Source: Halalkalicoccus tibetensis (GTDB lineage Archaea > Halobacteriota > Halobacteria > Halobacteriales > Halalkalicoccaceae). Taken from it: a DNA stretch of 64,000 bases. Of the stretch, positions 1-64,000 are shown piece by piece (the first letter of the stretch is position 1; every line of letters begins with the position of its first letter). The DNA is taken from contig NZ_JBBMXV010000006.1 in NCBI RefSeq assembly GCF_037996645.1, forward strand, positions 124,001 to 188,000, read 5' to 3'. The translations under genes were made by a program, and so were the position numbers. The notes beneath the pieces are model-generated. The model saw only the letters and a list, made by a program, of their open reading frames with translations, was not told the DNA's origin and did no database searches.

Positions 1-11
1 ACGAGGGCGGA

Positions 12-413
12 ATGATCGGCCGTCAATGCCCACGATGCGCGAGAAAATTCGAGATCGAAGAAGAGACCTACTTGGATCAGGGTTACACGAACCTCCGGTG
101 TCCATACTGTGAACTAATCGCAGAGCTTGATGCCTACTTTACCGAGGAACAAATCGAATATGTATATGGAGTGACCCAAGAACAGGGACGGCGAATCATG
201 GAGGAGGTCATCGAAAGCACGCTCGGAGAGGTCCCCGAGGTGAAGGGCGACTTTATCGAATTCACCCACAACTTCGATGATGTCGATCTCGGGACAGTCG
301 GTGCAGAATCCCCGCACCTCTCGATCGAGATGGACACCATTGAGTGCGATGAGTGCGGCTTTCGATATGCTGTCGAGGAAGGCCGAACCGGCGTGTGCCC
401 CGTTTGCCGATAG
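12..413 (+). CDS. Zinc-ribbon protein, hypothetical
   Basis: A 133-residue protein with two zinc-binding cysteine pairs. An N-terminal CPRC...CPYC knuckle lies at about residues 6-34 and a C-terminal CDEC...CPVC knuckle at about residues 113-132, joined by an acidic middle part. It opens with ATG after a GAGGGCGG stretch that can act as a ribosome-binding site. The window begins 11 bases upstream, so an earlier start cannot be excluded. Paired treble-clef or ribbon knuckles are common in small haloarchaeal nucleic-acid or protein-binding factors. The family is not recognised and no function is assigned. Confidence 0.75.
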   Translation: MIGRQCPRCARKFEIEEETYLDQGYTNLRCPYCELIAELDAYFTEEQIEYVYGVTQEQGRRIMEEVIESTLGEVPEVKGDFIEFTHNFDDVDLGTVGAESPHLSIEMDTIECDECGFRYAVEEGRTGVCPVCR

Positions 414-593
414 AATTGTTATTCAAAAATTCGGAAATAGTACTCTGATATGCGCTCTATTATTTTACACGCCCCCTATGAACCATCTAATACAAACAGG
501 TAAATCAGCCGAGTTCGGCCCTTCCAAGCCACAGTTGAAGCTACATTAAGACTACCCTGAAGGCTTTTGTAACTACATTGGCCAGTAGAGGCC

Positions 594-1556
594 ATGAGAC
601 AAGGGTCACCCGAGGAATTCCATGAACTGGAACCACAGGACGTGCGCGAATATTGGACTCACGAGGCTCACGATTTCACGCCATGGTTGGCGAACTCAAT
701 CGAATCTGAAGAGGTCTCTCATCTCGAGGATATCCTCGGACTGGATTTGGAGGTGACCGAGATAGAGAAGAGTGTCGGAAAATACAATGTCGATATCGTA
801 GCCGAAGTCGTCGACGACAGTCGCCAGGTCGTCATCGAGAACCAACTGAGTTCTTCCGATCACGACCACTTGGGGAAGTCTATTGCTTACGCGGCCGGTG
901 TCGATGCGGACATTATCGTTTGGATCTCGCCGACGTTCAACGACGAGCACCGAGACGCTATCCAATGGTTGAACAAAAACAGCCGGGAGGGCGTCGACTT
1001 GTTCGCCATTCGGCTCGAAGTATGGCGGATCGGCGAATCACCTCCAGCAGTCCGATTCAATCCAGTCGAAGACCCCAGCGAGTGGAAGGAGAAAGCCAAG
1101 CGGTCTGAGGGCGAGTTGACGGAGACAAAGAAACTCCAGGAGGAGTACTGGACGCAGTTCCGCGATCTGATCGACAGCAAGGATACCCCGTTACGAGCGC
1201 GAAAGCCGAAGCCACAGCACTGGTACAACAATCCGATCGGGAAATCGGGCTACAAACTCCAGTTCACGGTCAACACGGTGGAGAATAGGCTGTACGCTCA
1301 GCTCATTATCAAGGACGACTCGGAGGCTTTCCAGTCCTTGGAGCAACAGAAAGAGCAGATCGAGGAGGAGATGGGTGAGTCGTTCATCTGGCACCCGCCA
1401 GAGGAGGCTCAGGGAGAGAGTAACCGGAGCAAGATTACGCTTCGTCGAGAGGGTCATCTAACGGAAAAGGGCGACTGGGATCAGTACCACCAATGGATGC
1501 TGAAGCGAGGAGAACAATTCCATGAGGTATTCGCTGGTCGGATTCAGACCGTTTGA
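594..1556 (+). CDS. DUF4268-type nuclease-like protein
   Basis: A 320-residue protein. The N-terminal half (about residues 25-160) carries a PD-(D/E)XK-like core: a hydrophobic strand with VDIVAE, then VVIENQL, then a HDHLGK helix followed by YAAG. This pattern is typical of proteins annotated as DUF4268 with an N-terminal endonuclease-like fold. The C-terminal half (about 180-320) fits the DUF4268 domain itself (aromatic-rich start, then ENRLYAQL). Such proteins sit in defence islands and may act on DNA. Here the next genes are also defence-like, and the gene stands alone behind its own promoter region. The nuclease assignment rests on motif resemblance; cleavage activity is inferred. Confidence 0.75.
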   Translation: MRQGSPEEFHELEPQDVREYWTHEAHDFTPWLANSIESEEVSHLEDILGLDLEVTEIEKSVGKYNVDIVAEVVDDSRQVVIENQLSSSDHDHLGKSIAYAAGVDADIIVWISPTFNDEHRDAIQWLNKNSREGVDLFAIRLEVWRIGESPPAVRFNPVEDPSEWKEKAKRSEGELTETKKLQEEYWTQFRDLIDSKDTPLRARKPKPQHWYNNPIGKSGYKLQFTVNTVENRLYAQLIIKDDSEAFQSLEQQKEQIEEEMGESFIWHPPEEAQGESNRSKITLRREGHLTEKGDWDQYHQWMLKRGEQFHEVFAGRIQTV

Positions 1557-1705
1557 AAAGATACAATAAGATCCTATTGACGATAGGTGCACGCTTTGCC
1601 GCTAAAACCTTACTTTACCGTACACTTATCTTATATACCGTTACCTGCTAGCCACTCACAAGACGATAGGTAACCTAACACTCATAAGCAGGTTAGTGCA
1701 CCAGA

Positions 1706-1737
1706 GGCCCGAATCCCGCTGGCACGGGTGGCGGGCC
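1706..1737. other. GC-rich stem-loop in the 1557-1853 intergenic stretch
   Basis: GGCCCG at 1706-1711 pairs with CGGGCC at 1732-1737. An alternative inner pairing, CCCGC/GCGGG, is also possible. The structure lies in an otherwise AT-leaning gap before the winged-helix gene. It could be a terminator-like hairpin, a small structured RNA or a scar of a mobile element. Nothing else is recognised in the gap. Confidence 0.3.
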
Positions 1738-1853
1738 GTCCCCGACCAATGGACCTCTGTTACGGTAGGATTGCATCCGACCCTCCACACCGGATCAAAT
1801 TAAGGTTTTCTACCGTCGGGAGCATCATTTGCAGACCCCCAACGACAGACTAC

Positions 1854-2546
1854 ATGCAATATCCCAGTATAGAACACTGGATTCGAGTCGAAAACGAGCG
1901 GCAAACTAGCGTTGACGATCAGGTTACAACGGCAAGCTGGCTATACGAACGCGCGTATACCGCCCCAAATGAGCGGCAGATACGACGGCGAGAACTCAAA
2001 GAAGAGATTGGTGACCGTCTCGATCATACTCTCAAGACGATTCTCGACAACCTACTCGAGATCGGCGTTATCGAGAAAATGACTCTCCCGGGAGCACAGG
2101 CATTTGTTCTTCACGAACGGACCGGTAAATCCTTCTTCGGAGTGCAGTCGAGTCAGAACGAGATCCAAGTACTGCTGAACGAAGAGGTCTCACGACTCCT
2201 CGCGGATATTCGAGAGCAGAACCGTCCTCCTCGAGTTAGTGCTACCGCTGATGGTGGTACCATTGAGGGAGATTCGTCAGTTACTCTCCGTGAGTTCGTT
2301 GCTGATACACTTGATATCCCACCTGAGTCCGTTGAGTCGGAGTTGACCGCTATTGACGAGACAAATGAAGATCTGGACGCTACCTTTGATCGAATGACTC
2401 AGTTTGACGCGGTAGTTGCAGCGATAAAGGATAGTGACGAATTCTCACGTCAAAAGAACTATGACCAGATGGGATGGAGAAACCGAGCTCATCGTTGGAC
2501 TCTCTCCGAGCAAGCTGTGAGAGTTGAAGCACAGGGACAAGCATAA
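1854..2546 (+). CDS. Winged-helix DNA-binding protein
   Basis: A 230-residue protein counted from the ATG at 1854. The frame is open further upstream, but that part lies in non-coding-looking DNA and has no acidic haloarchaeal composition. Residues of about 40-95 read as a winged helix: a helix, a KTILDNLLEIGVIEK recognition region, and a short beta wing. The middle is acidic and helix-rich, and the C-terminal part is basic (WRNRAHRW). It probably regulates the neighbouring defence-like genes or is a small adaptor. The family is not recognised. Confidence 0.65.
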   Translation: MQYPSIEHWIRVENERQTSVDDQVTTASWLYERAYTAPNERQIRRRELKEEIGDRLDHTLKTILDNLLEIGVIEKMTLPGAQAFVLHERTGKSFFGVQSSQNEIQVLLNEEVSRLLADIREQNRPPRVSATADGGTIEGDSSVTLREFVADTLDIPPESVESELTAIDETNEDLDATFDRMTQFDAVVAAIKDSDEFSRQKNYDQMGWRNRAHRWTLSEQAVRVEAQGQA

Positions 2547-2624
2547 TGATCTGAGGATACGAGCGGTACATATCTACAGATTTCTTTTTAACAGCTCCGT
2601 CAGCCATCGAGCCGATTATTGACC

Positions 2625-2830
2625 TCTATCGACTATGATAGAACCAATCGTACCACTTACTGATGCCTACGAACTCATTTTTGAATTCCCTCGTGTCGTA
2701 CTATTCGATCACTGCTATAACCGCTCTCGCGAATTCTTCTAGATCGCGATCAGGCAGCTTCCGGTTGAAGAACACAAAGACCCTGATAATTGCGCTGGTT
2801 GTAGAGTGGTTTGGGCTTCTTGAGACCGTT
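2625..2830 (-). pseudogene. Possible gene remnant downstream of the GHKL gene
   Basis: On the minus strand one frame reads as a coherent haloarchaeal-like segment (FFNRKLPDRDLEEFARAVIA, then after an in-frame TAG, EFKNEFVGISKWYDW). A single stop interrupts it and no start codon is present. This could be the tail of a decayed gene. The family is not recognised and the call is weak. Confidence 0.25.
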
Positions 2831-2837
2831 TGCATCC

Positions 2838-5351
2838 CTATAGTACGCTGTGTTCTGAGTCAGTGAGGTTCTGCAATTCGGAGTAGTCTATCTTGACAGA
2901 TAGTTTAACATTTAGTATATTTTTGCCTTTGATAATAGAAACTGATGGGTTCTGTAGAGCATCCCTAACTATATATAAATAGTAGTTATCACTATTATCC
3001 TTCAATCGTCCGAATTGCTTCTGAGTCAGATTGACACTTGGCGATTCTTTTTTACTTCCTTTGACCTCAATAACTCTTGACTCGGATTGGATATCGTATC
3101 CTTCGATTTCTTCGTGTCGGGAGAGAGCCTTAGCATCTCTCCCTTCCTCCGCTTCAACTAACAGAGCGGACTCTATAGCCACCTGCTCGACGATCGAGAT
3201 CTCGTTGAGGTTGCTTTCAACACCGATAGCATCAAAGAACTGCTTCCATTGGTGCACATCGGCTCTCTCTTCGAGATATTCGGTTGAGAGAAACAAGGTT
3301 CTGGTAGGAATCAGGCCCGCCGTATGAAGTGCTTCGATTCGGTGGTTAGGGTAGTACTCCGCTGGATATAGGATATCCTCTGGTGATACCCATTCTCCGT
3401 CTTTGCTCTTTACTTTGATATCGCCGAGGTCGGGTACAGTAACCACTCCCTCGTGAAACAGGTCTAAAATTTCTATCGTTTGCTCTATCTTCCGTTCCTC
3501 GGATAGATCCGACCATTCGGGCTCGAATTCGATTGGCTCCTCCCCAGAGGATGAATCAGTTGTTTTCGCCTGTTCGGAAACACCACCTCCACCCCCTTGC
3601 TCAAGCGACTTGATCGTATCCTTCCCACGCAACCTTTTGTCGATATCCGCCTGATCGAAAGTTTTGGCGCCGAGTAGTTCTAGCGTCTCTATCGCTGTTT
3701 CATCCGCTATTCTCGGGTGTAGAATCGTGATATCGTCTCGTATATCGCTCGATAGCTCAAGGTCGTCATCCAGCACACGCACATTTCGGGGTATTTCGAG
3801 CTCATCTGCCTCCGTGAGAGTAATCTCTTCTCTTCTGAGCTTGGTGCCCAACAGAGTATTTTCAGTCCACTCGCCTATCTCCCGGTACAGCTGCGAGAAA
3901 AAGTCGGTATCCCCCTCCTGTGCCTTTAATTCGAAAAGCCGGTTCATGCTATCGGATAAGCCCCTGTTCGGAGAGTAAGTCGGTCCGGAAGTCATCTCCT
4001 GTTCTAACGCAGCAGCAACCTCGCAATCGGGATGGAGTCGCGACTTGTTCGGATACAGCTTGTCAAACTCGTTGTCTGAGATTAACTCGCCGATTGAGGA
4101 GTCAATGTTCACGCAGCGGCAGGGTCGGCCGAACTCATCATTGACCGTCAGGAGTACCGGTGCGTCCTTGAGGTGGTCCTGTAATGGCCTATGAATCTCG
4201 TCGTCGAAAAGAGAATGCCCGCCTTTCTGCGGGTAGAGGACGGTAGTGAAGTTCTTGCGCCAATCCGAATCCTGCTTGAACGCCGGGATTGCTTGGCCTA
4301 TAATCAGCTCAAATATCTCCTGTGCTAACCACCGATTCCACAGAGCATCTCGGTGAATTGTCTCTCGCCCAGGTGCCGTTAGGAAATCTGCTTGGACTAA
4401 GAAATTGAGACCGCTGGGAACCTCTTTTAGCGGCAGGAAGCTAAATACCCCGATATGCGCCGTCCCTTCCTGTTTTTGCAGAACGTTATCTGTATTGAGT
4501 TCGAAAGCAACGATGATCTCACGGTGGTTAATTGTATGCCTCTCCCACTGCTTGGTCATGCGGTCCTCTTTGACTCGCCCTGGTACCTCGACAGTGTCGG
4601 TAAATCGTAACCAGCGCGTCGTCTCAGTCTCGTCGTTTCTCTCGGTGGTGACCTCGACGATGTCGTATTCATCCCGGGTAGTGACTATCGATTTCGAGAT
4701 GGTCTTTTCGACGCCGTTGACTTCATCGATGATCTCGATCTCCTCTAAATTCTTCAGGAATAAGATGGTCCGATCGGATATCTGGCCTACGTCCAATTCG
4801 CTCGTGAGCTTGTCGAACGTCTCCTGACTGATATCATCGGAAAATGGAATCTCGAATTTCGTGTTGTACTCATCCGGAAACGTCTGGGCATCATCGTGTA
4901 TCCAGATGGGGATGATTTGCCACGGGCTCTGAGTGGGGTCAGACCAGCTGTGTTTGTCGAATTCGAACTGATACTCACCCGAGTATATCCGTGGATTATC
5001 CGAAATTAAAAAGACGGATTTGAAGCCGACACCAAGGTAGCCGATGTAGTCCTCACCTTTGTCAGGGTTCGCTTTTGAGGACTGCCCGACGTTACAGACA
5101 CTTTCGACGTCGTCATAGTCAAATTCTCGCCCATCATTGAGTATAGTAACTGCATCTTCGGTAAGCCGCAGGGAGAAGGAATTGCTTTGGCTGTCGTCGG
5201 CGTTTTGGATAAATTCCATCAGGAAGTGCCATTGTTCGGGGAATGCTTTTTCCAGCCGATTGATTGCCCCCGCAAGAGCTGCCATGAGGCTCTCGTCGCT
5301 ACTTTCTTGCCTGTTATTCAACCGACTGATGTGATTTTTGCCCGATATCAT
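2838..5351 (-). CDS. GHKL/sacsin-like ATPase with C-terminal DUF3883
   Basis: An 837-residue two-part protein. The N-terminal 200 residues have an HSP90/sacsin-type GHKL ATP-binding domain: FIQNADDSQ (N-box), ILNDG (G1), and YLGVGFKSVF (G2, glycine-rich lid). The middle 400 residues are helical and unassigned. The last ~110 residues match DUF3883 (NOV C-terminal type), with GYDIQS followed about ten residues later by IEVKG, the usual PD-(D/E)XK-like pair, then a QFGRL helix. Proteins of this design occur in prokaryotic defence loci. ATP-driven conformational change coupled to a nuclease-like domain is plausible but inferred. Its start lies 11 bp after the stop of the small gene upstream, so the two are likely co-transcribed. 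Confidence 0.85.
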   Translation of the reverse strand: MISGKNHISRLNNRQESSDESLMAALAGAINRLEKAFPEQWHFLMEFIQNADDSQSNSFSLRLTEDAVTILNDGREFDYDDVESVCNVGQSSKANPDKGEDYIGYLGVGFKSVFLISDNPRIYSGEYQFEFDKHSWSDPTQSPWQIIPIWIHDDAQTFPDEYNTKFEIPFSDDISQETFDKLTSELDVGQISDRTILFLKNLEEIEIIDEVNGVEKTISKSIVTTRDEYDIVEVTTERNDETETTRWLRFTDTVEVPGRVKEDRMTKQWERHTINHREIIVAFELNTDNVLQKQEGTAHIGVFSFLPLKEVPSGLNFLVQADFLTAPGRETIHRDALWNRWLAQEIFELIIGQAIPAFKQDSDWRKNFTTVLYPQKGGHSLFDDEIHRPLQDHLKDAPVLLTVNDEFGRPCRCVNIDSSIGELISDNEFDKLYPNKSRLHPDCEVAAALEQEMTSGPTYSPNRGLSDSMNRLFELKAQEGDTDFFSQLYREIGEWTENTLLGTKLRREEITLTEADELEIPRNVRVLDDDLELSSDIRDDITILHPRIADETAIETLELLGAKTFDQADIDKRLRGKDTIKSLEQGGGGGVSEQAKTTDSSSGEEPIEFEPEWSDLSEERKIEQTIEILDLFHEGVVTVPDLGDIKVKSKDGEWVSPEDILYPAEYYPNHRIEALHTAGLIPTRTLFLSTEYLEERADVHQWKQFFDAIGVESNLNEISIVEQVAIESALLVEAEEGRDAKALSRHEEIEGYDIQSESRVIEVKGSKKESPSVNLTQKQFGRLKDNSDNYYLYIVRDALQNPSVSIIKGKNILNVKLSVKIDYSELQNLTDSEHSVL

Positions 5352-5362
5352 AGATAGATGGC

Positions 5363-5863
5363 CTAAGAGTGTTTGGCAAAGGCATCGACTATTTCAGGAA
5401 GACTCCCTATATTATTTTCAGATAAATGGGAGACATCGATCTCTATCCTTTCTACTTGTTCATTGTCCCAGTCCATTGTTTGAAGGAGATAACGCGCTTC
5501 TTCTTCGAATGAGATTACCCCCAGCTCGCTATGAAAGTCTGCTACGAACGTGAGCAACCGATATTTTCTATTTGGTTTTAGTTCGCGTAGATCGGCATGC
5601 CATCCACCAGGAATCACTTCATCTAACCAACTCTCTTTCATTGTATCTCTTTGTCGATAAGTGAAGCCATTCGTGTCGATGAATTCTAAAGCGCTCTGAT
5701 CCCATTCACACGTTTCATCACTGTGGTTTTCGACTACAACCCCTATCAGTAACCCACTGTAAGTCATATCTTGATTATACATGTTCAGTGTCATGTCGAT
5801 GTATTCTATTCCAATTAGCTGAAGAGATAGGAACTGACCCCGATCCATTAATTCGCCAGGCAT
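5363..5863 (-). CDS. Small beta-rich protein, partner of the GHKL ATPase
   Basis: A 166-residue protein without signal peptide or membrane segment. The middle (about residues 35-115) alternates strands with the pattern LIGVVVENHSDETCEWD...GFTY, which resembles DUF4352/immunoglobulin-like domains that bind proteins. An ATG at codon 6 is an alternative start. It lies immediately upstream of the GHKL-DUF3883 gene on the same strand, which suggests an accessory or immunity-like role in the same system. The fold is a guess from pattern only. Confidence 0.65.
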   Translation of the reverse strand: MPGELMDRGQFLSLQLIGIEYIDMTLNMYNQDMTYSGLLIGVVVENHSDETCEWDQSALEFIDTNGFTYRQRDTMKESWLDEVIPGGWHADLRELKPNRKYRLLTFVADFHSELGVISFEEEARYLLQTMDWDNEQVERIEIDVSHLSENNIGSLPEIVDAFAKHS

Positions 5864-5939
5864 GAATAGACACTCATATTCAGGTCATATAATCATTTCC
5901 TATACGTAACACTTTGGAGGAACTGAGAGCGGACCTAAA

Positions 5940-6911
5940 TTGCCTTTAAAAAGCGTCGCAGCTCGTTTCAATTCCGGACTTCCTTCGTACTTTTGGCAGC
6001 TACAGAGTCCGGATACGCATCCAGTCTACTATACCTCGATGCGGCGAGCACTGTCGGACTTAGCGATCTGGGAGCCAGCAGACGATCTTGCAGAGACGTA
6101 CCTTCAGTTTCGCGCGCTGAACGAACGAATGCGGGATATCCTTACTGAGTATACCGGCGAGGATATCCACCTCTGGGATATTGAGCATGCTTTTTACTAC
6201 TGGCAACACCGCGAAGAGGCGGAGGTAGAGGCGACTACGGAGTCGGAGCCAGCTAGTCAACCAGAGCCTGAGACGGTAGCTGTAGCCGAACCAGCCGAGA
6301 CACTGCCGAGTAGTTACATCCCGCCGATCGTCTCGATCCTCCCCGACTTGGCGAGACGGACAGACCAGATGATAGCTCTGGCAGAGCAAAACGGGAAGAC
6401 CGTTGAGTCACTATTCGAGAATCGGCTTGCAGTGTGTTTCCGCATTCTTGGCTACAAGGTCGAAGATTTAGGGCAAGGGAGTGGGCGCAACCCAGATGGA
6501 ATCTTCACTTACCGAGGGAACGACAGCAGTTATGCGGTTATCTACGATGCTAAATCGAGTCCTGAGCCCTATCGATTACGGACAGGGGACGAACGGCAGT
6601 TTGAAGACTACATCAATCAGCATATTGGGGAGCTCCAACGGCGAGGCTTCGACAACATCTATTTCGCCGTTATTTCGGGATCGTTCGTTGATGAGGCTCG
6701 TGAAGCAATTCGTGGGCTGAAGATCCGGATGCCGATTCGTGAGGTCCGACTGCTTGAGGCGATGGCTGTTATTGAACTGCTTGAGAACTCGCTTCGGGAT
6801 CCGGAATTTCGACTTGGACCCGGTGGATATCAGGGCGTTGGGTTGCAAGACTTCTTTGTTGAGAGTGGGGTTCTTACTGAGGCCGATGTTCGGGAAGAGC
6901 TTGGGTTGTAA
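5940..6911 (+). CDS. PD-(D/E)XK restriction-endonuclease-like protein
   Basis: A 323-residue protein. The C-terminal half carries a clear nuclease core: FENRLAVCFRILGYKV (helix with acidic Glu), NPDGIF (Asp), then VIYDAKSS (D-A-K), which together give the E...PD...DxK catalytic set of FokI-like and type IIS-like cleavage domains. The N-terminal part is basic/aromatic and helical (possible DNA-binding segment). A low-complexity Glu/Pro/Thr linker at about residues 95-125 joins them. The only start at the 5' end is a TTG at 5940, preceded by TTTGGAGG; the first ATG is at 6039 and would remove 33 residues. The gene is divergent from the GHKL operon and probably belongs to the same defence neighbourhood. 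Confidence 0.75.
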   Translation: MPLKSVAARFNSGLPSYFWQLQSPDTHPVYYTSMRRALSDLAIWEPADDLAETYLQFRALNERMRDILTEYTGEDIHLWDIEHAFYYWQHREEAEVEATTESEPASQPEPETVAVAEPAETLPSSYIPPIVSILPDLARRTDQMIALAEQNGKTVESLFENRLAVCFRILGYKVEDLGQGSGRNPDGIFTYRGNDSSYAVIYDAKSSPEPYRLRTGDERQFEDYINQHIGELQRRGFDNIYFAVISGSFVDEAREAIRGLKIRMPIREVRLLEAMAVIELLENSLRDPEFRLGPGGYQGVGLQDFFVESGVLTEADVREELGL

Positions 6912-6978
6912 GGGTACTGTCGTGGTTACTCAATGATTGCATCGAGCTAGAATACGTTCCGAAGTGGGTTGGGGCCGA

Positions 6979-7968
6979 TTACTCTGAGAATTGCTCAAGC
7001 ATTTCTTTATTGAGCTTTACTCCAACAGTGAAAAATTTGGGGCGAATAAATTGGTAGGTTCGAGCTGTAATACCGGGGTTGACACTCATCTGAATATAGG
7101 CCTCACGTTCGCTGAATCCGTGATTAGTTACCAGCTCGTTCATCATCGCGATAAAGCAGTTATCGAGAGCAGCCCAGGGATTACCAGCGTTCTGGGAAGA
7201 ATCGACGTGGATGATATGATCATCGTCTTCAATTCGGAAAATTCCGGGTACTTCCTCATCGACTACTTCAACGCTCAGTACGATCTCTGACCAGGTTTCA
7301 ACAGCAATGCCGGTATATTCGGAATCACTTTGCGAAGCATGTACATCACCAGCGAAGAGTAAGCCCCCGTCATTGTACGAGTTGAGATAGACCGTACTTC
7401 CTTGAGAAAGATCGCGAACATCCATATTCCCTCCCCAGGGGCCCTGTGTCGTGAGAGGTTCTTGGACGGTACGTCCGGGCGCTGTCACTATTGTTCCGCT
7501 ATGAGGATTGAGTTCCCACTCCCAGTCGTGGTTATTAATCTCGAACCGAGCAGTGCCATCAGCAGTCGTTCCGCTTGGTCCCGGTTCAAGTTCGATCTCA
7601 TGAGCGCGATTTACCTTACAATCGTCCCATCCTTCTTTCCCGGGCAGATTCCCCAAATTCTCGAGTGTCGTCGTGAACCCTCGTTGTGGTCGGATCTCTT
7701 CGACATGGACTGCAATTGTATCACCGTTTTCGACACCGTTGACGTACACGGGTCCGCTGACGGGGTTAGCGTCGAATCCCGGTGGAGGCGAATTCATGAC
7801 CGGAATGTCTTCGGTAGTAAAGTCGCCGAGTCCGTGGTCGAAAAGCTGTCCCTTGAATGGGTCCCATGTCTCGATCTTGAAACTCTCCCCTGGATCAACA
7901 GTGATGACCGGTTCCATGTCTCGACCGAACTCGAAGACACCCGATTCTTCTCGTGTGATGGTTTTCAT
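6979..7968 (-). CDS. Acetamidase/formamidase family protein
   Basis: A 329-residue protein of the FmdA/AmdA family, which hydrolyses short-chain amides to the acid and ammonia. Hallmarks are the start MKTITREESGVFEFG, PGESFKIETWD, GPVYVNGVENGDTIAVHV, the HSG in LNPHSGTIVTAPG, PWGGNMDV, GDVHASQSD and a conserved C-terminal ISMSVN-like stretch. I take the ATG at 7968, since the 24 codons upstream are basic and unlike the family. The following gene on the strand's upstream side is also an amidase, so the pair may represent an amide-degrading locus that has partly decayed. Confidence 0.9.
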   Translation of the reverse strand: MKTITREESGVFEFGRDMEPVITVDPGESFKIETWDPFKGQLFDHGLGDFTTEDIPVMNSPPPGFDANPVSGPVYVNGVENGDTIAVHVEEIRPQRGFTTTLENLGNLPGKEGWDDCKVNRAHEIELEPGPSGTTADGTARFEINNHDWEWELNPHSGTIVTAPGRTVQEPLTTQGPWGGNMDVRDLSQGSTVYLNSYNDGGLLFAGDVHASQSDSEYTGIAVETWSEIVLSVEVVDEEVPGIFRIEDDDHIIHVDSSQNAGNPWAALDNCFIAMMNELVTNHGFSEREAYIQMSVNPGITARTYQFIRPKFFTVGVKLNKEMLEQFSE

Positions 7969-8121
7969 ACTTCTGTAGAAGAACGCTCGGCTCCTGTGTA
8001 AATAATTGTGTGGTATGAAAGGATGACGAGGAAAAGCCATTGAACTTCGCCCGTCCGGTTTAATGACTGTAGCCGAGATGCACTAGAGATGGCTGCCGAA
8101 TTGTGCTACTCTTCTGGGAGC

Positions 8122-9490
8122 TTATTCCATTAGTGGACCAAATTCCTCTGGCGGCTGGCGATGCTGCGTTCCCTGTTCGTAGGCATACGCAACCTCAAAC
8201 AGCGTCGGTTCATCGAACGGCCGACAGAGGAATTCCATACCAACAGGCACGCCTCCTTCTGAAAATCCGCCCGGAACCGTAATTGAGGAAAACCCTGTTC
8301 CGGAACTGAGAAAGCCATTCCGCCCCAGCTGATCGTCGCCGATCTCGGCAACAAGCTGCTTCTGATGCGGGAAGAAAAACACGTCAAGCTCATCTGCGGC
8401 CATGATATCATACAACCGTTCTACGAATTGGGCACGGCGGTAGAGCCGTTCGAAGTACTCTGGTTTGTCCGTCGGTGACTCAATTTCCAGCGCCGCCTGT
8501 AACCCGGACTCAAGCGATTCGTGATATTCGCCAGCCTCAACGAAGTCTTCGAACGTTTCGATTGGGGCTCCTGATCCAAGACTATCGAGATACTCGTTGA
8601 ACTGCTCTTGTTGCTCGAAGCTCCCCACATGGAACGAGTCGATCAGTTCATCTACATCGATCTCTGCATCAACTTCGATCATCTTCGCGCCTAACGCTTT
8701 GAGATCGGCAACAGCCTCCTCAGCGACTTTAACAACCGGCTCGGATTCAGGACCACTGCTGAAGACGGTTCGAAGAATACCGATCCGGGCACCGTCCAAG
8801 CCATTCGGATTGAGATAATCCATATAGCTATCGGGAATATGTTCGACTCCCTTCGCAGTTGACGGATCTTCTGGATCATACCCAGCGATAACGTCGAGCA
8901 TTCTTGCAGCATCAGTAACCGATTGAGTGATCGGTCCAACCATGTCCTGGGTGAGCGCTACTAGAATTGTTCCTTCCCGGCTCACCAGTCCTATACTTGG
9001 CCGCAATCCGACTAGATTGCAGGCTGAGGCAGGTGACCGGACCGAGCTCACGGTATCGGTCCCGAATCCGATCGGCGCCATATTTGTTGCCAGTGCCGCA
9101 CCGGTTCCACCGCTTGATCCACCAGGTGTGCGGTCCAAGTCGTATGGATTCCGTGCTTGGCCACCTAATGAACTAACACTGGTCCCGCCACCGGCGAGTT
9201 CATGCAGATTTGCCTTCGCGAGAATGATTGCTCCGGCGTCGCGCATTTGCTTGACAACGAACGCATCCTCGGGTGCCATTGACTCTTCGAGCGTCACGGC
9301 GCCGCCCGTTGTCGGCATGTCCTTGGTATTTTGATTATCCTTCAGAATCGTAGGAATACCGTGCAGGGGACCGGCGAGCTTGCCGTCTTTGAGTTCTTCA
9401 TCTAGTTCATCGGCGCGGTCAAGCGCATTCGAATTAACGGTCACGATCGCGTTCAGCTCATCGCTATACGCTTCAACCCGCTCTAAATCG
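8122..9490 (-). pseudogene. Amidase-signature hydrolase, 5'-truncated
   Basis: Homology to amidase-signature enzymes begins at VDLERVEAYSDELNAIV near 9490. A TGA lies directly upstream in the same frame and no ATG precedes it. The first usable start (GTG at 9444) would remove that conserved segment as well. About 60-70 N-terminal residues are missing. Counting from 9444, the catalytic Lys is K35 (GIPTILKDN), the cis-Ser lies in GGSSGG (110-113) and the nucleophile is S134. The two glycines that normally precede the nucleophile (DTGGS) are replaced here by Val-Ser. Loss of the N-terminus and of the oxyanion glycines suggests a dead or dying gene. The upstream 200 bp hold no recognisable missing exon-like piece. 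Confidence 0.8.
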
Positions 9491-9695
9491 ACTCAAATCT
9501 CTTGAGGAGCAGAATTTACTTCGCTCGAAAAAAGTGGGTGGCCGAAGTACAGTATGGTGGTGGCCAGGGTATACAGAGACAAAGCCCTGAATAGTATAAA
9601 TCGTGATTTGGTTAAGACAATTAGATGAGCCTTGTGGAGAGTAGAATACCTAGCTTGGAAAAGAGAAGAAATCCTCATAGTTTAGAGATGGATAT

Positions 9696-12686
9696 TCACG
9701 CGGCAGCCCCGCCATAGAAAGCTTCGGCCTGCGCCACGATTGGATCAACTAGTTCCTCATGCTTGTAGAGACTTAGACCATTACTTCTCAGTACACCCTT
9801 TACCTCCGTCTTGATTTCGGCCCTAATTTTCTCCCGACTCGTCCAATCAAGCTCGACACTGTCTTTCAGATTCTGCTTGAGCTCCCGAGCGATAGCTTTC
9901 AACGTCTCTTCGTCGATTTCCGTGTCGGTATTAGACGAAATAGCATCGTAGAACGCGAGTTCCTCATCGCTCAAATCGAGTTCATCTTGCCGATCATCCG
10001 TTTCTTGAATCTGTTCAGCATAATCCCTTAGCTCGTCTATCATCTGTTGAGTAGAAAGGAAACCCTCGTTATAATCATTGATCGTCTTCTGAAGCCCTTC
10101 CTCGAACGACTCGTACTTCGCCAAGTTACCCTTCTTCCTAGTGTTAATCTCGTTCTCAAGCAACTGTCGAAGCATCTTCACCTGCAGATTCTCAAACTCG
10201 ACTTTCTCCACGTCCTGGAGGAACTCATCACTGAGCACCGGCTTCTCTTTCTCCCACTTGTCGAAACCGGTCACCTCTATCATATCTTCGATGCCAACAC
10301 CCTCAGCTACTAACTCCTTCATCGCAGAATCCACGTCCTCCAACTCATCCGGATTCCCAGATTCCTCAATACTGTTTATCGCCCCGAGAACTGCTTCAAA
10401 GAAGGCGACATCCGCACGAATATCGCTTGCCGCAGAATGTGGCGTGACCAGCGCATGAGCTTTCTTCAACTCCTTCATTGAATCCCGGAATTGATCCTCG
10501 CGTTCCTCAGTAACCAATACCTCATTTTGCGCCTTGTAGAGCAACCGCTTTCGCTCTAATCGGTCAAGCTGTGGCCAGTCATCATAATCCACTGCTCCAA
10601 AGAAATTAGCTACCTTCTGATGCTTCTCCTTCATCACTTTCACAGCCTTCTCAATATCTAGCATCGCATCACTTCGAATATCTGAAGTGTACTTATCCAA
10701 GGCCTGCTTCAGCCGCTTACTGATACCGATATAGTCTACAATCAGTCCACCTGGCTTGTCTTTGTAAACACGATTAACCCTGCCGATTGCCTGAAGTAAA
10801 TTATGATTCTTCATCGGCTTATCTAGATAGAGTGTATGCAAATGGGGTGCATCAAAGCCAGTTAACCACTTATCGCAGACGACAGCGATTTTGAATAGAT
10901 CGTCTTCGTCTTTGAAACGGCGTTTCAACACCTCGTTTGAGATGGGGTCATCAATGAAATCCTCCGCGCCAGAGATCACCACGCGTGTCTCAGGAGCATT
11001 TGGGTTACTCCTGATTTTCTGGCTCAGGTTTACTGCGGCTTGGCGGCTAATTGCGACCACCATTCCCTTACCTTCTATTTCTCGATTGCTGAAGTGCTCA
11101 ACGACATCATCAGCAATCATCTCGGTTCGTTCTTCACTATTTTCGATAACGCGGCGAAGCTGAGTCCACTTCCGCTTCATCTCTTCCTTTAAGTTATCTG
11201 ACTTCGACTCCATCAACTCGTTAAACCGGTTCTCAATCTCTGGATTATTGATCTGGAGCTTAGCCAATCGACTCTCGTAGTAAATTGGAACAGTGGACTC
11301 ATCCTTCTCAGATTCCTTAATCGTGTACTGACTGATGTAGCCGCCGAACGTGTTCGTAGTGGATCGGTCCTCCTTTTCTATCGGGGTAGCAGTAAATCCG
11401 AGGTGAGAAGCGTTCGGTAGACCATCACGGACGTTTGTAGCTAAGCTCTTGTACTGTGTGCGGTGAGCCTCGTCAGCCACTACAATCACATTCTTGCGGT
11501 CGTTGACCTCCGGATATTGAATTTCATCATCCGTAGTCTGGAATTTTTGGATCGTCGCAAAGATAATACCGCCAGCTTCTCGATCCAGCCTGTCCCGAAG
11601 TTCAATCCGGTTGTCGCTGTCTGCCCACTCTGCCTCTAAACCGTGGCTTTTGAACTCCCTGTATAGTTGGTCGTCAAGATCGTTCCGGTCAGTTAAAAAG
11701 ACAAGCGTCGGGTTCTTCATCGAGTGTTCCTGGCGAATCTTCTTAGCGTAGAAAACCATCGATAGCGATTTCCCGGACCCCTGAGTATGCCAGACAAGCC
11801 CTATACGATCTTCATCCGGATTTGGGACGACTTCTCTACTGCTCTCAACAGCGTTGTTTACCGCGTAGAACTGGTGGTAGGCTGCAAGCTTCTTCCCGAG
11901 CTTTCCGTCTTCATCAGCGTATAGTATGAAATTCTGAATAAGATCTAACAGTCTTTCTTTATCGAAAGCGCCACGGATCAATACCTCTGAAGGTGGTAGC
12001 TCGTTGGTAGCGTCTTTCTCCTCGTCGATGTACCGCCAAGGTGAGAACCACTCCCAACCTGCACTGAGACATCCGAGCTGGGCATTGTTCATGTCCATGA
12101 TGCCGATAAGCTCGTTGTAGTGGAACAAGTCCGGAATATCGTTCACGTAACGATCTGTGACCTGCTTATACGCATTACTCATTGACGCCTGAGGATTCGT
12201 CGGGTCCTTCATCTCCAAGACGCCGATAGGAAGACCGTTGACGAACATGATGACGTCGGGCTTCCGCTGTGGACCCTCCGCAATTTGAATGATGACCTGA
12301 TTAGAGACGAGAAAATCATTCGTCTCCGGCTCATCAAAGTTGAAGACGTCGACGAAGTTCCCTCTAGGTTCCCCATCTACCTCATACTCAACTTGGATGC
12401 CGCTAACCAGCTTCTCGTGGAAATTCTTATTATTCTTGAGTAGAACAGGTGAATTGAAACCGAGAAGCTGAGAAATCGCATCCTCAATAGCTTCATCTGG
12501 CAGAGATGGGTTGAACTCGCAGAGCTTCTGTTCAAGACGGCCACGCAGCACCACATCAGAAAGTGAGGCGCGCTCTGGGTCGTCACTATTCGGCCCAAGC
12601 TCAGAACCAGGCTTGTAGTCATATCCGATGTCTTGGAAAACCTGTAGGGCCGGTTTCTCCGCCAACTCCATCTCATTCATAGACAT
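9696..12686 (-). CDS. hsdR: Type I restriction enzyme R subunit (HsdR)
   Basis: A 996-residue motor/nuclease subunit. The N-terminal endonuclease domain has PDVIMFVNGLPIGVLEMK (D144...E158-x-K160). The SF2 translocase follows, with Walker A QGSGKS at 302-307, a DEAH box (VVADEAHRTQ), TATP motif III and the QAIGRVNR motif VI. The C-terminal part is helical and binds the methylase core in this family. It needs HsdM and HsdS to cleave DNA that lacks the host methylation pattern, using ATP. The gene starts 13 bp after hsdS ends. Length and motif set look intact. Confidence 0.95.
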   Translation of the reverse strand: MSMNEMELAEKPALQVFQDIGYDYKPGSELGPNSDDPERASLSDVVLRGRLEQKLCEFNPSLPDEAIEDAISQLLGFNSPVLLKNNKNFHEKLVSGIQVEYEVDGEPRGNFVDVFNFDEPETNDFLVSNQVIIQIAEGPQRKPDVIMFVNGLPIGVLEMKDPTNPQASMSNAYKQVTDRYVNDIPDLFHYNELIGIMDMNNAQLGCLSAGWEWFSPWRYIDEEKDATNELPPSEVLIRGAFDKERLLDLIQNFILYADEDGKLGKKLAAYHQFYAVNNAVESSREVVPNPDEDRIGLVWHTQGSGKSLSMVFYAKKIRQEHSMKNPTLVFLTDRNDLDDQLYREFKSHGLEAEWADSDNRIELRDRLDREAGGIIFATIQKFQTTDDEIQYPEVNDRKNVIVVADEAHRTQYKSLATNVRDGLPNASHLGFTATPIEKEDRSTTNTFGGYISQYTIKESEKDESTVPIYYESRLAKLQINNPEIENRFNELMESKSDNLKEEMKRKWTQLRRVIENSEERTEMIADDVVEHFSNREIEGKGMVVAISRQAAVNLSQKIRSNPNAPETRVVISGAEDFIDDPISNEVLKRRFKDEDDLFKIAVVCDKWLTGFDAPHLHTLYLDKPMKNHNLLQAIGRVNRVYKDKPGGLIVDYIGISKRLKQALDKYTSDIRSDAMLDIEKAVKVMKEKHQKVANFFGAVDYDDWPQLDRLERKRLLYKAQNEVLVTEEREDQFRDSMKELKKAHALVTPHSAASDIRADVAFFEAVLGAINSIEESGNPDELEDVDSAMKELVAEGVGIEDMIEVTGFDKWEKEKPVLSDEFLQDVEKVEFENLQVKMLRQLLENEINTRKKGNLAKYESFEEGLQKTINDYNEGFLSTQQMIDELRDYAEQIQETDDRQDELDLSDEELAFYDAISSNTDTEIDEETLKAIARELKQNLKDSVELDWTSREKIRAEIKTEVKGVLRSNGLSLYKHEELVDPIVAQAEAFYGGAAA

Positions 12687-12699
12687 ATATTATATTACC

Positions 12700-13962
12700 T
12701 CAATTTCGATCCTCCATCTTGAAATTACTTATATTAGTATTTCTAGACATAAATTCTTCCAAGAGTAGGTTCCGAGATTTCTGTAGTCTATTAGACTCAT
12801 AAATGTTGTTTATTATTAAATCTATGTATGGGCGAATCTCCTCGCTGAATTCCTGAACTTTATTTATCGGCGGTACTGGAATCGTGTAATCGCACATATC
12901 ATCCCATCCTACTCTGGGCATACGGGTTCCTGTTGACACTCTATCACAATAATCAATAAACTGCGAGTTTGTTAGCTGGCAAAGTAGGAATTCTCGCCAA
13001 AATTCGCCCTCCCCAGGTTCAATGACTTGTATGTCAGTAGAACATACTCCATCGGTTGGTGCAACACCGACTTTGCAGAAGTAGGGTCTTAGGCGACCAA
13101 AGAGAATTTGACCTTCCTTGAATTCATATTTAGTGCTTTTACTTTCTTTAGCATATCCCCATTCATCTAGGCTAATTGAACCTTTCGACATATGTTTGAG
13201 GCTTAAATAAGGCATCAATTCAGGTTTTTCAGTTGGGTCTACTCTTTCAATAATTTTATTCATGAAATCTCCTAATTTCCCAGACTCCCATTCTTTTGGA
13301 AGTTGTGATTCATCAATATCATCCTGACCCGTATTTGGATTGAACTTATCAAAGTTGTGATTGAATCTCGTCTGGATAATATTCTGTGAAATTTTATTTA
13401 TTTTCCTGTTTATCTGTATTTTTTCATCAAAATCTTTTAACGAATCTCCGATCTTTTTCTGAGTCTCCAAGCTCGGTAACTCAGGTAGTTTAAAAGATCG
13501 GAGATCTTCCAGATTAAGATGGTCAACCGTAGATCCAGTGCTTAAAGAATGAAGCCTATTTTGTATATTATCGCTCAATAATAGATATCGAAGATATTGT
13601 TCGTCGACCTCTTTAGAATCAGCTCTTATTAGAACAGTCCGTTGTCCTAAACATACTTTCTTTCCGTTTGGTACCAATCCGACGCGTCCGACTGGAGCTT
13701 CTCTTGTAAGAATAATGTCGCCAGGTTTTGGCGTTAGCCTATTGGTCCAATCTTGGTAAATATCCTCTTCAACACGTGCTATATTCTGAAAATCAATACG
13801 CCCATCCTCCAAATCTGAAGTTTTGATAAGCGGGTAACCTTCCTCACTTTCAGGGGCAGACTTGTGTTCAGAGTCAACGATATGAGTAGCTACTTTTCTT
13901 AGCTCTAAATGAAGAGTTGAATCTTCATCCGCTTCATCTAAAGCCTGAGATTCTGAATTCAA
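12700..13962 (-). CDS. hsdS: Type I restriction specificity subunit (HsdS)
   Basis: A 420-residue subunit with two target-recognition domains (about residues 20-180 and 225-400). Each is followed by a conserved helical spacer (LPSLETQKKIGDSLKDFDEKI and PPINKVQEFSEEIRPYIDLI). It reads the bipartite DNA target for both methylation and restriction. The start is a TTG whose last two bases form the hsdM stop (TTGA overlap), which suggests translational coupling. Base composition is AT-richer than in hsdR, as often seen in swapped specificity genes. Confidence 0.92.
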   Translation of the reverse strand: MNSESQALDEADEDSTLHLELRKVATHIVDSEHKSAPESEEGYPLIKTSDLEDGRIDFQNIARVEEDIYQDWTNRLTPKPGDIILTREAPVGRVGLVPNGKKVCLGQRTVLIRADSKEVDEQYLRYLLLSDNIQNRLHSLSTGSTVDHLNLEDLRSFKLPELPSLETQKKIGDSLKDFDEKIQINRKINKISQNIIQTRFNHNFDKFNPNTGQDDIDESQLPKEWESGKLGDFMNKIIERVDPTEKPELMPYLSLKHMSKGSISLDEWGYAKESKSTKYEFKEGQILFGRLRPYFCKVGVAPTDGVCSTDIQVIEPGEGEFWREFLLCQLTNSQFIDYCDRVSTGTRMPRVGWDDMCDYTIPVPPINKVQEFSEEIRPYIDLIINNIYESNRLQKSRNLLLEEFMSRNTNISNFKMEDRN

Positions 13963-15536
13963 AATCCCACCTCTCGTAGTGTGTCATCAATTTTTTCTTG
14001 TAATCTGCTAGAATCAGCAAATTTTTTGCGTAATTCAGCAGATAATGTTTCCATTTGCTTTTCGAACTCTTCACTATTATCCTCAGATTTCGTCCCTACA
14101 TACCTCCCAGGAGTGACAATGTATCGGTTAGTGGAGATCTCGTCAATATCTACCACTTTACAAAAACCAGCCACATCTTCATATTCGTCAACCCCATCCT
14201 TCCCGTGGTAGGATTTTACAGCTTTGGAAATTTTTTGGATATGGTCGTCACTAAGCTTATTCTGGGTTCTACCTACGGTTTCATAGAGATTTGTCGCGTC
14301 AATAAAAAGAACCTTTTTTCCTCGATCCCGATGTTGGTCGTTTTCTTTCCCCTTACTGAGAATAAAGATACATGCAGGAATGCTGGTTGTATAGAATAAT
14401 TCTTTCGGGAGAGCAATTACGGCATCAAGCAGATCGTCTTCAATAATCCCTTCTCGAATCTTTCCTTCGCTGTTCTGGGCGGACATAGCTCCGTTTGCCA
14501 TGACTGTAGCTGCCATCCCGGTGTTGTTGAGATGGTGTATCATATGCTGGATGAAAGCATAGTTGGCGTTATTGGATGGCGGCATTCCATATTTAAAGCG
14601 AGGATCATCATCTGCGACTGAATCTCTACCCCACTCGCTCATATTGAATGGAGGATTTGTGATGACGTAGTCCGCTTCGAGACCTTTGTGCTGGTCGTTG
14701 AGAATGCTGTCTCCCTGTTTGATATTCCCATCTAGGCCTCGAAGATAAAGGTTCATCTTGGAGATCTGGAGAGTGCTTTCCTTCACTTCTTGGCCATAAA
14801 TGGAGATTTTGTCAGTATCGCCGCCGTGGCTCTCGATGAATTTCTGACTCTGGACGAACATTCCTCCGGAACCGCTGAAAGGGTCGAATATCCGGCCCTC
14901 ATACGGTTCTAAGATTTCGACCATTAGCTCAACGACGCTTTTCGGTGTGTAGAATTCTCCCCCTTTTTGGCCGCCTTCCATCGCGAACTGCTTGATGAAA
15001 TATTCGTAGATGCGACCGAAGATGTCCTCGTCTTGATCGCCATTCTCTGCTTCCATATTGACGTCTGCGAAGAGATTGATCAGACCTTCTAGTGCATTAG
15101 AAGAGTTGCTGGAAAGCGAAGAACGGGAGTAGCCTTTCGGTAAAATTCCTTTGAGACGCGGATTTTCGTCTTCAATTGACCGCATTGCGTCATCAATCTT
15201 TTTCCCGATCTGTGGGTCTGTGGCGTTATCGACGAAGTATTGCCAGCGGGTTCCCTCTGGTAGATAGAATACGTTTTCTCGTTTGTATTCGTCCTCGTCC
15301 GTTAGTATGTATTTGCGTTCTTTCTCGTCTTCAGTGTAGTAGTGGGAATCCTCGTCGTGTGTCTTCTCTTCAAGTTCCTGTCTGCGGGCTTCGAAGGAGT
15401 CGGACATACTCTTGAGGAACAGTAGGCCGAGTGCGAAGTCCTTGTATTCGGAGGGATCGACTGGTCCTCGAAGCTTTTCGGCGGTTTGCCAGAGTTTCTT
15501 TTCAAGTTCCCCATTAGAATTTTCCGCAATAGCCAT
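13959..15536 (-). CDS. hsdM: Type I DNA adenine methylase subunit (HsdM)
   Basis: A 525-residue N6-adenine methyltransferase. The N-terminal helical HsdM_N domain opens with LEKKLWQTAEKLRG. The SAM-binding motif I is DPFSGSGG at 218-225 and the catalytic motif IV is NPPF at 294-297. A C-terminal helical tail follows. I use the ATG at 15536, since the 16 upstream codons are not family-like. It is first in the hsdM-hsdS-hsdR operon. With HsdS it methylates host DNA; with HsdR added it forms the restriction complex. Confidence 0.95.
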   Translation of the reverse strand: MAIAENSNGELEKKLWQTAEKLRGPVDPSEYKDFALGLLFLKSMSDSFEARRQELEEKTHDEDSHYYTEDEKERKYILTDEDEYKRENVFYLPEGTRWQYFVDNATDPQIGKKIDDAMRSIEDENPRLKGILPKGYSRSSLSSNSSNALEGLINLFADVNMEAENGDQDEDIFGRIYEYFIKQFAMEGGQKGGEFYTPKSVVELMVEILEPYEGRIFDPFSGSGGMFVQSQKFIESHGGDTDKISIYGQEVKESTLQISKMNLYLRGLDGNIKQGDSILNDQHKGLEADYVITNPPFNMSEWGRDSVADDDPRFKYGMPPSNNANYAFIQHMIHHLNNTGMAATVMANGAMSAQNSEGKIREGIIEDDLLDAVIALPKELFYTTSIPACIFILSKGKENDQHRDRGKKVLFIDATNLYETVGRTQNKLSDDHIQKISKAVKSYHGKDGVDEYEDVAGFCKVVDIDEISTNRYIVTPGRYVGTKSEDNSEEFEKQMETLSAELRKKFADSSRLQEKIDDTLREVGF

Positions 15537-15907
15537 AGGTAGAATGTCAATCAGACTCTGATAAGAGTTGTGGTCTATTAGCAACCTTTTAACTCCGCGC
15601 TACAAATTTGGAATATGCCTGTTTGATAGATGGTATAGGCTGGTCTCATCGTAGGACCCTGAAAATTCGTGTCTACGAACTCACCGAGATGGCCCTCTAA
15701 CTTGGACACAAGAGTCTCCAAGCCATTTTTCGTCCAAGCGATCTACTTTACATCGTACTGGTATTATCATTCAATGTTCAGGCTGCTACTAACACGTCAT
15801 CTGTGGCTGGCGAATATAAGTTCTCGTTCTCTTCTTGGAAACTCGTGGGGGCCATTACAAGATTTAACTGAGGGTATTAATACAATCTGAGACAGAGAGA
15901 CTGTAAG

Positions 15908-16450
15908 ATGGTAGAGGTCGTCAATGTTGTCGCTTCGGGATCTCTGGGTGTAGAACTGGACCTTGAAGCTATTGCTGGCGACTTAGACAGCATCGTGGAC
16001 TATGATCCGGACAAATACCCTGGGGCGTATTTTCGGTTCGGGGACTCCGCTCCACTAATCACTCTCTATCGTACTGGTAAATACATCATTACTGGCGCGA
16101 GTTCAGAGAAGGAGGCTCGCACCGTCCGTGAGGAATTCCTGAACATCCTTAGTGGTCGCAAGATTCTGCCGTCAGCTGAGGATGACTGGTTCCAATTGCA
16201 GAACTATGTGTGTATGTCCGAGGTTGGTGAGAATCTCAATCTGTCTGCTCTTGCAATCGGGTTGGGTTTAGAAGTTACAGAATACGAACCAGAGCAATTC
16301 CCAGGGTTAGTATATCGACCGGCTGAGCACGACTGTGTATTACTTGTATTCGGTTCAGGAAAGGTCATTATAACAGGGGCCACAAGTATCCAAGATACGG
16401 AAGAAGCATTTAATACATTTCAAAAACGTATAGTGGATCTATTTCCGTAG
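15908..16450 (+). CDS. tbp: Divergent TATA-box-binding protein paralogue
   Basis: A 180-residue TBP with the usual two direct repeats. The C-terminal repeat is canonical (YEPEQFPGLVYR, LLVFGSGKVIITG). The N-terminal repeat is diverged: the two DNA-kinking phenylalanines of TBP correspond to Y37 (KYPGAYFR) and Y54 (ITLYRTGK), while F131 and F148 are kept in the second repeat. It lacks the short acidic N-terminal extension of the housekeeping haloarchaeal TBP. Extra TBPs are common in haloarchaea and may direct subsets of promoters. Placement between an RM operon and an integration scar suggests it came with the island. It is divergent from hsdM. Confidence 0.92.
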   Translation: MVEVVNVVASGSLGVELDLEAIAGDLDSIVDYDPDKYPGAYFRFGDSAPLITLYRTGKYIITGASSEKEARTVREEFLNILSGRKILPSAEDDWFQLQNYVCMSEVGENLNLSALAIGLGLEVTEYEPEQFPGLVYRPAEHDCVLLVFGSGKVIITGATSIQDTEEAFNTFQKRIVDLFP

Positions 16451-16577
16451 GTCATCTAATTCAATTGTGTCTACTAATTATACGCTGTCGTCCGATTTTA
16501 TCTCCTTGGTGACAATCAAATCTCGATTTTGATAGTCCTAGACAATACCTAAGTACTTCATCAACGCTCGCACTAAT

Positions 16578-17624
16578 ATGAACGAAATTGAGTCCCTCGA
16601 AGAGGCGATCAGCCTTCTGGAAGACCAGTATAGCGAAGAGCAGGTCGTTGTTGAGCCCACACTGAGGGCGAAGCAGGCCGTCTATCCTGATATTGCTGTA
16701 TTCCAAGATTCCAATCACACAAAACCATTTCTGCTCGTAGAATGGAGTAGTCTCCGTACAAGCCACCGGGCAGAACAAGATCTGAGTGATATCTCAGAGG
16801 CTGTTGCAGGAACCGAGGCACCATATGGTGCTCTTCTCTCTCCTGGAGTTCAATTCATTTTCTCCGGAACTAGTCCTGGCTACCAATCCTACGCTCATTT
16901 TCCAGATATCGATAAAAAGGAACCAGCTGATAAACGAGCTGTTCAATCCTCAGCAGAGCTTGACTTCTTGATTGACCGCTGTCTGGGAGCACAGGAAGCG
17001 GTTCGTCCCAATCACGCGCGGAACGATCAAGCTGCTGACGAATTTCTAGAGTCACTACATCTGTTACTTGAACTTCGGAATACAGACGGAGCGAGTCCAA
17101 AAGGGATTGAGCAATCTACGATTTCCACTCTCTACTCCCAGATTGATGATCGATACCAATGGTACCAGCGTGGTGAGGAACTTGATAATCAATTTCTGAT
17201 TGCTGCCGCAGGAATATTTAATGGATTCTCACTGGACGAAACAGACAACGACATTCTGATGTCTCTCTTTGAAATTTCTGATGATGATCGTCGTGGCGGA
17301 GAATACGCTACTCCACTAGAGGTCGCCAGACAGATGGTTCGGCTATCTGGGCCGAGTTCGGACGACCTCGTCCTCGATCCAGCAGCGGGGCGGGGGACGG
17401 TTCTTTCATTGGTTGCTAAAGAGGGTGCTAGTGGAGTTGGCGTAGAAATTAATCCTGCTATATTGCGTATTGCGACGTTCTACGTCGACCTTCTCAAGCA
17501 CGATATTGAATTCACAGTAGGTAATTTCTTCAAGATGAGGAAAGACCTCAGGTCCTTTGGAGATCTACTTTTAATATCTGCTCGCTTTTCCACTTTAGTT
17601 TCTTGGAGTCGAACCTTCCCGTGA
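16578..17624 (+). pseudogene. N6-adenine methylase with HsdR_N-like domain, 3'-truncated
   Basis: Codons 1-130 contain a type I R N-terminal-like segment (EPTLRAKQAVYPDIAVFQD, then FLLVEW). Codons 190-330 start an N6-adenine methylase: GGEYATPLEVARQMV, and motif I LDPAAGRGT at 266-274, followed by GVEINP. Motif IV (NPPY/F) and everything beyond are missing. The last ~20 residues run into unrelated DNA and end at a chance stop. Intact relatives of this methylase class are several hundred residues longer. The break lies near 17,545-17,570, next to a truncated integrase, so the cut probably dates from an integration or deletion event. Confidence 0.75.
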
Positions 17625-17699
17625 TAGTGGCTATAACAGCTCTCCAGGGTGGCAATACAAGACTGATAACAAAAATGGGATCCGATTGAAAGATTTTTA

Positions 17700-18488
17700 G
17701 TATGAATAGCCTTCTAATCAGATCCTGCAAGCTAACTATCCAATTCTCTGTATTCTTCGAACTCTCTTCTTTTGGGATCCGCAGTACCTGATTACCTATA
17801 TCAATCCACTGAGTACGCGCCCGTCTAACCTCAATCGGACGAAGGCCAGTATCCAAACTTACAGCTACCAGTGACGGTATCTTCCATCCGTTCGCACGAT
17901 CCCAATCAGCAGGCGTTACATCCCTCTTTGGCTTTCCGTACCGCTGGGAGAGATATGTCCGCCACTGATCTCGCTCATCCGGACTCAAATCACTATAACT
18001 CGGAATCGACCCATACTCAAGTGCAGCCTCTCGGAGTTTGCTCCGCTCTTTTTCCGTGAAGTAATCTCGTGGCTGGCTCGCACTATCTGTCGTCGAAAAT
18101 GTTAGATGGGGCTTCCAAGAATCAAGCCCATGCTCATGTTCGCGCCACTTGAATAGCATTTCACCGCCTTCTGATGATTAGATTTGTCCACGTTGCTTGT
18201 GTCTCGATAGGCAAGATATTCCATATAGGCATCCGCATGGTCGTGAGTGATGTCTGCAGTATAGTGCCCTTCTTCAGTCCAGACCCAGCGATAGAACATA
18301 TCCATTCGATTCCCTCGTGACTTGACGGTCTCAAACGCATATCCATTAGCTTGGTCTGGGTCTTTTCCAAACGTTAGCAGCCATTTCAAACAGTTAGCAC
18401 GTTGAGATTGGTAGTCAATAAGCTGCCGTTCATTTAGATAGTCCTCCGAAAGTCCAGTAGCTATCGTGACCCCGTCCAGTATACTCAT
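17700..18488 (-). pseudogene. Tyrosine recombinase (phage integrase), frameshifted and truncated
   Basis: The N-terminal core-binding domain reads from the ATG at 18488 (YLNERQLIDYQSQRANCLKW ... NHQKAVK) and then shifts frame near 18,155. Continuing one frame over gives MLFKWREHEHGLDSWKP and the start of the catalytic domain (DTGLRPIEVRRARTQWIDI, containing the first catalytic Arg). A single missing base (AAATG instead of AAAATG) explains the shift. Homology ends after NWIVSLQ near 17,730; the remaining H-R-H-Y residues are absent. The gene lies next to the tRNA-Glu fragment on the same strand, the usual integrase-att arrangement. It cannot encode an active enzyme. Confidence 0.85.
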
Positions 18489-18796
18489 CCGAGATCACCT
18501 GCAGATTCAGGTGGTCTGCACGTAGTGTCTGTAGATGTAGTAATAGTCGGAAACCAAGTCGAAACAACTCGAGAGAATTCAGCTATTTCGGGTTGAATTT
18601 CCTGCGGGCTTAGCGCTGTTGTAGTCTGTTGTTTGAGCCCGTCAGTGATGGATAGGGAGTCGTAATTTAATCCGGCGAATCGGTATGCCGGGCAACATGA
18701 GGAAAACGCATGACTGCGTGGCGATACACTGGTTTGAGTTTCGTGTTTGCCCTGTGGTGGCATTGTTGTTTCTCCGTTACCACAGCTCGTAATCAC
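18485..18796 (-). CDS. Small ORF overlapping the integrase start
   Basis: A reading frame of 103 codons (92 from an internal ATG at 18763) whose TGA overlaps the ATG of the integrase pseudogene (ATGA). It lies between the tRNA-Glu fragment and the integrase. The product is rich in Ser/Thr/Pro and shows no motif. The coupling suggests an integrase-linked small gene, but composition alone is not convincing. Confidence 0.35.
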   Translation of the reverse strand: MITSCGNGETTMPPQGKHETQTSVSPRSHAFSSCCPAYRFAGLNYDSLSITDGLKQQTTTALSPQEIQPEIAEFSRVVSTWFPTITTSTDTTCRPPESAGDLG

Positions 18797-18816
18797 AAGA
18801 GCGCGGAAGAATGGGA

Positions 18817-18862
18817 TGCTCCGTCAGGGATTCGAACCCTGGTCATTGCCGTGAGAGGGCAA
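18817..18862 (-). tRNA. tRNA-Glu(CTC) 3' half, probable attachment site
   Basis: On the minus strand the segment gives a 5-bp anticodon stem (TTGCC/GGCAA) with loop CTCTCAC (anticodon CTC, Glu), a T-arm CAGGG-TTCGAAT-CCCTG and the 3' acceptor strand ACGGAGCA ending at 18817. The D-arm and 5' acceptor strand are absent: upstream sequence diverges from any tRNA just before the anticodon stem. A 3' tRNA half beside a tyrosine integrase is the classic residue (attL/attR) of an integrated element. The intact tRNA-Glu should lie outside this window. Confidence 0.85.
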
Positions 18863-18915
18863 TAAAACTCAGACATGGCATTAATGTTCTATCTGTATGT
18901 TTGGTCCACACTCTG

Positions 18916-19137
18916 TTATTGACCTTCCTTTAACCTCTCTGGATCATCTATAAGCTGATATAATCCACTCTTGTGGATTTTTTCAACATGACCTGCAGCA
19001 ACAAGGACGTTAAGACGATTATGAATAGTTTGGTTTGATAGGTTTGTCCAATCTGTAAGTGCAGCGGGTGTGCAACGGCCTTTTCGAAGCTCTCTCAAAA
19101 TTTCTCTATCACTCTGCTGAAGGTCCTCTGAATTCAT
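18916..19137 (-). CDS. Small winged-helix protein
   Basis: A 73-residue MarR/phage-repressor-like winged helix: a helix with DREILRELRKG, then TPAALTDWTNLSNQTIHNRLNVL as turn and recognition helix, then a VEKIHKSGLYQL wing. Short stand-alone proteins of this kind are frequent in haloarchaeal proviruses and integrative elements, where they likely act as repressors. It lies on the far side of the tRNA-Glu half from the integrase. Target genes are not known. Confidence 0.75.
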   Translation of the reverse strand: MNSEDLQQSDREILRELRKGRCTPAALTDWTNLSNQTIHNRLNVLVAAGHVEKIHKSGLYQLIDDPERLKEGQ

Positions 19138-19266
19138 TTCTAGTGCTCATACTCATGGCCTTCTGCATAGTGATAACGGATCTATGTTTGACATCTACCA
19201 CTGGCCCATACTGATAGGATTGGCTAATAGTAAATACTAAGGAGTTGCTTACTCTTGTCTAAGTAG

Positions 19267-19340
19267 GAAGCGCGGTATCGTCAATTGAGAGAATTGGCCC
19301 GGTGTAGGAGCACCGGACCGCGCTTCTGGAGGTCCCAGAA
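19267..19340 (+). promoter_or_regulatory. Three-way-junction leader with a hairpin hiding the ribosome-binding site
   Basis: A perfect 10-bp stem P1 (GAAGCGCGGT 19267-19276 with ACCGCGCTTC 19317-19326) encloses two perfect hairpins: P2 CAATT-GAGAG-AATTG (19282-19296) and P3 CCGGTG-TAGGAG-CACCGG (19299-19316). A fourth hairpin, TTCTGG-AGGTC-CCAGAA (19324-19340), follows; it contains the GGAGG ribosome-binding site (19328-19332) and uses the same TTC bases as the end of P1. P1 and the last hairpin are therefore mutually exclusive. ATG of the next gene is at 19344. This has the layout of a cis-regulatory RNA, but a DNA-level role (protein-binding inverted repeats, origin or transposon end) is also possible. 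Confidence 0.6.
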
Positions 19341-19343
19341 GCA

Positions 19344-19550
19344 ATGAGCACTAGCAACTCAGCCGCAGAAAACAGTATCGCCTCCGAACAGACCAACCGA
19401 ATCACCGGTCCCCACCGCGAACCGCCGACGGTCGCAAACGCCACCACCTACTGGCGCTGCGAAGCCTGCGACCGCGAATCCATCCGCGAGCAGGACCTTC
19501 ACCGCGAGGCCTTCCACGCCAACGACTGTGAGGTGGCCGAGCGATGCTGA
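19344..19550 (+). CDS. Small zinc-finger protein
   Basis: A 68-residue protein. The C-terminal half has WRCEACDRES followed by HREAFHANDC and a terminal cysteine, a likely zinc site; the N-terminal half is polar and disordered-looking. Its stop overlaps the start of the next gene (ATGCTGA), so both are likely translated together. A GGAGG sits 11 bases upstream inside a hairpin. High GC compared with neighbours suggests acquisition with the following genes. Function unknown. Confidence 0.7.
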   Translation: MSTSNSAAENSIASEQTNRITGPHREPPTVANATTYWRCEACDRESIREQDLHREAFHANDCEVAERC

Positions 19551-20296
19551 CCGAAATCCCCACCAACAGTACCCAACTGTTCGCCGGCGCGCGACTCTCG
19601 AAGACTAACCCCGACTGCACGGCCTGCAACCGAACCCTGCGCGAAGGCGAACAGGTCACGATCTACGCCGCGCGCCAAGAGGACGCCCCCACATTCACGA
19701 TCGAACGCTGCTACTGTCGGGAGTGCGCCCCTGAGGAACTCACGAACCCAACGCTGGGCCTGAGCGAACACCTCCTCCAAACACGCCTCACCCGAACGCT
19801 CGACGTTCGCACTCAAAGTGAGTTCCAGACACTCGGCGAGATCCAGACGCTCGATGTAAGCGCCCCGAGCCAGGGCAGTGCCGAAGCCCACGACGAACCC
19901 CCGACGGCACTCCTTCGAGACACCCACACGCAGAACCCCGCAAGCGCGGTCTATCACATCGACGACGGCGAGGGCCAGCCGCTGTGTAACTGCGAGACGA
20001 ACGCCCAGTATACGCCGGTCCCGCTGGCGGAAGCCGAGGCGAGTACGGCCCGCCAGTGCGAGAACTGCCAGATCGCCCGCCAGGGCGAACAGGCCACCAA
20101 ACCCTGTCCTCACTGTAACGTGCCGGTTGGGATGAGCGCCTGGCCCCAACACGTCCGGGCGTGTACGGGTGATCCAACCGACGCCGCCGACGAAACCGAT
20201 CCCAACGGCGATCCTGCGATCACCCAGACCCCGCAGGCCACGAGCCCGACCACACGCACGGGCGTTCGCACACAGCTCCACCAGCACCAGGAGTAA
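19544..20296 (+). CDS. Multi-zinc-finger protein
   Basis: A 250-residue protein with several metal-site candidates: CTACNRT...CYCREC near residues 25-66, CNCET and CENCQ around residues 145-170, and a C2HC-like CPHCNVPVGMSAWPQHVRAC near residues 190-210. The C-terminus is low-complexity Thr/Pro. It overlaps the small zinc-finger gene upstream by 7 bp. Such haloarchaeal proteins are met in plasmids and integrative elements. A nucleic-acid-binding role is plausible but not shown. The long frame on the opposite strand is a GC-codon shadow. Confidence 0.75.
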   Translation: MLTEIPTNSTQLFAGARLSKTNPDCTACNRTLREGEQVTIYAARQEDAPTFTIERCYCRECAPEELTNPTLGLSEHLLQTRLTRTLDVRTQSEFQTLGEIQTLDVSAPSQGSAEAHDEPPTALLRDTHTQNPASAVYHIDDGEGQPLCNCETNAQYTPVPLAEAEASTARQCENCQIARQGEQATKPCPHCNVPVGMSAWPQHVRACTGDPTDAADETDPNGDPAITQTPQATSPTTRTGVRTQLHQHQE

Positions 20297-20314
20297 CCCG
20301 CACCAGCAATGGGC

Positions 20315-20357
20315 GGGCTCTCGCACAACGCCAGCGCTGCACGCCTATCGAGAGCCC
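20315..20357. terminator. Strong inverted repeat after the zinc-finger pair
   Basis: GGGCTCTCG (20315-20323) pairs perfectly with CGAGAGCCC (20349-20357) around a 25-base loop, and flanking GGC/GCC can extend it past one bulge. It lies 18 bp downstream of the zinc-finger stop and about 115 bp before the next gene. It may end or attenuate transcription, or protect the 3' end; there is no T-run directly after it. Confidence 0.4.
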
Positions 20358-20471
20358 TGCCTGTAGCACCCCGAATCTCGAGTGGAGGGACGCCACTGAG
20401 CCACGCGTTCAGATCGCTCGCCAGCCACGGGACGGGCCCGATCGTCCTACTTGCGACACACCACGTTTCCG

Positions 20472-21191
20472 ATGAGTGAATCCACACCCACGACCACGAG
20501 TACCGAGAGTACCGCCACCGACCAGCCCGCGACTGAGACCGCAGAGCCAACCCTTGAGTCGGTCTGTGAACAGCTCGAGGCGCTCACCGATCGCGTTGCA
20601 GAACTCGAGGCCCAAATCGAACGAAAAGACGAGCGCATCGAAGAGCTGGAAGCAGAGCTTACCGAGTACAAGCGCTTTGCGGGCTCGGAGTTCGCCAACG
20701 TTCGCGGGCGGATCACCGACGTCGAAGACCAGACCGAAGAGCTCGAAACCATGCTTCAGGAGACGCCCATAGAGACCACCAACGTTGACGCCGAAGAGAA
20801 CGACTCTCAGACCACGACCACGGAGACACCCTTAGAGCGGATCTGTACGCTCCCCGAGCACGTCGCCGATCGCGAGCTCACAACGAACCAGAAGCGAGCG
20901 CGCTTCATCGCTCGGGACGTGAAAGACTACGCCGAGAAGGCGCCTGCTGGGCTCGTGCTCGATAGCCAGACGATTGCGAAGGTCATCACCGCCGCCGAAG
21001 GGTCGAAGCCTCACACGCAAACTGTGGCCCGAGTCATGGACTTCCTCGAGAAGCTCGGGAAGGACGACGTTGAGCAGACGAAACGTCGCGGGAAGAAGCT
21101 CGTTGTGGTTGACGAAGATGTGGCCAACCGATATCACGATCGTTGTGATCGGGCAAACGAACAACCGCCCGCAGGAGGCGTGATGTCCTAA
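20472..21191 (+). CDS. Coiled-coil plus winged-helix-like protein
   Basis: A 239-residue protein counted from the ATG at 20472, a better start than the upstream non-ATG possibility because the acidic Ser/Thr leader begins there. Residues of about 25-75 form a clear coiled coil with regular leucines and Glu/Lys pairs. Residues of about 120-215 are helical with a winged-helix feel (RARFIARDVKDYA, then SQTIAKVITAAEG, HTQTVARVMDFLEKLG). Proteins of this type recur next to zinc-finger genes on haloarchaeal mobile elements. It is probably DNA-binding and oligomeric; replication, partition or regulation are all possible. Confidence 0.75.
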   Translation: MSESTPTTTSTESTATDQPATETAEPTLESVCEQLEALTDRVAELEAQIERKDERIEELEAELTEYKRFAGSEFANVRGRITDVEDQTEELETMLQETPIETTNVDAEENDSQTTTTETPLERICTLPEHVADRELTTNQKRARFIARDVKDYAEKAPAGLVLDSQTIAKVITAAEGSKPHTQTVARVMDFLEKLGKDDVEQTKRRGKKLVVVDEDVANRYHDRCDRANEQPPAGGVMS

Positions 21192-21250
21192 CAACGGGAC
21201 AATACGAAGGCGTATAGCTCACGACAACCACCCCGGGTAAGCCGTCCCGT

Positions 21251-21363
21251 CTTAGTTACAACTCCGAGCAGCCTCTTCCTGATTGAGTAGTAGTAGAGGG
21301 AGTAGAAACGGTTTCGTCGGTTCTGCCTTCGGAAGTATATCACACCACGGTGTGATCAATCAG
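21251..21363. repeat. Dispersed repeat, copy 1 (short GTA tract)
   Basis: About 110 bp closely matching 40781-40903: a shared TTACAACTC(C/T)GAGCAGCCT start, a TAG-rich microsatellite (about four units here, about eight in copy 2), AGGGAGTAGAAAC, GTTCTGCCTTCG, and an end in ATCACACCACGGTGTGAT, here a perfect 18-bp palindrome. No coding potential. It may be a miniature transposable element or the end of an insertion sequence. Confidence 0.7.
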
Positions 21364-21525
21364 GTTGCATCGACAAAAGCGTCGAAGGCCCCGCTCTGGA
21401 GTGGACATGACAGTACGTTCCGAGCATCTCGTACTCATAGAGTCCCTCGTGACTGTCTCGGAGTGCTTGGATCCAGAGAATAGAACACCTCATTTCCGGA
21501 AATTCGTATCATCAGACTCCAGCAT

Positions 21526-21860
21526 GGATATCGAAACGTCCGTCACAATCCGTTTTCCGTACGCCGTATCGTCGCCCCCTTCGGGTACTGTTCTGCGCGA
21601 TACATCGTCAATTCGCTCGTTTTCGTATGTTACGACCGTTTGCTCATCGTTTGCGGGCGCTGAGCGAGATGCTCTTCACGGCAGTTTTCGATTGCATTCT
21701 CGATACGGGATCCTCGTTGATCCCTGGATTCACCTCTCTCTCTGGGGATCGAGGCTATAGCCGTTGAGTCTTGTATCATCGTCGATCCAGAGCGAGAGTT
21801 ATACCAAGCACATATAGGCCGGTGTCGCTCTCGTTTCGATGGGAAGGGGTGAGTCCACAA
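21526..21860 (-). pseudogene. Decayed hypothetical gene, frameshifted
   Basis: On the minus strand an acidic, haloarchaeal-like reading runs RIENAIENCREEHLAQR, then must change frame near 21,650 to continue as DEQTVVTYENERIDDVSRR and on to a stop near 21,526. The upstream part lacks a convincing start. The product family is not recognised. The rest of 21,364-21,525 shows nothing coding. Confidence 0.45.
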
Positions 21861-22139
21861 TGCTCATGGCAAGCACATCAGATGGACTCACCCAAGCTAG
21901 GGGTCTACACACCTCATGTATGCTATCGCTAATGGGCAATACACGATAACATACGGACTCATGGCTAACCAGCAACGCGTCCAAATCACCGGCATGGAAC
22001 AGCACTATATAGAGTCCAGGTTCTTGACCGACTCACTGGCTCTGTAGATCGTACATGAAATGTCTATCAATGCGGTCGCAGTGGCAGGCTCTCTTTTTAA
22101 CTGGAATCAGGCTATCTAGCCCTGTGGAGAATACTCACA
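21861..22139. other. Intergenic stretch, promoter side of PfpI gene
   Basis: No coding frame or recognised element. The last ~60 bases contain an AT-rich CTTTTTAACTGG stretch that could serve as promoter for the PfpI-family gene. Confidence 0.4.
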
Positions 22140-22694
22140 ATGGCAGATCCACTTAGCGATACAACCGTCGCGATCTTTCTCGCACAGAGAGGTACTGAAG
22201 AGGTTGAGTTCACCGAACCAAAGGAAGCCGTCGAGAACGCCGGAGCCGATGTTGAGGTTCTCGGTACGGAAACCGGCGAGGTACAAACCGTCAATAACGA
22301 TCTCGAACCGGGCGATTCCTACGAGATAGAGAAGACCTTCTCGGAGATTTCCGCGGACGACTATGACGCGTTGATCGTTCCGGGCGGCGCGGTTGGAGCT
22401 GATACTCTTCGGGTGGACGAAGATGCAGTGGACTTAGTTGGTGAGTTTGCTGAAGCGCAAATGCCACTGGGGATAATCTGTCATGGACCGTGGGTACTAG
22501 TCGAGGCGGACGCGGTCGAGGGCCGGACCGTAACCTCCTACCCCAGCCTGCAGACCGACATTCGGAATGCAGGCGGCGAGTGGGTCGACGAAGAGGTCGT
22601 CGTTGACGAAGGACTGGTAACCAGTCGCAATCCCGATGACTTGCCTGCCTTCTGCGATAAGATTATCGAGGAATTCGAAGAAGGGCAGCATTAG
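22140..22694 (+). CDS. DJ-1/PfpI family protein
   Basis: A 184-residue class I glutamine-amidotransferase-like protein of the PfpI/YhbO branch. Signature: VEFTEPKEAVENAGADVEVL, DYDALIVPGGAVGADTLR, and the nucleophile elbow GIICHGPW with C114-H115; the C-terminal motif gives DLPAFCDKIIEEF. Family members act as chaperones, deglycases or peptidases in stress survival and form oligomers in the cytoplasm. Full length for the family. Confidence 0.93.
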   Translation: MADPLSDTTVAIFLAQRGTEEVEFTEPKEAVENAGADVEVLGTETGEVQTVNNDLEPGDSYEIEKTFSEISADDYDALIVPGGAVGADTLRVDEDAVDLVGEFAEAQMPLGIICHGPWVLVEADAVEGRTVTSYPSLQTDIRNAGGEWVDEEVVVDEGLVTSRNPDDLPAFCDKIIEEFEEGQH

Positions 22695-22849
22695 CGAGTT
22701 TGGCAGCCGAGTAGCGGTATCGCCATTTCAGGATGTCATATCCGACGAGATCGACGATCGTCCACCTTTCCAGATGTACCGTCACCAGTCTTCGTTTTGA
22801 CGCTACCTATACATCTGGCTAGCCCTTGAAATCCTCCCCTACTGTTTAG

Positions 22850-23134
22850 ATGGTAGATGCTGTAGCGCAGACGATGCCCGAAATACAATCCGTTGAGACC
22901 GAGGACGACTATATCCACGTGCGCTTTCGCGATCCCGATCAGTATGAGACGATCCGAACGCCTGATTGGGCGAAAGAGCCCGCCGAATCCGTTTCAGAGG
23001 GCGCCGAGGTGCGGACCGGTCAGAAGGAAGGCAGTGATGACTGGGAGGTTCAAAGCGTCCTGATCAAGAAGACCGTTGGCGAGGATAAAGCAAAACAGCA
23101 AGCAACAGAGATCGTCGAAAAGATCCAGTCATAA
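22850..23134 (+). CDS. Conserved haloarchaeal small protein
   Basis: A 94-residue acidic soluble protein. The first half reads as a small beta-rich unit (IQSVETEDDYIHVRFRDPDQYETIRTP), the second as a strand plus C-terminal helix (EVQSVLIKKTVGEDKAKQQATEIVEKI). The composition is strongly haloarchaeal. It lies between PfpI and cold-shock genes on the same strand with separate spacing. Family and function not assigned. Confidence 0.75.
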   Translation: MVDAVAQTMPEIQSVETEDDYIHVRFRDPDQYETIRTPDWAKEPAESVSEGAEVRTGQKEGSDDWEVQSVLIKKTVGEDKAKQQATEIVEKIQS

Positions 23135-23232
23135 CAGAATGGATGGAAAGAGCCGCACTCGCACTCGACTGCGGTCGTGATACCGTGACTCTCGGAACTG
23201 TTATCCGTGTTACGAGTCTATGTTTGTTTGCA

Positions 23233-23427
23233 ATGGCAAACGGAAAAGTTGATTTTTTCAACGACACTGGCGGCTACGGATTTATTTCCACTGAGGATGC
23301 GGATGATGACGTTTTCTTCCACATGGAGGACGTTGGCGGTCCGGACCTCGAAGAAGGCACAGACATCGAATTCGACATCGAACAGGCCCCCAAGGGCCCC
23401 CGAGCGACCAACGTCGTTCGCGCCTAA
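23233..23427 (+). CDS. cspA: Cold-shock domain protein
   Basis: A 64-residue OB-fold cold-shock protein starting at the ATG at 23233; upstream in-frame codons are not part of the family. RNP1 is GYGFIS and RNP2 is DDVFFHM, preceded by the usual NGKVDFFNDTG. It binds single-stranded nucleic acid, acting as an RNA chaperone in cold or growth-phase adaptation. Length is typical. A hairpin follows 10 bases after the stop. Confidence 0.96.
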   Translation: MANGKVDFFNDTGGYGFISTEDADDDVFFHMEDVGGPDLEEGTDIEFDIEQAPKGPRATNVVRA

Positions 23428-23437
23428 TACGGCGCAG

Positions 23438-23465
23438 TAGCCCGCCATCAACTGGCGGCACTACC
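23438..23465 (+). terminator. Hairpin downstream of the cold-shock gene
   Basis: GTAG plus CCGCCA pairs with TGGCGG plus CTAC around a TCAAC loop, with one mismatch position between the two stem blocks. A CCTTTTATT follows about 15 bases later. Position and shape suit a 3'-end hairpin for the cold-shock transcript. Confidence 0.5.
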
Positions 23466-23548
23466 ATACAGCAGACCTTTTATTGATATCACAGACCGTG
23501 GCTAGTGCTCTCTATAGTGTCTCTCACGAGCAGGAAAGAGCAACCCAC

Positions 23549-23881
23549 TTAGCGATGTAGTAATCCCTGTATTCGATTTCGAACATCGTCAGCGGATTCA
23601 TACGATTCGTTGTTGACCGGAGCAAGTACTTCTTCAACGGGTTTTGCCCCATCCTGTGTTTCGACCTCACGGCCGCCGTGGGCTCTGATGAGCTCGTCGG
23701 TGGTTATCGGATAGGTGTGGATTTCAAGTGCTTCATCTAACTCGCCGAGCTGTTCGGTGGACTCGTCGTTTATCGGCTCGGGTTCATCGCCGCGGTCACG
23801 TGCCTCCTGCAGTTCCCGTTCTCGCTGGCGTCGTTCTTCGTCATCCGCTTGCTTGTCTCTCGAGTTTTTATTGTCTGCCAT
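23549..23881 (-). CDS. DUF5789 family protein
   Basis: A 110-residue protein starting at the ATG at 23881 (MADNKNSRDKQADDEERRQRERE). Haloarchaeal DUF5789 proteins share this charged N-terminal helix followed by a PxTxDELIRAHGGREVE-like segment and a final VRNRIQGLL helix, as seen here. Function is unknown; the fold resembles a small C-terminal wHTH or antidote-like domain. It converges on the cold-shock gene. Confidence 0.85.
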   Translation of the reverse strand: MADNKNSRDKQADDEERRQRERELQEARDRGDEPEPINDESTEQLGELDEALEIHTYPITTDELIRAHGGREVETQDGAKPVEEVLAPVNNESYESADDVRNRIQGLLHR

Positions 23882-23961
23882 CCGTTGACATGGATGCGCG
23901 AGCGGGATAACCTTGTGGTCGTTCATCGGTCTGTTCCTCGTAAATTCATGGGTCTGTCAGA

Positions 23962-24198
23962 TCAGTCAGAATAGTCTCTACTCGGTGAAAACTGCCTTTC
24001 GATGTGGAGACTGCACACAGAATCGTTTCTGTCGGTATCCCGCATGACGGTCCAGGTTTCGGTATAGGTACCGGTAGTCTCTGTCTTCGTCTCGACGATA
24101 GTTGCTGCTAATTCGGTCAAACGCTCAAGTTTAGCTTCACAATCCTTACTGGTAAGACCGAGGTGGATCGGGATATATTCCGGTGAGGAGCGTGGCAT
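23962..24198 (-). CDS. Small hypothetical protein
   Basis: A 78-residue reading frame from ATG, with mixed alpha/beta pattern (PIHLGLTSKDCEAKLERLTELAATIVETK) and one isolated Cys pair. No motif is recognised. It stands upstream of the DUF5789 gene on the same strand with an 80-bp gap. Acidic composition supports coding, but it may be a fragment. Confidence 0.45.
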   Translation of the reverse strand: MPRSSPEYIPIHLGLTSKDCEAKLERLTELAATIVETKTETTGTYTETWTVMRDTDRNDSVCSLHIERQFSPSRDYSD

Positions 24199-24261
24199 TT
24201 TCTTAAAGAACAGTCGAGGTCCTTGCTCAGACGGGTCTATAGCCGTAGCGGGCGCCTCTCG

Positions 24262-24400
24262 GCGTTAAACTCGGAGCACTCTACATCTCCACGTCGAAGC
24301 GACTCGTAGCCATAGTTCTCGCACCCGTACTACGTCGCGCCACCCTGCTCCGGCAGTTCGAGGTGCGGGCCGATGATGAGCGTCCCCTCATCGCTGGGGG
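24262..24400 (-). pseudogene. Decayed zinc-finger gene remnant, copy A
   Basis: On the minus strand the frame gives GTLIIGPHLELPEQGGA, a stop, then YGCENYGYESLRRGDVECS. The same pattern occurs at about 47,180-47,420 (GPHLEPPKQGGA / YYRCEDCGRGSL). Together they point to a lost small zinc-ribbon protein. This copy ends beside an inverted-repeat element at 24404. Confidence 0.45.
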
Positions 24401-24403
24401 TTA

Positions 24404-24449
24404 CCTTGTGCAACAATCGCCTTGATTGGAAGAAGTGTGTTGCACAAGG
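24404..24449. repeat. Short inverted-repeat element, copy A
   Basis: CCTTGTGCAACA (24404-24415) and TGTTGCACAAGG (24438-24449) are perfect 12-bp arms around a 22-bp spacer. The same arms with a 24-bp unrelated spacer occur at 40910-40957. Equal arms with different middles suggest a miniature transposable element or a scar of a larger one rather than an operator. Confidence 0.65.
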
Positions 24450-24504
24450 CCCCATAGCGGTGAATCCGTTTGATATCGTGGGTGGTAGGCCAAGTTGGGG
24501 AACT

Positions 24505-24720
24505 ATGCCTATTGCTACCGAATTATCTTATCTGACCCAACCATACGAGATTCGCAGTGAGCGGGAACTACAACGGGAGCTATCGCGCCTCTTTCAATCC
24601 GCCTACAGGAATGACGTGCCAATTGGACCCACATGGGTTTGTGAGTACACGGACCGGCCAGATCTGGAACTAATGGCGATCGAGCTTGCGGAGAACCGAC
24701 ACCAGAAAGGCAAGTCTTGA
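24505..24720 (+). CDS. Small haloarchaeal protein
   Basis: A 71-residue acidic protein beginning at the ATG at 24505; upstream codons fall inside the inverted-repeat element and are not family-like. It reads as two helices and a strand (QPYEIRSERELQRELSRLFQSAYRNDV, then WVCEYTDRPDLELMAIEL). Similar short proteins are widespread in haloarchaea without known function. Confidence 0.6.
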   Translation: MPIATELSYLTQPYEIRSERELQRELSRLFQSAYRNDVPIGPTWVCEYTDRPDLELMAIELAENRHQKGKS

Positions 24721-24916
24721 GATAGAGATCTCGGACACCTCCTTTCGGCTCCTATCACACGCTGACAGACTTGCTGACTTTGGTTATTTCCCCTGCTTGC
24801 AGTTTTAGGAGACTCACACTCTTTACCCCACATACCTACCGTCGGTACTATTCCGCTCAGCGTCAGAACGGTGGTTGCGGACTACTTTTGTGAGAACACA
24901 GGCAATATCTCACTAG

Positions 24917-25117
24917 ATGGATTACTGCTATAGTCATAGCCGTGACTGCCAGGGGGAATTCGTTCCCCGCAGACCATCACCGGAGGCTACTAAAAAAGAG
25001 ACGAGCAACCCGAAAGTCAAACTCACCGAGATAGATGTCGACAGCCGAGAGTTTGCTGGCCCGATCGAGCACCTGGTATCTAACCGATCCAGATTTCCTG
25101 ACACTGGTGACGTATGA
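24917..25117 (+). CDS. Small protein coupled to a membrane protein
   Basis: A 66-residue frame whose TGA overlaps the ATG of the next gene (ATGA). Two cysteines and a histidine near the N-terminus (YCYSHSRDCQGEF) could form part of a metal site; the rest is polar. The overlap is the main argument that it is expressed. No family recognised. Confidence 0.5.
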   Translation: MDYCYSHSRDCQGEFVPRRPSPEATKKETSNPKVKLTEIDVDSREFAGPIEHLVSNRSRFPDTGDV

Positions 25118-26196
25118 GTGCGAACCCAGACGCTGGAACAGATGTTGACGCGGATCCAGACGCTGACATAGAAATTGAGACCGACGCTGAATCAGACATC
25201 GGGACCGCCAATACGATGCGCGAACGCTCGAATGAAAGCCGGATCAAACTCTGGCTGGTCCTTAACGGGAGCCGCCCTCTTGTAACGGGACTCCTTGCAG
25301 TGGGCTTTTTCGTCTCCTTTGTCGGTATTGGAGCCCTATTCATTCCGAACTTCGAGTCGACGCTCCGCTCCGACGACATGATCAACTACATGTTCTCGAC
25401 GATGATCAGCGCGATCATCACCGGGACGACGCTGGTCGTCACGATCAGCCAGCTCGTGATTTCCCAAGAGAACGGCCCGCTAGGCGAACAGCGAGAACGA
25501 ATGAGCAACACGATGGACTTTCGGGAGTATACCGAGGAGATGATCGGCTCGCCGAGCCCCGCCGACCCATCAGCGTTCCTGCATGATATTGTCAACCTGA
25601 GCGAGCGTCAGGCTAAGCTATTACGTGAGTCGATTACCGACAATGACGATGAGCAGCTCAAGGCCAAGGTCGACGAGTATACTGAGAGTCTGATCGGCAA
25701 TGCCCAAGAGGTTCAAGATCAACTGGATGGTGCGAGCTTTGGCTCGTTTGACGTCGTCACCGCTTCGCTCAACTACAATTACGGAACCAAGATTTTTCAT
25801 CTGGAGCGCATCGCAAACGACCATCCTGATAGCCTTTCCGACGAGGATATGACGCTCCTTGATGAGCTGAAGTCGACACTATCGATGTTCGGGCCGGCGC
25901 GTGAACACATCAAAACGCTGTATTTTGAGTGGGCGCTGATTGATCTCTCACAGCTGATCCTGTACGTCTCAGTGCCAGCATTACTTGTCGCGGGCAGCAT
26001 GCTTGGATTTTATAGTGGGATTTCGTTCCCGAACACAACCGTTGGGGTGAACAATTCGATTCTTATTGTCGGTGCGGCGTTCACCGTTACACTATTGCCG
26101 TTTTTCTTACTTATCTCATATATTGCACGGGTGGCAACAGTCGCTAAACGGACTCTTGCCATTGGCCCGCTTATCCTTCGAGAATCCGCACGGTGA
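25114..26196 (+). CDS. Integral membrane protein with long cytoplasmic middle
   Basis: A 360-residue protein. The first ~30 residues are an Asp-rich repeat. Two membrane segments follow at about 55-80 and 90-115, then a ~150-residue soluble helical region, then two more segments at about 275-300 and 315-345. The layout (2+2 helices, acidic tail) resembles a family of unannotated haloarchaeal membrane proteins. It borders the potassium-transport genes but has no known transporter motif. Confidence 0.8.
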   Translation: MSANPDAGTDVDADPDADIEIETDAESDIGTANTMRERSNESRIKLWLVLNGSRPLVTGLLAVGFFVSFVGIGALFIPNFESTLRSDDMINYMFSTMISAIITGTTLVVTISQLVISQENGPLGEQRERMSNTMDFREYTEEMIGSPSPADPSAFLHDIVNLSERQAKLLRESITDNDDEQLKAKVDEYTESLIGNAQEVQDQLDGASFGSFDVVTASLNYNYGTKIFHLERIANDHPDSLSDEDMTLLDELKSTLSMFGPAREHIKTLYFEWALIDLSQLILYVSVPALLVAGSMLGFYSGISFPNTTVGVNNSILIVGAAFTVTLLPFFLLISYIARVATVAKRTLAIGPLILRESAR

Positions 26197-26282
26197 ACTA
26201 CACCCTATCCTACTCGCTTACGACGTTTGCAGCTCGCTTCTTGAGGGAGGGCTTCCTGTTTTCACAACGCGCTTTGTAGACA

Positions 26283-26424
26283 CCACATGAATGTTCAGAG
26301 GGAGCGCAGTCTCCATAGGTATTGAATCGGAGTAAATCACTCTCCTTGATCGAATCCTCACTGTTCCGCAAAAACTCCCGATCGGCTTCGGTTAGGATCC
26401 CGTTGATCGCGGAGAGGCGATGAT
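26283..26424 (-). pseudogene. Fragment of a haloarchaeal helical domain
   Basis: The minus strand reads LSAINGILTEADREFLRNSE, a segment recurring near the N-terminus of several haloarchaeal proteins, followed by unrelated residues. It has no gene context of its own and overlaps a decayed USP on the other strand. Most likely a leftover of a rearrangement. Confidence 0.35.
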
Positions 26425-26632
26425 CGAGGAGATCGCTGAGGACGCTAGTATCGAGCCCAATGAGTACGACGCGAAGGTTGTCATGGACGATGACGTCAGG
26501 TCGGCGATCCTCGCTCATACAGAGCTACGATACGGTTTGTGTTGTTGGCCTCTCTGAGCAGCGGTCAGTCTCACGGATCCTCTTCGGCTCACTCGCCGAA
26601 CGGATCGCGACCCAGGTAGGAGGTAGCGCGAG
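26406..26632 (+). pseudogene. Universal stress protein remnant, frameshifted
   Basis: The plus strand gives GEAMIEEIAEDASIEPNEYDAKVVMDDDVRSAIL and, one frame over after about 26,515, YDTVCVVGLSEQRSVSRILFGSLAERIATQVG. The intact C-terminal USP domain at 29,900-30,190 has the same order (GEEVIVEMAERAGLEPDEYE, then DDIKSAIL, YDTVCAG, ILFGSLAEQIEQQ). The 5' part is missing. The 3' end runs directly into the truncated antiporter on the opposite strand. Confidence 0.7.
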
Positions 26633-27231
26633 GAGGCGATTGAGAAGACCGCGATGAGCGAGATCAAGATAGTGATCGTCGCGAGCGTGAACCCGATCTC
26701 GGCGACACTGTCGAGCCCGCCGGCGGCGAGCATCGCGAGCATGAAGACGAGGTAGATGTCCTGGACGATCAGCACGCCGACGTCGATCTTTCCGGGGAGA
26801 GCGGTGATCTCGTCCTTGTCGGTGAGGATCTTCACGATGATCGGCGTTGCGCCGAAGACGGTCACGAGCGCGATGATGATCGTCTCGATAAAGGTGAAGC
26901 CAAGGACCCACGCAACCGCAAACGCGAGCGCGGTCTGGAGGATCGTCTGCCAGACGGCGATGTTGATGATCGGGCGCAGGATCTCCTTAACGTCGTCGAG
27001 CCGCATCTTGATGCCCAGCAGAAAGAGCAAAAAGCCCAGCCCGAGCTCGGCCATCAGCTCGACAAGTCCCTCCTCGGTGACGACATCGAGGAAGACGGGA
27101 CCGAGGATGATCCCGGTAAGAATATAGGCGATGATCGTCGGCTGGCCCGTCTGCTTCGCGAGAAAGCCGATGACTGTCGCCGTGACGATGATGATGGCGA
27201 AATCGGCGGCGAGGGCAATCTGGGTAACCAT
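26620..27231 (-). pseudogene. CPA2 cation/proton antiporter, C-terminally truncated
   Basis: The first ~205 residues match the start of the intact CPA2 protein at 37181 (DFAIIIVTATVIGFLAKQTGQPTIIAYILTG, ELGLGFLLFLLGIKM, FGATPIIVKIL, LPGKIDVGVLIVQDIYLV). The match stops after SRYLLPG, where the intact relative continues with six or so more membrane segments and a TrkA_N domain. About two thirds of the protein is missing. It follows the KhtT-like gene on the same strand, so the pair was once a KhtT-KhtU-like operon. Confidence 0.85.
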
Positions 27232-27345
27232 CCAGTCTCTATCCGTTTAACGACAGGTGATAGAGAACAAAACTGTTTTGCACTCCATTAAGGGGTTCAT
27301 ACAGTCATACAGGATGGACGTATATTTTTGGTGCTGTAATCCTGT

Positions 27346-27828
27346 TCAGATCTTCCGGAGAACTGCGTTCAGCTTATCGTGTGTCTCATCCGTGCCAATA
27401 ACCATGAGTCGATCGCCAGCTTTGAAGTCGAAATCATCACCGGGAACGGAATCGATTTCCCCATCACGATCGACCCCTAGTATCTTGACCCCCGTTTTTC
27501 GCTCCATATCGCTCTTATTCATATGTTGGATTGGTGAATTTTCAGTGATGGCGTACCACTCGATGTGTTCTCCGCGTGCAGTTTCTTCGGAAAGCCTCGC
27601 CGCGACGGGTTGGTAGTAGGCGCCCACCAGAAAGAGGCCCAGTGTTCGTGCCTGTGGATCGGTCAACTCCATCACTTCCTCGTAGTCCTCGCTGGGATCG
27701 TCCCGGCAAAACACTTGACGACTACCATTTGATTGGATGACCACCGCGATACTGCGATCTTCGTTGAGATACATCTCGTATCTTTTCCCGACACCGGGAA
27801 GCGTCGTTTCCTCGATTTCAAACGGCAT
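27346..27828 (-). CDS. KhtT-like RCK_C regulatory subunit of a K+/H+ antiporter
   Basis: A 160-residue soluble protein. The N-terminal half (ETTLPGVGKRYEMYLNEDRSIAVVIQSNGSRQVF) and the C-terminal TrkA_C/RCK_C domain (IEWYAITENSPI..., VKILGVDRDGEIDSVPGDDFDFKAGDRLMVIGTDE) match regulatory subunits of CPA2 exchangers such as KhtT. RCK_C domains bind nucleotides including c-di-AMP in bacterial relatives. Its expected membrane partner just downstream is truncated, so it may now act on the CPA2 proteins at 37-40 kb. Confidence 0.9.
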   Translation of the reverse strand: MPFEIEETTLPGVGKRYEMYLNEDRSIAVVIQSNGSRQVFCRDDPSEDYEEVMELTDPQARTLGLFLVGAYYQPVAARLSEETARGEHIEWYAITENSPIQHMNKSDMERKTGVKILGVDRDGEIDSVPGDDFDFKAGDRLMVIGTDETHDKLNAVLRKI

Positions 27829-28187
27829 GACTCGGTATTTGTGTGGGACCCATTTACAGTCTTCTCCGGTAATTACTCAAGGGTTTAAATCGAACACGAG
27901 TGCCTCTCCCCTGGCTTTGTTTTCAAGTCGTCTTCCCTGTTGCTACTACGGCCTTGTTTGCGTGGTTCGCTCTCGTGGTCTATTCTCGTCGATGGGGCGC
28001 TATCCGCTCGAGATCACTCGTCGTCGATCCCAGTCGGGTGGATATAGAAAAGAGAGGTAGACTCGAACGGATGTTCCTGAGCTACACTCTTCTACATGCT
28101 AAAACCGCAGTTGAGGGAAATGGTATTTCAGGCATAAACTCTTGTTTCAGCGTAGATTAAATAAATGATCAACACAGAACGTAGATC
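27829..28187. other. Divergent intergenic region
   Basis: Separates khtT (minus) and the APC transporter pseudogene (plus). An open frame with a hydrophobic start exists inside but has no family-like composition. Promoters for both sides should lie here; no clear operator is seen. Confidence 0.4.
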
Positions 28188-30210
28188 ATGAGTGGAGAGG
28201 AGGGGGAACTCGCCCGTAACCTCGGCTTTCTCGAGGCGATGACGATGGGAGGCGGGACGATGATTGGTGCGGGGATCTTTATACTCCCGGGGATCGCTGC
28301 GGAGGGTGCCGGACCGGCGAGCTCGATCTCGTTCGCGATTGCCGGACTCGTTGCACTGTTCGCGGCGGTCTCACTGGCAGAACTGGCAACCGGGATGCCG
28401 ATTGCCGGTGGGAGCTACCACTACGTCAACCGCGCGCTCGGGAGCTTCTTTGGCAGCATCGTCGGCTGGGGGATGTGGACTGGGCTGATGTTCGCGAGTG
28501 CCTTCTACATGATCGGATTCGGCCAGTACCTCGTTGATCCGGTCCCCTTTCTCGACGGACGGGTCCTCATCATCCTATTTGGCCTCCTCGGACTCTCCTT
28601 TCTCGTCGGCGTCAACTACTACGGCACCGAGGAGTCGAGCACCTTCCAGAACGTGATGATCGGGAGCGAGACGGTCATCATCCTCATCTACCTCACCGTC
28701 GGCGTGTTCTTCGTCAAGCCCGCCAACCTCGATCCGTTCGCGCCAACGGGTCCGAGTGGCATCATCGCGACCACGGGGCTGGTGTTCGTCACGTTCCTTG
28801 GCTTCGAGATCATCGCCACCGTCGCCGAGGAGGTCAAGAATCCTGGGAGGAACATCCCGCTGACGATGATTCTCTCGGTGGTCTCAGTGTCAATCCTCTA
28901 CGTAGTCGTCATGGTGATTAGCACCGGGGTCGTCCCGTACGACCAACTCGGCGAGTCGCTGGTCCCGGTCTCCGATGTCGCGGAGATCTCGATGGGGTTC
29001 GCGGGCGTGGTCGCGATCGTCGCCTCCGCGGTGATCGCGGCGATTTCGAGCTCGAACTCCTCGATCCTCGCGGCCGCGCGCGTCGTGATCCGACGTGCCG
29101 ACCCTGACGGCTACGAGCCCGACTTCGAGGTTCCCGGCGCGCTGTATCCGGCAGTGCCGGTGCTGGGTGTGATCCTGTCGGTCGTCATCATCACGCAGAT
29201 GGAGCCGGTCGTAATCGCCATCGGGCTGGGGATCGTCGCGCTCGGCGCCCTCTGGTACGTCCTCTACGTCAGAAACAGGGACATCGACGAGAGCCTCATG
29301 GGCGAGGCGATTGTCCCTGCCGAGAGAGGGAGGCCGAGCGGCGCGGGCGGTCCAAACGGGGCGACGGACGCCTACCGGGTCGTCGTCCCGATCGCGAACC
29401 CCGGAACCCAGAAGGGGCTATTGAGGCTCGCCGCCGCCAGCGCCCATACCCACTCCGAGGTCGAAACCCCGGAGATTGTCGCCGTCAACGTCCTCCAGGT
29501 CCCCTCACAGACCTCCCTCGAGCAGAAGCTCCAGTTCGAGGAAGAACATGTCGAGACCCAGCGCCAGTTGCTCGAGAGCGCCCGGGACGCAGCCACGGAT
29601 ATGGACGTCACCCTCAGAACCCGTGCGATTGTCGGACCAGATCCTCATCGGTTCGCACAAACCGGCGAACAGACGCCAACACGTCTTCGGGTCGAAGCTT
29701 GACATTGTGCTCAAGAACGCACCGTGTGAGGTCTCGATGGTTGACCTCAAGAGCGAAGAGATCGGCACGCCTGTGGCACTCGCCGGTCCCGGCCCGCACG
29801 CACCAGTGGCCGCTCGCCGGGCCTCCGAGTTCGCGACGATCGACGGGACAATGCCAACTCTACTGAATGTCCAGCACCCCGAGAACGAGGACACGGACGA
29901 ACCCGATCCTGTCGAACGGGGCGAAGAAGTGATTGTAGAGATGGCCGAACGGGCGGGGCTGGAACCAGACGAGTACGAGAGCGAAGTCCTCGTCCATGAT
30001 GACATCAAGTCCGCAATTCTCGGGACGGTCGATGATTACGATACAGTTTGTGCTGGGGTCTCCACACAGATATCCGCCACGCAGATCCTGTTTGGGTCGC
30101 TCGCAGAGCAGATCGAGCAGCAGACGGCCGGTAACGTCGTAATGGTGCGCGGTTCGTACGAGACTCATCCGTCCATCCGGGAAGCGATCGCCGAACGGCT
30201 CACGGCCTGA
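28188..30210 (+). pseudogene. APC transporter with two USP domains, KimA-like architecture, decayed copy
   Basis: The APC part reads well from MSGEEGELARNLGFLEAMTMGGGTMIGAGIF and parallels the intact gene at 31940. Two lesions are visible. First, about 67 codons are absent in frame near 29,082 (SILAAAR joins directly to VVIRRADP), which removes about two membrane segments. Second, near 29,633 the first USP domain jumps frame (LRTRAIVG, then SDQILIGSHKPA in another frame), with about 20 residues lost. The remaining second USP domain continues to 30210. A 504-residue product ending at 29702 could still be made but lacks a complete transporter core. Confidence 0.85.
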
Positions 30211-30338
30211 CTCCACGGGATGGACGGACTGCCGCGGTCGGGAATGAGACTTCCGCTATCCATCTTGGCGATACTGTATGCAAATACGAAGGCCTTGTTC
30301 GTAAGATCAACAACGAATTCAGCGGACGCCCTCTCACG

Positions 30339-30485
30339 AATACTTGGCCGATTTCTCCCCTCGTCGAGCTCCGCCCGCTTAAGAGTGAGAAACGGTCTCT
30401 GATTGAACCGCGTCATGCGTTCCATTTCCTCACTGAGGGTCAGCGTCGAGACCACCTCTTCTCGCCTCGAGGCATCGGGCACCCC
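30339..30485 (-). pseudogene. Diadenylate cyclase C-terminal remnant
   Basis: The minus-strand reading ASRREEVVSTLTLSEEMERM...TRFNQRPFLTLKRAELDEG lines up with the last ~45 residues of the intact cyclase just upstream (DTSKRENVISTVTLSEETGRV...). Nothing of the catalytic part remains. It sits tail-to-tail with the decayed APC-USP gene, so both probably belong to a duplicated cassette. Confidence 0.75.
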
Positions 30486-30622
30486 TCTTCTATCCCATCT
30501 TATTTGATCTATACATTGAAATAGAAAATTATCTATATCCGAAATTTAAATGTATAATATATATACCCACTGCGGATGATATAATTGTCATAATTCTAAC
30601 GCATATTGCTTAGTACTGTTGG

Positions 30623-31219
30623 TTATTCTGACGAATTCCAGTCCCCACCCAGTTCTGTCCGGTTAAAAGTAAGAAATGATCCGCGGTTAAATTGTGTTAC
30701 TCGTCCTGTTTCCTCACTCAGCGTCACGGTTGAGATAACATTTTCTCGTTTCGACGTGTCTAAGGCACTCATATGGCGTGCACCCATCCAGGCCTCATAG
30801 TCGCTCGCAGTGACTGTTTCTGGGTTGATCTGCTCCGGAGAAACATCTCTGAATCGCACCATTTGCTCGTGAATCACACCGTCTACACTGACAACAACCG
30901 CCCCATCACTGGTCAAAGCAACTTCTTTTGCAGTCTCGTACAGCGCATCTAAATCCCCAAGAACGTCGTTAGACTGCTCTAGTGGCCATTGATTGCTGCC
31001 CATCGGATCCGCGAACTCATCGATTGATCGTCCAGTAACAACTGCGATATAGAGCCCCGGACCTTTTGCATATTTATCATCCCACTGATTGAATTCGACA
31101 CTGATGCTCTCAAGTGTATAAAAAAGACGATCAAGGATTTCTTGTACACGACGGTGAGTCTCGTATTCGATTCGAAGAGCAGAGGTAGTCACAATTGCAG
31201 AGACGGAGTAGACTGACAT
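30623..31219 (-). CDS. dacZ: Diadenylate cyclase, DacZ-like (DisA_N domain)
   Basis: A 198-residue protein whose C-terminal half has the DisA_N/DAC signature: SDGAVVVS with the DGA motif at 105-107 and GARHMSA at 148-150 (the third residue is Met where bacterial enzymes have Arg), then a TLSEETGRV strand. It should join two ATP into c-di-AMP, the messenger that tunes potassium uptake and osmotic balance. The N-terminal ~100 residues form an alpha/beta domain typical of archaeal DacZ. The gene is divergent from the intact APC-USP transporter and is flanked by further K+/H+ genes. Confidence 0.88.
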   Translation of the reverse strand: MSVYSVSAIVTTSALRIEYETHRRVQEILDRLFYTLESISVEFNQWDDKYAKGPGLYIAVVTGRSIDEFADPMGSNQWPLEQSNDVLGDLDALYETAKEVALTSDGAVVVSVDGVIHEQMVRFRDVSPEQINPETVTASDYEAWMGARHMSALDTSKRENVISTVTLSEETGRVTQFNRGSFLTFNRTELGGDWNSSE

Positions 31220-31939
31220 AATGGCTGGGTATGGAATGACATTTATATAATTGATATGATATCATCTTGTAGGTAATGGTATAATACGCGCGATTAGACT
31301 CTCGAATTGCCATTTTATAGGATGAATATTGTAGAGAACTCGCTCATTAGCCCTGTGGTGACCCCTGCAACAGTTCACTACTATGAGGCTCTGCCGAATA
31401 AAAATCATATTGTATTTAATAGGATTGCTCTGAGGTCTGTTCTTAACCAAGACTGTGAAAACGTGTTGTTATAGGAAACCGCACGGCGGAAAGAGGGTTT
31501 CAACAAAATCTATTATGACTATATCTGATTTATACTCGATGTTGCTCTTCGGTGGGACCACCCTCAATAGATGAGATCACTAATGTCGGGAAAGCCAAAC
31601 GACAAAGAGTGGTTTTAGCAGGATCTCATACGGTGTTTCATAGCAGCGAACGATCTGTCCCATTAATACAGGATACACTAACCTAAACTCCGTAGATGAC
31701 ATGAGCGGTCCTGCAGATACCTCATTTGCGAAGAATTTTCCATGGTACTTATACCGTGTGAGACGGTAGAGAATTGCATGACTTATTTTTGGATAGTATC
31801 ACAGACCCAAGGAAGATCGACGGTAGTGTATGAATCTCCCTAAGATCAATGGTACTGCATGAACCAATATCGGTCAGCAGTCCTTTCTTCCGAGACCAGG
31901 TTAGAATCGTTAGTGGTTGCCAGAGAAGAGATCAAATGA
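31220..31939. promoter_or_regulatory. 720-bp divergent control region between dacZ and the APC-USP gene
   Basis: No coding frame is convincing. About 80-125 bp before the APC-USP start lie two imperfect direct repeats of 22 bp, 31813-31834 and 31842-31863 (shared core AAGATC-A-GGTA-TG-ATGAA, four differences), spaced 29 bp apart. They could be binding sites for a dimeric regulator. The rest is AT-rich with several possible TATA boxes. No bacterial ydaO-type riboswitch pattern was recognised. Confidence 0.45.
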
Positions 31940-34315
31940 ATGAGTAGCGACGAAGAGCTCGCAAAGGACCTTGGACCACTTGCCGCCCTAACAATTGGAA
32001 TTGGGACGATGGTCGGTGCCGGTATCTTCGTCCTGCCTGGAACTGCCGTCGCGCGAGCGGGACCACTCGCCACAGTGACGTTTGTTCTCGGTGGGATCAT
32101 TGCACTGTTCACGGCACTGTCTGCCTCAGAGCTCGGTACTGCAATGCCAAAATCAGGTGGTGCGTACTTCTACATCAATCGCGCCCTTGGGCCACTATTC
32201 GGGTCGATCAGTGGATGGGCTAACTGGTTAGGGCTAGCGTTCGCCTCCGCATTTTACATGTATGGATTCGGTGAGTACGTCAACACACTCATCGGAGTTC
32301 CTGGAATTACACTCGGACCAATTGTGCTTGAGGCAGCCCAGCTCATCGGACTGGCCGGTGCACTGCTTTTTATTGGTATCAACTATTTTGGCGCTAAGGA
32401 AACCGGCGGGATACAGATCGTCATTGTCCTTCTCCTATTGGGTATCCTCGCCGTGTTCACCGTCGTTGGCTTGTTGAACGCTAATCTTAATTCTTTACAG
32501 CCAATCGCGCCGGCAGGAACGACCAGTGAAGTCCTTCCGGTGACCGCCATTGTCTTCGTCTCATACCTTGGTTTTGTCCAGATTACGTCCGTAGCTGAGG
32601 AGATCAAAGATCCCGGTAAGAATCTACCGCGTGCAGTCATTGGTTCGGTAGTGATTGTCACTGTAATATACGCGCTTTTTTTAGTCGTCCTTCTCGCGGC
32701 GGTCCCGACGGATTTGGTCGCTGATAACGACACTGCGGTCGTCGATGCGGCACAACTTCTGTTCAGTCAATACAGTCTCTTTGGAATTGATATGGGTATT
32801 CTCGGCTGGGCACTGCTACTGTTCGGTGGGCTACTTGCAACGGCTTCCTCAGCCAACGCCTCGATCCTCTCATCGTCGCGTATCAATTTCGCAATGGGGC
32901 GCGAGAAAATTGTCACACCGTCCCTTAATGAGATCCATCCGAAATTCGGGACACCGTACAAATCAATCGCAATCACCGGGGGCCTAATTCTGCTGTTTTT
33001 GTTCGTAGGCAACCTTGAACTGCTAGCAACTGCAGGGTCTGTCCTTCATCTTCTTGTCTACGGCCTCCTAAATCTTGCACTCATTGTGATGCGGGAAGCT
33101 GAGCCTTCGGGTTATAATCCTGATTTCAAGGTACCTCTTTATCCAATCGTCCCACTTGTCGGTGCAGTCACGTCGTTCGCGCTTATTGCATATATTGAAC
33201 CACTGGTGATCGGGCTCTCCCTATTGCTCGTCATCTTTGCCGCACTCTGGTACTTCGTTTATGCCCGATCGCGGGTTGAAAATCCTGGTGTTCTCGCAGA
33301 CTGGGTACTCGATCGATCGGAAGAACTGCCGGAATCTGCAGTTTCTGTCACCACTTCAGTCCAACCTGAAGGCGACGACTACCGAGTAATGGTCCCGCTT
33401 GCAAACCCGGCTACCGAGAAACACCTCATTACACTGGCATCGGCAATCGCAAATCAGCATAATGGAACGGTTGTTGCTGTCAATATTGCGAATGTTCCAG
33501 ATCAGACTTCACTGGCGGCTGCCCGCGAGCGTGGTGCTCATACCGCCGCCCATAATCTTCTTGATCAAGCGCAGAAAGACGCTGAAACGTTCGGTATTGA
33601 CATAGAGACACACGTTGTTCTTTCACATCGCACCTTTGAGGAGATTTTCGATGCTGCACGTACATACGGTGCTGATATGTGTGTGATGGGATGGGGAGAA
33701 GACTCACACGGTTCTCCTGGTCGTGCCGAATCGGCGATTGACGAGCTCGCCCACACGCTGCCCTGTGACTTTCTAGTGTTCCGTGATCGGGGCTTCGAAA
33801 CCTCACGTATCCTTGTTCCAACGGCTGGTGGTCCTGATTCCGACCTCTCAGCTGCGATAGCACGTACCTTGCAGATCGAATTCGACGCCGCTGTGACACT
33901 GTTACACGTTACCGACGACGAGGAGGCTGGTCGTATGTTCCTCCAAGAGTGGGCAGCCAAACACGAGTTATTGGATACCGAGTTGCGCATCGAAACCGGC
34001 GACGTCGAAACATCTATCGAACGGGCTGCCACGGATGCAACACTACTCATTATTGGAGCGACAGAGAAAGGACTACTGTCTCGGTTGGTTCGCGGTTCAC
34101 TAGTGTTGCAAGTGCTTGATGATGTTGACTGCTCCGTACTGCTTGCTGAGAAAAAACACCAGCGCAGTCTATTCGGTCGATTCTTTGGGACAGACACGCA
34201 GGTGGATGCACCGTCTAAAACGGGCGTTACGACGGAGCCTAGTACGCCTGATACTGACGACATCGAGAATATGGGCGATGAAAACGCTTCCGACTCGACT
34301 ACCAGTACGGTTTAA
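31940..34315 (+). CDS. APC transporter with two C-terminal USP domains, KimA-like architecture
   Basis: A 791-residue protein. Residues of about 10-435 form an APC permease with ~12 membrane segments (GIGTMVGAGIFVLPG in TM1, SSANASILSSSRINFAMGR in the TM8 region). Residues of about 470-610 and 620-750 are two universal-stress-protein domains (YRVMVPLANPATEKH; RILVPTAGGPDSDLSA...). Bacterial KimA is an APC-type potassium importer with a USP-like cytoplasmic domain that c-di-AMP inhibits. A diadenylate cyclase next door makes a similar role attractive here, though annotation pipelines would call it an amino-acid permease. Intact. Confidence 0.88.
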   Translation: MSSDEELAKDLGPLAALTIGIGTMVGAGIFVLPGTAVARAGPLATVTFVLGGIIALFTALSASELGTAMPKSGGAYFYINRALGPLFGSISGWANWLGLAFASAFYMYGFGEYVNTLIGVPGITLGPIVLEAAQLIGLAGALLFIGINYFGAKETGGIQIVIVLLLLGILAVFTVVGLLNANLNSLQPIAPAGTTSEVLPVTAIVFVSYLGFVQITSVAEEIKDPGKNLPRAVIGSVVIVTVIYALFLVVLLAAVPTDLVADNDTAVVDAAQLLFSQYSLFGIDMGILGWALLLFGGLLATASSANASILSSSRINFAMGREKIVTPSLNEIHPKFGTPYKSIAITGGLILLFLFVGNLELLATAGSVLHLLVYGLLNLALIVMREAEPSGYNPDFKVPLYPIVPLVGAVTSFALIAYIEPLVIGLSLLLVIFAALWYFVYARSRVENPGVLADWVLDRSEELPESAVSVTTSVQPEGDDYRVMVPLANPATEKHLITLASAIANQHNGTVVAVNIANVPDQTSLAAARERGAHTAAHNLLDQAQKDAETFGIDIETHVVLSHRTFEEIFDAARTYGADMCVMGWGEDSHGSPGRAESAIDELAHTLPCDFLVFRDRGFETSRILVPTAGGPDSDLSAAIARTLQIEFDAAVTLLHVTDDEEAGRMFLQEWAAKHELLDTELRIETGDVETSIERAATDATLLIIGATEKGLLSRLVRGSLVLQVLDDVDCSVLLAEKKHQRSLFGRFFGTDTQVDAPSKTGVTTEPSTPDTDDIENMGDENASDSTTSTV

Positions 34316-34339
34316 CGATGTCCTCGCCAAACAAGGAGT

Positions 34340-34786
34340 ATGAATGCGGACCTCTTTCGGACAGTAATGGTACCGATTGCGGACCCAGACGACGCTCGGG
34401 AGACGGCACGAGCAATCCGTACATACCTCAGCCCAAACTCTGAGATTATCGTTACTCATGTCGTGCCAAAGGGAGAGGGAGTGCCAGACAAGGCATCAGT
34501 CGCTCAACGAAAGGATTTCGCGCAGGATGCTTACGAAAATTTTCTCAATGTACTCGCAGCAGACAAGAGCCGCATTACACCGTTGACATTATACGGCCGG
34601 GACGTTACAGACACGATTATTGAAGGGGCTCTGGAAACAGATACCACTACTATTGCTTTCACGCCACGGGGCGCGAGCAGATGGACGAAGTTGATTACGG
34701 GCAATATTTCTGAATCGCTGATTCGGAACTCTAGTGTTCCAGTACTCGTTCTGCCGCCGCAAGAAGAGTATGAGCCGCTCGAGTAA
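34340..34786 (+). CDS. Universal stress protein
   Basis: A 148-residue single USP domain: TVMVPIADPDDARETARAI start, IIVTHVVPKGEG, and the C-terminal ISESLIRNSSVPVLVLP. The usual ATP-binding G-2x-G-9x-G(S/T) stretch is degenerate (FTPRGASRWTKLITGNIS). It begins 24 bp after the APC-USP gene on the same strand and is probably co-transcribed, perhaps as an accessory sensor for the transporter. Confidence 0.9.
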   Translation: MNADLFRTVMVPIADPDDARETARAIRTYLSPNSEIIVTHVVPKGEGVPDKASVAQRKDFAQDAYENFLNVLAADKSRITPLTLYGRDVTDTIIEGALETDTTTIAFTPRGASRWTKLITGNISESLIRNSSVPVLVLPPQEEYEPLE

Positions 34787-34804
34787 GCGCGCTTGGCACT
34801 TGGC

Positions 34805-34957
34805 TCACTCTCTTGCTCTTGTCACGTGGGCAATCGGGATAACTGACGCTTCATTGCATACCACACAGATCTCGGGCTTAGTTTTGTATGGTACTCCACA
34901 GCGTTGGCATGCGTATCTCCAGGAATGTTTGTCTGTGTTCTGTACGTCGTAAGTCAT
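34805..34957 (-). CDS. Small zinc-ribbon protein (50 residues)
   Basis: A short minus-strand gene: ATG at 34957, TGA at 34805-34807. It encodes YACQRCGVPYKTKPEICVVC as a clean CxxC-x11-CxxC zinc ribbon followed by a short tail. A CTATAAT box lies about 20 bases upstream of the start, which fits a leaderless or short-leader transcript. It converges on the USP gene. Function unknown; such tiny zinc proteins are common and underannotated in haloarchaea. Confidence 0.7.
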   Translation of the reverse strand: MTYDVQNTDKHSWRYACQRCGVPYKTKPEICVVCNEASVIPIAHVTRARE

Positions 34958-35130
34958 CTACACCCTACCATTATAGACTAAGTTAGTGTTATATTAACAT
35001 CTTCCCCTTGTTACCTCGAGATATGTGACTGGAATATAGAATGATCTAAATCATCAGAACCACACACAAACATACACAACACTAAAGTAATCCAAATATA
35101 TATGCTGGTTGAGAAATATACACTGATGTA

Positions 35131-36021
35131 ATGCTGAACATCTCATCTTCGAAGGCTGCTATTCTCGTTCCTATCGCAAACCCAGAGACAGCCACGCATC
35201 TCGTATCCACAGCGATCGATCTTGCTATTGATAGGGATCTCCGGATTGAACTCCTGACTGTCATTCGCGTCCCAGAGCAGCTCCCACTTGCTGCTGGAAA
35301 ACGACTTATCGACACTGAACAGGATGTCCTCAATGATGCTACGGAACTCGTCCAAGATCACGATATCGAAGTAACAGGACGTATCCGTTTTGCTCGATCA
35401 GTTGCGAGTGGAATTCTGACGACTATTGACGAGTATGATATAGAACTCACGTTACTCGGTTGGCGAGGACGCCCTCGCCGACGAGATATCGTGCTTGGAT
35501 CGCACCTTGATCAGATACTCAAGAATGCTACCTGCGATGTATTAGTCGAACGTATCGATGAATCGAGGAAATTAGACTCTATCCTCCTCCCGGTGGCTGG
35601 TGGACCAAATACTAAATTGGCAGCAACTGTCGCGGGCGCCCTTGCTCGAGTTCATGCTGCAGAGCTTCATGTAGTAACAATTCGCTCTCCAACGAATACG
35701 TCTCGTGAGCAAAAGAAGGCAGAAGAAATGCAAACTCGAATTATTGGGAATTTTACTGGGGTTTCTGTTATTAAACAAGATATTATCGAACATCCTTCTG
35801 TTACTGATATACTCATTGACCAATCTACAAACTATGATCTCATGGTACTTGGTGCCGCCTCCAGTACGCTTTTCAAACGTTCGTTAGTTGGTTCGCTACC
35901 AGAACACGTTGGACGAGAATCGCAGTGTCCAGTAATTATCACAAAGCGCTATCAAAACGCTCGCTCGCTAATGGCACGTACAGTCTCTCAAACCCGAAAT
36001 CGATTACCACTATTCAGATGA
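35131..36021 (+). CDS. Tandem universal stress protein
   Basis: A 296-residue protein with two USP domains (about 8-140 and 148-272). The first starts AAILVPIANPETATHLV and ends QILKNATCDVLVERI; the second starts SILLPVAGGPNTKLA and has LGAASSTLFKRSLVGSLPEHV...CPVIITK, close to the ATP-binding loop pattern. It resembles the tail of the APC-USP proteins without a membrane part. It may be a stand-alone regulator for the transporters. Confidence 0.9.
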   Translation: MLNISSSKAAILVPIANPETATHLVSTAIDLAIDRDLRIELLTVIRVPEQLPLAAGKRLIDTEQDVLNDATELVQDHDIEVTGRIRFARSVASGILTTIDEYDIELTLLGWRGRPRRRDIVLGSHLDQILKNATCDVLVERIDESRKLDSILLPVAGGPNTKLAATVAGALARVHAAELHVVTIRSPTNTSREQKKAEEMQTRIIGNFTGVSVIKQDIIEHPSVTDILIDQSTNYDLMVLGAASSTLFKRSLVGSLPEHVGRESQCPVIITKRYQNARSLMARTVSQTRNRLPLFR

Positions 36022-36317
36022 CTAATTCTCATTTCTTTCACTATATGACTGTATAGATGGCCAAGGAATTACTTTCGCAAGTATAATATGCGTGACAGCG
36101 CCCCGATCTTTCGTCTTTTGAACGACTGTTAGAGCAGATCGTAGTGGGGGCAGGCAACGATGTATATAGTGATCGCATTCGAGGGAATCATCTCAAAGAG
36201 GTATATGAACTCGAAACGCTGGGTTTCGGTTCAAGGAGCCAATCAGCCCGGTATGAAGTCGATCGGCATGAAGTCCAGTCAACTAAGCCCCTCCACAACG
36301 TACTCTTCTTACAGACG

Positions 36318-36680
36318 ATGGAATTGAGGCTAGGACCGATCTCGTCGCATTCGCTTTCAGGAATACTGATTATATGCCTTGCATGGATCGGCCTTGTCTG
36401 GCTGTCTCTTCGATACACGATGATTCCGGATTTAGTGTATATATTTGGGACGTTCGCTATCATCTGCTGGATAGGATGGGTGATCTTCTATATGTTGGCG
36501 ACACCTTACCAGTATACTAACTCTGCAAAACAGAATTCGGCCCCAGAGAGCAAACCACCAACAGTGTGTCCCTCATGCCAATCAAAACACTCCTATCGAG
36601 CCCGATTTACCACTGGTGGTGGATGGCGAGTCTCTGAGTATGTCTGTGAAAACTGTGGTCGACGAGAAAAGCGATACTGA
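36318..36680 (+). CDS. Membrane protein with C-terminal zinc ribbon
   Basis: A 120-residue protein from the ATG at 36318; the frame is open 58 codons further but that stretch is not protein-like. Two membrane helices at about residues 12-32 and 37-62 precede a soluble tail with CPSCQSKHSY...YVCENCGRREKRY, a four-cysteine ribbon. Function unknown. Confidence 0.65.
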   Translation: MELRLGPISSHSLSGILIICLAWIGLVWLSLRYTMIPDLVYIFGTFAIICWIGWVIFYMLATPYQYTNSAKQNSAPESKPPTVCPSCQSKHSYRARFTTGGGWRVSEYVCENCGRREKRY

Positions 36681-36682
36681 TC

Positions 36683-36985
36683 GTGGTCTGTGCACGTTGT
36701 TTCCAAATATACGAACAATGGACAGCCGATATTGGCGCAGCGTATGAAATTGCTCGACATACTGTCGAAAATATCGAGATGGTTGCAGGAGCACCATTTC
36801 CATCTGTGTTAGGCGAGAAGCTAAACGATTCGGAGGCGACACTTCGTATTCGGTTCTGGGTTAATCGGCCAAATGCAGAAAAACTCTGGTAAGTTGAAGA
36901 TGAGATACTTCGTAGGGTAAAAGCAGCTCTGGACGAAAACGGAATTAATATTCTATATCTGCATCAGCGAATCGTTAGGATGAGA
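36683..36985 (+). pseudogene. MscS mechanosensitive channel, C-terminal remnant
   Basis: The frame reads AYEIARHTVENIEMVAGAPF, PSVLGEKLNDSEATLRIRFWV, then an in-frame TAA at 36890, then VEDEILRRVKAALDENGINI. This is the carboxy-terminal alpha/beta domain of MscS (…PSVLV..L.DS...L.VRFWV......V....I..VK.ALDE.GI.IP). The pore region is gone. It lies between USP and CPA2 genes in the osmotic island. Confidence 0.75.
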
Positions 36986-37180
36986 AGTAATCAAATGGTA
37001 GCTACCAAAATCCCGACAGTCGCTTCGGGGAGGTTCAGAAGTAGAGTTCCAATCCGTTCCGTCCTGAACTATCAATATTGATAGAACTTGAATGATCAGC
37101 CCCAATATACTGTTTCGTGAATCGGGAATGAACAAGATCATACCATACTGGAAGACTACATAAATACAAGAAGAGATCTA

Positions 37181-38866
37181 ATGGTCGAGACAGTCGCACT
37201 GGCGACGGATTTTGCCCTCATCATTGGCGTAGCAGTTCTGCTGAGCTATATCGCCCGACTCACTGGACAACCGATCCTGATCGCATACCTCCTTACGGGG
37301 CTACTTGTTGGGCCGGTCTTTCTTGGCATTGTCATCGAAACTGACCTCATCGATTTGATGGCCGAGCTCGGGCTCGGATTCTTGCTCTTTCTAATCGGCC
37401 TGCGGATGCAAATTGACGAAATCCAAGAGATCTTCCGGCCCATTCTCAATCTCACGATCCTCGGAACAGTGTTGCAAACGCTGTTTGGCCTGCTCGTTGC
37501 GGTACTCTTCGGCTTCTCGCCGACCGAAATCCTCGTTATCGGACTCGCCTCAGTGTTTGGTGCAACACCGATTATCGTCAAGCTGCTTGCCGACAACGAT
37601 CAGATCAACACGTTACCCGGACGGATTGATGTCGGTGTACTGGTTGTTCAGAACATCTATCTTGTTCTCTTGCTTGCACTCTTCGGAGCGGGGTCGCTCG
37701 ATAGTCCCCTCGGAATTGCCATCAGTATCTTGACGGTGTTTGCACTCGTCGGTGCAATCGGGGCATTTGCCTACGTTGCTGCACGATACATTCTTCCAGG
37801 CCTGATCCAGTCGGTCGCGGACAACGATGAGATACTTTTTGTCGTCGGAATCGCATGGGCGTTCCTGTTTATCGTTGGTGCAGAAGAACTCGGTCTCTCG
37901 ATTGAGATGGGAGCGTTTTTAGCTGGAATCAGCCTCGCACAGGTCCCCCAGAGTGCGCAACTCGCAGAACAGGTCCAGCCGATTACAGACTTTTTCATGA
38001 TGGTATTCTTTACAAGTATTGGTCTCCAACTCGAGGCCGAGCAATTACTTGCGTTCTGGGTCGAGGCACTTATCGCCTCCGGCGTTCTAATGGGCGCGAA
38101 CTTCGCTGGCTTTGCGCTGCTCATCTACCGAGAGGGGTTTTCTCCCGAAACCTCCTTCATCGGGAGTCTCAACATGGTCCAACTCAGTGAGTTTTCACTC
38201 GTGCTCGGCTCGCTCGCGGTCGCCCAAGGCTTCGTCGGCACTGAAGTGCTCGGTTATTTGAGCCTACTCGCGATCGTGACAATGAGTGTTTCGACGTACT
38301 TCATCAACTACAACTACGAGCTGTATCGGTACGCCGAGCCGTATCTCGATCGCTTCTCTCGCGAGGATGATCACACGATGGATGTAAGCACTCGTGAGAA
38401 TCACGCCGTCGTTATTGGGCACGACGATGTGACCAGTGACGTACTGCCACTGCTTGGAAGACAATTCCACGATGTTGTGATCATTGACCGTAGTCAAGAA
38501 TATCTCAACAAGCTCGACGAGACAGAGTATGATCTCATCTATGGCGATTTCAGCCATACCGAACACCGGAACGCGGCCAACCTCGACCGCGCGGCGTTCG
38601 TCCTCAGTTCGTCCGTACAGCGCGAAGTAAACCGAACACTGCTTGAGGAAGTAAACGATGAGGCGACGGTATTCATCGAGGCCGAACAAATCAAGGATGC
38701 TTTTGACCTTTACGAGCGGGGAGCAGACTACGTTATCATAAGTACGGTATTGGCCCGCGAGATGATTGGCGAACACTTGCGTCAGTATCTTACCGATCAC
38801 GAGGCGTTCATGGACGTACGTGATCGGGACATCGGTCGAATGTTATGGAGGCTTGGCGATGACTGA
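37181..38866 (+). CDS. CPA2 cation/proton antiporter with TrkA_N domain
   Basis: A 561-residue KefB/KhtU-like exchanger. About 12 membrane segments occupy residues 1-390 (ALATDFALIIGVAVLLSYIARLTGQPILIAYLLTG, FGATPIIVKLL, LAWAFLF-like segment, MGAFLAGISLA). A Rossmann-type TrkA_N domain covers about 405-530 (HAVVIGHDDVTSDVLPLLG...VVIIDR). It likely exchanges K+ or Na+ for H+ across the membrane with nucleotide control. It is followed with an 8-bp overlap by a second exchanger. Confidence 0.93.
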   Translation: MVETVALATDFALIIGVAVLLSYIARLTGQPILIAYLLTGLLVGPVFLGIVIETDLIDLMAELGLGFLLFLIGLRMQIDEIQEIFRPILNLTILGTVLQTLFGLLVAVLFGFSPTEILVIGLASVFGATPIIVKLLADNDQINTLPGRIDVGVLVVQNIYLVLLLALFGAGSLDSPLGIAISILTVFALVGAIGAFAYVAARYILPGLIQSVADNDEILFVVGIAWAFLFIVGAEELGLSIEMGAFLAGISLAQVPQSAQLAEQVQPITDFFMMVFFTSIGLQLEAEQLLAFWVEALIASGVLMGANFAGFALLIYREGFSPETSFIGSLNMVQLSEFSLVLGSLAVAQGFVGTEVLGYLSLLAIVTMSVSTYFINYNYELYRYAEPYLDRFSREDDHTMDVSTRENHAVVIGHDDVTSDVLPLLGRQFHDVVIIDRSQEYLNKLDETEYDLIYGDFSHTEHRNAANLDRAAFVLSSSVQREVNRTLLEEVNDEATVFIEAEQIKDAFDLYERGADYVIISTVLAREMIGEHLRQYLTDHEAFMDVRDRDIGRMLWRLGDD

Positions 38867-40535
38867 TCTGCTCGGTGCGCTTGGGCTGATCTTCGTGGTT
38901 TCAGCAGTATTGCTTGTTGTCGCCCATCAATTTTCGATTCCAGTGGTGCCAGTCTATATTATCACTGGCCTCATGCTTCCTCCACTTGTCGGCCAAGATC
39001 TAACGCTGGAACTCGCTCAGTGGGGGATCGCGTTTCTTGTATTCGTTTTCGGTGTCAATGTCGAGCCCACGCGATTGGAAGCAGTCACAGGAGATAGTGA
39101 ATTTGTCGCTGCCGAATCAGTACTCATTCTTGGAGGATTTGGCTATGGAGCGGCGCTGTTGCTCGGTCTCGATGCACTCAACGCAATATATTTCAGCATT
39201 GCAGCCGCTCTGAGTTCGTCACTCGTTGGTCAGGATTTGATTCGTCGTGAGATTTACATTAATCTGCTCTACGGCCGGCTCGTCCAGTCAGTCCATTTCA
39301 TTCAAGATCTCATCGCCATTGTATTGATCCTCGTGTTGAGTGCGTCAGTATTCACACCCGATGCGATTGCAGCAGCACTTGGCTACGGCGTTCTTCTGCT
39401 CCTTATCGCAGTTGTGGTTCGTGTCTACTTGTTTGGAACACTAATTCGACTCTCAGGTGGGTCGGACGAGCTGCTGATCCTTACCGCTATTGGCATGCTC
39501 ATCGGATTTATCATCGGTTCGGAGCTCGCGGGCGTCTCAATCGCTATTGGAGCCTTTGCGGCCGGGCTCGCGATCACGAAAGAGTTCACGCAGAATCTCG
39601 CGCTGCTTAATGGACTCGATTCGCTTGAATCATTCTTCAGTGCGATTTTCTTCGTTGTACTTGGGAGTCTGGTGACGGTCCCGACTCTTGATGTGGTGAT
39701 TGTTGCAGCCACGCTAATAGTGCTAATCGCCATCCTGAAGCCGATCGTAACCATATACCTCCTTCTGTATCGAGGGTACGAAACGCGAACAGCATGTCTC
39801 ACGAGCTTTAGCCTCGATCAAGTAAGCGAATTTAGTCTCATCATCGCAATTCAAGCGTTTATTCTTGGACGGATCGCCCCTGATATATTTCAGGCGATTA
39901 TCCTTGCCTCAGCGGTAACGATGATCACCTCGACAGCGACAAAACAGTTCGAAGAGGAACTGTATCGATTCATTTCTCGCTATCCGATATTTACTTCTGC
40001 ACACGAAAAAATGGCTGAACAGAGCAACGTCGAATCTGATCTGAGTGATCACATTGTTCTTATTGGCTACGGCAAGCTTGGTACACAAGTCGGGAAGGTC
40101 TGTCATGAGCTCGAAGAGGACCTTGTTGTCGTTGATCACGATCCCGACCAACTTGCATGGGCACGGCGAGAACACAGCAACTATGTCTTCGGTGATGCAA
40201 TGGATCCAGAAACGTGGCAACGCGCTGGTATTGACTCGTGTCGACTAATCTATTCAACGGTTCCAGACCGACGTCTTTCGGAGCGACTGCTAGAAATTGA
40301 AACAGAGGCAGACGTGATCGTGCGCGCAGATCGAACTGATGAGGCACTCGACTTATTCGAACAAGGAGCGGCTTACGTGAACGTCCCCGATTTCCTTGCG
40401 TCTGAACGACTCACCGACACCGTCAGAGACCTCTTAGCGGGCGAGAGGACGACTGAAACGCTCAGAGACGATGGAACAGCTTCGCTTCGAGACACTCAAG
40501 TCGACCTCCAAGAAGCCGGCCCGTGGAATCGGTAG
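38859..40535 (+). CDS. Second CPA2 antiporter with TrkA_N domain
   Basis: A 558-residue exchanger from the ATG at 38859, overlapping the end of the preceding gene. Membrane part about 1-380 (VVPVYIITGLMLPPL, ELAQWGIAFLVFVFGV, SLDQVSEFSLIIAIQA), then TrkA_N (HIVLIGYGKLGTQVGKVCHE...VVVDHD, FGDAMDP) with an intact GxGxxG-like turn (YGKLG). The pair may form a heteromeric or two-specificity exchanger system. It is only distantly similar to its neighbour, so this is not a recent duplication. Confidence 0.92.
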   Translation: MTDLLGALGLIFVVSAVLLVVAHQFSIPVVPVYIITGLMLPPLVGQDLTLELAQWGIAFLVFVFGVNVEPTRLEAVTGDSEFVAAESVLILGGFGYGAALLLGLDALNAIYFSIAAALSSSLVGQDLIRREIYINLLYGRLVQSVHFIQDLIAIVLILVLSASVFTPDAIAAALGYGVLLLLIAVVVRVYLFGTLIRLSGGSDELLILTAIGMLIGFIIGSELAGVSIAIGAFAAGLAITKEFTQNLALLNGLDSLESFFSAIFFVVLGSLVTVPTLDVVIVAATLIVLIAILKPIVTIYLLLYRGYETRTACLTSFSLDQVSEFSLIIAIQAFILGRIAPDIFQAIILASAVTMITSTATKQFEEELYRFISRYPIFTSAHEKMAEQSNVESDLSDHIVLIGYGKLGTQVGKVCHELEEDLVVVDHDPDQLAWARREHSNYVFGDAMDPETWQRAGIDSCRLIYSTVPDRRLSERLLEIETEADVIVRADRTDEALDLFEQGAAYVNVPDFLASERLTDTVRDLLAGERTTETLRDDGTASLRDTQVDLQEAGPWNR

Positions 40536-40580
40536 CCTTCGACATCAGTTGTGTTCTCCACTCACGAATGCGTACTAATC

Positions 40581-40595
40581 TGTAGTTTAACTACA
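40581..40595. terminator. Palindrome after the antiporter pair
   Basis: TGTAGTT-T-AACTACA is a perfect 7-bp inverted repeat 46 bp beyond the stop, followed by AT-rich DNA. It could end the transcript or be an operator; no gene starts close by. Confidence 0.3.
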
Positions 40596-40780
40596 ATTAA
40601 ATCTGACTTATTGCTGATCTGCGTAGTTAGAACAGAGCCAATGCCGATCTAAGCCGGAGTGGAATAAAAACTGCGCCTAAAGTATCTACGTCCCAACTAC
40701 ATTAATTTAACCTCTCCAGTACCGTAAAACACGACTGGTGGTAGAAATGTGAGTTCTAATTCAATCAGGTCCTCCCCTCC

Positions 40781-40903
40781 TAGTTACAACTCTGAGCAGC
40801 CTTCCCTCGGTGTAGTAGTAGTAGTAGTAGTAGTAGAGGGAGTAGAAACAGTTTCGTTGGTTCTGCCTTCGAAAGCATATCCCACCACGGTGTGATGAGT
40901 CAG
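40781..40903. repeat. Dispersed repeat, copy 2 (long GTA tract)
   Basis: The second copy of the element at 21251-21363: the same TAGTTACAACTC...GAGCAGCC opening, a GTA tract of about eight units (40812-40836), AGGGAGTAGAAAC, GTTCTGCCTTCG, and the closing palindrome with one mismatch. It is followed within 10 bp by the inverted-repeat element at 40909. Confidence 0.7.
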
Positions 40904-40908
40904 ACAGT

Positions 40909-40958
40909 TCCTTGTGCAACAGCTGTCCTGTTATGACTTCCAGAGTGTTGCACAAGGA
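40909..40958. repeat. Short inverted-repeat element, copy B
   Basis: TCCTTGTGCAACA (40909-40921) and TGTTGCACAAGGA (40946-40958) form perfect 13-bp arms around 24 bp. The arms equal those at 24404-24449 while the interior differs. The remaining DNA to 41193 shows no gene. Confidence 0.65.
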
Positions 40959-41193
40959 CACTCAACAATAGTGGAGAATTCAAATCATCGGCACGGGATG
41001 TAGTCTGTGGTTCTCTAAAAAATTTCTCTCGGCAACTATCCAATGCGGCGTTTCCGTTTGGAGCACTCATCTTTCGAAGTCACTTCGAGAGAGGATCCAG
41101 AAGAGTTCCAATGTCATGTGTTTAAAGCCCAAACATCGCTGAGCCACTCGGTGGATAGATAACACTAACAGCTGGTACGCTGAACTCCACGCT

Positions 41194-41508
41194 GTGTCGG
41201 GCACAACTGCTCCTCATTCCTATCGTGATTTTATCGATCCGTCAGCACCGATGTACCGATCGGACCAAGAGATACTGGACCAACTTTGTACCCACTCTCA
41301 ACGAAGTGCCAATCAACTCTCCGAAAACCGGTTCCGAGAGAACGTCATCCGATTACAACTCAAGGATCTCGCTCGCATAGGAGCGATACGAGAAACCGGC
41401 TACGAAACGTACGCAATCACCGCCTATGGAACAGACTTGTTCCATGATCCGTCTACTGTTCCAATAACTGACGGTCTCTTCGAGGTGCAAGAAATCGCGC
41501 CAAAGTAG
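41194..41508 (+). CDS. Winged-helix protein, possible antitoxin of the Fic/Doc gene
   Basis: A 104-residue protein from GTG at 41194. Residues of about 25-90 form a winged helix (DQEILDQLCTHSQRSANQLSE, ENVIRLQLKDLARIGAIRET, YAITAYGTDLF wing). It lies 54 bp upstream of the Fic-domain gene on the same strand, the order seen in many regulator/toxin pairs. It probably represses the pair; a neutralising role is inferred. Confidence 0.7.
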   Translation: MSGTTAPHSYRDFIDPSAPMYRSDQEILDQLCTHSQRSANQLSENRFRENVIRLQLKDLARIGAIRETGYETYAITAYGTDLFHDPSTVPITDGLFEVQEIAPK

Positions 41509-41562
41509 TTCCCGTCAGACAGCCAGCGTCTCTGTGATTTTAGCTCACTGGATGGACAAACA

Positions 41563-42090
41563 GTGAAGGCGATCAATCTCGAGCTTAGCAAAGAATCAGA
41601 GCAGACCTATGGGTGGATCCGCAACGACCGAGATCTAACGCGCCGCCGAATACGGAATGTCCAAGACACAGCGATCCACCGGCTCATTCGAGAATTTCCG
41701 ACGAACGATCCACTGCCAGCACAGAGTGCTCATTGGGTTCGTGCACTAGTTGGACTGCATCTATTTCCGGATGCTAATCACCGAACGGCGACAAACACAC
41801 TCGAATATCTTACCGAACAAGAGCTGGGGGTGGCAACTGCTGTGGTCCAAGAGTCGATCGATCGCACTGTCCTGCAGTCGAAGTATATTCGAACGTTTCA
41901 CGCTGACGTTCGTTGTAACCGACTCTGGGAACGCGATGAACTCTTTCAGCTGTGGCATCGCTACTTTACCAAAGCGTTCACGGAGACAATTGAGAGTCGA
42001 CGACCGAATGACCCACCGATATCGGTACTTGACCGAATTCTAGAAGATGCACGTGAGACGCTCACTGAGCTGACGTCGGTGGAGAACTGA
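41563..42090 (+). CDS. Fic/Doc family protein
   Basis: A 175-residue protein. Its Fic loop reads HLFPDANHR at 66-74, matching HxFx(D/E)(A/G)N(G/K)R with His in place of the usual Gly/Lys. Fic enzymes transfer AMP or other nucleotide groups onto target proteins; Doc toxins phosphorylate EF-Tu. The catalytic His, Phe, Asp, Asn and Arg are all present. Surrounding helices (QDTAIHRLIREF before, TATNTLEYL after) fit the fold. The start is GTG at 41563. Preceded by a winged-helix gene as possible partner. Confidence 0.8.
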   Translation: MKAINLELSKESEQTYGWIRNDRDLTRRRIRNVQDTAIHRLIREFPTNDPLPAQSAHWVRALVGLHLFPDANHRTATNTLEYLTEQELGVATAVVQESIDRTVLQSKYIRTFHADVRCNRLWERDELFQLWHRYFTKAFTETIESRRPNDPPISVLDRILEDARETLTELTSVEN

Positions 42091-42110
42091 CTGAGACACC
42101 GTGGTCGGGA

Positions 42111-42239
42111 TTATTCGTCGGTAGCGCTACCGGAGCCGACCTGTCCCATCTTCTTGTAGAGATCGGACTTTTCCTTGCGGAGTTCACGCATCCGCTTGAC
42201 TGCCTCTTCGTTCACACTAGTATATTGCAGTGTGATCAT
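42111..42239 (-). CDS. Short basic/charged peptide gene
   Basis: A 42-codon frame from ATG at 42239 to TAA at 42111, encoding a charged helix (EEAVKRMRELRKEKSDLYKKMGQ) with a glycine/serine tail. Codon use and acidic/basic helix pattern look coding, and the helix part resembles a conserved peptide end. It could also be the tail of a lost gene. It converges on the Fic gene. Confidence 0.4.
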   Translation of the reverse strand: MITLQYTSVNEEAVKRMRELRKEKSDLYKKMGQVGSGSATDE

Positions 42240-42423
42240 ATATAATCGTTGTGAGGCACCCGGTGCTCTGGATCAGTGTGAAAGTATTCGAGTCTGTTCT
42301 AGGGCGCCGTCTACCGAATACACGATTCACGGTATTATCGCGTACGAGATCGTGTTCTTCGAGCGCTGCTATAGTCCATCATGCAGCCAAAAGTTGATAA
42401 TCACCCTATACGATAAGCGGAAT

Positions 42424-42564
42424 ATGCCTCAGTGCGATAAGTGTGGTCAGCACGTAACTGCCGATTTCCACCGCGTCTTTGCTGATAATGACGGGACCCT
42501 CTCTGGCTGTCCCAGCTGTCTGAGTGCGACGGCGATCAAGAATGGGGAAGCAACTGGCCACTGA
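42424..42564 (+). CDS. Small zinc-finger protein (46 residues)
   Basis: Starts at the ATG at 42424: MPQCDKCGQHVTADFHRVFADNDGTLSGCPSC. A CxxC-x~24-CxxC ribbon of the short haloarchaeal type with the FHRVFADNDG core. These are numerous in haloarchaea (DUF7563-like) and lack an assigned role. Confidence 0.8.
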   Translation: MPQCDKCGQHVTADFHRVFADNDGTLSGCPSCLSATAIKNGEATGH

Positions 42565-42644
42565 GCGCCTCAGCGATTAGTGATCACTGCAGCGAACGGA
42601 GTGAAGAGGCTAGACAGGACTGACGGCATCGACTAGGAAGGATC

Positions 42645-42833
42645 TCAGGCTTGTGCCCGCTCGACAGCCTCCTCGAGGTGCTGTTCGCAGGTGTATTCTG
42701 AGAGGACGTCATCAGTCAGCACGTAGTAATCGGCCTCATACTCACAATCATCGGTCACACATGGCCGTGGCGTATTTTCCTTGCCGAGTCTAAGAACGAG
42801 ATCAACACCAGGCCGGTCAAGATGATCTACCAT
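42645..42833 (-). CDS. Small zinc-binding-like protein
   Basis: A 62-residue protein from the ATG at 42833. Two cysteines (RPCVTDDCEYEADYYVL) and a later CEQH make a plausible CxxxxC...CxxH metal site. The open frame extends upstream but that part lacks acidic composition. No family is recognised with certainty. Confidence 0.6.
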   Translation of the reverse strand: MVDHLDRPGVDLVLRLGKENTPRPCVTDDCEYEADYYVLTDDVLSEYTCEQHLEEAVERAQA

Positions 42834-42935
42834 AGCTAGATGCCCTCCTGTAGGACACATAGTTCCCCGTATCCAATATGGGAATAAGTGCACAAGATGA
42901 ACTATCAGAGATGCCCAGCGCCACATACAGGACTA

Positions 42936-43124
42936 CTATCGAGTAACACTCTCATAGAGAAATACACCACCAATCACGGTTCCGATGACTCCTGCAATGA
43001 GCAGTCGGTTTCTTCCACCACTAGCCGAAATAGCGAGGGCTTGAGTAAGAAGAAAGCCACTGACTATGATAAAGAGAATACCCATCACAGCAAGCGCGAT
43101 CATCTCAATCGTGGATTGATTCAT
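42936..43124 (-). CDS. Small two-helix membrane protein
   Basis: A 62-residue protein starting at ATG 43124 with two hydrophobic helices (about 7-30 and 42-58) joined by a short polar turn. It lies between small zinc-protein genes and the ABC exporter. Function unknown. Confidence 0.6.
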   Translation of the reverse strand: MNQSTIEMIALAVMGILFIIVSGFLLTQALAISASGGRNRLLIAGVIGTVIGGVFLYESVTR

Positions 43125-43154
43125 AGTATTGAATTTCATGTATGTGGATCAGTT

Positions 43155-43481
43155 CTATGAGTACAGTCGATATGTTCTTCCTCGTGTACTCCCATCTGCG
43201 ATTATAATGTTATAATGTTGTATCTTCGATATGAACAGCAACCACGGGGTCGTTGTAAGCGCAATTAGGAACGAGTGGAGAATCCGCGCTCGCTCATCAT
43301 CACCGAACAATAGGTGTGCGTCGGAAGAGTTCTGATTCATAAGATGAATTTGGAATTTTGTTTCGTCGCGCGCGGTTGAGACGCGACCACAACAGCACAG
43401 CCCCGCGACCGCCCCGCAGAGGAATCCCGGGTAAAGGCTCGGCCAGAGCCCGACCGCGTACCCACCCTCCACATCACTCAC
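43155..43481 (-). CDS. Doubtful cysteine-rich small ORF
   Basis: A 108-codon frame from GTG. The first ~40 codons are GC-rich and give a glycine/cysteine-rich hydrophobic stretch (LYPGFLCGAVAGLCCCGRV); the rest has one hydrophobic helix. An internal ATG at 43340 would give a 61-residue single-helix protein. The composition changes abruptly inside, so this may be non-coding or a fusion of pieces. Listed because it lies upstream of an ABC exporter and a CPBP protease. Confidence 0.3.
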   Translation of the reverse strand: MSDVEGGYAVGLWPSLYPGFLCGAVAGLCCCGRVSTARDETKFQIHLMNQNSSDAHLLFGDDERARILHSFLIALTTTPWLLFISKIQHYNIIIADGSTRGRTYRLYS

Positions 43482-43649
43482 GATGCTCGCTCTCGTCCAC
43501 CTCCATAATGGTGGTTGACGGGTATGCCGTCTGAGGAGGAATAATGTGGATTAAATTTACTCAGTCTATACAATCGTTCTGTACTCAGAACACTGGAGAT
43601 ACATGAGGATTGCAAGCAATTTACTAACCCAGGCAGAAATGTTCTTGTC

Positions 43650-44636
43650 ATGGAAGCTACGTCGACAGCTGATAGAGACACCACTATCGACCCAGCTATC
43701 GAGGTCGACGGTCTCACAAAGACGTTCGGTAGTAGTGATGACTCCGTGGTTGCAGTTGAGGATGTGTCGTTTACCATTCACCCTGGATCAGTCGTTGGAG
43801 TACTCGGTCCGAATGGAGCAGGGAAAACAACGACTATCAAGTCCATTCTCGGATTGATACGTCCTGACAAGGGAACAGTCTATATCGATGGTGTCAATAT
43901 CGCCGAACGTCCACAAGAGGCGTTTAGTCGAGTTGATGCAATGCTAGAGGGGGCACGCAATGACTACTGGCGACTCACGATTCGAGAGAACCTCCGCTAT
44001 TTTGCGACTATCGGTGGGGACAATCCAGACGTAGTCGCCGACAGACATGATCGGCTGCTTAACAAGCTTGACTTAGCTGAGAAAGCTGATGAGCCTGTCC
44101 GGGACCTTTCCCGAGGGATGAAACAGAAAGTGTCCTTGGCGAGCGTCCTTGCCAGTGATGTTTCAGTAGCGTTTCTCGATGAGCCGACTCTTGGATTGGA
44201 CATCGAGAGTTCGCTCACACTGCGCCAAGAATTAGGACGTATTGTCGAGGATCGCGGCCTTACTGTCGTTCTTTCGAGCCACGATATGGATGTTATCGAA
44301 GACGTCTGTGATCGCGTAATCATCATGAACGACGGCCAAATCATTGTTGACAACGAGGTAGAGGAGCTACTTGAGAAGGTTGAGACACAACGATATCGTA
44401 TTACCGTTCGAGAGGCCAGTCAGAAAGCGATGTCTACGCTTGATGGGCGCTACCAGATTACGAATTGTGAACGGTTTGATAAGAGGACACGTTTTGAGCT
44501 CACTGCTACCAACGAGATATTTTACCAATTGACGCGTGATCTTGAGCAGGCTGATTTGACACTCGATACTATTGAGACAATTCAACCCGATCTAGAAGAA
44601 ATCTTTCTCGAAATTACCGAGGAAGACACGTCATGA
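43650..44636 (+). CDS. ABC transporter ATP-binding protein
   Basis: A 328-residue ATPase of the drug/antibiotic exporter type. Walker A GPNGAGKTT at 53-61, signature LSRGMKQKVSLA near 155, Walker B VAFLDEPTLGLD, and the H-loop SSHDMD. The C-terminal ~80 residues form the extra domain typical of this export class. Its stop overlaps the permease start (ATGA). Confidence 0.95.
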   Translation: MEATSTADRDTTIDPAIEVDGLTKTFGSSDDSVVAVEDVSFTIHPGSVVGVLGPNGAGKTTTIKSILGLIRPDKGTVYIDGVNIAERPQEAFSRVDAMLEGARNDYWRLTIRENLRYFATIGGDNPDVVADRHDRLLNKLDLAEKADEPVRDLSRGMKQKVSLASVLASDVSVAFLDEPTLGLDIESSLTLRQELGRIVEDRGLTVVLSSHDMDVIEDVCDRVIIMNDGQIIVDNEVEELLEKVETQRYRITVREASQKAMSTLDGRYQITNCERFDKRTRFELTATNEIFYQLTRDLEQADLTLDTIETIQPDLEEIFLEITEEDTS

Positions 44637-45430
44637 GAGGCTCTTCAGCTAGCAGAAGCGCTGGGTATCGGCAGCTCACGTACGCCGTTCTCTATCGTGA
44701 TTTCGTAAATTGGGTGCGATACCCGGTCAATGCGATCGGTGTAATCATGGGACAATTCGTGTTTTTCGCAATGGTGTTCTTTGGCGGGCAGGCAGTTGCC
44801 GGTCCAACGTTCTCTGATTCGATTGAGGCGCTTATTATTGGATACTTCCTGTGGACACTTTCGGGCCAGTCCTATCAGGGCGTGGTAACTATAATCACAC
44901 GTGAAGCCTCCTGGGGAACTCTTGAACGACATTTTATCAGTCCCTTTGGTTTTGGACCGGTGTTGCTCGCAAAAGTTGCTGCACGGGTTCTGAGAGTGGT
45001 TGTTGTTTCATTGATTGTTCTGGTGTTAATGATGCTTCTCACATGGACGTGGTTAGACATGCACGTATTGACTGTTGTACCCATTCTCACGCTCAGTATT
45101 CTCTCAGTAATTGGTCTTGGATTCGCTATGGGGGGATTGGCGGTGCTCTACAAGCAGATCGATAGCATTACGGCTCTATTTAACTTCATATTGATTGGTC
45201 TGATCGGTGCTCCTGTTCTTAATGTGGAATGGTTACGGGCATTCCCCTTGGTTCAAGGGAGTGCGATGCTCCAAGAAGCAATAACCGATGGGATCCGCAT
45301 CTGGGAATTTGATCTGGTAGCGTTGGGAATTCTTGGAGCCGTTGCTGTAGGGTATTTCGTGATTGGGTTCCTAGGATTCTACATCACCCAACGTAGGGCG
45401 CGGAATCTAGGTGTCCTTGGCGATTACTGA
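44633..45430 (+). CDS. ABC transporter permease
   Basis: A 265-residue ABC-2 type permease with about six membrane segments (NAIGVIMGQFVFFAMVFFGG, IIGYFLWTLSGQSYQGVV, LRVVVVSLIVLVLMML, PILTLSILSVIGLGFAMGG, ALFNFILIGLIGAPVLNV, LGAVAVGYFVIGFLGFY). It forms an exporter with the preceding ATPase. Substrate unknown. Confidence 0.9.
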   Translation: MRGSSASRSAGYRQLTYAVLYRDFVNWVRYPVNAIGVIMGQFVFFAMVFFGGQAVAGPTFSDSIEALIIGYFLWTLSGQSYQGVVTIITREASWGTLERHFISPFGFGPVLLAKVAARVLRVVVVSLIVLVLMMLLTWTWLDMHVLTVVPILTLSILSVIGLGFAMGGLAVLYKQIDSITALFNFILIGLIGAPVLNVEWLRAFPLVQGSAMLQEAITDGIRIWEFDLVALGILGAVAVGYFVIGFLGFYITQRRARNLGVLGDY

Positions 45431-45435
45431 CATTA

Positions 45436-46197
45436 TCAGATTATGAGTATTTGAGACTCGCTTGTTACCACCAAGTAAATGATAATAAATTGAACTGCAT
45501 TGAACAACCCATGGATCATTGAGGGGACAACAAGATTTTCACTATACTCATAGCTCACTCCAAGAATAACGCTCAAGAGAACATAAGTAATGAGCGTCGG
45601 AAAGAGTCCTTCACCACTGAGTGAGCCGACATGAGCAATGGAAAAGATCACGCTTGCAATAGTGATTCCAATAATAGTTCCAAAACGAATTCGAAGTAAC
45701 TGCTGAATAACACCACGAAAGAGGAGCTCCTCACCAGGGCCGACAAGGAGAATCGACAATGGAACGAGTATGAGGAGGAGTTCAGGATTCTGCATGCCAC
45801 GTTCAACGAGACCGTGATCAGCCGACTGAATACCAAACGCCGTCTGGACGATTTGAACTCCGACTAGCACGACAAATAGCGAGACTAACCCACTGATGAT
45901 CGCAAGTAGGTCACGGAAGTCTGGTATCGATACCATGAGCAAATCCATTCCCTCATTACGAGTCAGTAGATAGAACAGTGCGACTGAACCAAAGCCAAGA
46001 CCTTGGAGTGCAAGAACATTGATAACGATCAGCAGGACCGACTGTTCGAAAACGTCAACTCCGAAGACACTGAGAATACCAATGCCAACAGAGGTTAGCA
46101 CTGCGCCGAGAAGGAATCCCGCAATCGCAATGAGGAGCACGGTTACAAGCGTGATAACGGAATTCTGGAGGGTCAGATTCATTGTTCGAGATCTCAT
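45436..46197 (-). CDS. CPBP intramembrane metalloprotease
   Basis: A 253-residue protein with about seven or eight membrane segments and the Abi/CPBP (Rce1-like) motifs: EELLFRGVIQQLL, then FSIAHVG, then HGLFNAVQF. Members process prenylated or signal peptides, or confer immunity to bacteriocins. It converges on the ABC permease with only 5 bp between stops, which suggests a functional module but no shared transcript. Confidence 0.92.
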   Translation of the reverse strand: MRSRTMNLTLQNSVITLVTVLLIAIAGFLLGAVLTSVGIGILSVFGVDVFEQSVLLIVINVLALQGLGFGSVALFYLLTRNEGMDLLMVSIPDFRDLLAIISGLVSLFVVLVGVQIVQTAFGIQSADHGLVERGMQNPELLLILVPLSILLVGPGEELLFRGVIQQLLRIRFGTIIGITIASVIFSIAHVGSLSGEGLFPTLITYVLLSVILGVSYEYSENLVVPSMIHGLFNAVQFIIIYLVVTSESQILII

Positions 46198-46371
46198 TGT
46201 TAGGTAGTAAGACTACTATGCCTTTTTCGCTGTTGTTTGAACGCAACATACAATTATACGACACTCAAAGAATAAACAAACTAAATACGGAACTAGAAGA
46301 AGCAAGTCGCTACATACAGGTTGTCCAGAGAATGCCCGCCTTGAGAATCATAACAACTATGTGTAGTGGAT

Positions 46372-47055
46372 ATGACTTTTTCTCCTTCCATGAAGCAGGA
46401 ACTGGGCCTACTCGCTCGAGAGATATCGTTGCCGTATTATGACGATGCTCTACCAGCACACGATAAGTTTCATGCGCAACGAGTCCATGACTTGGCAATT
46501 CGGTTAGCAAATGACCATAAGACGACTGTTGACAGAGATGTTCTTTCTGCAGCAACCTGGTTACATGATATTGGTCGACCACGAGAACGGAGGGGTCTAA
46601 TTGATGATCACGACAAATGGGCTGCAAGAAAAGCTGGGCAGCTTTTAAAGGCTGAAGGAGCCACATCTGATCAAACTGAAGCCGTCAAGCACTGCATCAA
46701 AGCACACAGCATTCGGCCGAGTTCTCCAGAGCCTGAGTCCCTTGAGGCACAATTACTCTTTGATGCAGACAAGCTGGAAGCTGCTGGTGCCCGTGGTATC
46801 ATTCGTCTGGCTTGCATTATTGGCGAGAGGTCGGGCAGAACAGGGGAAAAGTACGCAATAATCGATGACTCATCCGTTTCTGAATCGGCTACCTCGGATA
46901 CCCCAGATATCGAGTTACTAAGAGACTGGGCAAGGGAACGCCTGGATCTCCTGTACACGCGACCAGGTCGTCGACTTGGAACATCCCGATGGAACTTTAT
47001 GAACGAATTCTTCTCTCAATTTGAGAGAGAAATCGGGATAGAAGGCGAGAGATAA
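46372..47055 (+). CDS. HD-domain phosphohydrolase
   Basis: A 227-residue protein from the ATG at 46372. HD-domain metal residues are visible: HDKFHAQRVHDLA (H), WLHDIGR (HD), then KHCIKAHS (H) and FDADKLEAAGARGI (D). This matches the YedJ/uncharacterised HD hydrolase group acting on nucleotides or small phosphates. Full length. Confidence 0.9.
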   Translation: MTFSPSMKQELGLLAREISLPYYDDALPAHDKFHAQRVHDLAIRLANDHKTTVDRDVLSAATWLHDIGRPRERRGLIDDHDKWAARKAGQLLKAEGATSDQTEAVKHCIKAHSIRPSSPEPESLEAQLLFDADKLEAAGARGIIRLACIIGERSGRTGEKYAIIDDSSVSESATSDTPDIELLRDWARERLDLLYTRPGRRLGTSRWNFMNEFFSQFEREIGIEGER

Positions 47056-47179
47056 GTCATCCAAGTGATTGTGATTGCTACATTTGCATTTCTACAGAAC
47101 GGTTGTCTCACCGATTAACGTGCCCACCTAATAGGATTTCAACAGAGCCACTCATCCCTCTTAATCGTCTTCAGGACTC

Positions 47180-47425
47180 ATCGGAGCGCACACCTCTCGG
47201 TGTGGAACTCCGAGCGCTCTACGTCCCTGAGTCAGAGCGACCCGCGGCCGCAGTCCTCACACCGGTAGTACGCGCGCCACCTTGCTTCGGGGGCTCGAGG
47301 TGCGGGCCAGTAATGAGCGTCTCGTCATTCCAGAGGAATCCGAAATTCCCGGTGAGACCACATTCGAGATGGACCCACCGGAGACAGCTGACGTCAGTGG
47401 TGAGTGATATCCCCGAATCCTAATC
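47180..47425 (-). pseudogene. Decayed zinc-finger gene remnant, copy B
   Basis: The minus strand reads DVSCLRWVHLECGLTGNFGF, LWNDETLITGPHLEPPKQGGA, then one frame over YYRCEDCGRGSL and a stop. Copy A at 24,262-24,400 shows the same GPHLE.P.QGGA / Y.CE..G..SL core. At least one frameshift and one stop separate the parts, so no product is expected. The parent was probably a small four-cysteine protein. Confidence 0.5.
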
Positions 47426-47440
47426 CCCGCGAGAGCGGAT

Positions 47441-47789
47441 CAGATCTCTAACGGGACACGACTCCACTCCCACGAATGTAGTTGCTCGTACGGTACGATT
47501 ACTAGTGGGTACGTCCCGTGAACGGCTGGTGACGGCTTTAGCCAAGGACCCTTCTGGAAGGTTCCATTCCCGACAACGGTTGACCATGGAGATACCGCTC
47601 GCCTCTGTTAATAATTATCATACATGTTATCATTTCTGCCGATAAGAACTGCAGAAGAACCCGCTGTATGCGTATTTTCGCTGTTTTCTCTGAGTGAGAG
47701 GATCAACTCAGATGCCTATAGCACGTGAGTAGTCTCCACTTGAGTGGATCTCAAGTAGTATCCCGTTGGTGCTTGACTGGGACGGGCGG
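47441..47789. other. Non-coding stretch beside the PIN toxin
   Basis: No coding frame is supported. The GC-rich half (47,460-47,610) is rich in short inverted repeats and may be part of a mobile-element end; the remainder is AT-rich. Confidence 0.35.
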
Positions 47790-48314
47790 CTACAGGTCGT
47801 CTCGCTGCTGTTGCAGCGTGGATTTCGCACGTGCAACATAGGTGTTTGCTGACCAGCTACGCGCGTTGCTCATCTCGTCCAAGAATGCCTCGGCAGCATC
47901 CGCGGTGAGCATGTCGTTTCGAACGAGTGCTGTAAGAATGACCGGTGTCGTTACGAGGCGTGTATCCACCAACGATGCATGCACCAGCGCTAGTCGGTTG
48001 AACTCGTCGCAGAGCAGTTGGAGTGCATCTATCTTGTTCGCCAATGTGACTGCTGCGTTCTCTCCATCGTCAAGCGGAAACGTCTCGTCAAGTTCGACAC
48101 TGCGAACATCGAACGCAGCCTGACGGTCAAGGATGGCCTGTGCTGCTTTCCCTGAGGTATCGTTATAGGAGGCCGTCTCTGTAAGTTCGTCGATGACCTG
48201 CTTGGGGAGGATAACGTCGTGTGAGTCACGTAGTAGGTCAAGTGGATTCGGAGTGGTATCCGCCACGGTTCCCAAACCAACGAGGGCAGACGTATCGGCG
48301 ATGATGCGTCCCAT
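47790..48314 (-). CDS. PIN-domain toxin-like nuclease
   Basis: A 174-residue PIN protein. Acidic residues expected at the metal site: D7 (IIADTSAL), E43 (VIDELTE), D82/D83-E85 (LDDGENAAVTLA) and D103 (LLCDEFNR). PIN toxins cleave RNA. Its ATG immediately follows the antitoxin stop, the usual operon order of antitoxin then toxin. Confidence 0.85.
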   Translation of the reverse strand: MGRIIADTSALVGLGTVADTTPNPLDLLRDSHDVILPKQVIDELTETASYNDTSGKAAQAILDRQAAFDVRSVELDETFPLDDGENAAVTLANKIDALQLLCDEFNRLALVHASLVDTRLVTTPVILTALVRNDMLTADAAEAFLDEMSNARSWSANTYVARAKSTLQQQRDDL

Positions 48315-48635
48315 CTATCCGTCGGCCAACTCCTCCACCACGTCGTCAACGAACGCCTCGCTCAGTTGTTGTTTCAGGAGACGAAAGTTCGCTGCCTCCT
48401 CATGACCGACGAGGGCTTTCAATTCGTCGAAGGTGATGTTGTCATCGTAGTACGCCTCCGCGATCTCCTGCTTCATCTCGTCAGAGTGGGCCGCGTCCCG
48501 CAGGTACTCCTGAAGGGCAGAGATAAGAATATCCGTCCGATCCGTCTCGAATACCGCTGCGAGGGTATCGGCCCGATCGACCAATCCTTGGGGTGCACGG
48601 AACTGAACGCGCTTTTTCTCCCCTTCGGAGCTCAT
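48315..48635 (-). CDS. Antitoxin of the PIN toxin (ribbon-helix-helix-like)
   Basis: A 106-residue protein from the ATG at 48635. The N-terminus (KKRVQFRAPQGLVDRADTLAAVFETDRTDILISALQEYL) fits a ribbon-helix-helix DNA-binding domain; the C-terminal ~55 residues likely wrap the toxin. The frame extends 32 codons further up, but that part is translated from the transposon right end and is unlikely to belong. Confidence 0.85.
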   Translation of the reverse strand: MSSEGEKKRVQFRAPQGLVDRADTLAAVFETDRTDILISALQEYLRDAAHSDEMKQEIAEAYYDDNITFDELKALVGHEEAANFRLLKQQLSEAFVDDVVEELADG

Positions 48636-48694
48636 GTGTGTACAGTGTGAGCGCAGCGGTAAAACACTTGCCTCGCACAGCTCACCGAGACCTG

Positions 48695-48764
48695 TGACAT
48701 CCTCCCCGCGGTAAACGGCAGGGCTTCCCACACAGTGGGAATACCAGACAAGCTGGTAAGGTTT
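48695..48764 (-). other. Hairpin-rich right end of an IS200/IS605-type element
   Basis: Directly after the TnpB stop, three stem-loops line up: ACCAG-ACAAG-CTGGT (48744-48758), TTCCCAC-ACA-GTGGGAA (48726-48742), and CCCCGC/GCAGGG-type pairing ending at about 48,704 (one G-T pair). A GC-rich terminal hairpin and the following AGGATGTC are typical of haloarchaeal TnpB element ends, where the 3' part also forms the omega RNA scaffold. Confidence 0.55.
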
Positions 48765-49100
48765 TAAGACTCATACGCCCCAAGCGTCATTTGCGTAGGT
48801 GCGCTCGGCTTGGGTGGTCTTTCGGCGGTGTCACTACCGCTCCCATTCCGAGGCGAGTCATAGTATTCTGATTTCCAAGGAACACTCTCTCCCCACGGGT
48901 TAACCCGTTGAGCGATGCTTGCGGCGGCACTCATATCCGCCTGGAACGTCGAAACGTGACACTCCCCGTTAGTACAACGGAACTCCGCTTGCGAAGCCCG
49001 CTTTCCGAGGTGATTGCACTCGTGACGCGTCTGCCTTGTGTAGGCGGGATTGACGTATTCGACCGGGATATCGACGTCCGTCGCTTTGTCCTCAATATTT
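48765..49100 (-). pseudogene. TnpB (IS200/IS605) C-terminal remnant
   Basis: The minus strand reads DVDIPVEYVNPAYT, TRQTRHECNHLGKRASQAEF, RCTNGECHVSTFQADMSAAA, SIAQRVNPWGESVPWKSE to a TAA at 48765. This is the zinc-ribbon and final RuvC part of haloarchaeal TnpB, though the first ribbon Cys is Arg (TRQTRHEC for TSQTCHEC). An in-frame stop precedes it near 49,100; sequence further upstream is too decayed to follow. The nuclease is dead. Confidence 0.8.
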
Positions 49101-49481
49101 CATCCTCTGTGGTTTCGTAGAATATCCTCGAGGTGGTCGTCACTTGAGTCCATCCACGTGCCCACCGTATCCGTTGACGTACCAGCGCTCGAAACGTAGC
49201 GGGATCGGACTCTCGCGAAACCATCCTCGTAGTATGGGAGTGAAAGCTCTCGGGCAAGGGGTCCTAATCTGGGAGGCATTACGACGAGAAAGCTTCGTGA
49301 ATCGCTTAGTAATTATGAAGGTCGTGAGTCAATGAATGGTTTTTTTATCGTGTATCCCCAAAAGGAGTCTGCTGTTGTCCTGCGTCTAAACAAGGCCCTA
49401 TGTCACTGTTAGGTGGTTCATGAACACCGAGGAATTTCGATGCCGAGAGTCTATATTGATCTCTTTATTTAACCGCATAAT

Positions 49482-49742
49482 ATGATCGAGAGTCAGGAGC
49501 GTAATGTACGTCGAGATGGTATACTGTTCCTTCTTGGTATTGTTGGGTTACTCGTTATCGAGACTTCAATAGCGGGATTGGAAGTCTTGACTGAAGACGG
49601 GATATTTCATCAATTTCTGCTTGGTATCTCTATCGGCGTTTTGATCTCTGGAATTATTCGAGTTGCTAACAGATCAATTATAATATTGGCCGTAGTATTG
49701 GGTTCTGCGTTAGCTTTGACAGCAGTTCTTGATCTTCTCTGA
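49482..49742 (+). CDS. Small membrane protein
   Basis: An 86-residue protein with three hydrophobic segments (FLLGIVGLLVIETSIAGL, FLLGISIGVLISGII, IIILAVVLGSALALTAVL). The N-terminus is charged (QERNVRRDG). Possibly single and monocistronic. No family recognised. Confidence 0.65.
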   Translation: MIESQERNVRRDGILFLLGIVGLLVIETSIAGLEVLTEDGIFHQFLLGISIGVLISGIIRVANRSIIILAVVLGSALALTAVLDLL

Positions 49743-49774
49743 GAGATAATTCACTCTACACCAATTCCCTGTAT

Positions 49775-50060
49775 CTACTGATTAGAGTGATCGGGCAAGG
49801 TTGTGTGAAACGGGTGACGGGGAGTTCTTGAAATTGTTTCCACCAGTACAGTGGAGGGACGACAGCGCCGTACTTGCGTTTGAGGCGGTAGACTCCTCAC
49901 AGGGTCTAACGACGACCTAGCGAATGTACCCTTTTGGGAACTACTCTTCTGTGTCAGCGACAAGGGTGTGACCGTGATCAATACTGACCCATGAGAGTGT
50001 CAGCTCGGAATAGAAACTGCTGAGGTGATACTTGTCTTGATTATCGAGGACGACCTCTCA
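49775..50060 (-). pseudogene. Possible transposase or gene remnant
   Basis: The minus strand gives YRLKRKYGAVVPPLYWWKQF, a segment reminiscent of the end of haloarchaeal transposases, preceded in another frame by DNQDKYHLSSFYSELTLSW and stops. Fragmented and without start. The remainder to 50261 shows nothing clear. Confidence 0.25.
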
Positions 50061-50261
50061 ATTCAGTCTGCGATAATTGAATGTCGGCTACTCCGTTCGA
50101 AATCCAGTATACGATCGTGATATGTTTTCTACCCAGAGAGTGATTGATGTTCCTGTAAGAACAGTACGTTCGCGTGGTCCCTGTCCATCGTGGAGTTCCT
50201 CCAAAGCCTCACAAGAGCGTCGGCCCAAATTACTGGGTAAATTACTCTCTGATTAGTCTTG

Positions 50262-50984
50262 CTAAGGATCCCCCCTCAACGGGCGAGTGAAACGAGTGAG
50301 GAGAGAAGAAAGATAGCATCGCCATCGACTGTCTTGTTCAATAACTGTCGGAAGCTCGCGCAGCGACGATAGCTGGTAGGTGGGCGTTCGGTCGATCTCA
50401 GACCCATCACGGGAAAGGTATGCCGAATCGACGCCCGCATTGTCAGCAGCGTCGATGTCGACGGATTGGTCGCCGACGTATAGCACTCGATCAGGTTCTA
50501 CATTGAGAGTGACCATTGCTGCTTCGAGGTTGTACGGGTTCGGCTTTCGGCGTTTAAATCCAGTTGGCGTGAGTGGACAACCATGAATCGTCTCGAAATG
50601 ACGAGCGATCCCGAACTGCTGGAGCGTCATCGAAACGATACTTGGGTGGTTGTCGCTGACGACGCCACACGATGGTGAGAGCGAGACGAGCGCGGAGACG
50701 TCCTCGTAGGCTGACCGCATTCCTACCTTAATCTCCTTGCGCTGGGTGCGGATCGCCTCCTTTGCCGCCTGTCCACAGAACCGGTTCGTATCAATGCCGA
50801 GTTGCCGACACCGCCTTGAGATCGCCTCGAGGTTCCCCGCGAAAAAAGCTGATACCTCTTCTTTAGATGGTCGAGAGAGGTCGAAGGAATCGTATACTCG
50901 TCTAAGTGCCTCGTAAAAGGCTTCCAACGACGGTGGCTCAACAAGAACACCATCGAAGTCGAACAGGACGGCATCGTATTTCAT
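50262..50984 (-). CDS. HAD-family hydrolase
   Basis: A 240-residue phosphatase-like protein. Motif I LFDFDGVLV (nucleophile Asp and acid/base Asp at 9/11), motif II VVSDNH (Ser/Asp region), motif III with KRRKPNP (Lys), motif IV VGDQSVDIDAADNAG. The cap between motifs I and II is helical (C1 type), as in phosphoglycolate-phosphatase-like enzymes. Substrate unknown. Confidence 0.92.
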   Translation of the reverse strand: MKYDAVLFDFDGVLVEPPSLEAFYEALRRVYDSFDLSRPSKEEVSAFFAGNLEAISRRCRQLGIDTNRFCGQAAKEAIRTQRKEIKVGMRSAYEDVSALVSLSPSCGVVSDNHPSIVSMTLQQFGIARHFETIHGCPLTPTGFKRRKPNPYNLEAAMVTLNVEPDRVLYVGDQSVDIDAADNAGVDSAYLSRDGSEIDRTPTYQLSSLRELPTVIEQDSRWRCYLSSLLTRFTRPLRGDP

Positions 50985-51442
50985 TTATGACTGCCATCTG
51001 GAAGACAAATGAATATAAATCTGTTTCTCTCCTAACCATTCAGATGCTGGACAGGTGACATACCCCATCCTGAAGGTAAGTGGATACCGGCCGTTGATTG
51101 CAATCCAATTTACTATCTCTTGCACAGCAAGCTAAAATTCAGACTTCTTATACCGCACTATTAGCAGCTCTATTGGAACCCTACACTCACGACACACATC
51201 GATACCCACTCTCCTCCGAACTACAGCAGACCAATATTCAATGACATCACGAAACAAAAATGAGATCCATCTCGAACTCCGTGAGAATATTCACTCTCTA
51301 TCACAGATCGACCCTCACTATTCTGGAGCCCACTTTCTCTCTCAAATAGCTGAACCGGTTACATACAGATCAAATAGATTCGGTGGAAAAGAGGGAAATC
51401 CGAGTCGACTGCCTACCCTAGCGTTGAAAAGGAGTCCAGTGA
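50985..51442. other. Intergenic region, nothing recognised
   Basis: AT-rich DNA between the HAD gene and the cis-prenyltransferase. A 71-codon plus-strand frame from 51241 overlaps the prenyltransferase end and is not convincing. Confidence 0.4.
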
Positions 51443-52375
51443 TTAGTCCGTTGTAGTCTCGGCTGAGTCTGTTGTTGCAGGGTTGTTCTTGTCTGATCGT
51501 TCTGAAACAGGCAGTGAGTGTTGGAACTGCGTGGCAATTGCACGTGCTTTAGGCAGCTCTTGGGTTTTTAATGAATGAAGCAGAGCAAGAGCACGACGGG
51601 CACGTGTTCTCTTCCAAGAGTTTTGCCGATGTTCATAGGTTCGAATTCCCCTCAGGAAGTCCTTTTTCGAGAATTCTGGCCAGTATGGGGTAGAAAAGAA
51701 TACTGCTGCCTCGTTTCCATTTGCATGCCATGGAAGGAAGTTGGAGGTACGTTCCCCACCTCCCGTTCTAATGATAAGATCCACATCTCGGATTGGTCTC
51801 TCGTAGAGTTTGTTTTCAATCATCCCAATATCAATCGCTTCTGGTCTAATATCGCCAGCTTCAACATCTTCAGCAATATTTCGCGCAGCTTTGAGAAGTT
51901 GTGAACGGCCGCCATATGCTAGTGCAATATTGAGAACAAACTGATTATAATCTTGGGTCTGAGTTGTAGTGTAAGTAATTGCATTTTGAACCCGTTCCGG
52001 AAGGCGATTAATTGCACCGATTACACGAATTTGTACTTCCTTCTCATGAACCTGTTCCGAATCAGCAAATTCGCGGAGCTTTTCACAGAGAAGGTCAAAT
52101 AATGGCTCATTCTCTTTATCCGGCCGCTTGAAGTTCTCGGTCGAAAATGTATATAGAGTTAATTCTTTGATCCCTATCTGGTAACACCATTCAAGGACCT
52201 GTTCTGTTGTCTGTACACCCGCACGATGTCCTTGATGCGCCTCATCACCTTGTTGGCGAGCGTAGCGGCGATTTCCATCTTGGATTACAGCAACATGGGT
52301 GGGAGTACCTGTAACTTCCTCAGAAAGCAACCGCTCATAAATCGAATTTACTTGGTCCCAAAGCCACTTGTTCAT
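51443..52375 (-). CDS. uppS: cis-Prenyltransferase (undecaprenyl/polyprenyl diphosphate synthase)
   Basis: A 310-residue enzyme that extends prenyl diphosphates with cis-added isoprene units, giving dolichol-type carriers for archaeal N-glycosylation. Motifs: HVAVIQDGNRRYA (catalytic Asp in DGNRR), GHRAG, LTLYTFSTENFKRP, LNIALAYGGR, and DVDLIIRTGGGERTSNFLPW. The C-terminal ~40 residues are a variable Ser/Thr tail. Full length. It ends close to a pair of membrane-protein genes. Confidence 0.95.
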   Translation of the reverse strand: MNKWLWDQVNSIYERLLSEEVTGTPTHVAVIQDGNRRYARQQGDEAHQGHRAGVQTTEQVLEWCYQIGIKELTLYTFSTENFKRPDKENEPLFDLLCEKLREFADSEQVHEKEVQIRVIGAINRLPERVQNAITYTTTQTQDYNQFVLNIALAYGGRSQLLKAARNIAEDVEAGDIRPEAIDIGMIENKLYERPIRDVDLIIRTGGGERTSNFLPWHANGNEAAVFFSTPYWPEFSKKDFLRGIRTYEHRQNSWKRTRARRALALLHSLKTQELPKARAIATQFQHSLPVSERSDKNNPATTDSAETTTD

Positions 52376-52404
52376 TGAATGCTATTGGAAATGTTACGTG
52401 CTCC

Positions 52405-53247
52405 TCAATCACTACTGGCTGATAGCGCGTCTGTACTATCATTTCTCTGTTGAGTCTCCTCTGCAGTAAGCTCCTTATAGAAGCCGACAGAGTAGACAGC
52501 AAACACTGCTCCAAAGAGCACCGTTAGAAAAACGGTACCACTCGTTCCGAGAAGAACGGGGACGAGGTCCGGAGTTGATGCAGCACCACCTGTTGCAGCT
52601 GTTGGAAGCATGAACTGCATGAGAACACTATAGATTCCACCAATTACGGCCCCGCTTCCGAAAACCAAGATTCCATAGCCGATAGCAGCAGTAATATTAG
52701 ACCGAACCACCTGAACACTCCGAGTTAGACCACCAATAGCTCCCTCGTGTTCAATAACGATCGCGTGAGCATAGAATTGAAGCGCCAAAAGAAGGCCAAG
52801 AAACGCAACGACAAATACTAGACTAGTAACGGCAATGAGACCCAATGCGAGAAGGCCATCAACCATCGTACCAACAGCAAAGAAGCCGATGAAAAAGACG
52901 ATAACCACGACAATTCCAAACCCAGCACTGATAGCAAATACTATAAGATAGGCTATCAAGACAGAGATGTAATTTTTCTTCGAATGACTCCAAAACCGGC
53001 TTAGAGAGGTCTGTCTGTTTTGAGTAGCATCATCAGCCATACCTAGTGTGCCAGCGTAGAATAGGGGAGTAAGGAATAGAAAAACACCCATAAACAATAG
53101 CGAAAAGATGAGCGAAAGCATTGGGTCTAACACTTCAATGTACATTTGTGGAATCTGTAGAAGTGCAAAGAGAGCGATTGGAATAAACAGTACTGGCTGT
53201 TCTCGAAGCACTTCCGGCACGCGCCGAAGTGGGGCAATTACTGCCAT
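52405..53247 (-). CDS. Multi-pass membrane protein (DUF7847-like)
   Basis: A 280-residue protein with about six hydrophobic segments and the pattern seen in haloarchaeal proteins related to the glycerophosphodiesterase membrane domain: VLREQPVLFIPIALFALLQIP at the start, ...ARSVQVVRSN-like stretch before the last segments. It starts 29 bp upstream of uppS on the same strand. A similar protein lies at 54430. Possible role in lipid or carrier handling is speculation. Confidence 0.7.
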   Translation of the reverse strand: MAVIAPLRRVPEVLREQPVLFIPIALFALLQIPQMYIEVLDPMLSLIFSLLFMGVFLFLTPLFYAGTLGMADDATQNRQTSLSRFWSHSKKNYISVLIAYLIVFAISAGFGIVVVIVFFIGFFAVGTMVDGLLALGLIAVTSLVFVVAFLGLLLALQFYAHAIVIEHEGAIGGLTRSVQVVRSNITAAIGYGILVFGSGAVIGGIYSVLMQFMLPTAATGGAASTPDLVPVLLGTSGTVFLTVLFGAVFAVYSVGFYKELTAEETQQRNDSTDALSASSD

Positions 53248-53587
53248 ATTAGATGGCTGTCAGGAGGTACTGTATAATAGAGCCCTCTTTTCAGCCATAG
53301 AAAAAAGCGTCAGCAACCGCCTCTCCTGCTAGAAAACAGAGGATCTCATATACTACCAGTTCAAATCCTAAAATAGGGAAGTGGTCTATTGCGCTCGGAG
53401 GACCATGAGTGCCAAGGAGGGTGTCAGAGGCACGGCCGCCTCAGCTGAGTCCTTAGCAGCTATATCATGATCCAGATAGTAAGTAATACTTGTCCGTATT
53501 TTCTGAAGCTGAAAATTCGTCTGTATAGTTATCTGTGTTGACTTCTCGACCGACAAAGAGCACCTCTGAGCTGCAATCCTACTCTCT
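53248..53587. other. Intergenic region, nothing recognised
   Basis: 340 bp without coding frame. The first part should hold the promoter for the membrane gene on its left. Confidence 0.4.
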
Positions 53588-53905
53588 TCACTGCATATAC
53601 AGAGAGTAGAGAATACATCCTAGCCCTATAATCTCAGCACAGCGGCTTAGAATTGGCAGCATATATGCGAATGCAAATGAGCCTAACGAAAGGAAATCGC
53701 CAGCAATCGTAAACATCACTGACAACAAGAACGGTGCAATCGTTACCAATGCCAATCCAATTGCTAGATACAGCATTGGACGACTATTATGCCGTCGATA
53801 GCCTCGGTAAGCCTGAAAAACGATAATAAATCCCATTATCATTGCAAGAAGCGTTAATGCAAGGGTGAAAAGATACGCAGCGAGAACGGTCAATTCGCTG
53901 CTCAT
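53588..53905 (-). CDS. Membrane protein paired with a winged-helix regulator
   Basis: A 105-residue protein with three hydrophobic helices (about 5-30, 45-65, 75-100). It starts at the ATG at 53905, overlapping the regulator stop by 3 bp (ATGA). Small membrane proteins coupled to an ArsR-like regulator recur in haloarchaea; the pair might sense a membrane signal. Confidence 0.7.
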   Translation of the reverse strand: MSSELTVLAAYLFTLALTLLAMIMGFIIVFQAYRGYRRHNSRPMLYLAIGLALVTIAPFLLSVMFTIAGDFLSLGSFAFAYMLPILSRCAEIIGLGCILYSLYMQ

Positions 53906-54252
53906 CGGATATCCTCCCAAATATCTGTGAAGCGATCAGCTGGATCAGGTTTCTCTTTTGTCGTCATCGTTACATTCAGGGCTCCATCTGCAAGTTCGAC
54001 TGTGACTCTTTCTAAACGGGCCTCATAGATACTGTAGTGACGGCCTTCATTCTGGAATTCAGTCTGCTCAACGAGTAAGTCACATTCAAGCAACCGGTCA
54101 ATCCGTCTATAGATGGTAGGAAGTGAAGCATCACAGACATCGCCGAGTGCTTTTGCGGACATCGGTTGTTCACTTGTCTTTGTGAGGATCGTTCGCGCAT
54201 ACTCATCGTCGAGTAGTGCGAATAGCTTCTCCGAAGGCGGATCCTCACTCAC
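53902..54252 (-). CDS. ArsR-like winged-helix regulator
   Basis: A 116-residue protein. Residues of about 8-70 form the winged helix (LFALLDDEYARTILTKTSEQ, MSAKALGDVCDASLPTIYRRIDRLLE, DLLVEQT); the C-terminal part is beta-rich (HYSIYEARLERVTVELADGALNVTM) and probably mediates dimerisation. Followed with overlap by a three-helix membrane protein. Confidence 0.85.
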   Translation of the reverse strand: MSEDPPSEKLFALLDDEYARTILTKTSEQPMSAKALGDVCDASLPTIYRRIDRLLECDLLVEQTEFQNEGRHYSIYEARLERVTVELADGALNVTMTTKEKPDPADRFTDIWEDIR

Positions 54253-54429
54253 GAATATTGTATCAACTCAGATGCTAGTAAATAGACCCCTCGACTTTCC
54301 ACGCCTGTAAAAACACCTTATCTTTATCAACCCCTGCCTCAGGAGTATCTATTATGGTCAGTACGCAGAACAACACAGCGCCTATAGCATTATCTTAGAA
54401 ATAGCCAATAGATATCATAAACATCGTAC

Positions 54430-55254
54430 ATGTCATTAGAGCTTCTCACTGTGATTAAGGATGGTGCACGGTTAGCAGCGAGTCGCAACGGGGTGCTATT
54501 CATGGTTCTATTCGCACTATTCCAAGGATTTACCATGCTCTTAGTGCTTAGCGCAGGGTCTGTCTATATTCCAGTCAGTCCCTCCATGACAGGAGTTGAA
54601 GCGGCACCACCACCAGGCGATGAACTACCAGAAATCATCGCTGCCTTAGCTACAACGTTGACAAATCTCATTAGTGGACTATTGTTAGTTCCTGTCTATA
54701 TCGTCGCAATTCGTTCGTTTGTTGGCAAGAAGCGAAGTCATATTCCGGACGACTATATTTTCCGTCGGATTGGGCGTGCTACTATCAGCGCCTATCTTGC
54801 AGGCTTCCTTATGTTATTTATCGTAGTTTGTGTCTTCGTAGCACCATTCGTTCCTCTCTACTGGATGGTTGGAACAGTTGATGGCCTTATGCTGCTTGGA
54901 GTGGTTCTTATAGCAGTCCTCTTATCAGTTATACTAACAGCCTTCGTTTGGATCTGCTTCTTGTTCATTAACCACACCATCGCTGTTGAAGATGCTGGCC
55001 CGATTAGCGCACTTCGGATGAGCTGGTCGCTCACACAGGGTCATCGAGTACGCCTTTTCATATTGGCCTTTTTCCTTGCGGTAGTACAGAGCGTTATTAC
55101 GTCACCAACTGCATTGTTACCAGACCCGCTCGGATTCTTCGTTATGCTTCCCCTCACTAGCCTACTTACTATACTCTCACTCGCTATCTTCGCCCGTGCG
55201 TACGTTGCAATTCATCCAGAGAAAGGAGCTATACGGCAACGTCTTAGCACTTGA
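54430..55254 (+). CDS. Multi-pass membrane protein
   Basis: A 274-residue protein with about six membrane segments, divergent from the regulator pair. The arrangement (short N-terminus, GARLAASRNGVLFMVLFALF; ALRMSWSLTQGHRVRLF before the last segments) parallels the membrane protein at 52405. Possibly regulated by the adjacent ArsR-like protein. Function unknown. Confidence 0.7.
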   Translation: MSLELLTVIKDGARLAASRNGVLFMVLFALFQGFTMLLVLSAGSVYIPVSPSMTGVEAAPPPGDELPEIIAALATTLTNLISGLLLVPVYIVAIRSFVGKKRSHIPDDYIFRRIGRATISAYLAGFLMLFIVVCVFVAPFVPLYWMVGTVDGLMLLGVVLIAVLLSVILTAFVWICFLFINHTIAVEDAGPISALRMSWSLTQGHRVRLFILAFFLAVVQSVITSPTALLPDPLGFFVMLPLTSLLTILSLAIFARAYVAIHPEKGAIRQRLST

Positions 55255-55334
55255 ACTAGTTGTCCAGATTAGCTGAAAAGGAGTTTGTTCAGTGGATGGG
55301 ATATCTCCGCCCAACGCATTTGATCAGTGGTAGG

Positions 55335-55583
55335 TCATTGATGTCGGGGAAGATAAAGCAAAGAACCACACGTTGGACATTCAAATACAATATTAGCTAC
55401 CTGCCCTTGTCGTATTTGGTCAAGAATCGTTTGGCGACAATTCTGGCAGATGTATGTTACGTTACCGTCACCTTGGATGAATTCAGTGAGGTGCTTACTT
55501 GGAACTAGTACAGTATCGATATCGTCTCTTGTGATAGCATAGGCATCAAGTGGTTTGAGGGCATACGTTACCACACTAACCAC
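55335..55583 (-). CDS. Small zinc-ribbon protein
   Basis: An 82-residue protein: an N-terminal 45 residues of mixed structure, then YICQNCRQTILDQIRQGQVANIVFECPTCGSLLYLP, a clean CxxC-x~20-CxxC ribbon. It likely folds around one zinc. Family not identified. Confidence 0.7.
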   Translation of the reverse strand: MVSVVTYALKPLDAYAITRDDIDTVLVPSKHLTEFIQGDGNVTYICQNCRQTILDQIRQGQVANIVFECPTCGSLLYLPRHQ

Positions 55584-56110
55584 CTCTATTACTAATTGCT
55601 ATTGTGGTGCTGTTCCGTTGAGGAGTGGCAATTCTTTGCAGGGAGATTGGAGGCTGCATCATAGAAGTCAATTCGAGTCACTATCTTCAATACGAAACCT
55701 TTTGTCACGGTCAGAAAAAACCGGCCGAAATATTGCACGATAGATTATTTCAAAGTACAATGGGTGGTCAGTATCCTCAGTATTAACTTGTTGAGAAAGA
55801 TTATCGAAGCATTACAGGCAAGTGCACTTATCACCGAGAAATTCTGTTTCATCCCACATGAGGGGTCTCGACAGGGACATCAGCTTTGACAGCTAAATCG
55901 AGTTTTCAAGTATTTATTATAGCTTTCGGTGATAATATCCAAATGTCTTCGCTAACTATCGCAAAATAACGAATATTTTCAGACAATAAATCAGTAATAG
56001 TCGACGAGTACCTCCTATACAATTGATTGGATTTTTATACTTTGTCACTGCTTCATACTATACACCAAAAAGAATATGTCTCTGAGCAGATATCAAATTA
56101 AAAAGTACGC
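55584..56110. other. AT-rich intergenic region before the MoxR operon
   Basis: More than 500 bp without coding frames. The last 80 bp before the MoxR start contain AT-rich stretches (GGATTTTTATACTTTG) compatible with a TATA-type promoter at about 56,030-56,040. Confidence 0.45.
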
Positions 56111-57061
56111 ATGGATGTAACTGAAGCAAGTGCAAATTGTGAAACTGTTCTCGACGAAATAGCCGATGCCATTATCTGTGATCGTGAGTTCCTCGAGACG
56201 GTTCTTATTGGTATTCTTGCCCAAGGTCATGTGTTGTTGGAGGACGTACCGGGCACTGGCAAAACACTCACCGCACGCTCCGTTGCTACTGCTCTCGGAC
56301 TTTCATTTTCGCGTATTCAATTCACTCCGGATCTGCTTCCCACTGACATCACTGGTACTCATATATTCGATGAAAGTCAGCAGAGTTTCACGTTCAATGA
56401 AGGCCCTCTCTTCGCTAATCTCATCTTAGCTGATGAGATCAATCGAGCGCCACCAAAGACGCAGGCTGCATTGTTAGAAGCCATGGAGGAGGGACAAGTT
56501 TCCATAGGTGGTAAAACCCGTCAATTACCACAGCCATTTATCGTCATTGCAACACAGAACCCTGTTGAAAATAAGGGTACTTTTCCACTCCCAGAAGCCC
56601 AGATCGATCGATTTCTTGTTAAAGCCTCAATCGGATATCCTGATGAATCAGGCGAGCTCGAGATGATTCACCAACGAAACGACCGTGAACGGGTGAGTCC
56701 GTCTGTCGATACCGTCCTTGACAATAAGCGAGTTGCCACGCTACGTCAAGTACCAGAAACCATCTATGTTGATAATGATCTCATAGAGTATGTTGTCACA
56801 CTCGCTCGAGAAACACGCACTGATAACCGCGTCGAAGTTGGCGTCTCACCACGTGGAACACAGCGGTTATTCGAAGCTACTCGAGCACATGCAATTCTTC
56901 GCAGCCGAAGTCACGCTGTCCCCAACGACGTTAAATGTGTCTCTCATCCAGTACTCACTCATCGTCTCGTCCTTACACCCGAGGCAACCGTAAACAACGT
57001 CACAAAAGAGCAAGTAATTGAGTCTATTCTGGATACTATGCAAGTACCGATACTCGAATAG
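56111..57061 (+). CDS. MoxR-type AAA+ ATPase
   Basis: A 316-residue ATPase. Walker A EDVPGTGKT at 44-52, Walker B LILADEINRAPPKTQ near 108, sensor 1 ATQNPVE, and the arginine-rich GVSPRGTQRL near sensor 2. MoxR ATPases act as chaperones that mature protein complexes, often together with DUF58/VWA proteins. It is first of five tightly linked genes, two of which are DUF4129- and DUF58-type. Confidence 0.95.
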   Translation: MDVTEASANCETVLDEIADAIICDREFLETVLIGILAQGHVLLEDVPGTGKTLTARSVATALGLSFSRIQFTPDLLPTDITGTHIFDESQQSFTFNEGPLFANLILADEINRAPPKTQAALLEAMEEGQVSIGGKTRQLPQPFIVIATQNPVENKGTFPLPEAQIDRFLVKASIGYPDESGELEMIHQRNDRERVSPSVDTVLDNKRVATLRQVPETIYVDNDLIEYVVTLARETRTDNRVEVGVSPRGTQRLFEATRAHAILRSRSHAVPNDVKCVSHPVLTHRLVLTPEATVNNVTKEQVIESILDTMQVPILE

Positions 57062-57077
57062 AAACGATACTACATTT

Positions 57078-57806
57078 ATGCCATCAAAACAAAGCATTAT
57101 CAATCAAGATGTAAACCAACACAATGCTCTCTTGATCGGTACTGCTTTGCTTGCTATTTTTACACTTTCAATCTCTGCGGCTGTCCTTGATTCGGCCCCG
57201 ATAACGACTCCGTATGATACTCCTGTGCAAAATGGTGACGGTCCCACTCTATCTCCGCTGGCCATCCTTTTACTGCTTCTTGATGCCATTCTTGGACTAT
57301 TCGGTATCAATATTGACCCTACCGTCCCTGCAGGCGGGGCAGGATCCTGGGCTGCTTTCCTCATCATCGCTTTTGACGTCTTGCGTTCGCTTGCTTTCCC
57401 GCTTCTTGCTGTTGGCGGGGGTAGTGTACTGTTGCTACTCATTGATCGACATCTCCCACAATCAACTACTAGTTCAGTTATGGACATTCTGCGAAACAGA
57501 TCCCGGACAGCAATGCCTGACTCTCAGGTGAATACGGATGATGAAAAGTGGCCGCCCACTGAGCCTGATCAAGAGGTATCCAAAGCCTGGGTAGCCATGA
57601 CCACACAACTCGAAATAGACAATCCCGGTTCTCAAACGCCAGTAGAATGGGCTGAAAGTGCTATCGACGCTGGATTCGATGAGAATCATGTGAATGAAAT
57701 AACAGAATTACTTCGAGAAACCCGATATAATGATAGAGGTATCACAGATGATCATCGACAGGATGCAAAACGTATACTCGAACAATTTGAGGATGACTCT
57801 AAGTGA
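57078..57806 (+). CDS. DUF4129 domain membrane protein
   Basis: A 242-residue protein from the ATG at 57078. Two or three membrane segments are followed by a cytoplasmic DUF4129 domain (KAWVAMTTQLEIDNPGSQTPVEWAESAIDAGFDENHVNEITELLRETRYN). This domain often accompanies transglutaminase-like and MoxR genes. It overlaps the next gene (GTGA). Confidence 0.85.
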   Translation: MPSKQSIINQDVNQHNALLIGTALLAIFTLSISAAVLDSAPITTPYDTPVQNGDGPTLSPLAILLLLLDAILGLFGINIDPTVPAGGAGSWAAFLIIAFDVLRSLAFPLLAVGGGSVLLLLIDRHLPQSTTSSVMDILRNRSRTAMPDSQVNTDDEKWPPTEPDQEVSKAWVAMTTQLEIDNPGSQTPVEWAESAIDAGFDENHVNEITELLRETRYNDRGITDDHRQDAKRILEQFEDDSK

Positions 57807-58399
57807 CAGATAAGATATCAATCATCCGGCAGCTGCTGGTGGTTGGGGGGTTGCTCTCGCTCACTGGTGCACTAATCGTCCTATTTAGCCCGGTAGTCGA
57901 ATCGTTTCTATCCTGGCCCTGGGACGATGAAACTCTTTTAGTTGCATTTCTTACAGCGGCTATTCTGATCGCGGGGTTGCTCAGTCCACTTACTCTGCTC
58001 AACAACCCAAATCAGCGCAATCAGGCGGAGACAATACCTGAATCCATCCCGTCGTCCCCGTCCCCAGGTCACGACCTCGAATCTGTTCTGGATAGTCGAT
58101 GGCCTGCCTCACTTCCAGTAGCTAGACGCAAACGGATTCAGACGCAACTCCGACAAGCAGCGATCCGAACAATCGTTCGGACAACAGGGTGTTCGACACG
58201 AACGGCTCGAGAAAAAATCAAAGAGGGAACATGGACTGATGATCCGGTAGCGATCTCATTCGTTCGCTCTAATCCGGACGCGAATACTCCGTATTTACAA
58301 TTACTGAGTAAGCGAGCACGGTTCCCACGACGGGCCCGGCGAACCGCACAGGCAATCCTCCTTCGATCTGAACAGAGCGACAGAGATAATGAGCACTAA
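57803..58399 (+). CDS. DUF7269-like membrane protein
   Basis: A 198-residue protein from GTG overlapping the previous stop. Two membrane helices at about 10-30 and 43-65 are followed by a charged helical tail with AARKRIQTQLRQAAIRTIVR-like and TARREKIKEGTW-like segments. Part of the MoxR operon; annotated in relatives as an uncharacterised haloarchaeal domain. The family name is tentative. Confidence 0.7.
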   Translation: MTDKISIIRQLLVVGGLLSLTGALIVLFSPVVESFLSWPWDDETLLVAFLTAAILIAGLLSPLTLLNNPNQRNQAETIPESIPSSPSPGHDLESVLDSRWPASLPVARRKRIQTQLRQAAIRTIVRTTGCSTRTAREKIKEGTWTDDPVAISFVRSNPDANTPYLQLLSKRARFPRRARRTAQAILLRSEQSDRDNEH

Positions 58400-59645
58400 A
58401 CGAATAACTCACTGGAACATTGCTCTCGTCGCTGCAGTGCTTACGAGTGGAATGGGTGTTTTTTTGGGTGAATCAACGCTGCTGCTATTGGCCATTCCCG
58501 CTGTAGTGTTCACTGTCTATTCACACGTTACACCAGCTCCAACTCCCACACTCGCCATTGAACGATCACTCTCTGAGAACAATCCATCGCATAATCAAGA
58601 GGTTGAAGTCACTGTCACACTTCAAAATACCGGTAGTCGAACACTTCCTGCCATCACTGTTCTCGATGGAGTTCCACGAATGCTGTCTCTTAAGAGTGGC
58701 ACGGCTCGTCACGCAGCAGCACTTGAACCTGGCGGTGAAACGATGTTCTCCTATACCGTTCTTGCAAAACATGGCATTCATCATTTCGAGCCGGTATCCG
58801 TCGCTCTTGAAGATACCAGCGGTAGTGTACGGGTTGAGACGACGATTGTGGCGGACACAGAACTTGCCTGCCGTTCACCGATCCGAGCTACTTCTCTCAA
58901 TCAGACTGCTCAGCAGCATGCTGGCTCAAGCATTTCAACAAATGGTGCGAGTGGCACGGAATTCTCGAAGATTCGTTCCTATCAACCCGGCGATCCACCG
59001 AACAGAGTCGACTGGAACCGCTATGCTCGGGATAGAGAACTGACGACAGTGGATTTTCATGAAGAGCGATCTCAATCAACTGTCATCTGTTTAGACGCCC
59101 GCGGTATCTGTTATCAATCCTCAGAAAGGGAAGAACCACATGCTGTCTGGTATGAACGTGCCGCAGCACGCGAATTACTAGCTACCTTCTCAGACATCAA
59201 TGAGCTAATCGGAATATCTGTTCTTGGGACTAGTGGTTGGGTTGCTCCGAATAGGGGCACCCAACATATTGCAACAATAGGACAAGCTCTTGAGGATCCC
59301 GCTATACTCCCACTTGAGCCACCGCCTACGAACAGCCTCGAGGAGACTGCCGATTCGCAGGTTCAGACATTCCGGACACGGCTTGATCGAGGAATGGGTG
59401 TATTTTTTCTTTCACCGCTTCTTGATGAGCTTCCGGTTGAAACAGTTCGAACGCTTCAGGCGGATGGTCATTCAGTAACGGTACTGTCTCCAGATGTAAC
59501 AGCATCCGGTACACTGGGAGCGAAGATCTCCCGACTTCAACGAGCCAACCGCATTGCTACTCTTCGACGAGCAGATATTTCAGTTGTCGATTGGGGGCCT
59601 GAGAAGCCTCTTGAGACCGTGGTGAAAGAGGGGTTTCAAAAATGA
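58389..59645 (+). CDS. DUF58 domain protein
   Basis: A 418-residue protein. Two membrane helices at the N-terminus, a CARDB-like beta domain (about 55-150), then DUF58: GTEFSKIRSYQPGDPPNRVDWNRYARDRELTTVDFHEERS. The conserved pattern RxYxxGDxxRxIDW is present. DUF58 proteins carry a VWA-like fold and partner with MoxR ATPases. Overlaps both neighbours (10 bp and 4 bp). Confidence 0.92.
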   Translation: MSTKRITHWNIALVAAVLTSGMGVFLGESTLLLLAIPAVVFTVYSHVTPAPTPTLAIERSLSENNPSHNQEVEVTVTLQNTGSRTLPAITVLDGVPRMLSLKSGTARHAAALEPGGETMFSYTVLAKHGIHHFEPVSVALEDTSGSVRVETTIVADTELACRSPIRATSLNQTAQQHAGSSISTNGASGTEFSKIRSYQPGDPPNRVDWNRYARDRELTTVDFHEERSQSTVICLDARGICYQSSEREEPHAVWYERAAARELLATFSDINELIGISVLGTSGWVAPNRGTQHIATIGQALEDPAILPLEPPPTNSLEETADSQVQTFRTRLDRGMGVFFLSPLLDELPVETVRTLQADGHSVTVLSPDVTASGTLGAKISRLQRANRIATLRRADISVVDWGPEKPLETVVKEGFQK

Positions 59646-60382
59646 ACAATGCCGCGAGAAACCCCATTGATTCGGTACCTGCAACCAGCAGTGCGAGCAT
59701 AGCGTTTGGTACCCTACTTGGTGCGTGTTTTATTGGTTTGAGTGGTCCAATTCAGACTGTCGCACTTGTTCTGGAGGCGATAGGCCTCATACTGTTTATT
59801 GGCGGAGTACTCCTTCGACGACGGAATCATATCATTGTTGGACGAATCCTCACTGCAGTGGGAGTTATGGCTGCTGTCTCCGTGTCCGTCAGTATTGTAG
59901 CTCTCTATCCTCCCCTGCCGATACTATTAATCTCTCTTTCTTGCACAGTCGGAGTGCTGATCTTCACACTTGGTGTCTTCCCTGTCTATACTAAGGTAGC
60001 CTACCCCTTTGCAATCACCGGTATCTCCTTTGTCTTCATCAGTGTAATCGCGAGTACTGTCATTGACCCATCACCGTTTTGGCGGTCTGCAGTAGCAGCG
60101 TCGTGTGTTTTACTGACATGGGGAATAACCAATCGAGCAATTACACTCGGAAGACAGGTTGGCGGTACTGCTGAAACGATCTCTACAGAGATAACCGGAA
60201 TTTCAGTGGATATCGCTGTCACAGTTACTGCGGTTTTGCTTACGATCGGAGCCTCCTTGATTCCACTCAGCTCCCCCTCCTTTGTTGGATTGGCACTGCT
60301 TTTACTCGCCCTGTTAGCGTTTGTGCTTGCTTTGTGTCATATCCCTCGGGTGGATAGTCCTCAAGTACGACAGGAGAGATGA
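59642..60382 (+). CDS. DUF7519-like membrane protein
   Basis: A 246-residue protein with about eight hydrophobic helices in four pairs and no soluble domain. It overlaps the DUF58 stop (ATGA) and ends the MoxR operon. Uncharacterised haloarchaeal membrane family; the name is tentative. Confidence 0.8.
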   Translation: MNNAARNPIDSVPATSSASIAFGTLLGACFIGLSGPIQTVALVLEAIGLILFIGGVLLRRRNHIIVGRILTAVGVMAAVSVSVSIVALYPPLPILLISLSCTVGVLIFTLGVFPVYTKVAYPFAITGISFVFISVIASTVIDPSPFWRSAVAASCVLLTWGITNRAITLGRQVGGTAETISTEITGISVDIAVTVTAVLLTIGASLIPLSSPSFVGLALLLLALLAFVLALCHIPRVDSPQVRQER

Positions 60383-60520
60383 ATATCTCCAGGCACTCTG
60401 ATGCTCGAGCGGTCCAGATGTACGAGGACACATCCTCGTGTGTGATCTGCTATCCTCTATGAAATCTCACCAATACATACTAGCGGTAACGCCACTATCG
60501 ATTTCAAAACTGTTTTATAC

Positions 60521-60538
60521 TTTTAGGTGGACCTAAAA
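60521..60538. promoter_or_regulatory. DtxR/IdeR-like palindromic operator
   Basis: TTTTAGGTGGACCTAAAA is a perfect 8-bp inverted repeat around GG. It closely resembles metal-repressor boxes (TTAGGTTAACCTAA core). It lies 8 bp before the start codon of an iron-type substrate-binding gene and 3' of a TTTTATAC TATA-like box, so a bound repressor would block transcription. Confidence 0.65.
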
Positions 60539-60546
60539 TACGGGAG

Positions 60547-61666
60547 ATGGAACTCACCAAACGAGGCGACAACTGATTCGAACAAGTGCTGCAGTGGCCG
60601 GAGTCGGGATAGTAGCCGGTTGTGTAACCGATGGCGAAACTGACGATGAAACAACGACGGATCGAACGATGGCTACGAGGTAACGATGGAACCCGTTGGG
60701 ACCGTTGAGTTCGATTCGGTTCCGGAGGCCTGGGCTGCTAACAACGGAAGTTGGGCCGATATGGGAATCGCACTCGGACAGGATCCGCCGAAAGCTGTCT
60801 ACCTCACTGAGCGATATCACACCCAGCTGTATGAGGATATTCCCGGTGTGAGCGTTGACAAAAGCGATATGATGGCACTCTGGGAAGGTGAACTCGACCC
60901 AGAAGAATTCCTTTCGCTGACCCAAGATGTCGATGTATTTGTCATGGATCCAAACTTCATTATCGCTCGAGCCGATCACTGGAGCGAAGACGACATCGAA
61001 CAGATCGAGGCGACTGGGACGCCGTTTTTCGGAAACAGCATCTTTTCGCGGGGCTATGAATGGCACGACCACGAGTATCCCACGCTCTACGAAGCCTTCG
61101 AGAGCCTATCAGAAGTGTTTCAAGAATCGGGGCGGTATGAAGCCTTCAAGGAAGTTCATGACAAGTTTCAGGACGGACTCGAGAGAATCGTTCCGCCAGA
61201 GGATGAACGACCGTCGGTTGTCATCATGTGGCCCCAGCCGACCGAGCAGCCGACCGAATTCTCGCCGTACCTTATCGACGAAGGAACGAGTTTTAAGCAG
61301 TGGCGGGATCTCGGCGTCGAGGACGCATTCGCGACGACGGACGTAGACGATTTCCACGCCGGCCGTTCGCGGGTCGATTACGAGTTGCTGCTCGATATCG
61401 ATCCTGACGTGCTATTGATTCGGGGCAACGAAAATAAGACCGCCGAGGAATTTCAAGACACAGTTGTCGCGTTCATGAAGGACCATAACGTCGCCAGCTC
61501 GCTGACTGCGGTCGAGAACGACGATGTTTACCGCGGTGGGCCGCTGTACCAGGGTCCTATTACAAACCTCGTGCTGACGGGGCGTGCGGCGAACCAGATC
61601 TACGACATCGATCGAGAGTTGTTCGATCGTGATCGCGTCGCAGACATCGTAAACGGGGACTTCTGA
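60547..61666 (+). pseudogene. ABC transporter substrate-binding protein (iron/siderophore type), frameshifted 5' end
   Basis: The main frame from the internal ATG at 60686 gives 326 residues of the FepB/BtuF-like fold (GNSIFSRGYEWHDHEYPTLYEA; FKQWRDLGVEDAFATTDVDDF; VENDDVYRGGPLYQGPITNL). The signal region is present but in other frames: ATG GAA CTC ACC AAA at 60547, then RRQLIRTSAAVAGVGIVAGC (a Tat/lipobox leader), then back to NDGYEVT joined to MEPVG. One base missing near 60,565 and another change near 60,660 explain this. Without repair the protein lacks its export signal. Confidence 0.8.
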
Positions 61667-61667
61667 G

Positions 61668-61981
61668 TCGGGAAGCTCGCGAATAGACGCGAGTTCGCCG
61701 CGTTCGCCAACGATATCGGGAGGGCTGATGTGTCGCTGATTACGCCGGGCTCAATCTTCGACCGCGCGACGACGGGCGCTCGAAGCGTGATGAAACGGCT
61801 CTGTGAGGCCGCAGAGCTCGATATACCGACTCCACCGGAGGGTCCCGGCTATCTCCAACTCCATGGTGCTCGTCGTGGGATTGGCGATACGTTCTATCGA
61901 ATGGATCGTGGGACTGCGCAGGACTTGATGCGCCATCAGAGTCTCGAAACAACCAATGCTATCGGTATGGTGAGCATTTAG
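61668..61981 (+). pseudogene. Tyrosine recombinase C-terminal fragment
   Basis: Read from just after the preceding stop: RREFAAFANDIGRADVSLIT, GSIFDRATTGARSVMKRLCEAA, then LHGARRGIGDTFYRMDRGTAQDLMRHQSLETT. The catalytic HxxR (HGARR) and the later His (RHQS) are present; the nucleophilic Tyr is missing, since TTNAIGMVSI replaces the usual TT-x-x-Y-S. The N-terminal half is absent. Unrelated in sequence to the integrase at 18 kb. Confidence 0.8.
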
Positions 61982-62026
61982 GACATTCGATGAATATTTA
62001 TAAACTTCCTCTGAGAATATGGGGCA

Positions 62027-62899
62027 ATGGGACAGTCACTCTCGAAGCTGCTTGACGATCCCGAGATAAGAACGGCTGCCGAGACGGTCTATCGCCATGC
62101 AGAACAGAGTGATGGGACTGTACAGTGGCAAGATGTTCGAGACGAACTTACAGCTACCCAGTGGGCTCGATTGATCCAGACCGAGATACTTATCGATGCT
62201 AACGGTCGGTTTGTGATCGACGATCCAACCGCCGTTGAAGAGGCCCTTGAGGAGACGCCTTTTCCGGAGGCAGCAACGACAGAAACCAATGGTTGGTCAA
62301 CTGCTGACAAACTCGCAGGTATCTGTGCGCTTGGACTTATTACTGGGTATCAACTAACTGGAGTCCGTGAATTCGTTGGTCAGAGTGTTAATGTTGTCTT
62401 GGGGCCGCTTGAGGCACTTTTCCCACTTTATGCTGTTATCGCCGTTGCTGCAGTCATAACCGGTCTCTTTTCGACTGGTATCCAGGCTCGAATGACTGAT
62501 CGCGATCAGATGAGCAAACAACGTGAGCGGCTTCAAGCACTTCAAAATCGGATTAGTGCTGCAAAAGCGCGGAATGACGAAACAGCCCTTGCGGAGTTTG
62601 AGGACGAACAGCAGAGTTTAGTAAGCGATCAAATCGGAATGATTGGCCAAATGATTCGGCCGGCAGTCTGGACAATGCTTGTAACGATCCCAATATTCCT
62701 CTGGTTGTTCTGGCTGCTGCATTCACCAGCAACAGCGATCAACGCAACCGGTATGGTATTTCCAGTACTCGGGCAGATCACATGGACTGCACGCGTACTC
62801 GGGCCAATCCAAGCCTGGATGGTCTGGTATATCATCTGTTCGATTGGCTCCCGATTAGTAATCCGCAAGACACGCGAGATCGCCAACTCAACTGCGTAA
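62027..62899 (+). CDS. DUF106 membrane protein (Ylp1/EMC3-like)
   Basis: A 290-residue protein. The N-terminal ~75 residues are soluble and wHTH-like. Membrane segments lie at about 90-115 and 120-150, then a basic coiled region (KQRERLQALQNRISAAKARNDETALAEFEDEQQSLVSDQIGMIGQMIRP), then further helices at about 215-245 and 255-280. DUF106 members belong to the Oxa1 superfamily and are thought to assist membrane-protein insertion next to the Sec translocon. Confidence 0.9.
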   Translation: MGQSLSKLLDDPEIRTAAETVYRHAEQSDGTVQWQDVRDELTATQWARLIQTEILIDANGRFVIDDPTAVEEALEETPFPEAATTETNGWSTADKLAGICALGLITGYQLTGVREFVGQSVNVVLGPLEALFPLYAVIAVAAVITGLFSTGIQARMTDRDQMSKQRERLQALQNRISAAKARNDETALAEFEDEQQSLVSDQIGMIGQMIRPAVWTMLVTIPIFLWLFWLLHSPATAINATGMVFPVLGQITWTARVLGPIQAWMVWYIICSIGSRLVIRKTREIANSTA

Positions 62900-62989
62900 A
62901 AGTCCCTCGCTCCATTGGAATACGTGGACAGTCGAGTTTCTGGAACCATTCTAAACGAAGATACGGTGAGTGAATCAAGTGAAGAGGGT

Positions 62990-63385
62990 CTACAGATCGC
63001 TACTTATGCGAGCCATTGCAGCTGGCTCATGTTCATCAGGGACATCGAGATGGTGGAACTCCTTCATAATGCGGGTCATTGCCAGTGCTTCATAGAGCGG
63101 CTCTGGAGTCGCGAGTGCGTCAACCCGGTCCAGTGCTTCCGTTCGATATGTCTTCAGCATCGCTTCGCACACCATGGGCCGTCGATCCGCCCCATCGAGA
63201 AGACCCGCTAAGAACGCCCCACTGAAGAGATAGACGGCGAACTCGAAATTAAACGTTGCTGGCACAGCCAGCGTATATCCCCAGTCGAGCAGTGCAGTAA
63301 TTTCGCCTGTTGCGGTGTCAATTAGTAGATTGTGTAATTCAGAAGGTCCCTCAGCAACGATCGATCCTCCAAGAGCAGCTCGCTA
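62990..63385 (-). pseudogene. Aminoglycoside-phosphotransferase-like fragment
   Basis: The minus strand reads LHNLLIDTATGEITALLDWGYTL, then AVPATFNFEFAVYLFSGAFL to a TAG at 62990. The Brenner-like catalytic loop is degenerate (SELHN for HGDLHxxN) while the metal-binding DWG is kept. Sequence upstream of 63,385 has stops and no N-lobe. Kinases of this family phosphorylate small molecules; this copy cannot. Confidence 0.7.
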
Positions 63386-63545
63386 CTACCATCCAACCGA
63401 CTGCTGAGGCTTTGTTGAAGACCAATGAGGGTTCACACTCTCATGGGCTAGCAGAATTTCCACCAAGTCAGTAAAGAAGTCAGTGACTCGCCCCCTCAGA
63501 ATGGCCGCGATCGAATGGGGGCGCCGTTCGTCAACCGTGGGAAAT

Positions 63546-63592
63546 GTATAAATAGGACTGTAAAGTATGCTTTACTGGAAAGCACGCTTTAC
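63546..63592 (+). promoter_or_regulatory. TATA box and tandem palindromic operators upstream of the DUF2178 gene
   Basis: A GTATAAATAG box at 63546-63555 is followed by GTAAAGTATGCTTTAC (63560-63575) and GGAAAGCACGCTTTAC (63577-63592). Each is an imperfect inverted repeat, and together they form two 17-bp tandem units. They overlap the expected transcription start, so they should repress. The cognate regulator is probably an HTH protein encoded just beyond the window. Confidence 0.65.
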
Positions 63593-63616
63593 GGAAAGGG
63601 AACTTTCCACCCAACC

Positions 63617-64000
63617 ATGACCGAAGCCAACCGCTCAACGAAGCACAGAATCGCAACACGACGTCGGTACAAGCGTTTGATGTTTGGCTGTCTGGCCGTC
63701 GGTATCGTCGGGCTCCTGATCGGTTCGTTCCTCGATCAGTATCTGATCGGGGTCCTAATCTACTGGGCCGGTTTCTTTGGGATGTTAGGCGTATGGCAAT
63801 TCAGCTCGGTGACGCTATACGACGAACGCGATACCGCCATCGAGCGCAAAGCGAGCGACTACACGCTCAGCGTGTTCGCTTTCGTACTGGTGCTTGGAGC
63901 GCCAGGTGGGATTATGCTCGAGGAAGGGGGCGTTGTCACGCTCCCGGCTGCCTTCGATGGGGCGATGTGGATGCTGGTCGCCGTCTACGCCGTTTTCGGC
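63617..64000 (+). CDS. DUF2178 membrane protein, partial (runs off the window)
   Basis: The frame from ATG at 63617 is open to the window end (128 codons so far). A basic N-terminus (STKHRIATRRRYKRLM) precedes membrane segments at about 21-42, 46-65, 88-105 and 112 on. The YDERDTAIERKASDYT motif between segments 2 and 3 is the DUF2178 signature. DUF2178 genes commonly precede a short HTH regulator. Confidence 0.85.
   Translation, partial: MTEANRSTKHRIATRRRYKRLMFGCLAVGIVGLLIGSFLDQYLIGVLIYWAGFFGMLGVWQFSSVTLYDERDTAIERKASDYTLSVFAFVLVLGAPGGIMLEEGGVVTLPAAFDGAMWMLVAVYAVFG

Follow-up and report, generated by a model that had tools for sequence, protein, structure and literature searches.

Structured leaders are the targets of cis-antisense RNAs in the systems of the CopA/CopT, RNAI/RNAIII and hok/Sok type on bacterial plasmids and phages, where U-turn (UNR) loops are found, the sequence U-N-R being characteristic of loops at which pairing with an antisense RNA is initiated. 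In the Excludon of Listeria, an antisense RNA may in addition double as the 5' part of the mRNA of a divergent gene. For the haloarchaea, the account given in PMC6523106 is that structured cis-regulatory RNAs are hardly known and that most mRNAs are leaderless. The closest described system is that of the Halobacterium virus phiH1, whose early lytic transcript T1 has an antisense RNA, T(ant) (Stolt & Zillig 1993, as cited in PMC4284463 and PMC6210493); as summarised in PMC4284463, the antisense RNA exposes T1 to the RNases of the host and the ribosome site is cut off. In the annotation of phiH1, T1 starts at 38582 and T(ant) at 38732, i.e. one base before the ATG at 38733, and a small HTH gene (imm) is divergent from them. 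The phiH1 leader is 151 nt long, and in its fold the 5' end is paired with a middle strand, GCTC; this strand has a second complement in the GAGC that precedes the ATG, the sequence AAGGAGG lying between these two.

In the window, by which is meant the whole stretch of 64,000 nucleotides that was analysed, a leader of this general layout occupies positions 19267-19342 of the forward strand. It consists of a 10-bp helix P1 enclosing two hairpins, P2 and P3, after which a further hairpin, P4, follows. The 5' arm of P1 (19267-19276), located where the mRNA is predicted to begin, forms 10 of 10 base pairs with its 3' arm (19317-19326); P2 extends over 19280-19298 (19280-19286/19292-19298), P3 over 19299-19316 (19299-19305/19310-19316) and P4, with 8 of 8 base pairs, over 19322-19342 (19322-19329/19335-19342), the 3' arm of P4 ending one base before the ATG at 19344. 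All four of the inverted repeats that the first-pass annotation had described are present, close to where it had placed them. The minimum free energy of 19266-19346 is -38.5 kcal/mol compared with -23.5 +/- 3.1 for dinucleotide shuffles (z -4.8; 0 of 200 shuffles). A strict scan of the window for this geometry, in which only Watson-Crick pairs were admitted, gave no match, because P2 contains a wobble pair. No match in the window was obtained from Rfam release 15 at the gathering threshold, the best sub-threshold match (ATPC, on the opposite strand of the element, with 21.7 bits against a threshold of 45) being taken as chance, and a search of the open-licence literature found no paper describing this leader family.

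Copies of the leader within the genus were obtained by a DNA search, and 14 of them served to build the first covariance model, which gave matches in 110 of the 391 haloarchaeal genomes (E <= 0.01). With a model from a wider alignment, matches were found in 134 of these 391 genomes and in 53 of the 86 genera (E <= 0.001), the covariance E-values in both cases resting on a short calibration. In the models R1 and R2 the structure string was out of register with the pairs, and homologues were matched mainly by sequence; in the model R3, which carries the correct pairs, distant members score higher, as exemplified by the locus L122 (46.4 bits versus 33.9 with R1). In a draw of genomes from the whole phylum, 17 out of 393 match, and they belong only to the order of the window. 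Copies of the leader are also found on plasmids and on predicted viral contigs, of which the latter were examined by a pattern scan as well, but only about 7 of its 32 matches are real as judged by model R2; the pattern scan of genomes likewise returned many unrelated bacteria by chance.

The leader is a real and conserved RNA family, whose fold has been selected as RNA. In 95 distinct copies, all homologues that keep the fold, 93.1% of the cells of a model-fitted alignment pair, compared with 75.0% after shuffling; two-sided changes are seen at 23 of the 24 base pairs, inclusive of all six pairs of P2, and there are 373 compensatory cells against 95 +/- 13 in the shuffled alignments. The covariation score for these copies is 0.451, and it falls to at most 0.068 if the partner is slid by 1-3 columns. 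As the 95-row alignment was fitted to the structure, a cleaner, albeit smaller, test is provided by an alignment of 14 copies made from sequence only, in which 91.8% of the cells are paired and 7 pairs are compensated (0 of 500 shuffles). The shuffle controls of both alignments are inflated by kinship among the sequences. Compensatory changes in P1, P2 and P3 had been named in the first-pass annotation as a check on its claim, and they are present in each of these helices and also in P4. The covariation is weak at the five bases which P1 and P4 share, because these bases are nearly invariant. Further, P1 and P2 together contain 45 G-U pairs and 8 A-C mismatches (p 2e-7), both of which are penalised alike, and due to this large excess of G-U the folding strand is the mRNA-sense strand. 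The excess is weaker if all four helices are counted (47 versus 31; p 0.09); the count was limited to P1 and P2 because a conserved C-A by P3 distorts it and 16 C-A mismatches occur at the P4 boundary.

The sharing of bases between the closing helix and the last hairpin, which had been noticed earlier for the letters TTC, is real, but it involves the five bases GCTTC at 19322-19326. In 86 of 100 copies, at least four of these five are able to pair in P1 as well as in P4, and the competition is kept in these copies; however, the two forms are not strictly exclusive, as had been assumed, since five pairs of P1 are left when P4 is complete and three pairs of P4 are left when P1 is complete. In the window copy, the form with full P1 (-37.3 kcal/mol) and that with full P4 (-38.5 kcal/mol) are separated by about 1 kcal/mol, and across the family the median difference between them is -3.0 kcal/mol, with 32 of 49 copies lying within 4 kcal/mol. 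In the types represented by L105, L118 and L122, the middle strand is changed and P4 is kept (as seen by parsing and by eye), and in the L117 subfamily P1 and P4 barely overlap. Due to these few divergent lineages, the P1/P4 competition is to be regarded as common rather than universal.

Of the 97 copies that have P4, there are 91 in which this hairpin stops 0-1 nt short of the ATG. The GGAGG which had been reported in the last hairpin is found in the window as GGAGGT (19328-19333), straddling the 5' arm and the loop of P4, but it is not conserved as such: a Shine-Dalgarno (SD) match of at least 4 nt is present in 44 of 72 copies, and SD-like bases are enriched near the ATG in the family. Of the junction and loops, J1/2 varies, J2/3 is usually absent, and the loops vary, with a weak preference for A-G-A-A in that of P2. 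The P3 loops show U-N-R on either the sense or the antisense strand in 68 of 72 copies, compared with 43 +/- 4 for shuffled loops.

A motif learned by EM from the 35 bases that precede each leader, with coding sequence excluded, is WWCGWAANNTTTAA, which is a BRE plus TATA-like pattern of the haloarchaeal kind. In phiH1, 6 of the 11 annotated starts (viz. T1, T(ant), T4, T6, T(LX1) and T(LX3)) have the best match of the resulting matrix 39-40 nt ahead of them, and T1 and T(ant) are located exactly, each of the two sites being 39 nt upstream of the mapped start. In the window, the best forward match (score 9.49) is a predicted sense promoter with the BRE/TATA sequence ATAGTAAATACTAA at 19227-19240 on the plus strand, from which the start is predicted 39 nt on, at 19266; with the 39-40 nt offset, the predicted sense start across the family is at a median of 2 nt before P1. 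The earlier proposal is supported in part, namely as regards an RNA leader with a three-way junction, the compensatory changes, a transcript start, which is predicted here, and the P1/P4 competition beside the ribosome site.

A second promoter is predicted to face the first one from within the coding sequence. When the same matrix, trained on the forward promoters only, is run along the reverse strand over -85 to +215 relative to the ATG, one family-wide peak is obtained, at +38 (z 6.8), which none of 200 column-shuffled matrices reaches, and in 43 of 72 copies the site at +38 outscores all other reverse sites, against an expectation of 0.75. This family promoter falls inside codons 8-13 of first genes that are unrelated to each other, and its position is also that of a nucleotide motif, RAAAANNGTAYCG, seen at +24 to +36 of these genes. 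The third base is A or T in codon 9 of 93% and in codon 11 of 83% of the copies, compared with about 25% in codons 18-40. In the window, the predicted antisense promoter (GGCGATACTGTTTT on the minus strand, 19369-19382) is located in codons 9-13 of the first gene, with a start at about 19343, i.e. at the base before the ATG, and an RNA from it would run through the leader towards the divergent winged-helix gene. The +38 site of the window is itself weak (score 2.86), ranking fourth among the reverse-strand sites between -150 and +150, and the stronger ones are within the AT-rich promoter region. The first-pass annotation missed both this predicted reverse-strand promoter within the gene and the resemblance to T1/T(ant) of phiH1, two findings that point to antisense control.

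The likeness to phiH1 extends to several features, viz. a structured leader bounded on one side by the sense start and on the other by an antisense start immediately ahead of the ATG, a reverse promoter in the coding sequence at +38, a divergent small HTH gene, the order GAGC/GCTC/GAGC of 5' arm, middle strand and pre-ATG arm, and an SD-like sequence in the last hairpin. In the Natrialba virus phiCh1, the leader of ORF55/ORF56 shows the same layout, again with a reverse promoter at +38, and although the 5' arm of its P1 differs from that of phiH1, its partner follows the change, as judged by eye (GAGCAAGCG/CGCTTGCTC versus GAGCAGG/CCTGCTC). However, the phiH1 leader differs in its length of 151 nt, in its interior and in having mapped RNAs. 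The covariance models gave no match in phiH1 (R1 at E <= 10; R2 at E <= 0.05), and therefore what is claimed is the same layout and not membership by homology. Similarly, no relation was detectable between the regulator of the window and the phiH1 proteins Imm and RepR. The leader family and phiH1 T1 probably work the same way. A separate observation made by eye in phiH1 (L163) is that T4 also begins with an apparent three-way-junction leader at 34556-34640, in which CTGACGAAGG/CCTTCGTCAG surround two hairpins. In comparison with the bacterial systems of the CopA/CopT type, the present family differs in having archaeal promoters, in the location of the antisense promoter within codons of unrelated genes, and in a predicted antisense RNA that runs towards a divergent regulator; this RNA may, as in the Excludon, form the 5' part of the divergent mRNA.

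In the window, the leader is followed on the plus strand by genes for a 68-aa putative zinc-finger protein (19344-19550), a 250-aa Cys-rich protein (19544-20296) and, as part of the same cassette, a coiled-coil protein (20472-21191), and this gene order is repeated in other Halalkalicoccus plasmids. On the minus strand, a gene for a 73-aa winged-helix regulator (18916-19137; HTH_24, phrog_38164) is divergent from them. Around the start of the latter gene there is a 17-nt inverted repeat (88% complementary, 19107-19123/19159-19175), which is possibly its operator, and a 14-nt inverted repeat (93%) that contains ATGAGCACTAG is common to the start regions of the regulator and zinc-finger genes (19137-19150/19344-19357). 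Further along, a partial tRNA (18817-18879, minus strand; 24.7 bits, under the Rfam threshold of 29), which is without the D-arm region, adjoins two broken integrase-like ORFs (17548-18488, minus strand), and together these are probably the attachment site and the remnant of an integrative element. A DNA methyltransferase gene that looks truncated (16578-17624) lies beside the integrase remains.

The first-pass annotation had connected the leader with zinc-finger genes and had suggested probing with zinc. The zinc-finger protein of the window is, however, found in just 18 of the 391 haloarchaeal genomes, far fewer than the leader, which is therefore not tied to it. In 118 of 120 copies, a start codon occupies the last three positions of the model, which itself ends there, but the first genes that begin at this codon are unrelated: they include the zinc-finger type of the window, short DWC..LPCFACF proteins, SWIM zinc-finger proteins and 'GVD' proteins, as well as one integrase-like protein and a number of ORFs that are just 17-31 codons long. 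A leader specific for zinc-finger genes was rejected on this ground, and a special relation to zinc sensing is not supported. The copy before the integrase-like gene (L009, 1502-1587) has the matching coding motif in an apparent N-terminal extension of that gene. At L087, L144, L030, L033 and L106, the leader is kept before first ORFs of only 17-28 codons, and the main role of the coding prefix in these ORFs may be to harbour the antisense promoter. On the other side of the leader, a divergent small gene from one of two main families is present at 93 of the 120 loci, 67 of these being in the cluster of the winged-helix regulator of the window and 26 in a second family, one member of which matches phrog_26393.

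In interpreting these results, four other explanations need to be considered. If the leader were a purely cis-acting translational switch, along the lines of the first-pass annotation, then a metabolite, an ion or the temperature would decide, without an antisense RNA, whether GCTTC is taken by P1 or by P4. The overlap of the two helices in most copies, the closeness in energy of their two states in many of these, and the location of the P4 end and of the SD-like bases next to the ATG are as such a switch would have them; however, a strongly conserved junction core is not apparent, the cargo genes share no common pathway, and the reverse promoter in the coding sequence is left unexplained, so that this explanation is considered improbable. 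A riboswitch for a metabolite or for zinc is in particular unlikely, as the coherent downstream pathway expected of a riboswitch is not seen among the unrelated first genes. Slightly less probable again is a protein-binding leader, autogenous or acted upon in trans, where the regulator of the cassette or a host protein would bind the junction and block translation, as in the leaders of ribosomal-protein genes. The conservation of a three-way junction immediately before the start codon and the small regulator-like protein encoded beside most copies would suit this explanation, but the divergent genes fall into two or more families, of which the larger is of a DNA-binding type, and the products of the first genes, being unrelated between copies, cannot be one autoregulator.

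Of the same low probability as the protein-binding leader is a 5'-terminal structure that merely stabilises the mRNA or promotes initiation and has no switching function; the start of P1 at the predicted 5' end agrees with it, but neither the sharing of strands by P1 and P4 nor the reverse promoter is explained. Lastly, the leader could be a DNA-level element, such as a transposon end, an attC-like recombination site, an origin or an array of binding sites, alternatives of which some had been raised at the outset. It is true that the leader and about 13 codons precede unrelated genes, as if they moved as a unit, and that they occur on plasmids and predicted viral contigs. However, the excess of G-U over A-C would not be expected of strand-neutral DNA, the start codon adjoins the leader nearly always, the promoter is at a near-fixed distance, and the stem sequences differ while their pairing is kept. 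On the G-U count and the adjoining start codon, a transposon end or attC-like site was rejected, and DNA-level elements as a whole are disfavoured to the point of being very improbable.

The explanation that is preferred, and which we hold to be fairly probable, is that the element is an antisense-controlled leader of the phiH T1/T(ant) type, widespread and portable, in which the P1/P4 competition may set the access to the ribosome site. According to this proposal, an operon carried by mobile or accessory DNA of haloarchaea would have the element as its entire 5' leader, and the element would lie between two promoters that face each other. The sense mRNA would have its 5' end at the base of P1 (about 19266), and P1-P2-P3, together with P4, would form during its synthesis; if P1 is complete, then P4 would be frayed to three pairs and the ribosome site would be open. 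From the promoter in codons 9-13, synthesis of the antisense RNA would set in opposite the last base ahead of the ATG (about 19343), and this RNA would cover the whole leader; its pairing would begin at the loops and then spread, by which P1 would be dismantled. With P1 lost, either P4 would close or the duplex would be cut, as is reported for phiH T1, and in both cases the operon would be silenced, the strand of the regulator being made while this is so. The further course of the antisense strand is towards the divergent regulator, which would make the two transcripts mutually exclusive. The fold and its conservation, the strand that folds, the promoter motifs with their spacing and the parallel with phiH1 and phiCh1 are results of the sequence analysis. 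That an antisense RNA is made at the window locus, that it represses the operon and that the P1/P4 effect has this direction is what we infer from the sequences.

A broader form of this proposal, for and against which we consider the chances to be evenly balanced, is that a previously undescribed, haloarchaea-wide RNA family constitutes a portable two-strand switch. Its antisense promoter would be embedded in codons 9-13 of unrelated genes, the leader would be the exact overlap of sense and antisense RNA, the P1/P4 competition would turn antisense pairing into an on/off choice, and this choice would be between the operon of a mobile element and its divergent regulator. Since the fold and the promoters are defined and cultured hosts are available (Haloferax mucosum, Natrinema and Halalkalicoccus), the mechanism would, if this reading is true, be directly testable. 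It would then extend antisense control of this kind from a single virus case, the only one that has been tested so far, to a family found in roughly one in three of the sampled haloarchaeal genomes.
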